From Dicyema japonicum (lineage: Eukaryota; Dicyemida; Rhombozoa; Dicyemidae): 64,000 bases of DNA. Shown one piece after another: positions 1 to 64,000 of this stretch (the stretch's first letter is position 1; each line of letters opens with the position of its first letter). The stretch lies in NCBI GenBank assembly GCA_011109175.1, contig RDEW01000007.1, positions 557,712-621,711 of the forward strand, in the 5' to 3' direction. The position numbers and the translations under genes are program-made. The notes beneath the pieces were generated by a model that was not told where the DNA came from, ran no database searches, and saw nothing but the letters and a program-made list of their open reading frames with translations.

Positions 1-2
1 GG

Positions 3-595
3 ATTGGGATCGCACAGCGCCTAGGAATTGATGTATGCGTCGAACACCAATGTCGTTGTGGAGGGATCGTCGATGTTAAAGGGCTGAATCCGCTTTCGCA
101 GAGCACCCCGCCACGCTGCTATGAAAAGCATTGTCATGCGTGATCTTAAAGCTGCAGGCTTCCCTGCGGTGCTGGAGCCAGTGGGATTGGACCGCGGAGA
201 CGGGAAAAGACCGGATGGGCTAACAATCTTTCCATTCTCCGAGGGAAAATCGCTAGTATGGGACTGCACTTGTGTGATTTTTTCTCGAACTCGATGACGT
301 TCATCTCGGCGTAGTCTGCTGAATCGGCAGCTGATCTGGCCGAGAAAATCAAGATAAAAAAATATGGCGAAATCGGAGATCGTTTTGTACCGGTGACAAT
401 CGAAACGTTTGGTGCTGCGGGAAGTATCACAGCCTCTTTCCTGAAGGAAATCGGGGAAAATTGGCCCATCGTAAGGAAGCGGTCTGGCTGAGGCAACGAA
501 TTGGAATTGCATTGTCCGCGGAAACGCTTACTCCGTAATGTCAGCAGCCGCTCTTCCCCGTTATTGTTAATAAATAATATTTTATTGTTAAATAA
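3..595 (+). pseudogene. 3' end of an RLE-type non-LTR retrotransposon (dead copy)
   Basis: Translation in shifting frames gives the C-terminal part of an RLE (restriction-like endonuclease) retrotransposon protein. A cysteine/histidine knuckle (CVEHQCRCG, near 31-80) is followed by the KRPDG...WD pair at about 205-270, the usual PD-(D/E)xK layout. A tail reading FVPVTIETFGAAGS and a final alanine-rich stretch ends near 555. At least two frameshifts and a TGA where other copies have a Trp codon make it non-coding. The AT-rich tail after 560 matches the one after the copy at 12783, so this is probably the true 3' end. Confidence 0.75.
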
Positions 596-654
596 AACGT
601 GTTTTATTAAAAAAATGAGACAAAGGTTCAACTGCACTTTTACGCATAGCTACA

Positions 655-1065
655 TTAGTTAGAGCCAGGCAGGAGGACACACACCTTATTTCAATAAAGA
701 ACAGTTATGATAACTTTTTTTAATCAAAGGGAACCTTATTTAGCCAAAAAGTAACAGTTAACAATTTCTGGCTGCTCTCATTATTAAGAACGCATTTCTT
801 CTGACGATTTGCAAGGAAATTCGCTCAATGAGCCTTTCTCTCCGATCATTCTTCCTCTTCTCGATGAACGAACCGATCCTGTTTAGCAGCATCAGTGACC
901 TGCTTCCAATAATTCCTGATGTTTCAACTGAAATTTTCACTGATGACGTCACTCGTCAAGCCAAAGCACCGTAGATGAACATTCAACCAAAATTTCAGTG
1001 CGAGATTCTAACCATGGGCCATCAGTCCTCTTGCCTGGCACTCGTTACACTGAGCCAAAGGTTCA
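655..1065 (-). mobile_element. SINE family A copy interrupted by an RLE retrotransposon fragment
   Basis: On the minus strand a tRNA-like head (B-box-like GGTTAGAATCTCG near 1005) leads into the family core GACGAGTGACGTCATCAGTG at about 940-960. The family tail with GTTATGATAACTGTTCTTTA lies at about 695-715. Between them, 758-945 encodes the retrotransposon tail KISVETSGIIGS...ERISLQIVRRNAF on the same strand. Related copies are at 12.1, 23.2, 30.9 and 36.6 kb. Confidence 0.6.
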
Positions 1066-1073
1066 AGTGAATA

Positions 1074-1534
1074 CTATAATAAGCAAGGAAACAAAAATCC
1101 ATAATAAACCTGACATCTTTTCAATAAAGCGAAAATCAAAGTTAAGATCACACCACAACAGTCCTTAAAATAAGTAGTTTGAAGTACAATTGCTAAGGGC
1201 AATACAGATCCTCGTGCAGGAACACATAAAATGACCTGTCTCTCATATATCATTAGTATCATAAATAGAATCATATTAACTATCATCCTATACTCGAATG
1301 AAAACCCTCAAGTTCTTTCAATTTTGACCCGAATCATACGTGCACCCAACAATTTGAGTTTCCAAGGTCTTTTGACTCCTTCACCTCGTCCATGCTCACG
1401 AAAAGAAAGACAATGACATTCGTGAAGCTGAGTAGAAATTCCATGCAATAAAGGTAGGTCACCACCTCAACCTTCTGACCAACAGCCACGTGGTTAACCG
1501 CTCCTAAAATAATTAATAAAAATCCTAATATCAA
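1074..1534 (-). CDS. Possible small multi-pass membrane protein
   Basis: I do not recognise this gene. Two open stretches on the minus strand are strongly hydrophobic. One (1334-1534) begins MILGFLLIILGAVNHVAVGQ and has two potential membrane helices. The other (1074-1286) has another two, including CCGVILTLIFALL. A short intron could join them, since several GT and AG dinucleotides lie in 1287-1385, but I could not fix the junction. It would sit tail-side of the AP-1 gamma gene on the same strand. It could equally be chance open AT-rich sequence. Confidence 0.25.
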
Positions 1535-1568
1535 AAAAAGTTAAATTAATTTGTTTGTCAAAAATAAA

Positions 1569-4255
1569 TCATTTCCACATATAAGGGGGAATCTCGTCAA
1601 CAGTAATGTCCTCACATCGAGTGTCTCCACCGACATTATAAGCCACTCTTAGCTTCATTTTAATCCCTCCCGCATTCTACAACTCACAAAAAGGCTTACC
1701 TGAGTAGTCACAAAAATATTCTGGATAAAACTACCGAACCCCTCCACCACAGTAGTCCTCGGTGGACACACCTCGACTTTCATATTCTGCATAAACCATC
1801 AACCTCACCTTAAGAACAGCCACTTTCACGTGCAAATCACAGATTACGCTCGAAGTCCTGCTATCCACCACCACATCGATCCCCCATCGAGGACCTGGAC
1901 AGCTCGGAAACAAAAGTTTAACGGAAATTTCGTTCCCCTCGTAAACTAGGGTAATTTAAAAATTCCACCGATTAAACATGACTCTTCCATCTTTTCCGTT
2001 TTTCCGTCAAATTCAGGCACGTGATCAGACAGTTCGTTAAAACCCAACACATCCGACAGTTCAGATTTACAGATTCCACCGATTAAACATGACTCTTCCA
2101 TCTTTTCCGTTTTTCCGTAAATTTCAGCCACGTGATCAGACAGTTCGTTAAAACCCAACAAATCCGATTGTTCAGATTTACAGATTCCGCCGATTAAACA
2201 TGGCTCTTGCACCTTTTCCGTTTTTCCGTCAATTTTAGCCACGTGATCAGACGGATCGTTTAACCACAACAAATCCGACGGTTCAGAATTACAGATTCCG
2301 CCGATTAAACATGGCTCTTCCACCTTTTCCATTTTTCTGTAAATTTCAGCCACGTGAACAGACAGATCGTTGAAGCCCAACACATCCGACCGTTCAGATT
2401 TCTCATTTTTTTCAGCATACTTGGAATCACCCCCTCCAAATCCATTAGTGAATTCCACCTCCTCGTCAATTTTGTCAGAGAAGAAACTAGAATTTCAGTC
2501 AATGCCAACCCTTCTCTGTCGAGCACGTGCAAGCATTCATATGCCCGCTGTTGCACATCAGGGTCACTGTAGTGAGAATACGGATCAATGATCCCCCTCA
2601 CTCTGTCCTTCACGGTCTCTACCTTGTTCCCCAGTTTCGCCAAAGATACAAGTCCGTATTGGATTAGAGCCACATCGACCTTCCTCAGCGCCAGACTTAC
2701 TACCATGTCGACCAGCTCAGCACTATTCCAAAATTCCCGACTGATCAGAAGATCACAATACTCCCCCACACACCATACAGCCACCTGAGTCATTTGTGGA
2801 CATGTAGGAGTCATATTATTGATGATTTTTCGAATAATGGGCAGTCTCTCCGCAGACTGCATACACAGAATGGTCTGAATCAGGGAGAAAACAAAGTCAT
2901 TTTCCACAAATTTTCCCGCCAAATTCACAGTCTTGAGTACCACGTCCACATACCAGTTGATAGAAATACAGTATTTGCGAGCATTTATCATCACAGCACG
3001 ACAGCACTCACTCTTAGTACTCGCAGGACATCTATTCCCGAGATAAGTCAGCAAGGACTCGATCACAAAGTCCACGTTATCCTCAGAGACAATATTCTGA
3101 GAATGTACAAGGCGAGGCTGAATATCAGTAAGCAAGCAACTTTGATAGGGTGGGGACATTTTCGAGCAGACAGGCAGAGATTTTAGTCAGGTGCTCAGAG
3201 ACAAGCCGTTTGTGGGAGTAGACAAACTTCTTCATTATCGAAAGAGCAGTAAATCTATCTGATGGGGGAGAAAATACCTAAAATGGACGTATTTGAAGGT
3301 CAGAAAGTTCGAGATGAAGTCCATGGACTGGTGGATGCCCTCATCGTCGTTGCACTGTTTGAAGCAGAACATAATTTCACAAATGACACTGAATCTGTTA
3401 GAATTCTGACTCACAAAGAAAGCCTAGGCGTTTTTTACGAAAAAAAACCTGGCAAAATAAGGAAGTAATCTCCGTTGAGGTCCTTCCGATGGCCTTTATG
3501 AGTCTAATTAACGAAATAAGGGAGAAAGAGTCGATGAAGCAAACTCCGGGTCTGTTCTGAGATTTTATGTGGAACTCTATCAAAGAAACGACTTTTTCGA
3601 GAATATTCTACAGTGAAATCACGGAAACATACATCTCTACAGTATTCACGGTACTCAGGTCCGATCTCACATATTGCCGTCAACAGAGTCACGGCAGAGT
3701 AGACAAGTCCGTGAACCTCACGTCCATCTGAGGAAATTATGCGGAAAACTGGGGTGAAGAAGGTCTCGGCTGAGCTCGGAACACATCGGACTATGCTTTC
3801 AGCCACAAAAAGAGCTTTTTTCCGGATTTGTCTGCTTCCATTTTGTGCCATAATTGAGACTTCGTCCACGAATTCTCTCAGAAGAAGTTCAGATTTTATA
3901 TTTGCGAGGCAATTCAGAGCGAGATTTATCACCTCCTGCCTTGAATGAACAAGAAGGTCCTTTTTGAGGACATTTGTGAGCAGCAAATGAGTCTCAGAGT
4001 TGGAGTCAAAAAGGATAGTCGCGGCGAGGTACCCGAGCCTCTTTTGGCTGAATTTGTCAGAAATCATCAAATTGAGACATTCTAACTGGGCAAAGTGAGT
4101 CGAGTATCCAAGCATGTTGAGATAAATTATTTTCCCGATATTTTTTATCGAATCAGTTTTGCTTTTTTTAGATTTGCTGAGGGATTCTCTAATTCTTGCA
4201 CATTCGTGATTAATCAGGGAGGCCATTTCCCCATCAGTTCGGCAATTTCGGACAT
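1569..4255 (-). CDS. AP1G1: AP-1 complex subunit gamma (gamma-adaptin)
   Basis: Large subunit of the AP-1 clathrin adaptor, which sorts cargo between the trans-Golgi and endosomes. The N-terminal trunk is clear: INHECARIRESL, YLNMLGYSTHFAQLECL, KRLGYLAATILFD and VHGLVYSAVTLLTAICE at 3504-4226, then VAVWCVGEYCDLL and DVQQRAYECLHVLD at 2460-3159. The hinge (1950-2450) carries four 37-residue repeats. The C-terminal ear ends KLRVAYNVGGDTRCEDITVD and PPYMW, with its stop at 1569-1571. Introns of 23 nt (1680-1702) and 26 nt (before EVEFTNGFGG, near 2460) restore the frame. The start MSEIAELMGKWPP (4253-4255) is joined to LINHECA only if the CCC at about 4223 is read as CCCC, so one base is probably missing. 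A second frame change lies near 3560. The family call is secure, the exact exon borders in 3200-3560 are not. Confidence 0.9.
1962..2405 (-). repeat. 111-bp tandem repeat, 4 copies, in the gamma-adaptin hinge
   Basis: Copies begin at 1962, 2073, 2184 and 2295, exactly 111 bp apart, and keep the reading frame (37 codons). Each encodes a variant of SDxLGFNELSDHVAEIxGKT followed by EKxEEPCLIGGICKSE. The lower-coordinate pair is nearly identical while the others have drifted, so the array has both old and recent copies. Confidence 0.95.
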
Positions 4256-4984
4256 CCGAGATGAGGCTGGTTTATGTTCCTGCTTGTCTTGAATCTGGAA
4301 ATAAACTTAATTCGAACCTATTTCCGATATTCATTGAATTTAAAACTATACGACCTACTTGGCTAATTAATCCTTAAATACATTTAAATTATTTTTATTA
4401 AGTATAAATAAATTTTTTATTTTTTAAATTTATTTTAAAAAAGCAATTTAATTTTGTTGAAAGGGTGTGTAGAATACTTCTGTTTTTCGCCAATCCTGAG
4501 GAAACCTCTCCGACAAAATACATAAGTACTACGTACCCGTTTGCTGTTTTTTGAAGGTTCCCTTTTTTCTCACAAACCCAAATCGAACCCACGCAAATAG
4601 AAGTGGAATCTGCTATGAAGGCAACCTATGCTTTCCTCCCAGATGCCATATTCAAATTGCGGGGCCCTGTGGTATCGTTTCCTAACACAGATCTACAAGT
4701 CAATAATACATATCCAGACCATCTGAAGGTTTCGGATATACATCAATCCTGGAACCTAGTAGACCGAAGGATTCCCCCTGTATATGACAAGAATCCTGGA
4801 AAAACTAATTATCGACATGATCCGCCCATATCCAATTATTTCATGATATTTATAGAATTTGGTATTTTTAGGTATTTAATTACCTCAGCCTCTCACTAAT
4901 AAGAAGCCTGGGGTCTTCAACCACCGCTGAGATTGCTAGAGGCTTCTGCTAGCCTTTCAGAGTGAGTGAAGGTCAATTAATTGC
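4256..4984. other. AT-rich spacer with one weak ORF
   Basis: No recognised gene. An open frame on the plus strand at 4603-4899 (98 codons, starting MESAMKATYAF) has no family resemblance I can see and is followed by A+T-rich sequence. It may be a relic. Confidence 0.3.
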
Positions 4985-5124
4985 TAATTAAGGTATATTC
5001 AGTTTACACAGTCGGAGTGAAGCGCATATCTCATACATTACATCCGCCATTGTGAGCCCTCCACTGGAGTAGGGAAGAGAGGGATCCTTTTTTGATGCCG
5101 ATCAGTCAGTGGGCGTCTCATGAG
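4985..5124 (-). mobile_element. SINE family B copy, left part (split by the hAT element)
   Basis: Shares the motifs TTAAGGTATATTCAGTT and CCCTCCACTGGAGTAGGGAAG with copies at 31.3, 33.0, 41.2 and 60.6 kb. The sequence breaks off in GGGCGTCTCATGAG and resumes at 6311 with TTAGGTGGATC. The intact copies read GGGCGTCACCTAGACAGGTG followed by GATCACATGACG. Confidence 0.7.
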
Positions 5125-5199
5125 TAGGGCGATTTTTATTTTGACTTTATAAATCGGAAATTTTGACCTAAAATTGACTATTTTAATCAAGAAATATTC

Positions 5200-5408
5200 T
5201 TTCCTCGGGGACCGCTACCGATTTACTCCTGTTGCGGTCGAGTCATCGGGAGTCGTTGGTTCAATGACGGCTGAGTTCATGCGCGAACTCGAGGAATGCT
5301 TGCCAGAAAGAAAAGGAATCAACGAGAAGCGCTATGGCTGAGACAAAAGATTGGAATATTCCGAGGGAACTCGTTCGCTATCCATGCAACCGGCTTCTTC
5401 AACTAACA
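5200..5408 (+). pseudogene. RLE retrotransposon 3' fragment inside the hAT element
   Basis: Reads SLGDRYRFTPVAVESSGVVG and then a leucine/arginine-rich tail, with a stop in the position of the usual Trp. It corresponds to the last third of the copy at 30501-30890. Confidence 0.65.
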
Positions 5409-5794
5409 GTTGTTTCTTTGGTTAATAAATTTTTTAATTTAAAATTGACCGAAATTTTGACCCTTTTTGACTTTATGGTAAATTTATCTACAAAAAATTG
5501 TTTTTAATATAAAAAAATTATTCAAAATCTTTATTAAAATGCAGAACAATGTAATTAAAAACGTTTTAAGGTTTAAAATTTCGGTCTTTAAATAGTAATT
5601 TTTCCAAAAAAAACTTATTGAACAAATAATGTTTTTCCACTTTTGTGATAGAAAACACTTGATTAACGAATAATATTCATTCCAGTACTTCCCGATTCCA
5701 CATTATTCTTTTCAGTGTCATTCTTGATTGAACGCAGCATCACAGTGAATGATGATAATTGATTCCATGCTAGTATTTTTTTAAATTAATCAGG

Positions 5795-5950
5795 TATTTA
5801 AGTTTAAATAATGTCAAAACAACCTAATTATAAATAACTAGGACGACAGAATGGCGAAGGCGTCACCTCTGATAATCGATATTTTGAGCCTCTGCCTCAA
5901 CCTGAGCCTCTCCCGTGGCTCACAGCTTTTTATTAAAAACTCGAAAATTA
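5795..5950 (-). pseudogene. RLE retrotransposon extreme 3' end inside the hAT element
   Basis: About 135 bp are nearly identical to 9620-9752, including the 3' untranslated part that starts TATTTAAGTTTAAATAATG. In 9.6 kb this same sequence follows a recognisable RLE coding end, which identifies the fragment. Confidence 0.7.
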
Positions 5951-6049
5951 AAAAAATCAAAATCAATTAAAAATCAAAATCAATAAAAAATGACTTTATT
6001 GACCTTTTTAAATTTAAAAAAATTTTTTTATTAAAAATAAGGACAAAAC

Positions 6050-6240
6050 ATTAGTTTGCTGCCGCCCTCACTGCGTGGCTGTTCCCTCTCAGAATTGTGA
6101 GCGAAATTCGCTCAAACAGCCAGCGGTGTTCGCGGAGATCTCCAGTGCATGAGGTGATCCGGTTTCCAAGACGTCCGAAAAACTCTAGTGTAAAGGGGGA
6201 GTAGGATCCGGAAGTCTCCGTAGCAAGGGGAAAAATTGAA
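6050..6240 (-). pseudogene. RLE retrotransposon 3' fragment inside the hAT element
   Basis: The minus strand gives a decayed version of the SRLGNRISTRTGDP ... FERISLAILKG tail seen complete at 18631-18894. Confidence 0.55.
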
Positions 6241-6310
6241 CACTATCGGAAAGGTCGCCGTATTTTTGACAATTTTTGACTTTATTGACAAAAATCGCCC
6301 TACTCATGAG

Positions 6311-6345
6311 TTAGGTGGATCCCCCACAAAGGAAATGAAGAAAAC
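6311..6345 (-). mobile_element. SINE family B copy, right part
   Basis: TTAGGTGGATCC continues the SINE interrupted at 5124 by the hAT insertion. Confidence 0.5.
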
Positions 6346-6679
6346 AGAAAACCATGAACAAGCCATGAAGTGCTCTAAATGCGAAAATTCATAAGAAATT
6401 TTTCTAAAAATCCCACCAATTTTATGTATTCTCATGGAAAGTGCTTGCGAGAGATAACTAGTAGTCTCTTATCCTGATGAGGGGTTCGTAGGCACTTTTT
6501 TAAAATTTCAGTGGAGCGTGTTTGTTTTGGAGATTTAAGATGCGCTTATCTCTTTTTCCGAATGGCGTCCCAGGATCGCCCCTATTTTCTTTAAACCTAT
6601 TCACAGCCGATCTGATATCCCAGAAAACGAGAACGACAACCTATTAGCAGATGAAACTGTTCTGGCCTCACTGAATGTT

Positions 6680-6815
6680 CAGGTTACAACATCAAGATTG
6701 TAACAACACTAACGTTTGGTTATAGGCATTCCGTGACGAATTGCGACGGATCGGGGAGAGAATTGCTCATGAGATCTCCAAGGGTCGGACACGACTTAAT
6801 TTGGATAACATAACG
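6680..6815 (+). pseudogene. LINE 3' ORF fragment
   Basis: Reads IATDRGE ... HEISKGRTRLNLDN, the end of the protein seen more fully on the minus strand at 16105-16524. Heavily broken. Confidence 0.55.
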
Positions 6816-6859
6816 TTTGGTTAGAAGACAATCAATTACCTCTGAGAAATCAGTCACTA

Positions 6860-7340
6860 CGTTATTTAATTACCACATAAAAAAAGTGTGGAGGACTCCA
6901 AACACGCTACAGTCTGGGAGAGATCCCCCTAGAAAACATTTAGCTCTTCTGGATCCTCCAAGACACGACCACTATGCGGAGTGTATACGTTGTCGATGGA
7001 CATTAATCTCCGCCCGACGCGTAATTGAATAATCCTTATTCTATCGTTGATCCTCCAGAAACGGTATAGTCCAACAAGCAAGTCCTTATGCACCGCAAAC
7101 CCTTGTCCACGGTGTCCACAGTCAGTAAAATTAATTCGCACGTAATCTCCGTAGCTCTCATCTAGGCTTTCTTTGAATTTCGTCTCAGAAGGCAGCATAT
7201 CGATCTTCCTTATTTACCCAAGTCCAGACAAATAGATACCTCTTGGGCTGGTCGCTGAAGTCTATGGCGTTAAATATAAGAATAGTCAGCCTTCCGAGCG
7301 TAAATCATGCATAAAGTGCAAGAAAAAGACGTCACCACCT
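6860..7340 (-). pseudogene. APE-type LINE endonuclease fragment
   Basis: The minus-strand frame at 6929-7198 reads GHRGQGFAVHKDLLVGLY and VDNVYTPHSG-like sequence (SIDNVYTPHSGRVLEDPEEL). This is typical of the apurinic-endonuclease domain of LINEs, around the GxGFAV and VYTPHSG blocks. Stops lie on either side. Confidence 0.6.
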
Positions 7341-7468
7341 CAAACAAAAGAAAGACGTCACTTGGGGGTTAACGAGATTTAAAAAATTGATTTACAAAAA
7401 ATAATAAAATTTTAATATCTATTTTTAAAATAGTATTAAACTATAAATAATAACCACCGAAGAATTAT

Positions 7469-8582
7469 ATGAGTTTCTCATTAAAATTGTTGTTTATCAA
7501 AAAATTAGAGCAATACAAACATCAAAATCTTTCTCCCCCACGTGACTTTATTACATTATACAGATTTTCGTGGTTACTAGTAGCTTGTTCAGTCCTGTGT
7601 TTGCTTATAGGATCCTTGATTTTCTATTACAACTCCCAGGTATTTCTCTACCACATTTTAGACAGTCGAGTTGACGTTCGATTATTCTCACTGCAGAGAC
7701 AACGCCACTAAACTAGACTGCGACTGGCTCAGAGAGACTCATCCGTCGAACCAATCTTCGTGCACGTGCTTTGTGAACTTCAAACTGGACTCCACAATCA
7801 AGGTTTGACTTGGAAATAATTTTCAAGAACGATGTTTATATTTATTATATTCTCGGGAACTACAACCAAAACCACAGATTGTACAAATTTTCCCTGGATT
7901 GGAACCAACTGGGTGGGTCCTCGGACCATCCGTCGACCACATGTGAACCTCACAGAGTCTCGAATGCTGGAATCCCTTATGCTCCCTGCGGAATAGTGGC
8001 AAATACGTTTTTTAACGGTTTATTTCTCTAATTTGAGCACAGATTCCATTCTACTCGAAAAACGAGTTAATCATTCATATCAGACGGTCCCTTTGGTCAA
8101 GACAGGAATCGTCTTCCCTTACTTCAAGAAAAAGTTCAAAAATCCCCCGAATTGGGGAGGAAAAACTCATCCCCCGTCCTGGAAGATAAATGTATGGGAC
8201 TTGGACACAACGGACGGGTCTAATAACGGGTACGAAAACGAGGATCTGATCGAATGGATGAAAGTATCGGCCACAATGTACACCAAGAAGTTCTACCGTC
8301 GCGTGAACCACAGCACTTCCGAATACAGTGGGGGACTTGATCCTGGAAATTACCGATTCAGGATAGAATACAGTTACTTTACAACTAAAACATATAGATT
8401 ATCCCGTTTCGTCATTTGGGGGATACAAACAGCTAATATTGGCGAATAGTGGAGTGCTCGGTAGACCGGGGGTTTTCCTTCCTGTTATATTTTTTATTTT
8501 GGGGTTGACCATGCCAATTTTGTCTATTTACACATATCGAAGACATTTAAGAGTTCTCAGAATTTCAAATAGGCTTGAATAA
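7469..8582 (+). CDS. TMEM30: CDC50/TMEM30 family P4-ATPase (flippase) subunit
   Basis: Accessory subunit that escorts P4-ATPases and is needed for phospholipid flipping in Golgi, endosome and plasma membranes. The first membrane helix is at residues 31-51 (WLLVACSVLCLLIGSLIFYY). The ectodomain has the family's cysteines (CTCFVNFKLD, CEPHRV, YAPCGIVANTFFND) and blocks such as YYILGNYNQNHRLY, VFPYFKKKFKNPP and NNGYENEDLIEWM. The second helix (VFLPVIFFILGLTMPILSIY) ends at the stop 8580-8582. Removing introns of 22 nt (7640-7661), 25 nt (about 7803-7827) and 25 nt (about 8019-8043) joins the exons. After RFVIW the frame slips at GGGGG (about 8413), and one G fewer restores it. The family call is secure. 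Confidence 0.9.
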
Positions 8583-8700
8583 TTTCGATTTAAATTTATG
8601 TTAACTTTATAAATTTTAACAAACAAAAATATTCAAATTTAATTATTTTAAAAAAATTAAAAAAAATTAATAACACTGCTTGGATCAGCAAAGTAAATCT

Positions 8701-9100
8701 TCAAGTTATTGCGCCGACGATTAAATAGGTTTGTTCTGCCTGGAGATTCGCTATTCCTTCTACGAGGGTGGATCGTATGAACTCTCTCAGACGGAAGATC
8801 ATGAGGCATATACAATCAGACTCCACATTCGTGCTTTCAGAGGAGGCGACGTTGAAGAGTGGCCAGGGTTTCCTACGTTTCTGCAAGGAACTGGGAAACC
8901 CATTCAGAGAGAGGGTGGTTCATGCGGAGGAATTCAGATCGGCATTAAAAAAGTGCACTCCGATAGAATTCCTCTGCAGAAACAAAAGACACTTTACAGA
9001 AACGCTGTTGGTTCACTGGCGGAGCATTCGAAGAGAATTCGAGAAATGTTGGAGACTGGGATCACTTAATTTAGCAAGTTAATTCTTTCTTGGTGGTCTT
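8701..9100 (+). other. Unrecognised ORFs, possibly transposon-derived
   Basis: Two overlapping plus-strand frames (8731-9069 and 8768-9082, about 110 codons each) have no family resemblance that I can see. The neighbouring LINE fragment makes a mobile-element origin plausible. Confidence 0.25.
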
Positions 9101-9159
9101 GGAGTTAAATAAATAAATCTCACTACCCAACCAGCATATATCTATTTTAGCATACTCTT

Positions 9160-9440
9160 TAAATCAAATAGAAGAATGGCAAATTTTGAAGGGAGAACAA
9201 ATCCCATACAAGAGCTCAGTCAAGGTTCTTGGAATAACCTATGACACACTGATGACTTTTAGCAAATATGTGTTAAAAGTAATCAGTGCGTCTGCATAAA
9301 ATTGAAGTTGTAAAAATGTTTATTTCCAAATTCAAACGATCTTTCAATTCAACGGTATACCAAATTTATCGAGTCAACCATGCTTTGGAACAAACCTAGC
9401 CAGATCAAACGTTGAGAAGATTAATTGTACTCAGACCATC
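9160..9440 (+). pseudogene. LINE reverse-transcriptase C-terminal fragment
   Basis: YKSSVKVLGITYDTLMTFSK is the typical post-catalytic block of LINE reverse transcriptases (VKVLGVTLDxxLTFxxHV). Broken downstream by stops and frameshifts. Confidence 0.6.
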
Positions 9441-9614
9441 TATCGACCCCCAGAGGTTATGAAAAAGGCAACCCCGTAAGGAAATCCGGTAGCACATTCG
9501 TCCAACATGAAAAAGTCAATCCGGGAATGCGTTGGTTCCCGAGAGAAACGTTAAGGTCTACACTGAGAGAGGCTGAGATCGCCTGATGGTCTAACCTCAT
9601 AATTTTTTTAGTAA

Positions 9615-10270
9615 CAATTTATTTAAGTTTAAATAATGTCAAAACAACCTAATTATAAATAACTAGGACGACAGAATGGCGAACCGTTATTTCTGATAAT
9701 CGCCATTTTGAGCCTTTGCCTCAACCAGAGCCTCTCCCGTGGCTCACAACTTTTTGAGACGAGTTTGCTTTTAATGCTGGAGAGAAAGGCGTCCGTCTTC
9801 GCTCCCACGGTTCCAGTTGTCTCCATAGCAATGGGGGTGAAATGGTATTGGTCTCCGAGGGATTCGTATTTACGGATCTTCTTGGCATCCGCCTAGTAGG
9901 CTGCGTCTCCAGGAGAGTGCGTCGCCGTCAGTGATCTGGCCCTTGAGAAGGTGTCAACACACGTTGCGTCCAGACGAGTGATTTTCCGTGGGAGTATGGG
10001 AATAACGTCATGCCATCCGGCCTCTTCTCGTGGCCTCTGTCTAAGCCCAAAGATTCCAATTGGGCCGGAAATCCCGCAACCTTGAGGGCACGAAAAATGA
10101 TGTCATTGAGGGCTGCGTGACGCGGGGCTCGACCAGCACTTCGTCGGCAAAAGAGTGAATGTAAGCCTTTCGTATCAACGTCCCCGCCGCAACGGCGTTT
10201 GTGTCTCTGGCATATGTCCAGTCTTAGGCGCAGTGCACTCCGATCCTCAAGCTGTTTTCGTAACCTCATA
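9615..10270 (-). pseudogene. RLE retrotransposon 3' end, longest coding copy
   Basis: The minus-strand frame at 9928-10269 reads LDICQRHKRRCGGDVDTKGLH followed by the CRRSAGRAPRHAALND block, then AGFPAQLESLGLDRGHEKRP and DGMTLFPY. This is the zinc knuckle (C..H...C, then H and C) plus the RPDG part of the endonuclease. A frameshift near 9945 follows, then the C-terminal block KYESLGDQYHFTPIAMETTG. The 3' end at 9620 matches the fragment at 5795, so both copies share the terminus. Confidence 0.8.
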
Positions 10271-10794
10271 ATTAGTTAATATAATGTGAGTTACCTCTCA
10301 TAATTGCGAGCACAATTTTCTGGAAAAGCCATCTTTTATTCTAAGTTCGCCCTACCGCTTCCCACAAGTCGTCCGAGTAACCTGATAAACTCAATTTTTC
10401 TCGGACCAATAACGCCAGATCTCTCGACGATATCAGCTGGAAAACGATCCGGTCCACGATTTCGTGATGCCACAATTTAAATTACATAATTAGTTGGTTG
10501 AGTGGTTGACATTACTACTCTAGTAATGTCTTTGTCCCTATCGTACTACAAGTCTGTCTATTCTACATGAAGAAACTTGTAGAAAGGATAGTAGGGAGTA
10601 CGACACAAGCGAACCACTAAGTTTTCATATTCACGGAGGTACTTTCACTTATCTAAAGAAAGATTTGTCTCCCAAGTAATTAGTTTATCCAATTTTATCT
10701 TTTTTAAATAGTAGTCGTGCAAGTTTTTCAATTTTTGTTGCATACAGCCAACGAGAGTACCCGACGTTCCCATAGCAAACATTCAGTAAGAAAG
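10271..10794. other. Intergenic, no gene seen
   Basis: No convincing ORF, repeat or RNA gene. There is a loose local inverted similarity around 10510-10610 (GTCCCTATCGTACTAC and GTAGGGAGTACGAC). Confidence 0.3.
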
Positions 10795-10960
10795 AAGACG
10801 CTGGCTTCCACCAGTCATGTGGAGATGCTCATGTACAAAATGTACAGACGAAGATAATTGGGAGTGTTTTATACAATTGGAGGTGACTTCATTAACTCCC
10901 ATCTTTCAAAATGGATGTGACCCCCTCATTTCACTTGTCTTGTGAATTACGAAATGATCG
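10795..10960 (-). pseudogene. Fragment of a MYST zinc-finger exon
   Basis: Minus strand reads HLQLYKTLPIIFVCTFC and then a stop. The intact MYST gene at 14.2-15.3 kb reads YLQPYKTLPIIFVCPVC at the matching place. Thirty consecutive bases are identical (10845-10874 and 14969-14998). The rest has diverged and contains stops, so this is a decayed partial duplicate lying just 3' of TGS1. Confidence 0.7.
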
Positions 10961-11099
10961 ACTCAGGAGATATTCGGAACGAGGAAGCGTCAGATACGAA
11001 TTTGAATCTCGTCTGACACAGTTTGGGGGAACATGAACAAGTCCAGCTTGAGAAGGAACGGGGGAAGTACAAATAGATTATTATTTCTAACAAAAAATG

Positions 11100-11800
<701 letters not shown>

Positions 11801-12089
11801 GTAGTCCTATATCAATAAAACGTTAAACATGTATTTAAATTAATATTATTTATTAAAATAATTTTAATAATATAATTTTCACTAAAATGTGCTGATTGAT
11901 GTGGGACCTGATTTTTAAATCTTAAGATAACTCAAAATTAATAGCTTTCGAGTTGCTCTCTTGAATTCAGTAATTGCATAGTGACTGTTTGACTTTAGTG
12001 AGTTCAATAATAATGTTCTATACCAGTCACGGAGAATGAAAAGACTGAGAATATTTATTAACCCATTGCTTACCATCTTTTGCAATCTC
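11801..12089. other. AT-rich spacer
   Basis: Upstream of the TGS1 start. No ORF or repeat recognised. Confidence 0.3.
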
Positions 12090-12360
12090 AGCGCACACAG
12101 TCACAAAAAATTAATCCAAGATGAACGTCTGCCTGTACCGACTAAATACATCTGCCGATAGGCCATTACAGGTACCCGCTTTGGGTTGATGAGTGACGCC
12201 GTCATCAGTGAACATCTCATTGCGGAACCGGATCGTCTACAAAAGGACATACACCCAACAAAAAAGAAGTGAAGAGCATTCCTTAATTCTATTAAATAAA
12301 GTGTGTGTCCAGTCTGGGAGGAGCTATAGCTAACATGCACGCTGTGAGCGAAGTGAGCTG
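12090..12360 (+). mobile_element. SINE family A copy
   Basis: Contains the family core GTGACGCCGTCATCAGTGAA (12192), GAACCGGATCGTCTACAAAA, then AAGAAGTGAAGAGCATTCCT and GTGTGTGTCC. It is collinear with 23.2-23.5 kb and 30.9 kb and, in reverse, with 0.7 and 36.6 kb. Confidence 0.7.
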
Positions 12361-12782
12361 GGTTGCTAGTTTTAAATAAAAATGAACTTATATATTTTCC
12401 ACAAATTTGGTCTTTGTGGATCGCCTTTCTTCATAATTTAACCTTCCACCGAAAGTACTAAAGAAATTTCACAGCAAAACAGTCATGGAGTCTGTCCAGC
12501 TTAATTTGGAGTCGACGAGCATCTAATTTAACATGTAAAATCTTCTTTCTACCAAAATAGTTGTCCCAGGACACTTCCATAAATTTGCAAAAAAATCTGG
12601 ACAAAAAGCTTTTAACTTAGCATTTTTGATATTCTTAATGGCATCTTACTTGTCCTTTTTTTAAGATATAATTCGATAACACACGGATCCTGTTCAAAAT
12701 TGATTGAATCTATAAATTTAATTGCATCCATAATAGTAAAAAAATTATTCTGGCATTTTCTTATTTCCACAATAATTGGATG
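12361..12782. other. Spacer with no recognised feature
   Basis: AT-rich, with no ORF longer than a few dozen codons that resembles a protein family. Confidence 0.3.
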
Positions 12783-12910
12783 GTGTCGGGAAGCGGTCTG
12801 GCTGAGGCAAAGAATTGGTATCGCAGTTGTTCGCGGAAACGCTTACTCCGTGATGTCAGCAGCCGCTCTCCCCCATAGTTAATAAATAATATTTTATTGT
12901 TAATAAATTT
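12783..12910 (+). pseudogene. RLE retrotransposon extreme 3' fragment
   Basis: Reads EAVWLRQRIGIAVVRGNAYS followed by VMSAAALPH, the intact version of the tail seen frameshifted at 475-555. The following TTAATAAATAATATTTTATT tail is shared with that copy. Confidence 0.75.
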
Positions 12911-14167
12911 TTGAAATAAAAAAAATTGAATGGTAGACAGAAATCAAATCGTTAAATCATCTGATTTTATTGAAGCTTTAGCGTTTTCCATAAATTATCC
13001 ACCAAATTTCGATAATAACTTTCACTGGGAATTTCATATCCGAATTTTTTAAAGAAATCAATAAATTTAGTGTCGCGGATTTTGTATAATCGCATATTCT
13101 ATTTGATCATCATTTCGACAAATTTTGCTCCAAACTCTGAATGTGGAAATCATTTTTTGAATTTTTGACGAATTTTTTATGTTTGAACACTTTGTTTTAT
13201 TATTTTGCCGATGTTGCTCCACATTATAGTTTTTATTAAAGTTTACATTGACTAGACATTTTAGACAATATAAACTCGCATTAAATTCCCGCTCAAATTA
13301 CATGGGATATTTGATTATGATTTTTTTAATTTTTTTCAAGTCAGACAACTTTGAATTAGGCATCATAACAAAAAGAAACTCAACGCGAAAAAAAATTATA
13401 TAGCTATGTCTAAATATAGAAAGCCAATTAATGGACAGAAAATTTTTGAAGGAGGCATCATATGGTGACGTCACAACCCAGCTGTGACTTGCGTCATTAA
13501 CCTCGAAGCAAGATTGTTAGCTAGTCGCAGAATAGCACTCCTGAGAGAAATAAGGAACAAAATTTATTGAGCGTCATACAGGATCGATAGTTCTGCAAGA
13601 AGGTCATACTTGTGAAATTTTTAGCCTCACCTTGTTTGTGGCGATCCCGGGAGATTATTCCAACTTCAATTAAAATACAGCTTTATGAGCTCTGTAACAG
13701 CCACAACCCCAAATCCTTCAGAAAACCCAAATGAGATTACTACCAGATTATTTAACGGCATTTAAGCACTGGTCTCCACCATCTTAGTTGATATCCCCCC
13801 ATACACCAAGAATAAGTTAATAGTTAACAGCTAATTCAGTGCATCAGATCTACGGTCGCAAAAGCATACCTTCCAGGATCACACATAAGTTTGTCCAGAA
13901 CACAGAAAGGGGGAAAACATCCAGTCCTTCGAATAGAGTGGGGAAACGATCTTTATTTCACGACACCCTGGCAATATTATTACACAACCAGGTTACCAAA
14001 TTCCGAATCAAACCACTAACACGGAACAAACAGTACGCATCTGGCACCATTCCATATTCGAGGACCTCAGTAGTGAGCTTTATCGGTTGAATCCCCCTGA
14101 ACTAACAACACTATCCGTAAATACAGTATTAACTCTCAAAGTATATTCATATAAACATCAACAAATA
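12911..14167. other. AT-rich interval, no confident gene
   Basis: 12911-13430 is A/T-rich with no coding signal. 13830-14095 has a minus-strand frame reading EVLEYGMVPDAYCLFRVSGL, which looks coding but is broken by stops, and I could not assign it to a family. It may be a decayed gene fragment. Confidence 0.3.
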
Positions 14168-15346
14168 TCAACCATCCAATAAAAGACATCGAGGATCAAT
14201 CAACAGTGTCGGCTTTTTGATATTCCTAAAGACATGCTGCAGGTGCGGTTTATGCAGGCATATCTTCCCGTCAATCAAATTCCATTTAAGGGACCTCAGG
14301 TTCTCAAACACGTGGATAATATCATCCTTCACAATCCCAGTCAGTTCTCTGCCATCAAATCAATACTCACGTGATCTCCTCTATCGTCACAATCTGGTTC
14401 TTCTTCGAGCTCATCAAGAGGTTGAGGACCTCCCATGTCCAAAACGACAGATAAGTTTCCAATCCAAAGTTCGACAGAGGACGTTCTGGAGATCCATAGA
14501 CCTTAGAAATCACCGATAGCTTATAGCCTCTAATAAGACACGTGCAAACTCAACGAAATCAGCAACTTCCCAAATCCTCTCCGCTGAAAGGGGGTAGGAT
14601 CAGAATGCAGGCCAAATTGCAGGAGATCTCCGAAGCCTTCTCCTAAAAGTCCACCACTACCAAAACCTTTGAAAAATAGCCGACAAAAGTTTCTTTCCCC
14701 TCCTCACACAGCACGAGGTAGTAAAACATAAATGTGCTCACATCATAGCAGATGATCTTATTCTCAACAAACATCTTCGCCACCAAAGATAGGTTCTGGC
14801 AGAACAGCTTGCAATCGGCTCCGTCAGCCTCATATATCTTCGCCGACTCTTTCTGGTACACAACCTTTCCGGGAAATGAACACGTTCGCTCGTGCTAAGG
14901 TAACTGGGAGACTTACCACGTGGGAACGAAGGGTCTGAAGGTTTCGCATGTATTTCATGCAGACGGGACAGACGAAGATAATTGGGAGTGTTTTATACGG
15001 CTGGAGGTACTTTGATGGGTACTTTGACTTTATTAAAAATCCCCCGAATTGAATGAAGCTGATGTAACGGATTTCAGGATTCTAGTTTATTTTCCACGAA
15101 AAAAACCTCAACGTAGTTTATGAGTTCGATTTGTGAGAATTCTTTGAATTTGTCCGACTCAAACCAGTCGTCATCGAAAGCTTTTATAGTTATAAACAGG
15201 TAACTGTTATCAAAGTGAACGTAGTACTCGACTGAGTTATTAATAAAAGGATTGAGTCTCTTTGTTAAGACTTTGCCAAGAATGTCGCCAGTTGGAGTGT
15301 CTATTATGTAATTACTGTTTATTTTTATGGAAGATTCCATAATCAT
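14168..15346 (-). CDS. KAT8: MYST-family histone acetyltransferase, MOF (KAT8)/Tip60-like
   Basis: Transfers acetyl groups from acetyl-CoA to histone tails, usually H4. The N-terminus (from 15346) encodes a chromo-barrel-like domain (YYVHFDN, then FDDDWFESDKF). The C2HC finger follows as VCPVCMKYM ... SHVHERTC, then the MYST core: YCQN-type block LFCQNLSLVAKMF, ICYDVSTFMFY, VGYFSKEKASE with the catalytic Glu, NLACILILPPF with the conserved Cys, and the acetyl-CoA loop QRRGFGK. GSPERPLSNFGL and LTGIVKDDII lead to the end KKPTLLIDPRCLLLDG (stop 14168-14170). Six introns of 22 to 25 nt were removed and every junction keeps frame. The KKP...D..CL end resembles MOF more than other MYST members. 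The chromo-barrel excludes KAT6/KAT7. Confidence 0.9.
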
Positions 15347-15950
15347 GTCAAATAATCCACAAGAGAACGAAAATCACCAATTTAAATTTTATTATTAAAA
15401 ATTAAGTAATATAATAATATTTTTATATAATTGTTTTGTTTTCCATTCTTAAGAAGCTTTAATTTCAATAATTTCATCTACCAAAAACATCGTTTTTTAC
15501 TCATTTCATACACGCGATTTATTCTATTAGCCACGTGGTGTCTCTTATATCGCAACTTCTCCAGAAATTTGACGGCATCTATCTAAATTTTTTTATTCCC
15601 ACTAACTCCTTTTCCAAAAAGACCTACCACATTATCTCCTCATTTAATGGATTGATGTCCCCTCATCAAACTGAGCCGCACTTTCGAGGCCACCAGGTAC
15701 ACATGATACTTGAATGATAATAGGGGATCCACCGTGACTCCCAAGACGGAGGGTCTTCTTAGTGGGTATCGGTGAATAATATAAATTTACTGCTGGTGTA
15801 TTCCGTATTTATTTTCGCAATGAAAAAAATGACTTACCTGGTAAGAGTTTGAGGCGATTCTTCAAGAACCACCAGACCCACCAAATTTAACATCTCTGAT
15901 CACCTAACTACCTCGACTCTTCGATGTTCGCTGCAATCGATGGTCATCAA
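15347..15950. other. Spacer with no recognised gene
   Basis: An open frame at 15535-15717 (+) has no recognisable family. Otherwise AT-rich. Confidence 0.3.
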
Positions 15951-16095
15951 CGTTTTAGGTCCTTGGGAGTGGAGGTACATGAGAACACATCAAATAACTG
16001 AGTTTTTGGTCCTTGGGAGTGGAGGTACATGGGAACACATCAAATAACTGAGTATTTGGTCCTTGGGAGTGGAGGTACAGGGGAACACATCAAAT
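15951..16095 (+). repeat. 50-bp tandem repeat, about 3 copies
   Basis: GGTCCTTGGGAGTGGAGGTA recurs with exact 50-bp spacing (CCTTGGG at 15961, 16011 and 16061), each followed by GAACACATCAAAT. Only single-base differences separate the copies. It abuts the 3' end of the LINE fragment at 16105. Confidence 0.95.
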
Positions 16096-16104
16096 GACGT
16101 TATG

Positions 16105-16524
16105 TTATGTTGTCCAATTTAGTCGTTTCCGACCCTTGGAGATCTCATGAACGAGTTTCCTCCACTCTCCCCGATCCGTTGCAATTTGGAGTAGCCTTGA
16201 TATAGGCATTCCCGTGACGTCTTCCACCGTGGATAGCAGCCGAATCCTCGGTCGATCAGGTCTTCTCTTCCCAGTAATATTGCTCAGCATAATGGTTCTT
16301 TCCAGTGATTCAGAGCGGACAACATGCCCAAAGAACGCCAATCTGTGTTTTACGATTCTTCCTTCTAGCGAAATGTCCGTCTCTACCCGTTTGAGTACAT
16401 CGATGTTTGTTATTTTGGAAGTCCAAGGGATTCTTAGTAACCTCCAGCACCACAGCTCAAAAGCATCAATTTTTCGTCTATTTTTCAAATAACGTAAAGT
16501 CAAAAAATTAGACACTATTGCCAA
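16105..16524 (-). pseudogene. LINE ORF2 C-terminal end
   Basis: An open minus-strand frame of about 139 codons reads KNRRKIDAFELWCWRLLRIP, then EGRIVKHRLAFFGHVVRSES and a HEISKGRKRLNWTT end. This is the characteristic C-terminal region of APE-type LINE polyproteins (ENRRKIDAFELWCWR, GHVxR). It is 5'-truncated. It may be a recent insertion because no stop interrupts it. Confidence 0.8.
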
Positions 16525-16593
16525 TAAAGTACTAAATTTGACTGCAACACATGTTAATTAAAAAGCCGCATCGATTATTGTAAATAAAATCAA

Positions 16594-17711
16594 TTATTCA
16601 CAATCTAATCCCTTTATTTCTTCCCACTCATTCCGAGACAGCAGATTAAGCCATTCCTCGTACATTTCACGCCTCTCCTGACTATATTGACAAAAAGAAT
16701 TGATCTCCTCATCTTTGCACTCTGGAACTACCGGGACCTCGGTTTGAGGATCATGTATGTCATTTAGGTCAAAAATCACCTCTTCGTTCATTTCGAGAAC
16801 CAATAAGTGGTCGTCGGAGTCATTTTTGGCATCCACGTTCTCCCTAATCCGTTAAAAACGAATTTACATGAGCGAATCAGAAGTCTCTGTATTTCCCGAA
16901 CCAGTCACTGATTTGTGAAAATTGGAGGACACGTCACTTCTGCATAGTACAAATTCCAGATTTTGCAAATGATCCCTGATTTTCCCGAACGAATAGAGGA
17001 TGGACTCCCTGTAGGGAGTGATGTACCTGAATATCAGACAGAGTCGACTGCTCAACAGCATCCCTATTTTTTGTTGTAGCTTTTTGTAGAGAATGTCGTA
17101 TTCCCCTCTGCAAGAACGAACGTTGGATTGAATATTTTGGAAGTACCTCATTTCTGTGGCGTTTTCCGTATTGAGATTTGACGCCTTGTTTGCCATCCAG
17201 CACATCTTTCCGTGGTATTTCGAAAGAGTGGACTCAAACATTTTCGCGTTCTTTAGTGTGTCCTTCAGAGCATATTTTTTAAAGTTTTTCAGTTCGTCGG
17301 CAAACCGTTTCAGGTGAATTATAGTCCCAAACCTCAACGTGATCGACCGAGGTACCTTTGAGTGGAAATCTGGCGAAATTGGCTCCCAACGGTCTCCAGT
17401 TTTTCCTGTACTCCTTCAACGTTGTGAGGATGGTTCTCGGAAACAAAGTCAGAAAAGTCGTCTTCAGTCTCTATCACGCCTGAATAATCAGTAAATCACA
17501 ACTTTGGAGAACACTGCAATACTTGTCAGTAATACGAATCAAACAACTGCAGCTGTCGTCAACTTTGCTGAGATTCTAAAGTTGGAGTAAACCAAAATAC
17601 ATTCAGTGAGTATTCCAAGTTGTAGTCGAAGACTTCGGACTGCTTCTTCTTTTTAAATATTTCAAGGATTTTCTGTTTTGCAATCCAATATTGTTTGGAG
17701 GTGTTCAGCAT
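16594..17711 (-). CDS. ICA1: Islet cell autoantigen 1 (ICA69)-like, AH/BAR domain
   Basis: ICA69 proteins have an arfaptin-homology (BAR-like) domain, bind Rab2 and PICK1 and act in Golgi-derived and dense-core vesicle traffic. The start (17709-17711) reads MLNTSKQYWIAKQKILEIFK, matching the ICA1 opening with its YW..KQ. The central part (16864-17337) has LKRFADELKNFKKYALKDTL, FESTLSKYHGKMCWMANKAS, then RYFQNIQSNVRSCRGEYDIL and KIGMLLSSRLC. These align along ICA1's DTxxTVxxxE, ALLWMKDVSQ, FRKVQxxVR and KVDLLGASR. A 24-nt intron (about 16841-16864) joins the acidic C-terminal exon, which ends at 16594. Further short introns lie in 17340-17600 and were not all resolved. The C-terminal region is shorter than in vertebrates. 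Confidence 0.8.
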
Positions 17712-18390
17712 TTATTTAAATAATAATTTATTTTAATTATTATATTTTAAAAATTTTATTACAAAATAATATATATCAAAAATATTTATTTTTAACTGAA
17801 ATACATTCTAATCAATATTTGGGGGAGAATTTCTCTAAAGATTGGTTACCCAAGTGGTGACGTACTTCTATTCCACGAAATGTATGCTTATCTTTCAAGT
17901 GGTACGTCCCTCTATTCCACGAAATGTCAACTTAACGATTGACGAACTTGATTATTGGAACTTGAGGTTCTAAGCAAAAGAAGTGTCTGATGCACATGGG
18001 ACCCAGGAATCTCGTCCAGCCAAAAATTGAATTAACTTAAGGGATCACATGAGGACTAACCATCCTCGATTCCATGGACGGCCAGGAAAAAAAACTCCAA
18101 TGATTAGAACGCTTTGATGAACTGCATGAGGGACCGCCTTCCGGAAGTGTTTCCTCGACTGCATATCCTTCTTCAGAACTGACTGGGATATCTCCGCATG
18201 AGTAACCATTTCCCTAAATAGGTATCCGGTTCTTGCAGAAGCTCAGAGATCCTGTTTTTCCGCCAATACATTATAATCAATAATTTTTCTATTTCTGCTC
18301 AGGCATTTTTAATTAAGTTGTATGACGTCATCAATATATTCGCGTTTCTGTCACATTTGGCAGTGCTAGGGAAAAGAAGGCAATCTACGT
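17712..18390. other. Spacer with a short direct repeat
   Basis: CTATTCCACGAAATGT occurs twice, near 17868 and 17913, each time following AAGTGGT-type sequence. No gene was recognised. Confidence 0.4.
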
Positions 18391-18625
18391 ATGTCGACTA
18401 ACTACAAGGCACATGTTCAAAAACTAAGTACTACTCTGAAAAATTTGGCCGCATCAGTCTCGGACCCAGGTCATGCTCTAAGCAAGCCGAGGATCAGAAG
18501 AGAAGGAAATACTAAAGCATTTCTGAGGATCATCTGTTTGTCCCATTTGCTGTTAGATGTCAGGAATCCTTGGCAAACGGATTGGTTCAATGATCCAAAG
18601 GGTCACCAAGGATCTACGTGAGACT
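18391..18625 (+). pseudogene. RLE retrotransposon 3' fragment
   Basis: Reads NLAASVSDPGHALSK and, with frameshifts, a tail similar to 50996-51253 (DPGHTSKQTEDQKRRKYQSI). Ends GSMIQRVTKD-like near 18610. Confidence 0.65.
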
Positions 18626-18630
18626 GATAA

Positions 18631-19040
18631 CTAAGTCATTATTATAGAGTAACTATCAATCCAGCTGAACTTTCCAGAAAGGTCATACAGCGGCCGCCCT
18701 AACTGCGTGGCATACCCTTTCAGGATGGCGAGCGAGATTCGCTCAAATAAATAGCAGCCATCAGGGGGATCTCCTGTTCGTGTAGAAATCCGATTTCCTA
18801 GACGACTCAAGAATTCCAGGGTCGCAGGCGCAAATGAACCAGACGTTTCAATCGCGAGCGGAACAAACAAAAATTCTCGGATAGAAGCGCACACTTTGCC
18901 CTTTTTGAGCTCACGGCCATCTCAGCAGGCTCTAGAGACACTCTGCAGGTGAGCCCCAGACAAGAGGTTCCCCAACTTCAAAGGGGAAGATGGTCATCCC
19001 ATCGTTTCCAGTCACGTCTGCAAAGGCCGACTCGTTCGAG
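18631..19040 (-). pseudogene. RLE retrotransposon 3' fragment
   Basis: Reads GNDGMTIFPFEVGEPLVWG (the endonuclease core), a frameshift near 18900, then FVPLAIETSGSFAPATLEFL and FERISLAILKGYATQLGRP. It faces the previous fragment tail to tail. Confidence 0.75.
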
Positions 19041-19385
19041 CATTTTTAACTATCCGGTTTAATGCAACTAAATATTTGACCCCCACCAGGAAGTATATTT
19101 ACCATGAGAACTTAGGGGAATTATTGAACAAAAAATGGTGGGTTCTGTTTCCACAACGCTACCTACCTGGTCGAAGATGTCTTCCATCAAAAAATTGTCA
19201 TCTTCCGTACTCCACTGGAGGGGTCGGTTGGACACGTATTACTCTGACCGTAAGAACCCCTCTCCGGTCATTAGATAAATACTGAACAAAGAAGCCAAGG
19301 ATTAACCAAGTTTGAGGACATTCCTGTATTAAAATCATACATTTAAAAAAACAAAATTTTAATCAGAAAAGTAAAAAATCATTAA
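19041..19385. other. Spacer, no gene seen
   Basis: An open frame at 19076-19285 (+) has no recognisable family. Confidence 0.25.
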
Positions 19386-19947
19386 TTATGAAAAATAATC
19401 AACAAGAAATGGCTTTAGTTTTGCGAAAGCGGCAGATCTGTGGGAAACCTGCTGTTTTTCAAGAGTCGTCATCTCTGCATAGGTTTTATCCCCAGTGAGA
19501 GGTCTAAAGCAAGGATCCCAACCAAATTCAGTCTCCCCACGTGGATGGACAATCTCTCCTTCAACAGACCCGGTAAATAATCTGACTTGATTTCCGTCAT
19601 AGAAAGCAAAAGTGGTGGAAGCCGTGGCTCCTTTGTTGGGGAACCCACTCAGTGAAAAGTCCACCCGGACCGATCTTTTCAAGGAACCATTTAATGTAGG
19701 GACCTGGAAGCCCCCCAAGAGAGTGAAATCCAAGGCTGGTGTCCTCACATAACACAGGGACCTTCATATTATTGTATGCTTCTTTGATCTTCATTGTAGC
19801 AATGTATTCCTCCGTTCCTTGATATTCTGGGATGTCGATTTTTTGTGAGGTAACTTTACCGCCGAGCTCATCCCCCAACATTAATTGGAGTTCTTTTAGC
19901 TTATTTTTATTACTGGTCACAAATACTATACTCTTCACAGAGTTCAT
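19386..19947 (-). CDS. ITPA: Inosine triphosphate pyrophosphatase
   Basis: Hydrolyses ITP, dITP and XTP to the monophosphates, keeping deaminated purines out of DNA and RNA. The first frame reads IVFVTSNKNKLKELQLMLGD (the nucleotide-binding TSNxxKLxE), QKIDIPEYQGT, VLCEDTSLGF and LGGLPGPYIKWFLEKIG. The second reads GFPNKGATASTTFAFYDG, VHPRGETEFGWDPCFRP, TYAEMTTLEKQQVSHRSAAF and ends at 19386. Both halves together have the family length. They join only if one T is dropped from the TTTT at about 19662. No intron fits, so a sequencing indel is more likely than a disabled gene. No intron was seen in this gene. Confidence 0.93.
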
Positions 19948-19999
19948 CCTTAATAATAATTTAAATTAAATTACTTTTTAATATAAAAAATAGTTTTAG

Positions 20000-20760
20000 T
20001 TTAACCACGTGTTTGATTGCCCCCGTCTTTTCTGTGACCCTTAGTTTTTGCTATCCAAGATCTAAAGAAGATCATAGTCTTTCAAGCAAGTCACTAGGAT
20101 AAAGGTTCTCCACCTCGCTGTGAAGACCACCTCCTTTCGAGGCGTTTATGAGGAAACCGGGATCACTAATTACACTGTCAAAGTTTCCAAAAGTAACACG
20201 TGCATACAGGAAGTGCTTCGGATCTCGGGACTAATGTGAGATGGGTGCTTAAAGAGGCCGGGATCACCTGACAGTCGTGTATATGAAACCCTGCAGAGCA
20301 AGCAGAGTAAGAGTATCTCACATTGAACGTCTGTTCACTGTGGAGGAAGAAATGTCGGACCTTACGTTTAGGAGGCGAATATACTTATGAATAAAATTTT
20401 ATCAGATGAGGTCTCCATGGCAACAGGGAAGCTCAAAGATGGACGCTCTCCAGGACCCGTTAATAATAGAGTTACTAAAACATGGTCCACTGCAACTTTC
20501 AAAAAGACTGCGGTACTGCAGAATGGCATAATACTGAATAGTGACTATTCGGATCATGGAAATCCTGCAGAAGGTCCGTACTTTAATCACTCTTAACTGG
20601 ATCCAAGTACTAGCGAATGAATATCTGACTGAGTGTAGTGATCCCCCGAAAAACAGCAGGGACGTTCAAAAAAGGAAGAAAGCGCAAAGTTTTTTTTAAC
20701 AATAGGAGGAGTTGGATCAGCAGTTAACTGGTGGGATATTAGAGTTGGTGGCGTAACTCT
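20000..20760 (+). pseudogene. LINE fragment: start of reverse transcriptase
   Basis: DEVSMATGKLKDGRSPGP (20405-20460) is the block that opens LINE reverse transcriptases (xxAIxKLKxGKSPGPDxxP). Flanking frames are broken and no catalytic motif follows. Confidence 0.55.
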
Positions 20761-21039
20761 GGTTCCCTTAATGTCTTAATTTTATCAATGGGGACGCAAC
20801 CTACTCTCGTTCCCCCTTTTGTAATCAGGAAACATCAGATACTAGGACAGGGGAGGAACATGGGAATTACTAGTTATTATTCTGTTTCCACAAGTTACAT
20901 CAAAAGTCTTGGTATCAACAAGCATCTGAAGCATCTTCCACCGAACATTGACGGAAGCAAAACTTTCCTACTCCCAGGAAGTTCGTGTCTACTTGGTGCG
21001 CCTCCGTGGGTTCACTGTGGGCTTTACAAGACTATATGA

Positions 21040-21990
21040 ACAGAATCGGACAGTCACTTTAGATTTGTCCTGAGTTGCCTTCGATGAAATGACTCAATCG
21101 ACTCTTAACTTGCTCAGCAAATTGTAGCAAGGGTCTTTGTTTGAATAATGCCCTCACTTCTCCAAGTTAGGACCCAAGATTATCTGTCTCCCTATTCCGA
21201 TCTTTCGTCGATCCTTCTGATGTCTACTACTTCCGTTTTGGGAACATTCATCACTAAGGATCATTTCTTAAGTTCTTAAGAGGAAGAAGTGGGGGATGTC
21301 TTCTTAAGGAACACTTACATTATATACAAGTTCTCTTGATATAGTTCTACCAATTCGGACTCTTAGTTTGGATAAAATGACTCATCATTTTTACTCTGAG
21401 AGTCCAAAAATTCTTCCACTACCTTCAATAGTAGATCTCGACGGACTGTTCCGTAAGTCCTCGAGAAGTCTATGGCCAGGATTATAGTTGCATTTTGGTA
21501 TTTTTAGTTTACAGCGCAGCACCATTTAGGGCTCCAGACTATATCCTTCGTTGACCTCCCAGTCCTGAATCCACTTTGAATTGACTCCAGATAGTTGTCT
21601 ATTTAGTTACTGCCAGTCTCAACTCCTCCATATAATCTCGATGCTCGTAGAAAAGCAAACCTCATTTCATTTTTGTTCTCCTACCATCACATTCCAGTCC
21701 ACAGCAACGAGCAACAGATGAATAGATCGAAATTCCGTAACTGATCTCCCTAATTCTCCGTAAAAGTGGTCATTTCTTCAGGAGTCCTCCTAGCATACCC
21801 ACTATGTGGAGTATACACATTTACAATCGTAGTAAGCCTCCTTGACTCTTTATTAGGTTCCATTCGTTACATCAATCCTCTCATTAACTTTCCGTTGGAC
21901 AGTCCGAAGGAAGCAGTATTAGCACAAATATTTAATACTTCAGGCAAAATAGAGACCCCCCATATTTAGAATGCGTCATTTTGTCACGTC
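21040..21990 (-). pseudogene. LINE with APE and reverse-transcriptase remnants
   Basis: On the minus strand 21770-21980 reads RLTTIVNVYTPHSGYARRTP (endonuclease). 21340-21600 reads IQSGFRTGRSTKDIVW and IILAIDFSRTYGTVRRDLLL (reverse-transcriptase blocks with the SGFRxGRST and DFSxAYD-type motifs). The distance is too short for a complete element, so internal sequence is lost. Confidence 0.7.
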
Positions 21991-22195
21991 ATTAAATCCT
22001 CTGATGTTGAAAAAAAAGTTGGTTCTTTGTGAATTCTCAGACAAAATTGGTTAAATTAAATTATTAATCCCAGTTTAAAAAAGTTAACATAAGTTTTTGT
22101 AAAGTTTTTTTGCTGAAAGAAAGAATTGACTTAAAATAAATTATTTTTTAAATTTAAATTTGTTTAATGTAATTTAAATTTTAAATTCCCGTGCA

Positions 22196-22533
22196 ATGGC
22201 TGGTGGGCACAAAATTCCAAAAAACAAGAATTTAATGTAAGTGGAAATTAATGATATAATAGACGACCTAACAAGCGCTTAGAGAATGCCAAAAAGAAGT
22301 ACAACGATATTGTACAACAACGAAAGAATAGATCTGAGGTACTAACTATTTGGATATCAAACTAGGCAAGAAAAGAGTGGTTTAAGCAACGAGAATCTGC
22401 AGTAAAGGATAGAAAGACTAAAAGGACCCAAAACTTGAAACTTATGTCTCGCAAAACTTCACGTGGGCAACCTGTGATGGACGCGAGGATTAAAGTTCTA
22501 CTAAACAAATTGGAAAATGACAAATCTAAATAA
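22196..22533 (+). CDS. CCDC59: CCDC59/TAP26-like rRNA-processing factor (small, two introns)
   Basis: Three short exons join with introns at 22237-22262 (26 nt) and 22339-22365 (27 nt). The start is MAGGHKIPKNKNL and the end SRKTSRGQPVMDARIKVLL, NKLENDKSK (stop 22531-22533). The protein is about 95 residues, very basic and probably helical. The C-terminal KTxxGQPxMxxxIxxLLxKL pattern resembles the FYV7/CCDC59 rRNA-processing family, which acts in small-subunit pre-rRNA cleavage. The splice sites and continuous frame make the gene secure. The family name rests on that one motif and could be wrong. Confidence 0.6.
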
Positions 22534-22639
22534 TTTTTTTAATTTTGAATCCCCCAAAAGTCTGAATTGTTATACTTCAGTAAATGTAGTTTCAAATTGT
22601 GGTGGATGTAACTCCTCGTCACCTTTTTTGCTTGGAGTA

Positions 22640-22745
22640 GATCAAGTACTCAGGATTCACTGATAACCCAAGTTAAGAACTTAGGAATTGTCGGATACAT
22701 TAGTGATCCATGTTCGAATCCTGCCCTCAGGGAAAGGAAGTCGTA
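22640..22745 (+). other. tRNA-like sequence (SINE head remnant)
   Basis: GTTCGAATCCTGCCC (22713) is a B-box-like T-arm preceded by GTCGGATACATTAG. No matching acceptor stem was found, so it is not a functional tRNA gene. A similar T-arm is at 63410-63470 on the minus strand. Confidence 0.35.
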
Positions 22746-22934
22746 ATGTAACAACTTGGAAATGTGATTTCTGAGTCAGCGTTGACTTTATCCTCTTATT
22801 TGATGTTCACTCCCATTTCCTTCAAGTGAAGGAAACTGGAAGCTAGTAGAACATCAACAAGTGGACGTTTTCAGAGATCAGTCAGTGGAGAGAAGAGAAT
22901 TGAAAGAGGACTAAGAGGTGACTTGTTTTATTTT

Positions 22935-23170
22935 TTAAATGCAGTTTTTTACGAAAACTAGTAATTTAAGTCATCGTTTGGTTGATTGGTCCCGTAGTCC
23001 GAAAATAAAAAAAATGCCGTCTTCTTTACATAATTTGAGTGATGTCTTAATACTGGCTTCATTCAGTGTTCAAGGCCTTAAAGAGAGATGGAAAAGGGAA
23101 GACTTGAGCAGAGACCCAACAGCTTACAAGATTATCCCATGCAGTCTCTGAGAGACTAAAGGGGAGACTC
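22935..23170 (+). pseudogene. APE-type LINE endonuclease, N-terminal fragment
   Basis: LILASFSVQGLKERWKREDL matches the opening of the APE domain in the copy at 59.1 kb (LTFNVRGLSSAWKRKELCED). It ends after about 25 further codons. Confidence 0.6.
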
Positions 23171-23199
23171 CGGGAGAACTATGGAGAATTTAGTCTTTT

Positions 23200-23500
23200 A
23201 CTCCTAAACGAGTGCCGGGCAAGAGTTCGATGGCCCAGTTTGAATGTTGTACATTTCGGTTGAAGGTTCCACGCATCTAAGATGATTTGTCTTGACGAGT
23301 GACGTCGTCATCAGTGAACATTTCACTGTGCAACCAGATCGTCTATAAATGAAATCCAACAAAAAGAAAAAAAGTGAAGAGCATTCCTTGGTTCTCTACG
23401 ATTAGTTATGATAACTGTTCTTTACTGTGTGTCCTGACTGAGCGGAGCTATTTGACTCTGCATGTAAGTGCAGTTTACTCCTAGACTCTGAATGCAAACA
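23200..23500 (+). mobile_element. SINE family A copy
   Basis: Head with GAGTGCCGGGCAAGAGTTCGA, core GACGAGTGACGTCGTCATCA, then ACCAGATCGTCTATAAATGA, AAGTGAAGAGCATTCCTTGG and GTTATGATAACTGTTCTTTA. This is one of the better-preserved copies. Confidence 0.7.
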
Positions 23501-23819
23501 CTACGGACCTAAGTAGGTTATGTTACCCCCAAGTACATTTTCAATTGTCCATTGAGAGAAACCTGTCTGGGAGCCATGCAAGAGGGGTGACAAATATACC
23601 TGAATAGTGATTATTGTATTTGTGATTCAGCATTCGCACATGGACCGTACTAAAAAAAACAGAATTGGAGATTACGTCCGAATTTATAACTAGATTACCT
23701 CCGACTTCGCCAAAGATCCCCGAAAGCACTGTTAATCGATTCCCGAGGTTTTGAGGCACCTCCACTAATATGATCATAAGCTCCTGGTTGCACGCTTTAA
23801 AATGAAAAGGTTTTTTGGA

Positions 23820-24620
23820 ATAGCTGGTGCTAGAAGGAGTAAATCAACTGCGGATCGTTTGCATAAACTATGCCTTTTCACAAAACTCATGTGAGCTATC
23901 GTTTAGTAATAAGGAGATTGCTCACGTGGATGTGGAAAACCCACCGAATATAATCTGGAGTACCACTGTCGAGCCTTTTAAAAAGCATGTTCTGAAACAC
24001 TTGGAAGGAAAAAGGTGGCAGGATTTAAGAGTGTTTTTGATCCCAAAATTGATCTATCATCAAAGGAAAGGAAAAATTGCGGCTGGAAAGCAAAGGGGTC
24101 GGTGATATTACTGAAAACAATGATAAAGATACTATCTCTGATTGTCATCAACTGATATTCATAAAATCGAGAAATTTTTGTCTCTGGGACAGAGCGGGTT
24201 CAGAAGGGGACGCTTTACCGTAGATGCTGTCTGGTCCTACAGGTGGACTTGTGCCTCGTGCCAACGATACAAAACTGAATTTAAAAGCCTGGTAATTGAT
24301 ATATCTAGTGCCTTTGACACGTGACAGAATACTACAGCTGAATGTTATTGGATGTTTCCTTGAAGACTTTACAAGAATAATTCGCTTCATACTTTCTGAG
24401 ACTGTACTTACTGTCAGAGTAGTAAACAAGACACTCCTTTTAGGACAGCCGTTGGAGCACCACCGGGTGACTCGCTGTCTCCTGTCCTTTTTATTGTATA
24501 TTTTGAGGAAGTACTGAGACAGTGAGGACATGGTGCACAGAAGTATCATAGCGGCAGCGATTATTATCACCACAGAACACATAAAAAACAAAAAGTCAAT
24601 TAAGATTACACTGTGCCGCA
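23820..24620 (+). pseudogene. LINE reverse-transcriptase fragment
   Basis: LGQSGFRRGRFTVDAVWS (24186), VIDISSAFDT (24292) and GAPPGDSLSPVLFIVYFEEV (24450-24510) are ordered reverse-transcriptase blocks. A frameshift near 24320 separates the last two. No YADD remains. Confidence 0.75.
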
Positions 24621-24699
24621 CCCTTTGTACCAGCTAATCCAAGGTCCCCTCTTTTCGCTAGTTCTCGTGGTTCATCGAGATGTCGGCCGTTTTAGTTTT

Positions 24700-25440
24700 T
24701 TTTGTCGACGCCTTTTAGATCTTTATTAAACACAGAGGGTAGAGTGGTCCTGGGCTTTCCTCGGAATAATCAATTCCATGAGATTCCTCCATCACACAAT
24801 TTTCTGTTACCCCCAAGTACATTTTCAAAATGTGACCTAAAAGTCTCCACCTAGATCGTCGGATTTGGAACTTCACAACAACGTCATTCTTCACTTGTTT
24901 TTGCCACAAGCAAACTCATGCAGTCAATCTAAGTCTTCTTCCTTTTTGGGACGACTTCAAATCTTTTGGAGCTCTTCCATGACCCTTGGGAGATGATCAT
25001 TGCTTGTCCACTCAATCAGAGGGGGTGAGAGGAGACTTCCATAGCTAGAACCTCCACGTCCATTCTTAATATATGCCTAAAGAACTTCCATCGAGTTTGT
25101 GACTTTAATCGAGATTGGCGAGCACCTTACCAGAGACCACCAATTACGAATCCTTGTGGTCCAGGGCAAGCAAAAAGATCCTAAACCATTTTTCCAGCCA
25201 AGAGATGGATGATGTCCACATCGTAGGCGTAGAAATTCTTCTCTGAAGCAGCAATTTTGAAGTGTCTTTAAGGAGACTCATTCTCTTGATTTGCACTCCA
25301 CGTGTTCAATTTTTTGGGAAGACACATTTGCACACATTTATGCCTTTACGACTAGTATACTATCTGGATCATAGGTCGGTCTCCAAAAGACAGGGATGTT
25401 CTCCACGATTGGAACCACAATCTCTTCCAGGCTAGAGATC
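24700..25440 (-). pseudogene. LINE C-terminal fragments
   Basis: The minus strand gives two copies of the terminal block, RRSRWRLLGHILKMYLGV (24800-24870) and TRWKFFRHILRMDVEV (25040-25100). It also gives a decayed catalytic region YAYDVDIIHLL (near 25210) where intact elements have YADDVD. At least two LINE ends are juxtaposed. Confidence 0.6.
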
Positions 25441-25530
25441 GGGGGAGCGGCGTTAGTTCCGCAAGCGTATTGGTATTGTCATCGTTCGTGGCAATGCCCA
25501 CAGTCTCTTGATAGCAGGTGCCTGATTTTT
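25430..25530 (+). pseudogene. RLE retrotransposon extreme 3' fragment
   Basis: Reads RKRIGIVIVRGNAHSLLIAG, the last block of the family. Confidence 0.6.
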
Positions 25531-25569
25531 TCTTAAGTCTAACAAATATATTTGATTAAAAAATTCAAC

Positions 25570-26335
25570 TACCCATTCATTTCAAATTTGATGAAGGTCT
25601 CCTGAGCCTCCTTAGATTTATTTCCGAGTTTTTTGAAGAAATCGTAGACAGTTACAGAGGTTTCCACATCGGGAAAATGAACGCTACATCACTGAAAAGG
25701 TCAGCATATTTTGGCGCTTTAACGTCTCGGCCATCCCTGCGGCTGAACAGGCATGGCAACATTCTGAAGGAAATTGCTTGAAGCGAAAGTATTTTTACAC
25801 ACGTGACGTCCGAGACTTGTGTTGGCTTTCCATGGAAAACAAAAAGATGACCATTTCTTCCAAACGTTTTCTATCTCGTCTCACATCCAGAAGGGTTTGA
25901 GTACCGAGGGGAAGCCAGCTGCCTCCAAAGCCGTCGAATGACTTTATTAAAGCTAAAGTCTCCTCCTCCAAGAGAGTACGTAGTCCAAAAATATCAATCC
26001 GTTCGCCACCTCTGTACTGGCGTGGCACACAAATCTTCAGTCCAAGCCACAGTGAGCTTCCAAAAAGATCCCTCTTCCCAACTTTACTGGAAGAGTTCCC
26101 AACCCTGCGGATTGTGATTATTGCTTGAAGCGACGCTTTTTTTACTTTGACCGTGGAATCATTCAATAAGAGAATTCGTTGTATTAGCTTAATTATTAAA
26201 TTCGAGAACACTAGGAAAAAGGAACCCCGGATCAACAGTACGGTTAGTGTGACTTTGGCCTGGTTTTTGAACTTTTATGTGAGTTTGGTGATTTTGGAAA
26301 CTAATCACCGCTTTCTCTCACGTGAACACAAATGA
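25570..26335 (-). CDS. Unidentified minus-strand gene
   Basis: I do not recognise the family. A minus-strand frame (25795-26235) reads FGSSLWLGLKICVPRQYRGG, RIDIFGLRTLLEEETLALIK, SFDGFGGSWLPLGTQTLLDV. Further down, 25570-25680 reads VETSVTVYDFFKKLGNKSKE, AQETFIKFEMNG and a stop, which also looks coding. GT..AG pairs 24 nt apart, for example after RTSR near 25800, suggest the usual tiny introns, but not all junctions resolve. The block composition is typical of a soluble conserved protein, not of the nearby transposons. Confidence 0.4.
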
Positions 26336-26684
26336 GTGAGATTTTCCTTGTCAATTTCAATATGGAAAATATTAAACGAATAAAAGACAGAGAAACTGCC
26401 TCTAACTATTTTCGAAATATCTCAAGGAAATAACTGTTTTGTATTCAACATTTTGTAAGCTTGCACGACTTTTAAGACCACTTTTTGATTTTTATAATTA
26501 AAAAAGACCTATGAACTTTGCAGTAATTTTTAAGCAGCAAATTTACTTAGTTTCCTATCTGTTCAACTTAAATTGTCTATTTTAGAAATTTTCGAAAATG
26601 TCCGAAACACAAAAAATTTCCATTTTTGGAGATTATGGCAAAATATAAGAAGTAAATATCGCAATTTGTTTCCTAAAAATAAAT
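26336..26684. other. AT-rich upstream region of the ETS-like gene
   Basis: No coding signal. It lies between the divergent starts of the 26.3 kb minus gene and the 26.7 kb plus gene, so promoter elements of both could be here. Confidence 0.3.
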
Positions 26685-29600
26685 ATGCCACGAAATAGGA
26701 GAAGTTGGAGAGATACAGAAAACACCTTTGATCACATAGAATTGAATCCCAGAGAAGAGGAATTCTTAATAAACTGGAGACCATGTAAGAAAGTGTATAT
26801 TCACATTTAGCGTCGGGGACATTGTTGTTATTGGACTTTATATTCGAACTCCTACAAAGTCAATGCCCGTTCGTGGAATGGGATAATTACACAGATGGGA
26901 AATTTATAATTCGGAATGTGGAAGTGATGTCTTATGCTTGGGGAGTATACACGGGAAACTCCGAAATGAATATTGACAAATTTTGCAGAGCCTTGAGAAC
27001 AAAGTACAGACATAATTTACTCATAAAAACCGAATCAGTAGTTCATGGATTCGAATTTATAAACAGAGTAAGTTTTTTACGCAATTTTTAGGAACTTTTC
27101 ACAAGAAATAGAATCATAAATCGAGAAAACGTTCCACAAGCGAGACGGACGAGGGTTATTCTGAGACAAAATATTATAATTCCATTAACAGAACAAGAAG
27201 TATATGAATCTCGAGTAAATATGGAAACCATTCAAGACGCAACTAATTTTGGGAATCCCATAGAATCCAGTAACAGAACATTTCCAAATCCTCAAGAATC
27301 ACAGAATGTTCCACAACAAAATATTAATCAGGAATTTCAACTACAACATCGTGAGGTGGTTTTAAATCCAGAATATCAACACTTATACCAACAAACTCAA
27401 CAAAATGTTGAACAAAGAGTCCCCACAGAATATCACTATCAACAAAACGTTCCACAAGAGTTCCCAATGGAAAACTATAGCCAACAAAATGTTCAACAAG
27501 AATTCCCAGTTCATCACTATGATCAACAAAATGTTCAACAAGAGCTCCCAGTTCAATACTATGATCAACAAAATGTTCAACAAGAGTTCCCAGTTCAATA
27601 CTATGATCAACAAAATGTTCAACAAGAGTTCCCAGTTCTATACTATGATCCACAAAATGTTGAACAAGAATTCCCAGTTCTGTACTATGATCAACAAAAT
27701 GTTCAACAAGACTTCCCAGTTCTATCACTATGATCCACAAAATGTTCAACAAGAGCTCCCAGTTCAATACTATGATCAACAAAATGTTCAACAAGAGTTC
27801 CCAGTTCAACACTATGATCAACAAAATGTTCAACAAGAGTTCCCAGTTCAATACTATGATCAACAAAATGTTCAACAAGAGTTCCCAGTTCAGTAGTATG
27901 ATCAACAAAATGTTCAACAAGAGTTCCCAGTTCAATACTATGATCAACAAAATGTTCAACAAGAATTCCCAGTTCAATACTATGATCCACAAAATGTTGT
28001 ACAAGAGTTCCCAGTTGAGCACTATGATCAACAAAATGTTACAAGAGTTCCCAGTTCAATACTATGATCACAAAATGTTCAACAAGAATTCCCAGTTCAA
28101 TACTATGATCCACAAAATGTTCAACAAGAGCTCCCAGTTGAACACTATAATCAACAAAATGTTCAACAAGAGTTCCAAGTTGAACACTATGATCAACAAA
28201 ATGTTCAACAAGAGCTCCCAGTTCAACACTATGATCAACAAAATGTTCAACAAGAGTTCCCAGTTGAACACTATGATCAACAAAATGTTCAACAAGAATT
28301 CCCAGTTCATCACTATGATCAACAAAATGTTCAACAAGAGTTCCCAGTTGAACACTATGATCAACAAAATGTTCAACAAGAGTTCCCAGTTCAACACTAT
28401 GATCAACAAAATGTTATAGATGAGTTTCCATTCGATTGTTATTCTCCTCTAAATTTTGAAGATCAATCTGAATTTCAAAATGAGATCCACCAACCTCAGG
28501 AGATACCGAATCTAGATATAAGTACAGAGGATCAAAATGAACAACTTCAGTCTCAAGGAAATGCAGATCAAGAGGTAGCAGCTGAATCTCAAAAGAAAAT
28601 AAATGATACTAAAGTTGATTCCGATTGGGACAGGAATACTTTTGATTTGATGGAAGAACTGACATTAGGTAAACGATCTACCCCATGTTCTTCTATATCT
28701 TCAAGCAAAAAACAAAAACGTTTTGTTACACCTCTCCTAGATCATCCAATTTCTCCTGTTGTTTCACCCCCCGTAAATATTAATGTGTCCCCCGAAAATT
28801 CTGAAAACATTACTTCAAATCTCTTATTTGTTTTGTCTCATTTGCCAGCAGTAAACGTGGAACCTCCTGCAACCATATCTCCCAGGGATAACGAATTTGA
28901 AGATCACAGGGAACCTCCTGCAACCATATCTCCAAGGGATAACGAAATTGAAGATCACAGAGAACCTCTATCACCTATCAATATTGAGAGACCAATTGAG
29001 AGATCTGTAAGAAGATTAAGACAAGATCATTTAATTTCTGAGAATATCTATCATTATGATCCGGAATCAGGATCTTTTCAGAACAGAGCCAAAATTCAAG
29101 CAACGGAAGCTGATTTTGTGGATCAAAATGAAGAAATAATTCAAACAACATCGGATAACCAAACAGAAATAGAAAATGTACCAGTCTCGGGAATTGAGGA
29201 AGAAAATCAAAATCGACAAATATCGGATGCCCAAACAACTCCAATCCCCCAACCGAGTCCAGAATTTCAAATTCAAGAATCTTCAATTTATCCAAATACT
29301 CTTACACCGAGAACCCCAATAAGGAATACATTTCTATTACAAGTTCGACCCACCGCTGAAACTCCCGGGGATCAAAGCCAGAGAGTCTTAATTTCCCAAG
29401 TTCAGAAATTTGTTTGAGGACGCAAGTTCAACCAAGAAATGAAACTATGCCTCAGACTGAACGTCCACAATATAGGTAATATTTCGTCATACTTCATAGA
29501 GCACGTTCAATGCCACGTGGACAATCATATAATTTATCCATGTACAATCCAAATCAAAGAAACCCAATACGCTTTCCGATGGCCAATATCAGAGAATCTT

Positions 29601-30085
29601 CCCATATGCGAATTCAACCTCCATTAAGATTTTGCAGAAATCCCAGTTATGGGCAGCGGATGCATCTAAGATACCCTCAAAGTCAACAAATGACTCAGAA
29701 TCCCCATTATAATGAGGAATATCAGAGAACTCATATTGACAGTTCGCAAACTATGGACAGTTATCCGCCCTCTTACAATTCACAGAACTTCTACTATCAT
29801 CCGTCCTCTTATGCTTTACAGAACCCCTACCATCCTTCGTCTGCCTATGCTGGACAATTTCCCTACCACCCTTCGTCTGCTTATGCTGGACAATTCCCCT
29901 ACCACCCTTCATCTATTTATGGTTCACAGACTATTCGCTACTCTCCGTCTACTTTTAGTTCACAAAGTCCCCAATATCCTTCGTCTATTCATAATCCTGT
30001 TGGTAGCAATCAAGCGGAGTCTAGTAGCAGTAATCCTCAATCGGAAGAAAGTCAACGCTCAAGACGGAGTTCAAGACATAATTAA
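26685..30085 (+). CDS. Divergent ETS-domain protein with long Q-rich repeat region
   Basis: Exon 1 (26685) encodes MPRNRRSWRDTENTFDHIEL. After a 26-nt intron (26785-26810) comes a divergent ETS DNA-binding domain: LLLLDFIFELLQ, FVEWDNYTDGKFIIRN, AWGVYTGNSEMNIDKFCRAL, RTKYRHNLLIK and GFEFINR. This follows the ETS pattern (LWQFLLELL, W..GEF, WG, MNYDKLSRALR.YY). A 24-nt intron follows at about 27068-27091. The middle is about 23 copies of a 14-residue repeat (27430-28425), then an acidic Ser/Pro-rich part with a duplicated PPATISPRDNE unit (28850-28970). The last exons contain YHPSSAYAGQFP repeats and end SRRSSRHN (stop near 30085). An intron of 24 nt lies near 29475. Frame shifts and one TAG occur only inside the 14-residue array. 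The junction near 29410 is unresolved. A transcription factor with a low-complexity tail is the likely role. Confidence 0.7.
27430..28425 (+). repeat. 42-bp coding tandem repeat, about 23 copies
   Basis: Unit encodes QQNVQQEFPVQYYD with substitutions such as ELPV, VEHY and HHYDP. Period is 42 bp throughout. Exceptions are an extra base near 27725, a TAC-to-TAG change at 27894-27896, and two shortened units near 28040 and 28070. The indels sum to the shift seen between the frame before and after the array. Confidence 0.95.
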
Positions 30086-30500
30086 CTATAGTTAGAATAT
30101 TTAAATTTATTTATATATGTCTTTGTTGATAATTTCATAGTATAAAATTATATTAAAAAAATTCAATTTAATCGTCCTGTCTAAATTATTATTTTATTTA
30201 AACACCTCAAGACCACGGTCAAAAATCTAGACTAACAATTTAAAAAATATTATCTGATATGTGGGGCAACCAATTGCAATAAATTACAATTAAATATAAT
30301 TTAATAAAAATTTGATAAATAATAAAGTAGTGAATAATAATTAATTTTAGTTATCTTTTTTAATTTAAATTTGCACTTTTTGCAAAAATGTTTCGATTTT
30401 TAATTATTTTAGGCCAAAGAATCAGTTAATATCAAAGAATCAGGCCCACGTTGTTTTCAAGTTTAACCGAAATCAGTTTAAACTATTTGGTTTTAATTTT
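30086..30500. other. AT-rich 3' flank
   Basis: No gene recognised. Contains AATAAA-like words that could serve the ETS-like gene's polyadenylation. Confidence 0.3.
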
Positions 30501-30890
30501 TTATAATAAAATAATTTTTAACAAAGAAACAGGTGTTAGTTGAATCCCTCGGAGTATGGCCATTCCAATCTTCTGTCTCAGCCATAACCCTTCTCGTTGA
30601 TCCCTTTTCTTTCTGGCAAGCATTCCTCCGAGTTCTCGCAAGAACTCAGCCGTCATTGGACCAACGGCTCCCGATGATTCGATCGCAACAGGAGTAAATC
30701 GGTAACGATCCCCGAGGCAAGAATATTTCTTGATTTTTAGGTTCTCAGCGGTCGAAGCAGCTGCTCCAGGTGTCTGAACCGATTTGAAAATATTCGTGCT
30801 TGAAAACGTGCATACACAAGTTGCGTCCCAGATCAAAGATCTTCCAGACGTGAAGGGGAAAAGGGTCATCCCGAACATTTCACTGCTGAA
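30501..30890 (-). pseudogene. RLE retrotransposon 3' end, long open copy
   Basis: About 125 open codons: FGMTLFPFTSGRSLIWDATC (endonuclease core), SCLGDRYRFTPVAIESSGAV, LWLRQKIGMAILRG. The 5' side is cut off at the start of the endonuclease. The SINE at 30880 begins exactly where it stops. Confidence 0.8.
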
Positions 30891-31185
30891 CCGGATCGTC
30901 TATAAAGGACATACACGAAACAAACATTCCTTGAAAAAGGATTTTCTCTCCCATTCCACTGTAAGGGTTACCACAACAGTAAAGAATGGACCTTTGCAAC
31001 GTGTGAACTGAATACGCTTAATTAGTTGTCTACTTCTTCCCCAATGTGTGTGTCTGGGGTTAATAATAATCAACTACCAAATACATTAGAAATAAACTGG
31101 ACTACCCCCGTTATGCACGCTTTTATAGGAAGCGGGTTGCAGAGCTAGTAGCTCTTACCAGCTCAGAGCGAAGGGAAGTTCCTGG
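30880..31185 (+). mobile_element. SINE family A copy (5'-truncated)
   Basis: Starts ACATTTCACTGCTGAACCGG, then ATCGTCTATAAAGGACATAC and a tail with GTGTGTGTCTGGGG. The tRNA-like head is missing. Confidence 0.6.
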
Positions 31186-31279
31186 TATCATCAAGATTCT
31201 TGAATATATATCTATCGACATCCCATGGGGACCAATACTGGAACAAGGTTTTTGTTTCATTACAAAAAATACTACACGA

Positions 31280-31505
31280 TTAAGCTAAGGATTAGTGAAG
31301 ATAACTCAATGTGATTTATATAGTCCTTCCAATGTCATACAAGTCCATCCAGAACCACCATAAATGGTGGAAGACGTCCATTCCTTGCACTTGTGGAAAC
31401 CCATCCAGTGGAGCTGGGGAGAGCAAATGATCCCTTTTCGTTCCACCCTGGTACTGGGCGCCACCTGAGACATGTGGATCACATGACGTCACTCGGATGA
31501 GAAGA
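31280..31505 (-). mobile_element. SINE family B copy
   Basis: Motifs CATCCAGAACCACCATAAAT, GAAACCCATCCAGTGGAGC, CTGGGCGCCACCTGAGACA and GTGGATCACATGACGTCACT are shared in order with 41.2 and 60.6 kb. Confidence 0.75.
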
Positions 31506-31901
31506 GGAACAGACGAAACAACAGTAATCTTGTTTATCGTGTCAAAGACACCTGTGGCTTGTGTGATTTGCCTTATATGGAAAGTTATACAGGAAGCTCT
31601 CATCTCCCTCAAAATAGAGTTACAGAGAGGTTCTATCCATATTTATGAATTATCTCTTGGGTACAATACCAGCAAGAATGAGAAAAAATGCAAAAAACTA
31701 AAGACCAATAAATTTTGTCTGCCAGTTTCCGAAAAATTATGGAAGAATAATCTCGAAGACAAGGTTCGGATGATCAATGGGGATTCGATGGGGATTCGGT
31801 CGAAACAGAGAATTAGTGATAGTTTAAAAATTATCAACGAAAATTATTTTGGGAAGAGGAATTTCACAAAAATCTGTTCTGAGCCAACATTAACCGCGTG
31901 A
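31497..31901 (+). CDS. Hypothetical protein, unassigned
   Basis: A plus-strand frame of about 135 codons directly after a SINE reads basic, lysine-rich sequence (YNTSKNEKKCKKLKTNKFCL ... SKQRISDSLKIINENYF) and stops at 31901. I see no family motif. It could be a small intronless gene or a chance ORF. Confidence 0.2.
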   Translation: MRRGTDETTVILFIVSKTPVACVICLIWKVIQEALISLKIELQRGSIHIYELSLGYNTSKNEKKCKKLKTNKFCLPVSEKLWKNNLEDKVRMINGDSMGIRSKQRISDSLKIINENYFGKRNFTKICSEPTLTA

Positions 31902-32323
31902 TGACCTAATTACCTAAAATGGAGCATTCTAATACGAATACGATTATGCGGCTGACGACAGTTGAATAAACAGGAGGGGGTATCTAACCACATTGGTAAA
32001 TTGAAAAATGGTTCCATAACAGGGGGACTATCCTATTCTCGTGAAAAAAACGTGTACTGTTTTGAGAATTGAACTTAAGATTTAAGCCGAGCTCAAACGC
32101 TCCTGGAAGTTCATACTCTTGCTGGAGCACTTAAGATGATTCCTTATCTCCAATCAATGAAACGATTCCTTCACGGACCACCCTTCCTCGCATTTACTTC
32201 CAAACAAACCAACAGCCCTTTTACTATCCTCGTGGAATTCTGATTCCAATCGAGACTGAATTCCATGGCTAGATTCCTGTATGAAATAATCATGGTCTCC
32301 AAGCTTTTCTTGATTATCAGCGT
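31902..32323. other. Spacer with no recognised feature
   Basis: No coding or repeat signal that I can support. Confidence 0.25.
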
Positions 32324-32845
32324 CTATACACGTTCTTTCACCAATATTGGATGACCTAACATACCCACGAATGCACGTGGATAAAAAAGTAATTTATTTT
32401 CAACAAGGCAGGTAAATATCGAAGGAAAATCAAAATCATCGACAATCATAAGATTGTTGTCAAAAATTTTGATTTCGACATCATCAGTCCCTGGTTTGAG
32501 GACTACATAAACTCCTGGGCCATTCCAACCAGCAGCAATATCATCTGACGCGATAAACATTCTGGTCTGATCCAAGAGCTTTGTACATCATCCACTTGTG
32601 ATTGTTGTAGCCATTGAACTTCAAATCAACTTTATGTTGACCACCAATCTTCAAAATTCCGTGAAAACAGTTGTTATTTTGCATCTTTTCAGTCAATACA
32701 TCAATTTGGGAGGACGAAACCTGAACTTTGGGTACATGAATGGTTTGAAACATTCCAACGACAGACACTAAAACATATAACAGAGATTTTTACAAATAAA
32801 GTTAATCACAGTGGTTGTGACCAAAATACCAACTGCATTCCCCAT
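32324..32845 (-). CDS. Unidentified short, possibly secreted protein
   Basis: The putative start MGNAVGILVTTTVINFI (32843-32845) would be a hydrophobic leader. A 26-nt GT..AG interval (near 32769-32794) leads to a frame reading HVPKVQVSSSQIDVLTEKMQ, GGQHKVDLKFNGYNNHKWMM. The next frame reads ASDDIAAGWNGPGVYVVLKP, DDVEIKIFDNNLMIVDDFDF and stops at 32324. The frames overlap near 32550 without a clear intron, so one base may be wrong. Alternating hydrophobic residues suggest a beta-rich fold. I do not know the family. Confidence 0.35.
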
Positions 32846-32964
32846 TTTAGAATTGCATAATGCGCATTGCTCTTTAAATGTCGCCTTATTTTTATTTCCT
32901 AATTTGTCCTTTTTTGCGTAAATTTACTATTTTGCTTTTTATGTTAAGGGAGATTAATAGTTAA

Positions 32965-33115
32965 GTTTAATTAAGGTATATTCAGTTCCCACGGTCGGAG
33001 TGGGAAGTATCCTCTCCAAGCACTATCTGCCGTTGTTGGAGCCCCAACATTGGAGTAGAGGGAGAGAGACCAGTATTGGACGTCGAGCAGCCAATGGGCG
33101 CCTCAAAAGACAAGT
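32965..33115 (-). mobile_element. SINE family B copy
   Basis: TTAATTAAGGTATATTCAGT, then AGTAGAGGGAGAGAGACCAG and AATGGGCGCC. It is closest to the copy broken by the hAT element at 5.1 kb. Confidence 0.65.
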
Positions 33116-33529
33116 AAATCCATAACGTCTCTTATTTATTAACCAACAGTTTACTATTTTTGTTAAGCTCATCACAAACAATCACATGTTTGGCAATAAA
33201 CCTTGTCGTGTTGGGGCTGAGCATATTGAAGTTTGTTTATCCTGGAAGCAGATCACTGACCCTGCTGAACGTATCGGATCGCTGATCGCGAAATGAAGAA
33301 AGATATTAGAGAAAGGAGCGGGCTTATTTAGCTAGGTTTTCAATTCCGACTGAAAGGAACTTCTAGTCTTTCTCGTGATTTCGGGGATAATAAATTAAAA
33401 ATTTTTGAATTTTGATTTATTAGTTGCCATAAATGCCATTTTATGTGACATTTTTTGAAAATTTAGTTGCCATAAAAATTGCCCTAGTCATAGGGGTAAG
33501 GGAACGGGCACTGCCCGGATTGACGTAAA

Positions 33530-33980
33530 AAGGCGTTTGACACGGTAGATCGACGACTTTTTAATTCAAATTTCGGGGAAGTCTGGATTACCTTAGTTTA
33601 TTTTGAGATTGGTTGGGCACCTGATTGCTAAGCGGAGAGTCAATTCGTAATGTCCGCATAGAGCAATTGATTCTGGAGGGAGATAGTTTATCTTCTACGC
33701 TTTTTTATATCATCCCCACTTAGCCGTCTATTATCTGAAAAGTACCCTAAAGTCTCTATGGGACATGAAGATCTTGTTTGTTCATCATTTTCGGAAATTG
33801 ATCTTATCTTATTTTGAAGCTTATTTGGAGCAGTGGAGATGTTGTTAGAATGATGGAAGATGCAACGCTGAAATTGAGCCATAAGAGTCTGAGCTTGTGG
33901 ATAAAAACATTCGGACAACGTTAATGAACATTAGACACATCTCCGAACAGTCAGAAAGTGTATCTATCCCTTAACAACCT
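33530..33980 (+). pseudogene. Non-LTR reverse-transcriptase fragment (different lineage)
   Basis: KKAFDTVDRRLF (33535) and, in another frame, LEGDSLSSTLFYIILTPLSR (33680) match the DxKKAFDxVxH and QGDSLSPLLFCLALNPLS blocks. It is broken between them. Confidence 0.6.
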
Positions 33981-34126
33981 AAGAAGAGAATGCGTTGTCT
34001 CATTGCTGAGTGAAAGTATGCTCATGGGATCGTGTGGTAACTTGGGCCACAGAAGTGGTGTTTGAAAGATGAGGTTCTCAATTCTGTCAGAAATTCAAGA
34101 CTCATTTAGCTACTATTGAAGAATAG

Positions 34127-35708
34127 GTGTCCAGACATTTGGCCTACATGACAGGAAATTTAGCACAAATAACTAAGAAATATGCCATACTTTTTATTAG
34201 CACATTGTTTTAAAATTCAGAGATAAAATTAAAGATAAAAACATCAAATAAAAAGAGTTAAAAAGTTACATCAATACTCATTGTTCTGTAGGTAAAACAG
34301 TTAAGATTTACTTAAAGGTTATGAGAAAACGCACTCAAAAATTCTACTGGAGTGTATTCATCATATTTTTCAATAATACTGTTCATCCTTTTGTTCACAT
34401 CCTGGTACTTCTTTACTTGTCTTATAGTTATTCCGGCCATCACTTGTTCTACTGTGAGCTCCCACTCTGACTGTTCTCGTATTTTTGCAACAAGCCGACG
34501 AACGGTTGGATGTTTTATAGACACTCTTTGTGAAAAAGATCTGTGTCATCCTTCATGTGAATTCGTAGTTCTTGGGAAGCCTTCTGCCTGTCTGTTATGT
34601 ACATTTCCAAACTAAACAATGGTCTTTTCTTTCCACGTTGCAAGGCTCCGATCCATGTTGTCTCAAAATAGGTCAGAAAATCTCCCAACACGTCATCAGT
34701 CTCGTAATCAATAATTTCAAGGAGCGCTCGGAAACTCTCAATGTCTTGAGGTACAGGAACAAATGCCAGTGCTTGAATACTTTTAATTAAGTTTGCATTT
34801 GCTGGGTCATACCATGCCTGCAGTCCTAGATTTTGTATTTTTCGCCATAAACACTGCCCAAAGTAAAAGTAGCAGCCATACACATTTGCATTTGGAAAAA
34901 TTCTGTTGATAGCATTGATCGCTGCTCGCTCATAATCTATGGTAAATGATAGTGGATTCAATTGTGGCCTTTTCTCTTTCAGTGTTGAAAATGTTTGTTC
35001 ATACATTGTTGAGATTTTTCTCGAGCAATAGCGTACACTAATGGAACCGTACACGTTTCACATAATGTAACATGTGTATAACTGAAAACCTAATGGAGCT
35101 GAATCAAAAGTACCATCACATAACCAATGTTCTTTCATAGACATAAGATCAAGGTTTCTTGCTGTTGTTAATATAAGCAATCCATCACTATCGTGTAGCA
35201 CAAAATCATCTCTGAGAGTACTTCTAAGTTCATCAGTTAGAACATTACCGTCTTGTATTTGATCTGTACGCTGTCGTCGAACAGTACGTGCAAGGGTTTC
35301 TTTTTTGGGTAGCGCACAAGCAGCAATAGGGTATGTGCAAAACAATTTTGGATAACTGTGGATGTAGTTTCTTCAGAATCTCTCGCTCTCTTCTTTATCG
35401 TATTGACGGTTTTCAGCGCATGTAAACGTCCTGCATTTGGTGGATGTTCGTGTGGTGTCATAGTTCCATTAAGTTCTTCGTTAACAGTTCTTACTCTGCC
35501 TTTGCATTTTCCTTTCAGCTCACATCTCCAATATATGACATTGTCGCTCTGTCTATCCATAATGTACGCATAGCAGAAGTTTTTTTTCCACAAGTGGTTT
35601 GTGTAAATTCCATTTTTTACCATTATTAAAATACATAGTGTATTTTTTGATCATTTATGCTTAATTGAATTGTCGGCTAAATGTCCTGTCGGCCAAATGT
35701 CCTAGTAC
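34127..35708 (-). mobile_element. MULE-type DNA transposon with terminal inverted repeats
   Basis: Right end 35671-35708 reads GTCGGCTAAATGTCCTGTCG followed by GCCAAATGTCCTAG. The left end 34127-34172, read on the minus strand, has GCTAAATTTCCTGTC, a 5-bp insertion, then GGCCAAATGTC. The two ends are therefore inverted copies, each holding two GGCYAAATGTCC words. Between them lies a broken MULE transposase. I could not define a target duplication. Confidence 0.75.
34312..35623 (-). pseudogene. FLYWCH/MULE transposase, disabled
   Basis: N-terminal part reads VIYWRCELKGKCKGRVRTVN and TPHEHPPNAGRLHAL, a FLYWCH-type zinc finger. The MULE domain follows: MKEHWLCDGTFDSAP, LGFQLYT, SFTIDYERAAINAINRIFPN, GCYFYFGQCLWRKIQ. 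The C-terminal part has NSHEG*HRSFSQRVSIKHPT, where the stop sits in place of the family's invariant Trp (NNxxEGWHR). A frameshift near 35330 and another before the last part also break it. The DGTFDSAP and DYE...AA..FP motifs carry acidic residues expected for the DDE site. Confidence 0.85.
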
Positions 35709-35789
35709 CGAAGAATATGAGGCACAAATAGTCCTTGGAAAACACTGATAAGCCTAAGCTTTTGTTGAAGATTCAAAACGAATTCTTGT

Positions 35790-36140
35790 CACGCCGGGAG
35801 ATTCCTTCGCCATGCCATGTTAAACTCGTCTGTCATAAGGGCTATTGAGGACTCCGGGTTTACTTGCCTTCTGAAGTTATCGGATTTGACAGAAGTTACA
35901 GCAAGAGACCGGATGGAGTCACGACCATACCGTGGAGCCAAGGTTTCAAGCTTGGGATTCGACGTGCACAGACACTTTCTCTAACGCAAATCTGCTCAAG
36001 TCATCGTTGTGCGCGGGTTCCGCAGCGAGTACTTCTGAAGATTCAAAAAGGAGGAAGTACCTCGGCATTAGGATCGGTTCACATTCCAGCAATCTCCGTT
36101 GAGATGTCTGGCGTGCTTGTCCCGAGCTTATAGGTTAATC
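35790..36140 (+). pseudogene. RLE retrotransposon 3' fragment
   Basis: RHAMLNSSVIRAIEDSGF, then after a frameshift SKRPDGVTTIPWSQG and AISVEMSGVLVPSL. It is the zinc-knuckle, endonuclease and tail order, in a more diverged lineage. Confidence 0.7.
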
Positions 36141-36499
36141 AGACTACTATAGGACTGCTAAAGGAGAATGACACGATGACTTTTCAAGAACATCGGAGTA
36201 GCAACCACGATGGGTAACTCTTATTCTGTGCTCAATGCATGCAGGCCATAATGGAGACTTTGTAATAATATGTCACGTGGGTGGCTTGAATAACTCTTAT
36301 GAACCACATTTAACTAATTCAGTAATTCTAAATAAAAAAATTAATTCAAACTGTATTTATTAAATGGAATAACCTGATTTCTTTTAATTTTAGCAGCATG
36401 GCTTTAGTGATTTTTATGTCTCAATTTAAGGGGTATATCAGAGATCTTGTCAAATATGAAAAATAGCGATAATAATAATAACAGCCTAACGAAACGAGA

Positions 36500-36786
36500 G
36501 CCATAATATTTGTAGCTCCGCATAGACAGGATACACACTCTATTTAAGTAAAGAACAGTTAATTTTAACTAATCGTAGAACCAAGGAATGATCTTCACTT
36601 CTTTTTCTGATGTGTGGGTCCCTTTTAGACAATCCAGTTCCGCAGTGAGTATCTACTGATGATGGCGTCACTCGTCAAACCCCTCTAGCATCGTAGATGC
36701 GTGGAACATTCCACCAGGTGAACGAGAATCGAACCTGTAACCTAAGCCACTTTAGCCCGATACCTAGCCACTATGCCACCCGGCTG
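36500..36786 (-). mobile_element. SINE family A copy with recognisable tRNA-derived head
   Basis: Read on the minus strand, 36786 to about 36715 gives GCCGGGTGGCATAGTGGCTA (A-box region) and ACAGGTTCGATTCTCGTTCA (B-box), spaced as in a tRNA gene. It then runs into ACGAGTGACGCCATCATCAG and the family body and tail. The 3' acceptor half does not pair well with the 5' half, so this is a SINE promoter, not a tRNA gene. Confidence 0.75.
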
Positions 36787-37045
36787 TAATATTTATAATT
36801 AATTTTTTTTTATTCGGATGAATTATAATTTTTATAATTAATTAATTTTTTATACGGATAACCGTAATCAAATAAATTATTTACATGCATCATCCCCGTG
36901 ATATGTCTAGTTCAATGAATGGTACTAAATGCTACATTAAAGACGTCTCTGCTTATAAGCAAATAAAAAATATTCTTGAAGGTATATTGAGATACATAAA
37001 GGAGGACAAAGAGCTCAATAACATTGATCGAAGAATCTGCAACCG
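36787..37045. other. AT-rich spacer
   Basis: A short open frame at 36885-37079 has no recognisable family. Confidence 0.25.
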
Positions 37046-37190
37046 CATAGGTTGTAGTGTCTATCAAAAGAACAGCTGACGAATGCCGTATAGGGTTGTA
37101 GTCTCTATCTGAAGAACAGCGGCCGAAGATCCCATAGGGATATAGTGTCTATCTGAAGAATAGCGGCCGAAAGCCCCATAGGATGTAATT
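37046..37190 (+). repeat. Short tandem repeat, about 3 copies of 47-55 bp
   Basis: GTGTCTATCTGAAGAACAGC and variants repeat at about 37056, 37106 and 37150, each followed by GGCCGAAG-like and CCCATAGG-like words. Confidence 0.8.
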
Positions 37191-38449
37191 TCATTCTCAA
37201 AAGTTGTTCTATCTAATTTTTTTAGTTTAAAAATCTGGTGTGCGCTTCGCTCCGCGATCGCGACATAATATTGTTATATTTCTTACGTGACCTGAACTTT
37301 ACTCTGATATCAAAAGGCATTGCGTGAAGTGGAGTTAGCCAGGGAGAAGGTGCGAAGATCTCGTTTAACAACTGCGTCTTGCAGAAAAAGACTCGTCGGT
37401 GGGATCTGTTTGACAAGAGTTGACATTCGCTGAAAAGTCCATCTTTTGGATTCGAACCAGCTTATTTATTTAACACTTTAAAAAATTTTGAATTTTCTAA
37501 ATGTTTTACTAATTTAGTTGACCAAAATTTTAGATCTCTCATGAAACATTTAACTGGTTTATGGGAGAACCATGGTTTTCCCCGTCAGGTCAATCAAGAA
37601 TAAGTTAAATAGAACGGGGGATACGATGAACCTTTTAAAATTCCGTTAGTTTTAAATTTCTAACGATTTTCCTCCTGTGTTTGTCGAGGAAGTCATTGCT
37701 TGGTATGCTTTAGACAAAAGCCCCCTAGAAGGAGTCTAATCTCGTATGTACATCAATCGATCATACTAAGGACTTTTGGTGTTTGATTACATTGTAGGAT
37801 TAGGAAATAGGTCCTTCGTGTGAGTTGTCGTTGATCCACTTGTGATAAACAATTTCATGCCCTCTTCAATAGTCTGTTGGAGTAGGCTACATAGGGTCGT
37901 GGTGTCTCTTGAAGTTATAAAACACAAATCAGTGGGGTTAGCAGACAGGTGTTGGTCGGAATATGTTAAACTGTCATTGGGCCTGAACGGAGTTCTGTGT
38001 TCATTAATGGGTCGTTTAAAATTACTAGGTTATCCAGTTTGAACTTCCTTCTCCTATCTACCACTTGGTTGTTCACTTCAGATCTTAATAATACATTTTT
38101 AATTTAAATCTAATAAATTATGCTAGTGAAAAGGAAGCGAAATTAAAGCACACATGTGTATTTCATCGACTCAGCTATCTGTGATAATGCGTTCCTAGAA
38201 ACAGATAGAGTTTATTCATTCTTAGAATTCAAATAAGGTGACAAATATCGATTTGAATTTTGACGAGGAAGACCCGTTTCGATTCCGGCCACATCCAATG
38301 ACCACGAAGGTAGATTTTACGACAAACTTAGAGACAATAAATCCAAAAGGATGCTAATGGTAAATAAGCCAATAATTCGTGTTAGTTAATTCAAAAAAGA
38401 GAAAATTAAATTAGTCATTACTAAAAACGAGATTTGACAAATTTAACGA
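37191..38449. other. Interval without a confident gene
   Basis: Open frames at 37222-37416 (-) and 37842-38042 (+) do not resemble known families. Probably old transposon sequence. Confidence 0.25.
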
Positions 38450-38910
38450 TCTCCACATTATATCTTTCGCTGTAGCAGAAGTACAGTCTCAATCCCATCG
38501 ATAGAATGCAAAAAGCCTAAATATCAAAATGATAATACAAGCGAACATCCTGCGTAATTTGTAATAAGTAATTTACAAGATAACGCCTTAGCAGATAAAA
38601 CAAGTCCCAAAAAAAGTGAGATGATTGATAAAGCCATTACACATATAATCTAAAATATGAATTATCACAACTGAGATATCTACTCCCTTCCCCAATATGT
38701 ATTTGTCAATTCCAGCAGCGAAGAAGATCACAGTGAAAGTAGAAAAGCTAAATGCTACAGTTATGAATCCATATGAAATCATCATTTCGTTACAAATGAC
38801 TCCAGCAACTCCAGCAATTATCGTGTTTAATAGGTCGATGACCTATTTAATGTTTAATGTTAGATCACTACAATTAATGAACATAGGATTATCCCGTTCT
38901 TTGATTGGAC
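38450..38910 (-). CDS. Possible small membrane protein
   Basis: A minus-strand frame (38588-38830) reads LNTIIAGVAGVICNEMMISY, GFITVAFSFSTFTVIFFAAG, and after a polar stretch VDISVVIIHILDYMCNGFIN, LTFFGTCFIC. Three to four hydrophobic segments are evident. GT..AG intervals of 27 to 29 nt on both sides could add short exons (MFINC upstream, MFACIIILIFRLFAFY downstream). The family is unknown. Confidence 0.35.
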
Positions 38911-41174
38911 AAAGGTCACAATATTATTTTTCCTTAAATAATTTAACAAAATATACATGGAGGACATGTCAAACTGCAAGTCAATCAAAAAATGAATTCA
39001 AATTGAATAAATTTTATTTTAAAGTTTGGTTCGAAATAATAAAATTAATTTATTAATATTATTATTTTTAATCAGAATTTTTTATTAACCGAAATCAAAA
39101 AGTTTTGTAAAAAATAAATTCTGATTGTTCATCCCCATCACCAGAAATACCAAAAAACGACATACAGTACAACCTCGATTTAGAACTCCAAGCGTTCCAA
39201 ATGAACACATCTTTCAACATGTTATGTAGACTATTGAAAAATGGTTCCTAATCGTCAACCCAAAAAAGTCTAAAGTCTAAAACAAAATCAGATTAGCGTT
39301 GGAGACGTATGAAGAAGCTAAGATCAGTGTTAGAATACTCAATAGATTTAATACACAGAAATATTTAGTGACGACCTCATTAAAGAAAATATGGGTCATT
39401 ATTTTCGAAAGGTAAATCTTTGAATAAAAAAGAGATAAAGACCTTGCACCTTTTTCGTTATCCCAGTCCTATTCTGGAAATTGGGGAATTTCTGAGAGTG
39501 AACTCGAAAAACAGGACTCATTCCATCGAAATCAACAAGATATTGGAATTTATTGGCCAAAGAAAATAACCAACTCAAAACTATACGACATTGCACGTGG
39601 CAGAAACAATCCATAGAAGTTGGAATATGGAAATTATTTGGTCACATTCTACGGTTGGAGATTATGTTCCGGGTAATGAGGTAATGGATGTGTATTTCAA
39701 TTGCTATGGACTCGATTGCTTCCGTGGAAGACCGACAACTACCTTACCTATATTTCGAATAAAGACCTTTCAGAACTGGGTCTGAGGACGAGGGACGATC
39801 TTGGTACACTAAGAGCAAAGACGAGGAAAGTGGTTAACAAAAGAAATGTGGCACGTGAAAAAAACTCTAATTATTTTTTATTATCCCCAATGACTTAATC
39901 GACACAGCGTTACACCCTCACAATAGCTATAGAGCTCAACTGGGGGAACCAAAGGGGTTTCGAGGGCGTTACGACTTTCTAGTGTGGCCTGGCTTCTCAG
40001 GCTTTCAAGTTGGAGAAAGTCTTCCTAAAACGCTTCAGTTATCTCGACAGCAATCACAAAATCTTGATATTTTATAAAATGCTATTACCTTAAATCTTCT
40101 CAACTCCCCCAACCTTTGAATCAAAATATCAAAAGTTGCCCCCGTCACATTGTTCGCTACTAACGATTCCTATATTGACGATCCCGACACAGTACTCATG
40201 TCTAATGCAGATGATGTTAGAACAGGTCTCCCTCTTTTGCGGCTGCTGTAGTTAAGGCTTACTTTGATCGCAAGATCAACTGATGTAATCAATTGATGTG
40301 AGGGTTCTCAAAATCTACTTTAACTCAATTCACATCGGATGAGTGGTTCTACATTGGAATTACTTGAAGAAAGACTGTTTTTGGAAGACGAACTGTTTTT
40401 GGCTGATCTAAAAATATTTCCTTCAAAAAGCAACGATGAAGATAAGCAGCTCCCGATGATTGCCAAGTACCAGTACATGCTTCTTGAAATTCAACTACCG
40501 AATGCCTCAGAATCTCAGCCACATCTAAGCAACCTGAGTGCTTGACTAACTTCGAACCGACTTTCCGTATCCCAGAAAAAATCCACATACTTTTTTACCA
40601 CCGAATCAGTCATAAGTAAACGTTAGAAATCAACCATAATGGAGAACTTATTCCCATACAGAGACATCCAGGAATACAGGAGTGACCTTGGACTCCTTGT
40701 TCTAATGTTCTACCAAAGGGTCTCAGAAATTCTACATTTTAAAAACATTTTTTAAGTCTATGATCTAGCTGTCGCAAGGATGTGCTACACTCTTATACAA
40801 TCAGTTCCCAAAGGGGACGTTAGACTACTCCTCTGGTTCCTTGGGTTATGAAATTTCAGTCTTAAGTCAAGGTCCGTCTAACGAACCTATCTACTCAATT
40901 TACCCTCCTCTCATTGACCAATCAGCAATCAGGAATATTAGGTCCCGATTTCCTCAATCTCTGACCGTTTCAGAAAAGAAACCCACCCTTCTTCAAATTC
41001 TGCTGAAAGAGCAGCGTCGTCACTTAATTAGTTGGTTTAACTCCTTCTTTCTTGATATTCCCTTTTTGGGGGTTAGATATTACTAGGGAATTACAAATCC
41101 ATCAGAAGACTATTTTTAAGACTAACTCTAATTTATCAATCACGGATACACAGAAGTGATGGTTGACAACTAAC
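38911..41174. other. Interval with weak ORFs only
   Basis: 39701-39898 (+) reads YLTYISNKDLSELGLRTRDD, which faintly resembles the end of a SAM domain, but the preceding exon cannot be placed. 40339-40545 (+) and 40841-41086 (+) are open but unassigned. No repeats were noted. Confidence 0.25.
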
Positions 41175-41430
41175 TAAATACAACCAGTTCCCATGGTCTC
41201 CGAGTCAGAGATCTCCCAATGTCACACATGAGACCATCCAGAACCAGAAAAAAATGGAAGAAGTATCTAGTCCTTGAATTTGTGAGAAGAATAATTGATG
41301 CTTTTTCGTTCCATCCAGTCACCTGAGGATCGCATGACGTCACTTTAGTGCAACGAGGAAAGATAAGAGCCAGTGAGTGATTCAAACCCTGGACCATTGA
41401 AATGACATCCCGACAACGACTTCTAGTGAG
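41175..41430 (-). mobile_element. SINE family B copy with tRNA-like head
   Basis: Body motifs match 31.3 and 60.6 kb. Beyond the GAGTGACGTCATG-like core, the minus strand reads GATGTCATTTCAATGGTCCA and GGGTTTGAATCACTC, a B-box-like word. The same head, GAGATGTCATT...GGTTCCGGGTTCAATCCC, stands alone at 61170-61230. This sets the orientation of family B as minus here. Confidence 0.6.
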
Positions 41431-41506
41431 TATTATAATTATGTAATATTTTTAATTATTATTTTAAAAAATTTGACAATAATTCATTATAAACACTGTG
41501 ACGGAA

Positions 41507-42743
41507 ATGGATCAGGTGGACATACTAAACCAAGAAATAAAAGCTCTCAAAGAAAAGCTGAAAAAATACGAAAATCCTACAAGGCGTGAAAAAATAAAGG
41601 AAATGAGCAGCAAAGTAGATCAATCAAATCCTTACAGGTTCTCTGAATCTCAAATTTTCAGTCGACTAATGGCACTACAGACAATGAAGGTTGTCAAAGA
41701 TTACAAGGTCATAATCATTCGATTTATTATAGGACATTCGAGAACGTTCAGTTTTAATAGTTGGGATTGGGGGAATTGGCAGTGTCGCCTCAGAAATGCT
41801 AGCACGTTGTGGTATAGGAAAACTTACCATCATTGATTACGACATCGTTGAGATGGCGAATCTAAATCGCATGTTTTACCAACCAGAGCACTGCGGACTC
41901 CTCAAAGTTGAAGCCGCCAAATTTATTTTAAAGTTCAAAAAATAATAATTCAGTAATATTAATCCAGACGTAGAAGTTAATATATTAAATATAAATATAT
42001 GCAATATTCCTGAATATCCTCTTTTTTTGGATGCTCTAAGGTACCGTGAATTTTTAATGAAGGAATACCGACATCCTGCTTGCATGTGTTGATAACTATG
42101 AGGCTAGGATGACTGTCAATTCGGCCTGTAATGAACTTGGGAGAACGTGGATTGAGTCTGGTGTTAGTGAGAATGCAATGTCCGGTCACATTCACGTAAT
42201 CAAACCTGGTTTAACGGCATGCTTTGCTGTTTGGTTAATTCTAATGTTTATAGTGCATTCCCCCGCTAATTGTGGCTACAAAGGAGGATGAGAGAACCCT
42301 CAAGCGAGGTGGTGTTTGTGCTGCAAGTATCCCAACAACACTTTCCATAATTGCTGGTCTTTTGGTTCAAAATTGTCTGAAGTAAATATTTTTATAATTT
42401 TGAGGATTCTACTCAAATTTGGAACAGTGGTGTCGTATTTGGGATATAATGGTCTCCCAGACTTTTTCCCTGCGTACTCGGTGGCCCCAAATAGTAATTG
42501 TGTCGACGACTGGTGCCGAAGACAGCAGGAAACCAACATCGAAGAAACAGTAGAGTTATCAGATCATTCAATGAAACTGAGTGATTTAGAGGACGTTGAA
42601 GGTAATATTTTTCAATTTCTTTAGAAGTTGAATTGTTAGAGATCGGCCTTATTGGGGATACTCGATCTTCACAAAAAAAGGTTGAAAAGGATGAGAGTAG
42701 TCTGAGTGATTTAGTGAATACTTTTGAGTCGTTAAATAAGTGA
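41507..42743 (+). CDS. UBA5: UFM1-activating enzyme (E1)
   Basis: Adenylates UFM1 and carries it as a thioester to UFC1 in the ufmylation pathway, important at the ER. ATG at 41507. The coiled N-terminus leads to [20 protein letters not shown], then the ATP-binding [59 protein letters not shown] and [12 protein letters not shown]. The catalytic Cys lies at [12 protein letters not shown] across an intron junction. The zinc pair is completed by [14 protein letters not shown]. The tail has the UFM1/UFC1-binding type end [16 protein letters not shown] (stop 42741-42743). Introns: 41708-41732 (25 nt), about 41932-41952 (21 nt), near 42042, 42226 and 42380, and 42605-42627 (23 nt). All junctions are in frame and no indels were seen. 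Confidence 0.97.
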
Positions 42744-42775
42744 CTTGCTTTTTTGAACTTGATAAGTTTTTGAAT

Positions 42776-43015
42776 TACTTTGAAAGTTGGAAAGGCCTCC
42801 GGTCATAAGGCTTTAACGATGTTATTAGACGGGGATGGATGCTGCTGGTTTCCCGTGACTCCTGAGTCAGTCGGTTTGTGCCGAAGAGACAGAAAACGTC
42901 AGGAAGGAATGAACGTTCCTTTAGCTCCTCTCGCTCTGGAAACGTCCCGAGCCCTTAAACATTGGTCCCACGTCTGAGGTCTAATCTCGGTCCGGTAATT
43001 CTGAAAAGCTCCGAT
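42776..43015 (+). pseudogene. RLE retrotransposon fragment
   Basis: VGKASGHKALTMLLDGDGC and GMNVPLAPLALETSRAL resemble the endonuclease and LAVETSG blocks of the family, much decayed. It lies only 32 bp after the UBA5 stop. Confidence 0.45.
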
Positions 43016-43160
43016 AGCTGTTTGAACTTATGCAGTCTTAGAGGATTACCCACATTGTAAGTAATTTGCACTTTGAACGCTATAATGCTCAGCTCGTTCG
43101 ATTTTTGTGGTTGATGTTGTGGTTACTAATTTATTTAAACGAAATATCGAATTAAGGCAA

Positions 43161-44067
43161 ATGACAGTCATAACTCGTTGGAATATTGAGAAAACTGCCA
43201 TCGTTATAGTGCTGAGTATTGTCCAGATTGCCATCGTTGGTTTCCTCAGCATTGGAATCTACTCAATCGTATTAACCCTGCAAAATTTGAGTGTAAAGAC
43301 ATTTTCTAACATTGTCTCAATTTTTATTTATCCTGGAGGCATTTTTGTTGCCATTCTTGTAATTGGGGTCATTATTAATTCCATTGGGTGTTTTGGAATT
43401 CTCAGGGAGAACGTCAATTTCATGAGGATTGTAGTTGTATGTGCTATAGTTTAGTTTTTGATATGCTTAAAGGTTTTACTGGCTATTCTTGTTTTTTTAC
43501 TTATTTTTGTGGCGCTCTACGTCTTCATACCACAGGTTTCGATCTACCTTAACCAACAACACATTGGATCTAAGATGTCCTTCATTATTGTAAAGTACAA
43601 GGATGACATCAATCTGGCGGGAGTTATAGATTCTATTCAAGCCACAGTTTTTTGACAAAATTTATTTGTAGGTTAAATGCTGTGGTTTTGATAGTCCGGA
43701 AGACTGGGATATAAATATTTACTTTAATCAGAATATTACCAATCTTGCCCCCGAACGTGGCGGAGTTCCGTATTCGTGCTGTAAGAACTACACCGGAAAT
43801 ATTAACTGCGGGAATGGACTAAGGGTCACTTTTACTTGACTCATTTAATAGATTAACGGACAAGTAACCAAATACTACCAGACTGGTTGTCTCAGAGCAT
43901 TCAAGCTGTTTTTCTTCAAATATAAATATTACATCGTTGGTATCATTGGTGGGTACACTTTCCTGGTGGTATGTTCTAGTATTTATTGGCAGTTAATGTT
44001 TTTGGTTCTCGTTGATCATGCAGCTATAACGTGCCTCAAAAATTCACACAGGAGAAATTACTATTAA
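43161..44067 (+). CDS. Tetraspanin
   Basis: Four-pass membrane organiser. From MTVITRWNIEKTAIVIVLSI the first helix follows, then a second (GGIFVAILVIGVIINSIGCF) with GILRENVNF. After a short intron (18 to 24 nt, near 43435) comes the third helix LLAILVFLLIFVALYVFIPQ. The large loop has the diagnostic VKCCGFDSPEDW, then YSCCKNYTGNINCGNGLR and TGCLRAF, giving CCG plus the other loop cysteines. The fourth helix is YYIVGIIGGYTFLVLMFLVL. Introns of 25 nt (near 43647), 27 nt (near 43825) and 24 nt (near 43977) keep frame. Stop 44065-44067. The upstream start at 43107 would need GTG, so I prefer the ATG at 43161. The subfamily is not assignable by eye. Confidence 0.9.
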
Positions 44068-44179
44068 CTTTTTCTAATTATTCCTAATTATTTTTGTTAT
44101 TGTCTTGGCAATGATTAATGGGACAACCAAAAATAACAATTTTTATATTAAAAGAGAATATTGGTGAAAAATCGCTTCG

Positions 44180-44285
44180 AAGAGATACGAACTCTTCTAA
44201 GGACTTTGGTTGAGACAGAGGATCGAATTGGCGACGATCAGTAGAAACGCTACGCAATCCTGCCCTCTTGGCTGATAAAAGACTT
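44180..44285 (+). pseudogene. RLE retrotransposon extreme 3' fragment
   Basis: SLRQRIELATISRNATQSCP aligns with LRQRIGIAIVRGNA of other copies. Confidence 0.5.
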
Positions 44286-44693
44286 AGTGTTTTATAATTA
44301 AATTGGTGAAATGAATAACTTTCCTCGATGTGGACTTTTGATCCAGCACAGCTACGATTGGGCGGAGGCAGTGTTCCCCATATTTTCATCCGGCGTGATG
44401 TATTTTCTATTTCTGTTTTTATGGATGGACTCGTCTTTATGTGGTAGGCACTTCAGTTTTCGAAGGGCTACGAAACCTTTTCATTTTCGCGGATAAGATG
44501 ATCGAGAGTCGAGGGTGATCATTTTTCCAGTTTTGCCAAGTGTTTTATTGACGTAGCCGCCTGACGTAGACAGGCTTCGATTTTCGAACAGTTCGTCCAT
44601 GAGAGGTTTATTCCTATGAAGCCCAGGCATAGGCCATGGTTGGCTCAATGAATTGTTTGTATAAGGCTCCAAGAGGTGGAAAGAAATTCTTTA

Positions 44694-44949
44694 TTAGATC
44701 TCCAAATAGGATTTGATCAGTCCAATTTTCCTCTGAAAAAAAAAATTTAATATTTTTGTAATTAGAATTAAATCGATCAGCCCAAAAATAATTAGCGGAA
44801 GTATTAATGAATCGTAATAGCGCGCGTCATGTGGTTTGGTGTTTCTTGTGGCGTCAACTGTGAACATAATTATACAGCAAAATACCATTTGTTCACCCAA
44901 ATATGAGTAGATTGTCTTTTTTGAAGGTTCTCTTGTTTTTACTACTCAT
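44694..44949 (-). CDS. Possible small membrane protein
   Basis: A candidate start MSSKNKRTFKKDNLLIFG (44947-44949) precedes a frame reading VDATRNTKPHDARYYDSLIL, PLIIFGLIDLILITKILNFF and QRKIGLIKSYLEI, with one clear membrane helix. A TTTTTCAG acceptor lies before RKIGLIK. The family is unknown and the intron positions uncertain. Confidence 0.3.
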
Positions 44950-46665
44950 TTAACCTGATAGTAACCTAGGAACGTCAAACTAAATCCGGGACCACCTATT
45001 CTCCATCTGAGTAAGAGGAAATGCTAACACCCTTCTCTCTCACGACTTCATTTCCGGGGATCGACCGTCTGGTCACGGAGGAGAAATTATTATTCTTGTC
45101 GAGAATATATACACTACGGCCCTTTGTAGCTCTCATCTCCCGTAGAATGCCTTGGAAATTCAATACCGACCAATATGAGAAACATCAAATACGAGAACAC
45201 CTCACAGAGTGACAATATTACCTCACAAGACTTCGGCCTCATCACATCTTTTGTCCATTGGTCTATGTTTCACGACTTCCTGAACGACCATAACTCCATC
45301 ATTCGGATAAAGGACACGATTATTTCTGAGACAGAAACCAAGCACGTTCCTGGACTTCAAAATGTTGATTGGGTCATTTATGATATTTCGCTAACAAAAA
45401 TCTAACAGAGATTTTAACAAATCATCCAAACTATGCATTCGCCTTAGGAGAGTCTTCTGCTAAATCATTCGACTGCAAATAAGGATCTATCATCTCAGAA
45501 AAAACGAAGTCATCTCAAAAGTCCCAAAAATAAACGCCGAAGTTATGGAACTCGACTGCTCGACATTGAGATCAAAAGTAGTACTAGAAAAAAAGGAAAG
45601 TGACTGGATAAGGTTCACCTCCTCTTTGGATCAGCAAAAATCCCCATCTAAAAGGTAAAGGGCTCTTTGTAATGTCAAAAATCCGGTGAAGATAACGAAC
45701 TGGAAGACAATAATAAAGAACTCATGAAATTCTATGCACAAAACAGTTACCCCATAAAACACGGAGGTCCTCCTCTGTCTTGCTGAAGACGAGATGTCGC
45801 GAATTCTCACTTACAGAGATTGGAAATACCACTAAAACCCAAAAGGAAATTTATTCCAGCGAATCAGATGGAATACCAGCAATTGTAAATAAATTTGTCC
45901 CCCACGTTCTCATAGATTTAACTCGGATATAGAACCTCCCAATCAATCGATCACAATTCCCACGATATGTATATAACGAACATGCTTTCCTCATACATTC
46001 CAACATCGTGTTAACGACCTGTACGTAAAAATCATCTACAACGCTCTCCCATCCAATAGAAGTGACTAACTATGCTTCAGGACTGGTCCTGACAGGGAAA
46101 AATCTCATGCAAGAACACGTCAAGATCCATACTTTGACACGTGAATTACATTCATGTTAAGAAAACCCAAACTAACTGATTCCTTAATCTTGACGCTCTA
46201 GCAGAACCTCTACACAAGAACAGTGATCCAGAGGATGTTGTCCGGGAACCTGAGGTCGATTCCAGAACTCGTTGCCAGAGAACAAATTGTCTCCCGATGG
46301 AATGAATATTTGGATCCTTGTGAATCCAGACCAGGCGTCTCCTGAGTGAGGTAAATCCAATGACGCCATCAGAGGAAAGGAAAAGAAATTTCAAACCACA
46401 AAACACCGCGTGATGCCAGTTGGTCATGAAATTTTTGATGCTTTGAAGAAGATGCAATTTGAGGACTCTATGCCGGCCTTACGTTTCCTCAATTCAAGAA
46501 TACCACATTAATTCGAGTTAATTACAGGCAAAGTGTCACCAGATAAATAAACCATAAAAATTAGTCGTTATTTTTTGAAAAAGTTGAAAAGTATCACAGT
46601 CTTATTACGGCGGTGTGTTGCCACGATGACTGTACCCATGTATTTTTGCTTAGTCCAATAAAAAT
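44950..46665. other. Probable decayed retrotransposon sequence
   Basis: Many short frames on the plus strand, for example RDASW and KKMQFEDSMPALRFL near 46400-46480, suggest an old retrotransposon 5' coding region. No diagnostic motif is complete. Confidence 0.3.
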
Positions 46666-46892
46666 TGCAGTGAATAGACACCTCCCATGTAACAAGGCAT
46701 ATTAACAGCAATAATCTGCGGTTTTTACACATGCAGTTTTGCCTAGTTCAAGGAAAATTGGGTGCCGAAAATTTTATAAGGGTTCTGTGTGGGACAACCT
46801 CAATGCTGCGACTAAACATGCAGTAAAGAGACACCTCCCATGTGACAAGGAATATTAACAGCAATAATCTGCGGTTTGTACGCATGCAGGTT
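46666..46892 (+). repeat. Direct repeat, two copies of about 73 bp
   Basis: Copies at 46666-46738 and 46819-46892 share AGACACCTCCCATGT, ATATTAACAGCAATAATCTG, CGGTTT and CATGCAG with only a few differences. They are separated by 80 bp of unrelated DNA. Confidence 0.9.
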
Positions 46893-47129
46893 TGTTTACA
46901 GTCGATTTGTTAAAATATATTAGGTTTTATAAATCATAATGTGAATGTTTAAGGTGGTAATTGTATGTCTGACGAATTTTATTTTGTGCTTAAATATTTT
47001 TGTAAACTCATTTTCCGTCAATTGGTTTGAAATTGAAGGTTTTGCCGAATACGGAATACAACTGCAAAGTCAGAATCATTTATTTCAATTTTAGAAAAAA
47101 GTACGATATTAGAATATTTTCCTAATCAA

Positions 47130-47473
47130 ATGTGGGGAAACCGTGTTCAGGCTTTGATTGTCTTTGAAGTCATCAGCTTTGGGCTATCTATTTCATGTTT
47201 TGGCCTCATCTTTGGAAAACACTTTCCCATTAAAATATTTACAATCCACGTGTGCTTTGGTTGCTCCAATGTTTAATTATAGACGCGATTCATTTATTGA
47301 TTGGAATATTACTCTCACAAGAATCATTTGTGACGTTATGCTACAACCACAAAAAGAATGAAGGGAAACTGATTTGCTTACATAAAGAGGGTCTCTCAAA
47401 TCATATTGGACTAAATTTAGCCCACGCGATATTCTGCTCTGTTATTGTATTTTATTACAAATTTAAAAAATAA
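47130..47473 (+). CDS. Hypothetical three-to-four-pass membrane protein
   Basis: ATG at 47130 gives MWGNRVQALIVFEVISFGLS and ISCFGLIFGKHFPIKIF. A second frame continues LLQCLIIDAIHLLIGILLSQ, then NHIGLNLAHAIFCSVIVFYY and a KFKK end (stop 47471-47473). The frame change near 47265 has no normal-length intron, so the junction is unclear. The KFKK end would suit an ER-retained membrane protein. Family unknown. Confidence 0.4.
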
Positions 47474-47592
47474 ATTATTTTTTTAAACAATGTTTATAAA
47501 ATTTAGCATTGATATTTTTATATTTAAAAGAAAAGAATTTATTTATAAAATAATTAATATAAATTAATATAAAATTTAAATTTGACTGCCAC

Positions 47593-48094
47593 ATGCGCTT
47601 GTTGACTCACAATATGTTGACATCTAAAATTCTCAAAAATGCAATAAATGGTTATCCATTATTACTTAGTGTATATAAAAATTAAAATAAAAATAGCCCA
47701 CAAAGATTTCTATAATTGAAGCTCAATATGATGAAGAATTTATTCATAGACTAATGGACCGGATTCATTGGGATGGGTTCCAAAGTGCAATTTCTCTCGT
47801 AAGTCTTACTTATTTATGGACAGATTCACCATTCTGTTAACGACGGACTCTGCCAGGTTGAAGGCAACAACTCAATGATCGGTGTTATAGAAAGGGTTTT
47901 AAATTATTTACCAAATGTTCCCTCTTCCCCCGGAAGTGATATTTTGAAGGATTTATACTTTTTGTTGATGCAGGTTTGTATGAATATATATTTAGGTTGA
48001 TATTCAAAACGGACAACTTATATGTCCTGATACTGGAAGAACTTTCCCTATTGATGATGGAATTCCTAATATGCTGATTAATAATGATGAATGA
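47593..48094 (+). CDS. TRMT112: TRMT112, methyltransferase activator
   Basis: Small zinc-binding protein that stabilises and activates several SAM methyltransferases acting on tRNA, rRNA and release factors. Start [20 protein letters not shown] (ATG 47593) matches the family's MKLLTHN. Exon 2 has [20 protein letters not shown], then WDGFQSA, the family's FxxxFxxxLxxxIxWxAF. The end is [20 protein letters not shown], with stop 48092-48094. Introns of 26, 25 and 22 nt (the last at 47974-47995) restore one continuous frame of about 125 codons. The usual CPxC half of the zinc site near residue 35 is not evident, but the CPDTGR half is. That is also variable in the family. Confidence 0.95.
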
Positions 48095-48164
48095 TTACTT
48101 TTTTATTTTTTATTGTTCTTTTTTCATAATTATTGACAATAATCAAATATTTAATATAATTAGA

Positions 48165-48370
48165 GACAAACCGGCAAAGTACGCGGTTTATCCGAGGATT
48201 TTCTGTTCGTTCCACTCACGGTTAAAATGTCCCGCTCCCTTGCCCTGCGACGCTGGAATTCCCGAGTCGTCTAGGGAATCGGTTTTCTGTATGAACAGGA
48301 GATCTTGTGAGCACCGCTGGTTATTTGAGCTAATCTAGCTCGTTATCCTGAGAGGTGGTATTACAGATTC
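48165..48370 (+). pseudogene. RLE retrotransposon 3' fragment
   Basis: Across two frames it reads PLTVKMSRSLA, ATLEFPSRLGNRFS and LRGGITDS, aligned to the copy at 18631-18894. Confidence 0.55.
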
Positions 48371-49129
48371 TCGCCTAGATGTTAAAAATTCTTGGATTGA
48401 TGTGATGAAATCTCACATTAATGTTAAAGTCTTCTCAGACTTGATACCCTGTAATCTAAGGTGCCGTTTGCGCCAAACGAAATTTAGGAGTCAGAGACTA
48501 ATCTGCAGATAAATAATTTTTTAATTAAACTGAAGACGATTAAATCTGAATCGTTCCCTCTGAGTGCACCAATAACATTGAAGACTGTGACGATGGTGAG
48601 TGCTTGCAGTACTGATTCAATTTTGGAAGCCGTGTTAGACGTTAATATAAGGGTCACTGATGGAATTCATTCTAGGACATATTCATTCTCTTAAAACTGG
48701 AAAGTCCCTAACTGTGAATGGGACCATAATTTTTTTAACAAGAACTTATCTGTTCTTCAAATTTCATATGTAAGCACACCATAAAGAACCGGAAAGAACT
48801 TTACTCAGAGTTGGTTCTACATTGGTTTTACGTCCCAAAAAGGTGATTCTGTCAATCCTACGGATTAAAAGCCGATCCATGCATGTCTGCGTTGTACAAA
48901 CCTGTCACTAAGTGTGCTAATGGAAAGATCTTCAATATGTGGAAATGTTCAACCTCATTTCGGACTGTCAGCTGTGGAATAAAAGGCAATGCCGAGTGGC
49001 TAAAACAAGCATTTCTCAACAAGTGGGTTGACGATACGCATAACAATTCCCCCTTCTGTCACTCAAATTAATAACCTACGACTCCTAAAGACGATACTGA
49101 TAAAAAATACTAGTTAACATGATTAAGAT
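48371..49129. other. Unassigned interval
   Basis: Plus-strand frames such as VKNSWIDVMKSHINVKVFSD (48372) and KCANGKIFNMWKCSTSFRTV (48900) look mildly coding but are interrupted and unassigned. Confidence 0.25.
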
Positions 49130-49262
49130 GTTCACATGCAGAATACATTTCGTTATTCGGATTTCTACACGAACATGAGATCTCCGTGAGCGCTGCTGGC
49201 TATTTGAACGTATCAGGCTCGCCACTCTGAAAGGGATTGCACGCAGTCGCTGTATGACTGTG
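49130..49262 (+). pseudogene. RLE retrotransposon extreme 3' fragment
   Basis: Frameshifted version of FLSRLGNRISTRTGDP ... LAILRG, recognisable from DNA similarity to 18650-18800 in reverse orientation. Confidence 0.5.
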
Positions 49263-49366
49263 TTTTTATTTTATTTTTCGTTAAATTAAATTTTTTAACG
49301 GGCAAACTCATAATTTGAAATCTTTTAAATTAAATAAAAAACAAAATAATAAAAAATTAATTTAAA

Positions 49367-50898
49367 TTAAAAAATACAACTAACAAATGGAGGTGATAAG
49401 CATTCATTCATGAACGGATCAAATAATCGTCCATTTGGACATTTTAGCTTTATTTTTGACATCCCAATCATTTTACAAACAAAATATTCATGTGAACAAG
49501 TATTATCATCAGCTAATGGAAACTGTCCCACTCTGTTGCAAAAATCTACTAAGTTACATTTAATACTTTGATCATTAGACCTCCCTTTCGCTATGAAAAC
49601 GATCTTGTTCAAGCAGATCTTCTATTTTTGGAATAAAAAATCGATTTACATCGAAAGGGCTAATTTTGTCTGTTATCTCAAACATTGAATATTTGTCCAA
49701 AAAAATGTTAAGCGATGTAAGCAATGGATATTTCTCCCCATTACAGACACCACCAAAATCATCGAAGCCAAGCATCCAGATTGAAGCTCCCGGTAGACCA
49801 ATCTTATGAACAAATTCTGCTTTCGCTTTTAAACTTTTTTTGGTTTCAAACGACGCCCACTGATTGTTTTTGGTAGCAAATGATGCATTCGCTAAGGAAT
49901 TCCATTTTATATTCCAATCGCAGAGCTAGGCGCTCAAATATAGCAATTACCTCAAAATAAGATAAAATTCCTGGAATTTGGCTGTAATTCCCATAAACCA
50001 GCCAATCCGCTGACTTTGATCCAACGTTGGTGTTTCGTTCGTCGGCAATCTCTGATATTTTGCCATAAAATGCAATTCCTAGTAATAGCTTTTCGACGTT
50101 CAGTTTAAAATCCAGTAAGACAGAATCAAAAATTTTCTTCTATAAGCGTTAATATTATAAAAAACTATGCAATTCTCAGATTCAGGAACACAGAATAAAG
50201 AATTGTGAAATTGAGTCACGTTTTTAACTGAGTGGAGATTAAAGCCTTCCACTATCAAGTAATTCACATATCTGATTAGTCTTTTCATGTCATTTTTCCC
50301 GCTATTATTGCCATTTTTTAAATGACCAATTAAAATAAAGTTTGATAATCCCCGTTTATTCGCTTCTCTTACAATGTACTGAAAAGTCTAAAATGTAATT
50401 ACTTTAGACAGCAGCATATCAACGCTGGAATCGTCACTTTCATTAAACAAGTCAATTCCATCAAAGTTATTGTGCAACATAAAATCAATAGCTCTCTTGG
50501 CGAACGTGACCAATAGATCAGAATGCATATCGGCAAAGTCGTATTTGGGAATCCGTATAGAAATAATCAATGGGATGTTCAAAGATACTTTGACTGTAAA
50601 TAGCTCATCGTATATGGACAAATCTTGTGAAATTAAAAATTAGGAAAAACCTGGAGATTCTAAGGCATCTTTTCCGATAGGAACAACTATTAAGGCGAAA
50701 GGGTCAATTTCAGCAAATTCGTAGATTAAATGAGTGCATAGGTCACGTGGGATGTCTTTGGGACGAAAATGATAATTTTGAAAATTATATTGGGACCAAA
50801 ACGTACAATAACACATAATTATTTCTAAGAAAAACCGCATAAATACTTTTACGAGTTTCTACATTAAAAAAAAGTAGTGCAAATACAGAAAATAGCAT
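49367..50898 (-). CDS. Chitinase-like GH18 protein with peritrophin-A (CBM14) domain
   Basis: GH18 fold in order on the minus strand: MCYCTFWSQYNF with DLCTHLIYEFAEIDP (50640-50840), the catalytic-strand region FMLHNNFDGIDLFNESDDSS (50388-50621), YVNYLIVEGFNLHS (50200), LLLGIAFYGKISEIADERN (about 50050). The last barrel strands follow as AEFVHKIGLPGASIW with MLGFDDFGGVCNGEKYPLL (49700-49830). The C-terminus (49367-49612) is a CBM14: C..VGQFPLADDNTCSHEYFVC ... CPNGRLFDPFMNEC. The DGxDxDxE motif is DGIDLFNE, so the middle Asp is Phe while Glu remains. A weak or lost hydrolase that still binds chitin is likely. A leader beginning MLFSVFALLFF (ATG 50896-50898) fits if one T is added to the T9 run. 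Confidence 0.85.
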
Positions 50899-50995
50899 AT
50901 TAACTCATTCCCTACGAAATATAAAAGTTGCACAATTCCACAAATAATGATTAATTTTATAAAAATATTTTAATTAATTATTTAATTAAAATATT

Positions 50996-51253
50996 TTGGC
51001 CGCTTCAGTCTCGGACCCAGGACATACTTCTAAGCAAACTGAGGATCAGAAGAGAAGGAAGTACCAAAGCATATCTGATGATCACCTGTTTTTCCCATTT
51101 TCTGTTGAGATTTCAGGAATCCTTGGCCCACAAGATGATCTAATCCGTTGGATCGGTTTTATGATCCAAAGGGTCACCAAGGATCTACGTGGTTACGAGA
51201 GCGCACCTCGAAAGCTATGTCAAAGGAAACTGCCTGGACTTGGATTAATTTAA
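50996..51253 (+). pseudogene. RLE retrotransposon 3' fragment
   Basis: AASVSDPGHTSKQTEDQKRR, KYQSISDDHLFFPFSVEISG, ILGPQDDLIRWIGFMIQRVT make this the clearest copy of this lineage's tail. It ends less than 100 bp before the CFAP44 start, so its 3' end may lie in the CFAP44 promoter. Confidence 0.75.
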
Positions 51254-51344
51254 TTATTTTTTGTTTTTTTAATTTAAATAATTTAAATAAAAAAGATAAA
51301 TAAAATTAAAAAATATTTTATTTCTATAGTAATCAGAAATAAAG

Positions 51345-54300
51345 ATGGAAGCAGACAATAGCGACGAAATAACTGTGATGGAAACAAATGAAAACAAAAC
51401 TGGTTAAACAAATTTATTTTAATTTAAAGACAACAGCGAAATTTGTGATATTCCAGGTTATTAAATGGTGGATATTTAATATAGGAAAAAGTGACAAATC
51501 TTTATATTCTTTAAAGGCAATGGATGATTTGTTCGTTAAAGGAGAAGACTTTGAAAAGGAAAAAGTATTTCTAACACTCGAGTATTTGCGTCAAATTATA
51601 AATTAGATATTCTTATGGATACGACTGCTATGATAAATCAAACTTGTTGGTATTGGAAAACAACACACTTTGCTATTTCGCTGGAAACGTGATAATACTA
51701 TACAACGTGGAGTCTACGGAGCAAACCTACATTTGGAGTAATTGTGGGGGAGGCATTGGCGCAATTGACGTAAATTAAATTCAAAAAATTTAGCTTCACC
51801 CGTCAAAAAAATATTTGGCGGTAGCAGAAAAGGGTGAACTTCCAAATATCAATATATATTTAATTCCAAACGTGCAGTTGTATAAAATTCAACGTGATGG
51901 TGCTCAGAAGGAATATTCCTGCATAGAATTCAAGTTTTATATTTGAAAAATAATTAGTCCTGATGGGTCACTTTTGGCTTCCGTGGCTGGGTCCCCAGAT
52001 TATACTATACAAATTTGGAATTGGGAGAAGGAACAAACAATCTTGAGGTCTAAATGCTTTTCCCAAGACGTATACTTTGTTAAGCTTGGTCAAGAGATCA
52101 ACCAGGACATCTCGTCACTGGTGGATTGGGGCACATAAAAAGTAATTTTAAATTTATTATCTTAGATTTTGGAAAATGGCTCAATCATTCACGGGGTTAA
52201 AACTCCAAGGACAAATTGGGATGTTTTGGGAAAACAGAAATTTCATCCATCACAGGCTGCGCGGATTTTCCAGACGGAAAAGTTTTTGACGGGGAATGAA
52301 TGGGGAAATGTCACTTTATGGGAAGGAGGTCATATTAAAGTATAGACTTGGTCAAGTAACATAATAGACAGAAATTATCCTTTCAAATAATAAAAAATGT
52401 CACGGAGATCAAATTCGGCAATTCATACTGGAAGAAGATGAGATCACGAACTGTTTCCTATGATGGAACAATCAAGGTCATTCAACCTATTATTTGTAAG
52501 GTTTGGGACTTCGATACGATCGATTCTGCCGAGCCTGTTGACGAAAGTTTGACCTTCCAGGCAAAGCCAATGAACGAGCTAAAAGTGGGGAATGACATAA
52601 AATTGATGAAAATTGTAAAAAATATTCATTCGGATGACTTTGAGCTCATATTATGCCCAGGTCTCTAAAATAATCAAGTTATAGGATTCTGCTGGCGGAA
52701 TTTGGAAACTTGATTTATCCTTTTTCCAATATTTCAAAGCCCCCCAAAAAAATTTATGAAGCACATACAGGCTCTGTAAATGGACTAGTCACGTGTCCCA
52801 ATAAGCCCATTTTTGCTACGGTAGGCGACGATGGCTACATTAGATTTTATGACTACACAAGCCGACAATTACTTTGTTCAAAAAAATTTAACTCTCAAGG
52901 ACTTTGTCTCATCTGGGCTCCCGTTTCGGTTATTTGAGTCGATTAAAGTAGATCGACGTTAATCGAATGTCTGTGATTGCTGGGTTTTCTGACGGAGTTA
53001 TCAGAATTGTTACGTTACACGAAGAAAGTCATAACTCATTCCAACTGATTTTGACTGCAGTTTTTAAACCTCACAGCGACAAAGTGGTCTCTTTGGCGGT
53101 TCACCCAGATTCTCGGATTTTAGCGACTGGGGTTTTTTGTTTGTTGATCGATCTTAGAGTGAAGACAAAACAGTTTTCTTCTTCGAAATAGCTGATACCT
53201 TGACTCCCTTCGGATTCGTCAATTTAGATTCAAAGGTGGTTACCATGACGTGGAAGCAACAAACAGTAATTATTATTAGCATTTTTTGAACAAAATTTTA
53301 GTTGGGTGCGGAGATGGGATGGTGTGTGAGTGTTCCCTACCAAGTGAGTTAAAAACAAGAGAAAACATGCATTCCTATCATTTAGAAAATTATGAAATCA
53401 AAAAATATAAGTTCAGGAGTATAAAATCAAGAATTTTGGTAGTTGCTGATTTTTTATCAATAAGCACGAACAAGACCTTGCTAAAAGAAAGAAAGTATGG
53501 GAAAAAGAAAAAATTGAAAATATCAAGAAAATGGAAAAGCAGCTAGAAAAGAATGAAATAACCGGCGATGAACTCACAGAATACAAAAATTCTACATTTG
53601 GTTAGTTCTATCATCTCAATTCAAGTGGATGATGTTGAGTGGGAAGAATATATCCCCCCCGTAGACAATTCCGTAGTCCACGTCGAATATGAGGAGAACT
53701 ACTTTATCATAATGATTGTCTATTTGAGTATTCTTAGTTTAGAATGGATATGATGCCGGATATTATTACTATTGCCGTTTTTTGGAGAGTACCGAAAAAA
53801 CTGAACCCTTCAAAGTGGTCCCCATCTCAAGTTTTAGTGAATTTGAATGTCAGTTCGTTTTGAATTAGTAAATTTTATGTTTACTTTAGTGGAGATTACA
53901 AATTCTATGGAATGAGCGATGGCTCCATCAGACTTGAAGGCATCAACAACCGCGATTTGGGGACCGAAGATTGGTGTTATGTAAACATGCATGATTCGAC
54001 GAGTGGAAATGTCACATGCCTTGCGGTTAGTTACGACGAATCTCGGCTTCTTTCAGCGGGAAAGGACGGGAATATATTTTGCTACAAATTAAATATACAA
54101 GAACAGGTAAAAACAGTTGCTGAACAAAAAACAACCGAAAAAACAAAAATTTGTGGAATGGATGACTTTGATGATAGCGTCGTGACATATAGGTCATAAT
54201 TGCCAAATAATATGCAGCATTGAAGACACTCTGATTAAGGCTGAAGAAGAGAAACGACTGAAGCAGGCAAATGAGAGAAAATCTAAAATAAAGGACAAAA

Positions 54301-57075
54301 TTTTGATTCTTAGAAAAAACTTTCGTCATTTGGTGGATCAAAATAAAAAAATTCCTCCAATTTTCGACTTAAAAATGACGTAAAATTAAAAAAATAAATT
54401 TAAGGATTTAATCGTTGATGAGATATTAGACGACTTGTATTTTCACTGGTTTAATGAAAAAAAACTCGAGTTGCAACGAACAACTGAATATGACACCGTT
54501 AAAGTGGAGATTTTGTTGAATAAAGTCAAAAAACGGTAAATTTAGTGAATCCTAATTATCAGCTTTAAGGATGGGATTGAATGTGAGAGAATGGAAGTGA
54601 AAAGTTTTAATCAGACACACAAACTCTCGACATACAGATTAATCAAAATGGACGAAAATCTGAGCCACGTGAAGGCTCAGCTCCAACAGATTTTGGAGGA
54701 ACTAATTTTGCAGAAATCAAAAACTATAAACCTCGAATCCTACAATTCAAATAGTATTGAATATTCAATATTTCGAAAGTAATACCCCCCGACGAATCGT
54801 TCGATGATGTACGAATCGGCGCCTCATCAAAGACTCCGATAGTTCCTTTGAAGGGAAGTAAAGGCGAAAGAATCGACAAGGCGCTCAAAAAAGTCGAATT
54901 GAAGAAAAGACTAAGAGCAGACAGAAAAGCTCAGGTACATATGATTCGACAGTCGTTAACAGTGGAAAGCATTCTACGAAACACGGCCAGGTGACAACTA
55001 CGAGGATTCGAACTATGCCGTTGAAATTCAAAGAGCATTGGAAAATATGGGAAACTATAAACTGAAGAGTGCAGACGATTACGTGGTTCCAGAACATATG
55101 CGACTAAATTCGGAGAAGGCAAAGCTGAGACTGATTCAGTATGACGAGACTGTATATTCTGTGATTCAGTCATAGTTGTATAATCACAAAACAAGATACA
55201 ACCGTCTTGTTTTTGACATAAAGGACAAAAAAGAACAAAATAGCAGGGAGATTCTTCAAATTTTGGAAAAGTTAAAGATTATCCAATCTCGATTAAGTCC
55301 CGAGCAGATAAGGGACATTCCAGAAGTAATCAAATTAAATTTTCCACTTGAATCAAACATTCCGTTTAATTCTTCGGAGGATGCTCAGCCAAAATGCTTC
55401 GAGGCTCAGCTTACGAATTGTCTTTTACTTGAGGACCAGGATAAGTTGATACAAGAATTGATTGACATTACAACATATTTTGACGCTGAAGTGTACAGAT
55501 TGAAAAGAGAAAAGTGTTTCCTCGATATTGAAATGAAGAAGGCTGAACTCCGGCAAATAACCCTTTTTGAAGAACTAATAATTTTGAAGGACTTTCAGAA
55601 AGGCGAGGAGGCTCTTTCTTTGAGAATATCCGCGAAGGAGGATGAAAGCATTGTCTTGAAGAAAAAGGTTATAAAATTATTGTTCTTTGTAGATTGCCGA
55701 ATCGCAGCAAAAATTGGATATCGAAAAAAAGGAAATCGAAAGAAACGTCGAAAGAGAAGCCCAGTTGTTGAATTCTTTGAAATCCATGATTGAAGATGGA
55801 AATAAATTCGCGGATTACTTGCAGAAACTTTTCCGAAAACGGATAAAAAAGAGCAATAAATTGGAAGAGGATGAAGGTTCGTTATGTAAATTCAAAAAAA
55901 TAGACAGTGATTTGGAAAGTGATGACGAATCAGACAGCGAAGATGAACTTCTGGACTCTGAAGACGAGACTAACGTAAAGAACGAAAGATACGACTATGA
56001 GGTCTGTCCTCCTGCACTAGATCCGGTTTGACCATTATCTTAATCAGCTCTTATACTCGGATGTCTATGAACTCAGGAAGAAGAGAACAGAGATTGACGA
56101 TAAGCTAAACGAGGGCAAGAAAGTGGCTGATCAAATATCGAAAGAAATTGAAAACCTTCAAAGGAAGCTAAAAATAGTAGAGTCGGCCGAGAAAGCAATA
56201 AACAGCGAATTGGAGGCGTACCAGGTTTGAAGCTAAACTGAGTGGATTAGTTGATGAAACAAAAAACTCTCAATGAGCTCAAAACCACTGTTGTTCTGTG
56301 TGGCAAGCAAATCTGCCATCTCATCAATGGACGGATTCCTGATGATTTATCCAATTACTTGATATTCGAAAGATCAGAGCTGCGAAATCTTGAAAATCGA
56401 ATCAAAGAGTTAGAATCCGAAAAGGTCCAGGAAGCTAAAAGATTCAAGTAATCAAAGATATTTACGTGAAGGAATGCAAAAAAGTTTGCTCGACAACTCA
56501 TGGCGAACAAAAAGAAAACTGAGGGCCAACTACGAATTTTGAAAGAGGAATGCAAACAGATGATGATCGACAAATTTGGGACTTTGGTTAACATTGAATT
56601 GCTAGAGAATGTCGCGGCCAATCGGCAACTTGAAGAAGTTCGTCAACGATTCGAAGACGTACAAAGCAATGTTTATTTACAGATAAGGCAATTCGACGTG
56701 AATTTATTGATTTTATGTTAATAGGACTTGATAAGAGAAGAGAAGAAAGATGTGCTCAAGCATATTAAGGAAAATACAAGTATAAAGCTAAATTTGGTCA
56801 AAAGTCTACAAGAAAAGAAATTTTACGGAGAAAAATTAGAAAGTAAACAAAAAAAATTGGTTCAAAAAATTAGCTTATTTTAGGGTCAAGAATTCAGAAA
56901 GAAAATGCAAAGCGAAATAGAAGAGGCCAATAAAATGAAAAATTTTATATTATCACAAAATCAGGAAATTCACCAACTTCAATGTGAGATTGCCGCCTTA
57001 TCAAGGAAGGATGGAGTAGTATTACCTCCAATAAATTCATACAAACAATCTCTTTCTGGATTAAGCGACAAATAA
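51345..57075 (+). CDS. CFAP44: Cilia- and flagella-associated protein 44 (WD repeats plus coiled coil)
   Basis: Axonemal protein that links the inner-arm dynein region to microtubules and is needed for ciliary beating. It starts MEADNSDEITVMETNEN. The WD-propeller part has CYFAGNVIILYN, WSNCGGGIGAIDV, LHPSKKYLAVAEKGELPNIN, SPDYTIQIWNWEKEQ, GLGHIK|FWKMAQSFTGLKLQG, EWGNVTLWEGGHIKV, KVWDFDTIDSAEPVDES, PMNELKVGNDIKL and FKPHSDKVVSLAVHPDS. All are collinear with animal CFAP44. From about 54200 to 57075 the protein is mainly charged coiled coil (for example LIDITTYFDAEVYRLKREKC and ESDDESDSEDELLDSEDE), ending LPPINSYKQSLSGLSDK. More than 20 introns of about 22 to 27 nt interrupt it. In 52200-52290 the frame slips twice, at TTTT and at TTTTT, which look like sequencing indels. 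It begins just after a retrotransposon fragment. Confidence 0.92.
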
Positions 57076-57719
57076 TCACGAATAACTCGTACTAATACTG
57101 TTTTAATTTAATATTGATCTTTTTGTCTATTGGTATTACATCCGAGTCCTACCATAAAGCTTGGACTCCACACGTGGACTCTTTCGCCTTTTTAATTTTT
57201 TCAAACGTTTCTCCCAGTTTTATGTATGTGTTCTGGATCTTTGATCTCCACTTGAAACCGTCGATCCGATCCTCCAGAATCCTGCTAATTGGTACTTGCA
57301 GCTTGTCTTCGTCCTCGCTTAGACAGTCTCTCAGTTTCTTGTTTAAGGAGAGCTTAATTGCAGCTCTCCTTGTTTTTTGATACCCCGTATATAAATAGGG
57401 TTTATCTAATTCCCCCTGTCAAATTGGGACGTATCATCCTCCAGCATGATGTCCCTTTCATTCACAAATGTAAGAGCTTTTCTAGTGGAATAGAGATGAT
57501 AAGGTAAGCTTCTTCTGAGTTAAGCGGATCCAATGAGGTATTTAGGAATTAAAGAGGCAAAGAATAGAAAGGAATCAATTAAATAATGTTGTGGTAATCG
57601 AACATACACCAGCAACAAGAACGACGGCGCTAACCGTTGTGTTACCAGGTCGAAGGCAATTTACAAAAAAATCTGTTAGATTAAAAAACAATAAATATTT
57701 TTTGTTAAGAACTTTGGTT
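57076..57719. other. Spacer with one coding-like minus-strand stretch
   Basis: Minus strand at 57120-57390 reads LSLNKKLRDCLSEDEDKLQV and RIDGFKWRSKIQNTYIKLGE, open for about 85 codons, unassigned. It may belong to the LINE that follows. Confidence 0.3.
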
Positions 57720-59200
57720 TTTTATTATTATTATTATAGGCACGTACGCGATCACGACAAAGCATGTGCAACACGAAAAGGTAACAATTTAATTAACATC
57801 GCCCTGCTTTTTCGATTCGTTGTCATGTTCCGTAGCATATCTAGATAATCCCCATCTTTAAGGCACTTTCCAATCCTCCTGAGATCTTCACTAGGATTAC
57901 CGGCAGTGTTGTCCTCGGCCGTCGCGAAAAGACGAAGCCTCTAAAATAAAATACTCCTTCCATTTCTATGTTGGCAGGGGTCCCCATATCGTGGCGGAGT
58001 ATGTGTCCAAACAGCCTCCATTTTTAATCTGTAACATGATATTGGCTCAGTCCCTGTTCTCTTGTATAAGATTTCGGACGACATTTTGAAAATGCTTCGG
58101 AAAGAAGTGCTCGGAGATGATTTCTATGAAAAGAATTCAACTATTCGAGTTCCTGCCTTTTACATGCCCATGTACCGGCATTATATAATAAGATTGGCCT
58201 CACTAGGATATTGTATAGTCTTAGGGTCAAACCCTTTATGCAGAAGCCAGGTCTTCTTCATTTTGTTGAAAGCGACGTTAGTTATTGTCTTCCTTCGTGT
58301 TATATCTTCGATGTTATCGAAAAAGGATCCTAGTTTTTTTATCTACGCCAGTGCTCCTCGGTCCTTTCCTCACTTCTTTTTAACTCCGTGATTTCGGTTT
58401 TGTTTGTGTTTACTTTTAATGACCATTCAGCCATTTTATCAGGCATTTTCTCCAAAAGTGCAATTAACTCTGTTATTCGGAATAAAGTCCACGTCATCCG
58501 CATATCCTATTATTCCCGTTCCTTCTTCGATATGAGGCTTCAAGTCTCATAGAGCTGCCTCCAGATAAATAATGAACAAAATCAGGGATAATGGATCTCC
58601 TTGAAAGGTACCAATTGTCGTTTCAAATGTCCTCGATAAAGCTTTCCCAGTCCTGACCATCAAATTTGTGTCCTTCAAGAGTGTCCTGACAATCCTAATC
58701 GTTGATCCCTCCAAGAAGTGCTCCAGTATTTGCAGAAGCTTGTTCCTGTTGACTGAATCATAGGCCTTTGACATATAAATCTCAAGAATGGTTGTCGTTA
58801 TTTTAAATTTTTGAACAGTCGCACTTCTGCATTTGTGGCTCCAGTAACATCTGACGTTGATCTCCCTTTTCGGAAGCCACTTTGATAAGCCGACATGTAT
58901 ATGCGCTTGACTAGGTCCTTTCTTATAGCAAATCCAAGTCCGTAATGTTTTGATCCCCCAGAAAAAAAAATTAACTTAAACTTTCCGTGTTGTTCTTCAA
59001 ACTCCTTCGATATTTTTGTCTCTTGGAGACATCTGATTGATATCTTATATTTTGAGAAGTCTTCACAAAGTTCTTTTCTTTTCCATGCACTAGAGAGTCC
59101 TCTGACATTGAACGTTAAAAGAGAAAAGTCCTTTAGATTGCGATTTTCGTGTTTTTTCAGACATAACTTTCAAGAGGGACGTCACTACCTCAACCGCGGC
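57720..59200 (-). pseudogene. APE-type LINE with internal deletion
   Basis: On the minus strand the 5' end (59080-59190) reads LTFNVRGLSSAWKRKELCED and CLQETK, the start of the APE domain. At 58900-58970 GLGFAIRKDLVKR is followed directly by SAYQSGFRKGRSTSDVTGAT, so the remainder of the endonuclease and the linker have been deleted. The reverse transcriptase continues with SKAYDSVNRNKLLQILEHFL (58547-58774), FQGDPLSLILFIIYLEAAL and the catalytic GIIGYADDVDFI (58500). A C-terminal RLFGHIL block and RGFVFSRRPRTTLP end it near 57750. Frameshifts interrupt the last third. Confidence 0.85.
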
Positions 59201-59305
59201 GGGTACAACTTTGGTTTTCTGAATTTTTAATAATTATTAAAAATATAAAATAAATAAAATACTGAATTTTTAAATTTAAACTATTTTTGTCTTTGTGGTT
59301 CTTCC

Positions 59306-60269
59306 ATGGATTTTCCTAATGCTGAATATATAAACGAGATGTTATTCGTAGTTAATGGAATTCCGATGAAATTTTCAATAAAACCTTGTCCTGAAAAGGC
59401 CAACCTGAGGGCGGTAATAGAGGCGCACGGAGGAGAACTGACATCCAAAAAGACTGGCGACTCAATCAGGTGAGATTTTAAAAAATACAAAGCCTTTGTC
59501 TTTCCAACGAAACCTGTGAAAAAGACGCAGTTTCCGTGAACTACATAACTGAGTGTATAACAAACAACAAAATATTACCCGTCGATGAATTTTTGTATTC
59601 AAACATACGCAAGATAACCAACTCCAATTCAGCCAGTGATAACGTGGAATCCACGTGCAGGGGGTAACTTTTGAACTCATATTAGTCGCATAAAGTACCG
59701 TTTTTCTGACGACATGAAAATAATATTGCATATCTACCAAAATAAACTTCTCGAAGAAGTGAAGGGATTCAGAATATGGAAGATAATGTCGGAGCAGAAG
59801 GTCCAATTTATTTGAACCCAGATTACCTCCCATTCCAGTCAATCTATGAGAGACCGATTCCTGAGGAAAATCTTGCCGCGGATACATTCATACAATATCC
59901 CAACTGATTGGCGGATATATTTTTCTCCCACAAACCGCCGATCTCAGTCTCCTGTTGAAACTAGTCCCAGCTCAGTCCCAACTTCAGACTTTTTCTCTGT
60001 GATGTCGGATGGCGACGAATGTTGGAGCATTTAATGATTCCCTAGTCTTTAGCGTCGTATCCTCTGGAGATGAGTCAGCTTCTACAGCAGAGTCGTCAAT
60101 TCATACATTGAATAATCCTGAAGAGGCTGACTCAATTCAAACCAGTTTATTTATCAAGGAAGATGGTAGTAAAGAATTGGACAGAATACGTGGGAATGTT
60201 GAGGTTATTTGGAATAATGAGTGTAGATTATTTCTCGGTACTTTAGAATTACTGAGGAAAGTGTTATGA
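59306..60269 (+). CDS. TERF2IP: RAP1 / TERF2IP homologue (BRCT plus Myb domains)
   Basis: RAP1 binds telomeric TRF2-type partners and represses subtelomeric recombination and genes. The BRCT-type N-terminus reads LFVVNGIPMKFSIKPCPEKA, NLRAVIEAHGGELTSKK, VSVNYITECITNNKILPVDE. After a 22-nt intron (59662-59683) comes the Myb domain GRIKYRFSDDMKIILHIYQN ... FRIWKIMSEQK|ITSHSSQSMRDRFLRKILPR. This matches the GRIxFTxxDDxxIxxYV and WQSLKDRYLK of human RAP1. A 21-nt intron (near 59799) separates KIMSEQK from ITSHSS, and a 25-nt intron (near 60021) precedes the Ser-rich region. The final helix-like part is VEVIWNNECRLFLGTLELLR. Stop 60267-60269. About 270 residues, shorter than human RAP1 and lacking its acidic linker. 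The C-terminal domain is only tentatively an RCT. Confidence 0.85.
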
Positions 60270-60564
60270 ATGTACTTATTTGTGAAAATGGAGATTTTTT
60301 AAAAACTTTTCAATTTTTCCTCGCAAATAAATTAATTTGATTAAAAAATTGACGTGCTGTTGGCGAACTCAGGCCTGTTGAATGTTGGGAGTCTATTCCG
60401 AAGACTTGCTTCAAGAATTTCGTGCTGGCATGTCATCGATGATCTGTCTTCCAAACCGAAATCTGCACAACTCGGAGTGGACGTCCGCGGCGGGTTTTGG
60501 ACAATGTTCGGACGATTTAATTTATTAACCCCGGACACACCGAGAAAGAAGTTAAAGTAAACAG
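60270..60564. other. 3' flank of RAP1, no gene seen
   Basis: Short open frames at 60341-60560 on both strands have no recognisable family. Confidence 0.25.
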
Positions 60565-60775
60565 CTAATTAAGTGTATCCAGTTTCCACTTCTACAGAAA
60601 CAGAGTGCATCTGGAATCAGCATAAAAGGTAAGACGTCCATTACATGCAGTTGTGGAAACCCCTCCAGTGGAGTGGGGAAGAGCAAGTGATCCTTTTTCG
60701 TGCCGGCCTGGCACTGGGCGTCACCTAGACAGGTGGATCACATGACGCCACTCTAGTAGGAAGAGAGAGGAGGAA
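60565..60775 (-). mobile_element. SINE family B copy
   Basis: GCTAATTAAGTGTATCCAGT, GACGTCCATTACATGCAGTT, GAAACCCCTCCAGTGGAGTG, GGGCGTCACCTAGACAGGTG, then GATCACATGACGCCACT. Intact in the region where the 5.1 kb copy was split. Confidence 0.8.
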
Positions 60776-60838
60776 CAGACAAACAAGCAGAAAACTTCAA
60801 TCAATTAACCACGCAGCACAACATGGCGCCACGCGGCA

Positions 60839-61106
60839 ATCGGCCAATTGTTGGTATTTGGACAATGCTTTGATCGAGTCGGTTATGAAAAGTCTTGGAT
60901 ACTTCTTCCCATTCTTAGCAGTTATGGACTCGAGATTTATGCGACTAAATTTGAAATTTGTCATCTGGGACTCTCGCAAGATGAATTTTTTAAATCACGA
61001 TGAGAATCATGTTTTTTTCCCCGATGCTGTTATTACCGATGTGGAACACCTAATTGTATTGGGCTCCCCCATTTACACGGGAATTATCTCTCATATTCTT
61101 AATTAA
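60839..61106 (+). pseudogene. Probable retrotransposon reverse-transcriptase fragment
   Basis: LNLKFVIWDSRKMNFLNHDE and FPDAVITDVEHLIVLGSPIY resemble the segment after the YADD motif (xxVxDxExLxLLGSPI) of non-LTR reverse transcriptases. It is about 85 codons with no catalytic motif. Confidence 0.45.
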
Positions 61107-61159
61107 AAGCTTTCTGGAGTTAATAAATAAGGGCACTCTCAGTTTCGAATGATTCAAAT

Positions 61160-61250
61160 TCTTTGCCCCGTCATCTTAGTGGTTGAGATGTCATTCTATA
61201 ACAATGGTTCCGGGTTCAATCCCCCACTAATTACTTGGTTGAATCAGTGT
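61160..61250 (+). other. tRNA-like SINE head
   Basis: GTCATCTTAGTGGTTGAGAT (A-box-like) and GGTTCCGGGTTCAATCCCCC (B-box) are spaced as in tRNA genes, but no acceptor stem can be formed. Similar to the head of the family B SINE at 41.4 kb. Confidence 0.5.
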
Positions 61251-61794
61251 TGTTTTTTATTATTTATTTAACAACCCAAGACCACGGTTAAGCCAAACTA
61301 ATTATCACGTGATCCCGATGAATTCCAACAGCGACCTAATCTTTGCAATGTGTTCTTTCCTTGTGCCTGCGCATGAACGTACTGGACGGATGACTGATTT
61401 TTCAGGGCCACATTCCTGGGATCTGCAGTCTATTCTCATGAGGGCCTCCAGAGGAGTAGGTCCGGTTCGGTGATCTTCACAAATCCAACGTTCCGTTACT
61501 CTGTAATCCCTCTCGCATTTCCTCGATTTTCCTCATATTTGTCCAAGATGTGGACGGTCCCCACGAGGCGCATGCATATGAGAAATATGGCTCGATGTAC
61601 TGTTTGTACACGTTCATCAGGACTGGGTGAGTAATACTCTTCCATATTCCCGAGAAACTTTTCCTGAACTCATCTATTTATTTCAATAAATATTATTTTT
61701 AAATTTAAATAAAGATTTATAAATTTAATTAAAATATTTTACATGTTGGCTATCCTAAATAATAATAAAAAGTTAAACTGAGATAAAAAACAAA
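61251..61794. other. Spacer upstream of the carboxypeptidase
   Basis: No gene recognised. AT-rich in the last 120 bp. Confidence 0.3.
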
Positions 61795-63342
61795 ATGAAT
61801 TTTATATTCGTTATTTTGACAATATTTGGTGTTGGATACATTTATCATTACAGCGATTCTAGTGCTCCGCGAGTTGACAAAAATGAGCCATTAATACTGA
61901 CTGACTATTTGAATAACGGACAAGCAAATCTAGCGAGGGAATTGAGCAGAGTTGAACCTCTTTTGGGAAATTTCGAGAGCTACTCTGGATTTTTCAGAGT
62001 TAGTGATGACTGCGTCCGGAACATGTTTTTTTGGTACTTTCCTGCGATTGTAAAATCAAATATCATCAAAGAATGGAAATACTTCTGCCCCTCTTTTGGT
62101 TTGGCTACAGGGAGGTCCCGGTACCTCTTCGATCTACGCCCTCTTTGTAGAAAACGGTCCCTACTATCTCGACCCAGATAATAATGAGTGTAACCACGTG
62201 TTTTTTACCATTCCTAGTGAAAATCAGACCTATTGCGTGGACGAATGAGTTCAACGTTATTTATATTGACAATCCTGTAATGAATCGACTTATTCAAGGT
62301 TGGATCGGGGTTCAGCTTTTCAACCTCTCCCGGTGGGTGCTATTTGAGTGACGAAGACACGGTTGGCTTTTACCTGTCGAGGTAAGCTCGTTTTGTCATA
62401 CTAGGACCATGGAACAGTTTTATCAGATGTTCCCGACTTTGAGGCCCAACGAATTGTTCATCACTGGGGAGTCCTATGCTGGAAAATATATCCCAGCCAT
62501 GGTGAACGCTATCGACCAATATAACAGAAATAACCCAACCCCAATGAATTTGGTGGGGATGGCCATTGGGGACGGTCTGTGTGACACGTATAATGTAAGT
62601 TTTGAGAGATTTCATGGAAGATGATGAATTTGGGGACATATTTGAATAAAATAGGACTTATTTTCGATAATCAGATAGCCCGTTTCGACGAATTTAACAG
62701 GTTAGGCCGGGAAAGCATCGAAGCTGGTGATTTCTACAAAGGAAGTTATGTATCACCGTTATATTACGTTTATAAGTATTTTGACCAAATATTTGAGCTC
62801 TTTCAGAACCTCACGGGATTGACCGACGTGTATGACTACTATGCGGACAGAGTAGGGCAATTATGATTTTTAGGAACTTCCTTATGTGAATTACATTGAA
62901 TTCGTCCAGAATAACTCCCAGAGGCTCAATGCGGGGAATCTCCCATTTTATGACTATTCTCCTCCGGCAAATTTGGCTCTTTATGCTGATATCGCCAAAT
63001 CAGTATCTCCCATCATTCAAAGACTTATCAATGCCGGATATAAGGTGAAAATGCTTAAATCAGATTTAGACCCTCTTCTTCTCCGGACAATTCGATGTGA
63101 TTGTTCCTTATCCTGCCACAACTGAATTTTTACGGAACCTCGATTGGAACGGAAAAGAAGACTTTGCGAATGCTCCCCAACAAATTTGGTACTCAACGAT
63201 TGGTCCTAAAAGAGTGAATGGATATTATAAATCTGCTGGAAACGTCATGCAATTAATCGTAAGGAATGCCGGTCACATGGTCCCCATGGATCAGCCTCAA
63301 GCCTCTCTTGACATGCTGAACCTATTTATCTACGGCTTTTAA
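61795..63342 (+). CDS. CPVL: Serine carboxypeptidase, CPVL-like (S10 family)
   Basis: Lysosomal or secreted carboxypeptidase. The leader MNFIFVILTIFGVGYIYHY is a likely signal peptide. Family blocks in order: ESYSGFFRV, FFWYFPA, LLVWLQGGPGTSSIYALFVE (oxyanion hole), NGPYYL, WTNEFNVIYIDNPV|GSGFSFS, ELFITGESYAGKYIPAMVNA (catalytic Ser), GMAIGDGLCD, LNKIGLIFD, FFSGQFDVIVPYPATTEFLR (catalytic Asp), NAGHMVPMDQPQASLDMLNL (catalytic His), IYGF stop at 63342. The triad is complete. Introns of 22 to 26 nt, for example near 62050, 62278, 62382, 62594 and 63045, restore a single frame. GxGFSF and the IYG end favour CPVL over lysosomal cathepsin A. Confidence 0.93.
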
Positions 63343-64000
63343 ACTAACACGGACATTCTTTTTTTTCTAACCCAAATAAAGTGATTTCCTAGGAAAATAC
63401 GAGTCCCCAGCAATGGGTCATAGATGATTCGAACCGATGATCCCTTTTTACGAAAGTTCGCGTATCCGACGTTTTCTGAGTCCATTACGAAAAGTGACGA
63501 AAGGTTATATCCGTTTTGGGAGATGAGGACATAAAGTGTACTAGAGCTATACTCCACAAGAGCTTGTTAGCTTCCTGTCCTTCAACCAATTAACCATGGG
63601 CATTTCATCAGATTGGTAAATAAATTTTATCAAAAATTCCAATGATTACGAATTTTAATTATCAATGAAATATCACAAATATTTGTAGATTGCATCATCA
63701 AATATTTTTATGTCGGGATCACAGCAAAAACATCTCGGCCCTTTAGAGGTCTACCAGGATAACTTAATTAGATTACTTAGTTCAATTTTCGACGTGGTTC
63801 ACCTTCACGTGGTGAAAATTGGATGCCAACTAAAAGAACCACAGTTATCACCTGTCAATCTCACCGATCTCAGGACAGTCGGACCGGTCACAAAGCTTCG
63901 CAATGACGGTTATTGAGCGGTCACAAAGCTTTCGCTCCTAAAGAGAGGGTTGACTACTCCTAATCCTCGCTGTGGAAATTGAACAGAACCCCGGGCCCAC
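63343..64000. other. Right end of window, no confident gene
   Basis: A tRNA-like T-arm (minus strand GGTTCGAATCATC near 63425) and an open frame at 63710-63916 (+) starting MSGSQQKHLGPLEVYQDNLI, family unknown, possibly the first exon of a gene that continues outside the window. Confidence 0.3.

Follow-up and report, generated by a model that had tools for sequence, protein, structure and literature searches.

A divergent ETS gene with a coding minisatellite and a repetitive tail, very probably from a dicyemid

Introduction

The classical ETS factors (ELK, ELF, ERG/FLI, ERF and others) have a DNA-binding domain with two arginines in its recognition helix, which we take to be the base-reading residues that read GGA. 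The gene described here has the same domain by profile and by sequence, and both arginines are kept. It differs from the classical factors in its very long branch, in the long coding minisatellite that follows the domain, and in the replacement of Lys and Tyr residues that we assume to contact the DNA backbone. A second point of comparison is EWS-FLI1 of Ewing sarcoma, described as combining the low-complexity domain of EWSR1 with the DNA-binding domain of FLI1, and which likewise pairs an ETS domain with a repetitive region containing Tyr and Gln. This likeness is an analogy of layout only: the present gene belongs to the germline, its ETS domain precedes the repetitive region, and its units are acidic. 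The EWS repeats presumably carry Ser and Gly, which the units here do not.

Dicyemids are parasites of octopuses. Their transcription-factor sets have been reported as strongly reduced (PMC6736024, PMC6543705), and a few lineage-specific homeobox expansions have already been described in them (PMC6543705). An ETS clade that has expanded, evolves fast and has aromatic or repeat-bearing tails would add local invention alongside this loss. The open-licence full texts searched held nothing on dicyemid or Dicyema ETS transcription factors, on lineage-specific ETS expansion in invertebrates or on an ETS domain with a tandem repeat.

We analyzed a window, i.e., the whole stretch of 64,000 nucleotides, that is part of contig C159 of a 64.67-Mb assembly of 191 contigs, and genome searches covered this assembly. 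The D. japonicum genome is published at 65-67.5 Mb with a GC content of 36.7% (PMC6736024); the GC fraction of the window is 0.383. We describe a gene in this window that we read as a divergent, fast-evolving, lineage-specific ETS transcription factor with a repetitive tail, very probably dicyemid.

Gene structure

The features of the gene, in window coordinates, are as follows.

26685..26784, plus strand: exon 1, encoding MPRNRRSWRDTENTFDHIELNPREEEFLINWRP, by direct reading, with its ATG at 26685
26785..26810, plus strand: intron 1, 26 nt, GT..AG, by direct reading; intron 1 of the paralogue is identical
26811..27067, plus strand: exon 2, ETS domain, with the genome-search match at 26828-27058
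27068..27091, plus strand: intron 2, 24 nt, GT..AG, by direct reading; intron 2 of the paralogue is identical
27092..27396, plus strand: first part of exon 3, the linker ELFTRNRIINREN..QHLYQQ, an open frame
27397..28415, plus strand: array of exon 3, 24.3 copies of a 42-nt unit, QQNVQQEFPVQYYD, from TRF and unit lists; contains breaks of +1, TAG, -2 and -1
28416..29475, plus strand: last part of exon 3, acidic middle region, with a 51-nt duplication at 28859-28968 and a -1 break at 29384
29476..29499, plus strand: intron 3, 24 nt, GT..AG, by direct reading; 27 nt in the paralogue
29500..30085, plus strand: exon 4, a tail rich in Tyr, Ser and Pro; 36-nt repeat at 29808-29921, stop TAA at 30083-30085

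The initial annotation, made from the sequence alone, had given the 26-nt intron 1 and no other; that intron is confirmed, and introns 2 and 3 are additions to it. Retention of intron 2 would bring an in-frame stop into the message. The intron lengths of 24-26 nt in this gene fit a dicyemid: a mean of 26.2 nt is reported from 16 dicyemid introns (PMC2222250), and the median is given as 27 bp in dicyemids, whereas the orthonectid I. linei has a median of 57 bp (PMC6543705).

The ETS domain and its relatives in the genome

Exon 2 matches the Pfam ETS profile (PF00178) at 52.8 bits (E 5.1e-14), above the gathering cut-off of 26.9, and at 51.9 bits in the genome search. The domain is also matched by phmmer against PDB, and its fold matches are weak but consistent, with ETS domains leading. 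The earlier assignment to the ETS family is thus borne out by profile and sequence, with weaker support from fold. In the gene pieces scanned, no Pfam family other than ETS scored above its cut-off, and pieces 28416-29414 and 29510-30082 had no Pfam match.

Both recognition-helix arginines are present (RALR) when the domain is aligned to ELK1 and to the other ETS rows of the genome, where they are kept in 20 of 21 rows; in the remaining one the sequence stops short of the helix. The domain likewise retains the Trp of the WG motif and the MN.DK segment. However, several residues that make DNA-backbone contacts in ETS1 (K379, K381, Y395 and Y410) are replaced. Such replacements would fit a dominant-negative or structural ETS derivative that no longer binds DNA, or a repressor. 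We think this quite improbable, given that both arginines with their presumed base-reading role, the Trp and the MN.DK segment are kept, and that 84 of 85 residues of the ETS exon are the same in the paralogue described below, although conversion alone could explain the latter.

The genome holds 21 ETS matches above the cut-off. A tree was built from 28 rows, namely 8 references and 20 rows of the genome (L028 being omitted as partial). In it, the window gene, its paralogue and 10 small ETS genes form a clade of 12 rows with a support of 100/100, separate from the references and from eight classical ETS exons. The branch leading to the window gene and its paralogue is the longest (3.04 changes per column), and the bootstrap was not yet stable, so long-branch attraction may have contributed to their position within the clade. 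A direct search gave a similar grouping: the four nearest other matches are also clade members, at 39-43% identity, while the classical ones reach 33% or less.

There are 11 of these small expanded ETS genes (on C125, C2 twice, C118, C1, C117, C156, C130 three times, and C163), 10 of which are in the tree. As in the window gene, their ETS domain is N-terminal; in the five measured, an aromatic-rich tail follows it. The genome search found the 14-residue array in none of them, and their open frames have 82-377 aa. The last 30 residues contain 33-50% Y+F+W in all five expanded members measured (of 11), compared with 7% in the one classical tail sampled (of eight) and with none of 89 control ORFs reaching 33%, the controls being stop-to-stop ORFs from fetched loci rather than proven genes. 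The open frames of three members (L019, L023 and L026) stop before an aromatic end. In the 377-aa open frame of L020, on C118, a stretch of about 40 residues that contains Tyr is directly duplicated within the C-terminal region.

Altogether, the ETS family seems to have multiplied in this genome. Most blocks common to the expanded genes (rows of at least 250 nt) cover the gene and its surroundings over about 650-890 bp, and some reach 1.1-2.5 kb. We considered spread by mobile elements, and these block sizes suggest plain duplication instead. A protein-collection search with 202 aa of exons 1-3 returned 48 candidates, none at E <= 0.01, and one with a small expanded ETS protein returned 4, none at E <= 0.001. 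For an ETS query these numbers are low, which suggests a collection poor in animal ETS proteins, and the absence of homologues there therefore says little.

The inverted paralogue and proposed gene conversion

The paralogue lies about 31 kb away in inverted orientation, on the minus strand (C159:552977 to about 550248). It is open from its ATG through the array up to intron 3. Reading by eye places two one-base shifts in its tail, with less certainty about the position of the second. When 8 kb was compared with 9.7 kb, homology between the copies was confined to about 26557-30150. Nucleotide identity is 95-100% from 26717 to 27316; exon 1 matches except for one 3-nt gap and a few substitutions, and upstream of the array the copies share 209 of 218 residues of exons 1-3. 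They differ synonymously at 6 of 132 sites before the array and at about 21 of 120 beyond it (Fisher p 0.001), with dS after the array at about 0.20-0.27. That the ETS halves are near-identical, including introns 1 and 2, while the rest has diverged suggests gene conversion of the DNA-binding half, which is the simplest reading of the two sequences.

It could be argued that the two copies are a single locus assembled twice, either as haplotypes or through a false inversion, since they share a contig, are inverted and contain the stretch of 95-100% identity. However, the arrays differ throughout, there are many in-frame indels after the array, and homology takes in the gene and little more. In addition, dS after the array greatly exceeds the heterozygosity of D. 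japonicum, reported as 1.24% (PMC6736024). We hold a double assembly to be very improbable and treat the copies as paralogues.

Of 12 indels counted outside the array, 11 have a length divisible by 3 (a chance of about 5e-5 at one in three each). This comparison of the copies omits the array gap (712 nt), a gap of 3 nt in intron 3, gaps outside the gene and a 2-nt gap at 30079, which lies beyond the frame shift of the paralogue. After the array, dN/dS is 0.63 (5-95% interval 0.44-0.88; 261 codons), or 0.47 (0.28-0.83) over 183 well-aligned codons. Upstream of the array the value is 0.41 (0.16-1.28), and for the first part of exon 4 it is 0.82 (0.21-3.47); both intervals are compatible with neutrality. 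The value for the ETS exon alone, 0.25, comes from two differences and carries little weight. The in-frame indels and the dN/dS below 1 after the array would point to coding constraint on the copies; the TAG in the window copy and the shifts in the tail of the paralogue may leave room for decay of either one.

Frame breaks in the window copy

In this assembly, the frame of the window copy is interrupted by four small indels and one TAG. Compared with the array's own unit, there is one extra nucleotide near 27725, and two and one are missing between about 28038 and 28070; compared with the paralogue, one more is missing at 29384. The indels total -3, which brings the tail back into the starting frame. 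The TAG, at 27894-27896 within the array, stands in CAGTAG for CAATAC, a change that needs two substitutions.

Other genes of the same assembly have breaks of this kind. Among HSP70 sequences, 4 of 13 junctions between adjacent hits are exactly -1 nt, with no room for an intron, while one is +7 and eight are +20 to +97, as expected from introns or larger inserts; this control used 20 of 24 rows, omitting three C167 rows with internal stops and one nested C45 row. The HSP70 break on C66 was read by eye. Within the window, an ITPase (Ham1-like) gene at 19386-19965 on the minus strand is split into two overlapping frames with no visible intron. The two frames correspond to positions 1-88 and 107-185 of a single family profile, and this split is probably an assembly error. 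Four small ETS relatives, three on C130 and one on C2, likewise have hits split over two frames.

How should the breaks in the window copy be read? The window copy could be a decaying pseudogene and the inverted paralogue the working gene, which would explain the four indels and the TAG; the latter falls outside indel-type error because two substitutions are required. Yet one-base breaks are also found in HSP70, ITPase, the four small ETS relatives and the paralogue's own tail, and the window indels sum to a multiple that restores the frame. The dN/dS after the array also speaks against decay, though the paralogue alone could produce that value. We regard a pseudogene as possible but doubtful. 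The breaks in HSP70, ITPase and the small ETS relatives suggest that single-base errors are common in the assembly, and most of the frame breaks in the window ETS gene are probably assembly errors too.

The repeat array, middle region and tail

The 14-residue repeat array of the initial annotation is confirmed, with 24.3 copies at 90% matches by TRF where about 23 had been counted. All 10 array matches in the genome fall in the loci of the window gene and its paralogue, as do both matches to the middle region. In the window copy, a second sense frame is also open through the array, as is the minus strand, so its openness is no evidence of coding by itself. The ETS frame is, however, the only one of three sense frames that stays open through the array of the paralogue, and on this ground we take the array to be coding.

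The paralogue has seven full units and one partial unit of 14 residues, which differ from those of the window and are in frame throughout. Q+N makes up 0.380 and Tyr 0.105 of the window array (19 unbroken units), compared with 0.196 (half) and 0.028 (about a quarter) in the paralogue. What most units of both arrays have in common is the core NVxxEFP and the 14-residue spacing. The tail had been thought to look prion-like. Because NVxxEFP is shared between the arrays and Tyr and Q/N richness is not, a prion-like function is not favored.

These differences raise the question of whether the array does anything at all. It may be a neutral coding minisatellite, produced by slippage and unequal exchange in a disordered linker and tolerated rather than selected. 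Its units differ between the copies in Tyr, in Q/N and in number, and repeat turnover is also seen in the middle region and tail, with their 51-nt and 36-nt repeats. The common unit length and core, and the unbroken frame of the paralogue array, argue in the other direction, and we consider a neutral array a tentative alternative to one with a function of its own.

The region after the array had been described as Ser/Pro-rich. Ser and Pro do account for 10% each, but the region is better called acidic (D+E 18%) than plainly Ser/Pro-rich. The tyrosine-rich YHPSS tail reported with it is present, with the 36-nt repeat inside it; over an 80-residue stretch it has 16% Tyr and 21% Y+F+W, less extreme than the 33-50% of the five expanded members. 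The initial annotation also spoke of an ETS factor "fused" to the array, which is misleading, since the gene groups with a lineage-specific ETS clade whose five measured tails are aromatic-rich. Given such tails in the clade, the array looks like an expansion within a pre-existing C-terminal region rather than the joining of two genes.

Proposed mechanism

We lean modestly toward a lineage-specific ETS factor in which a C-terminal coding minisatellite would form a multivalent activating domain, the DNA-binding half would be homogenized by conversion, and the frame breaks would mostly be assembly errors. In such a factor, the ETS winged helix may bind GGA-type sites through its two retained recognition-helix arginines, with an affinity that would be altered because several backbone-contact residues are replaced. 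The presumably disordered C-terminal region, consisting of the NVxxEFP units, the acidic middle and the Tyr-rich tail, could then act as a multivalent transcription-activating domain, a role we infer because its composition is acidic-aromatic. The length of this region would change fast because it is a coding minisatellite, and gene conversion between the inverted copies would keep the DNA-binding half uniform. The paired copies, with a nearly identical DNA-binding half and two different arrays, offer a direct comparison of the effect of the tail on activation.

A bolder version is that the whole dicyemid clade is a natural counterpart of EWS-FLI1, with aromatic tails that cluster multivalently, an activating strength tuned by the length of the minisatellite and a DNA-binding half kept uniform by conversion. 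We think this unlikely. If true, it would be a transcription-factor invention in animals otherwise known for the loss of regulatory genes.

Other features of the window and genome

A search of the assembly for COX1 found none. Across the genome, we counted 67 homeodomain matches, partial exons included. This is closer to the 38, 39 and 55 homeoboxes published for three dicyemids (PMC6543705), with which it is compatible without being decisive; another paper reports 16 homeobox genes in D. japonicum (PMC6736024), fewer than the matches found here.

In the window, Rfam gave 0 matches at the gathering score. Two remnants on the minus strand scored just under the cut-off, one MULE transposase-like (34518-35057, 26.5 bits) and one reverse transcriptase-like (58550-58975, 27 bits). 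An Adaptin-like gene (Adaptin_N) lies on the minus strand at 1954-2401 and 2305-4271. Four copies of a 111-nt repeat overlap the downstream end of this gene and continue past it; they may be a further coding tandem array. An exon like that of an RNA cap guanine-N2 methyltransferase is found at 11231-11806 on the minus strand (77.5 bits).
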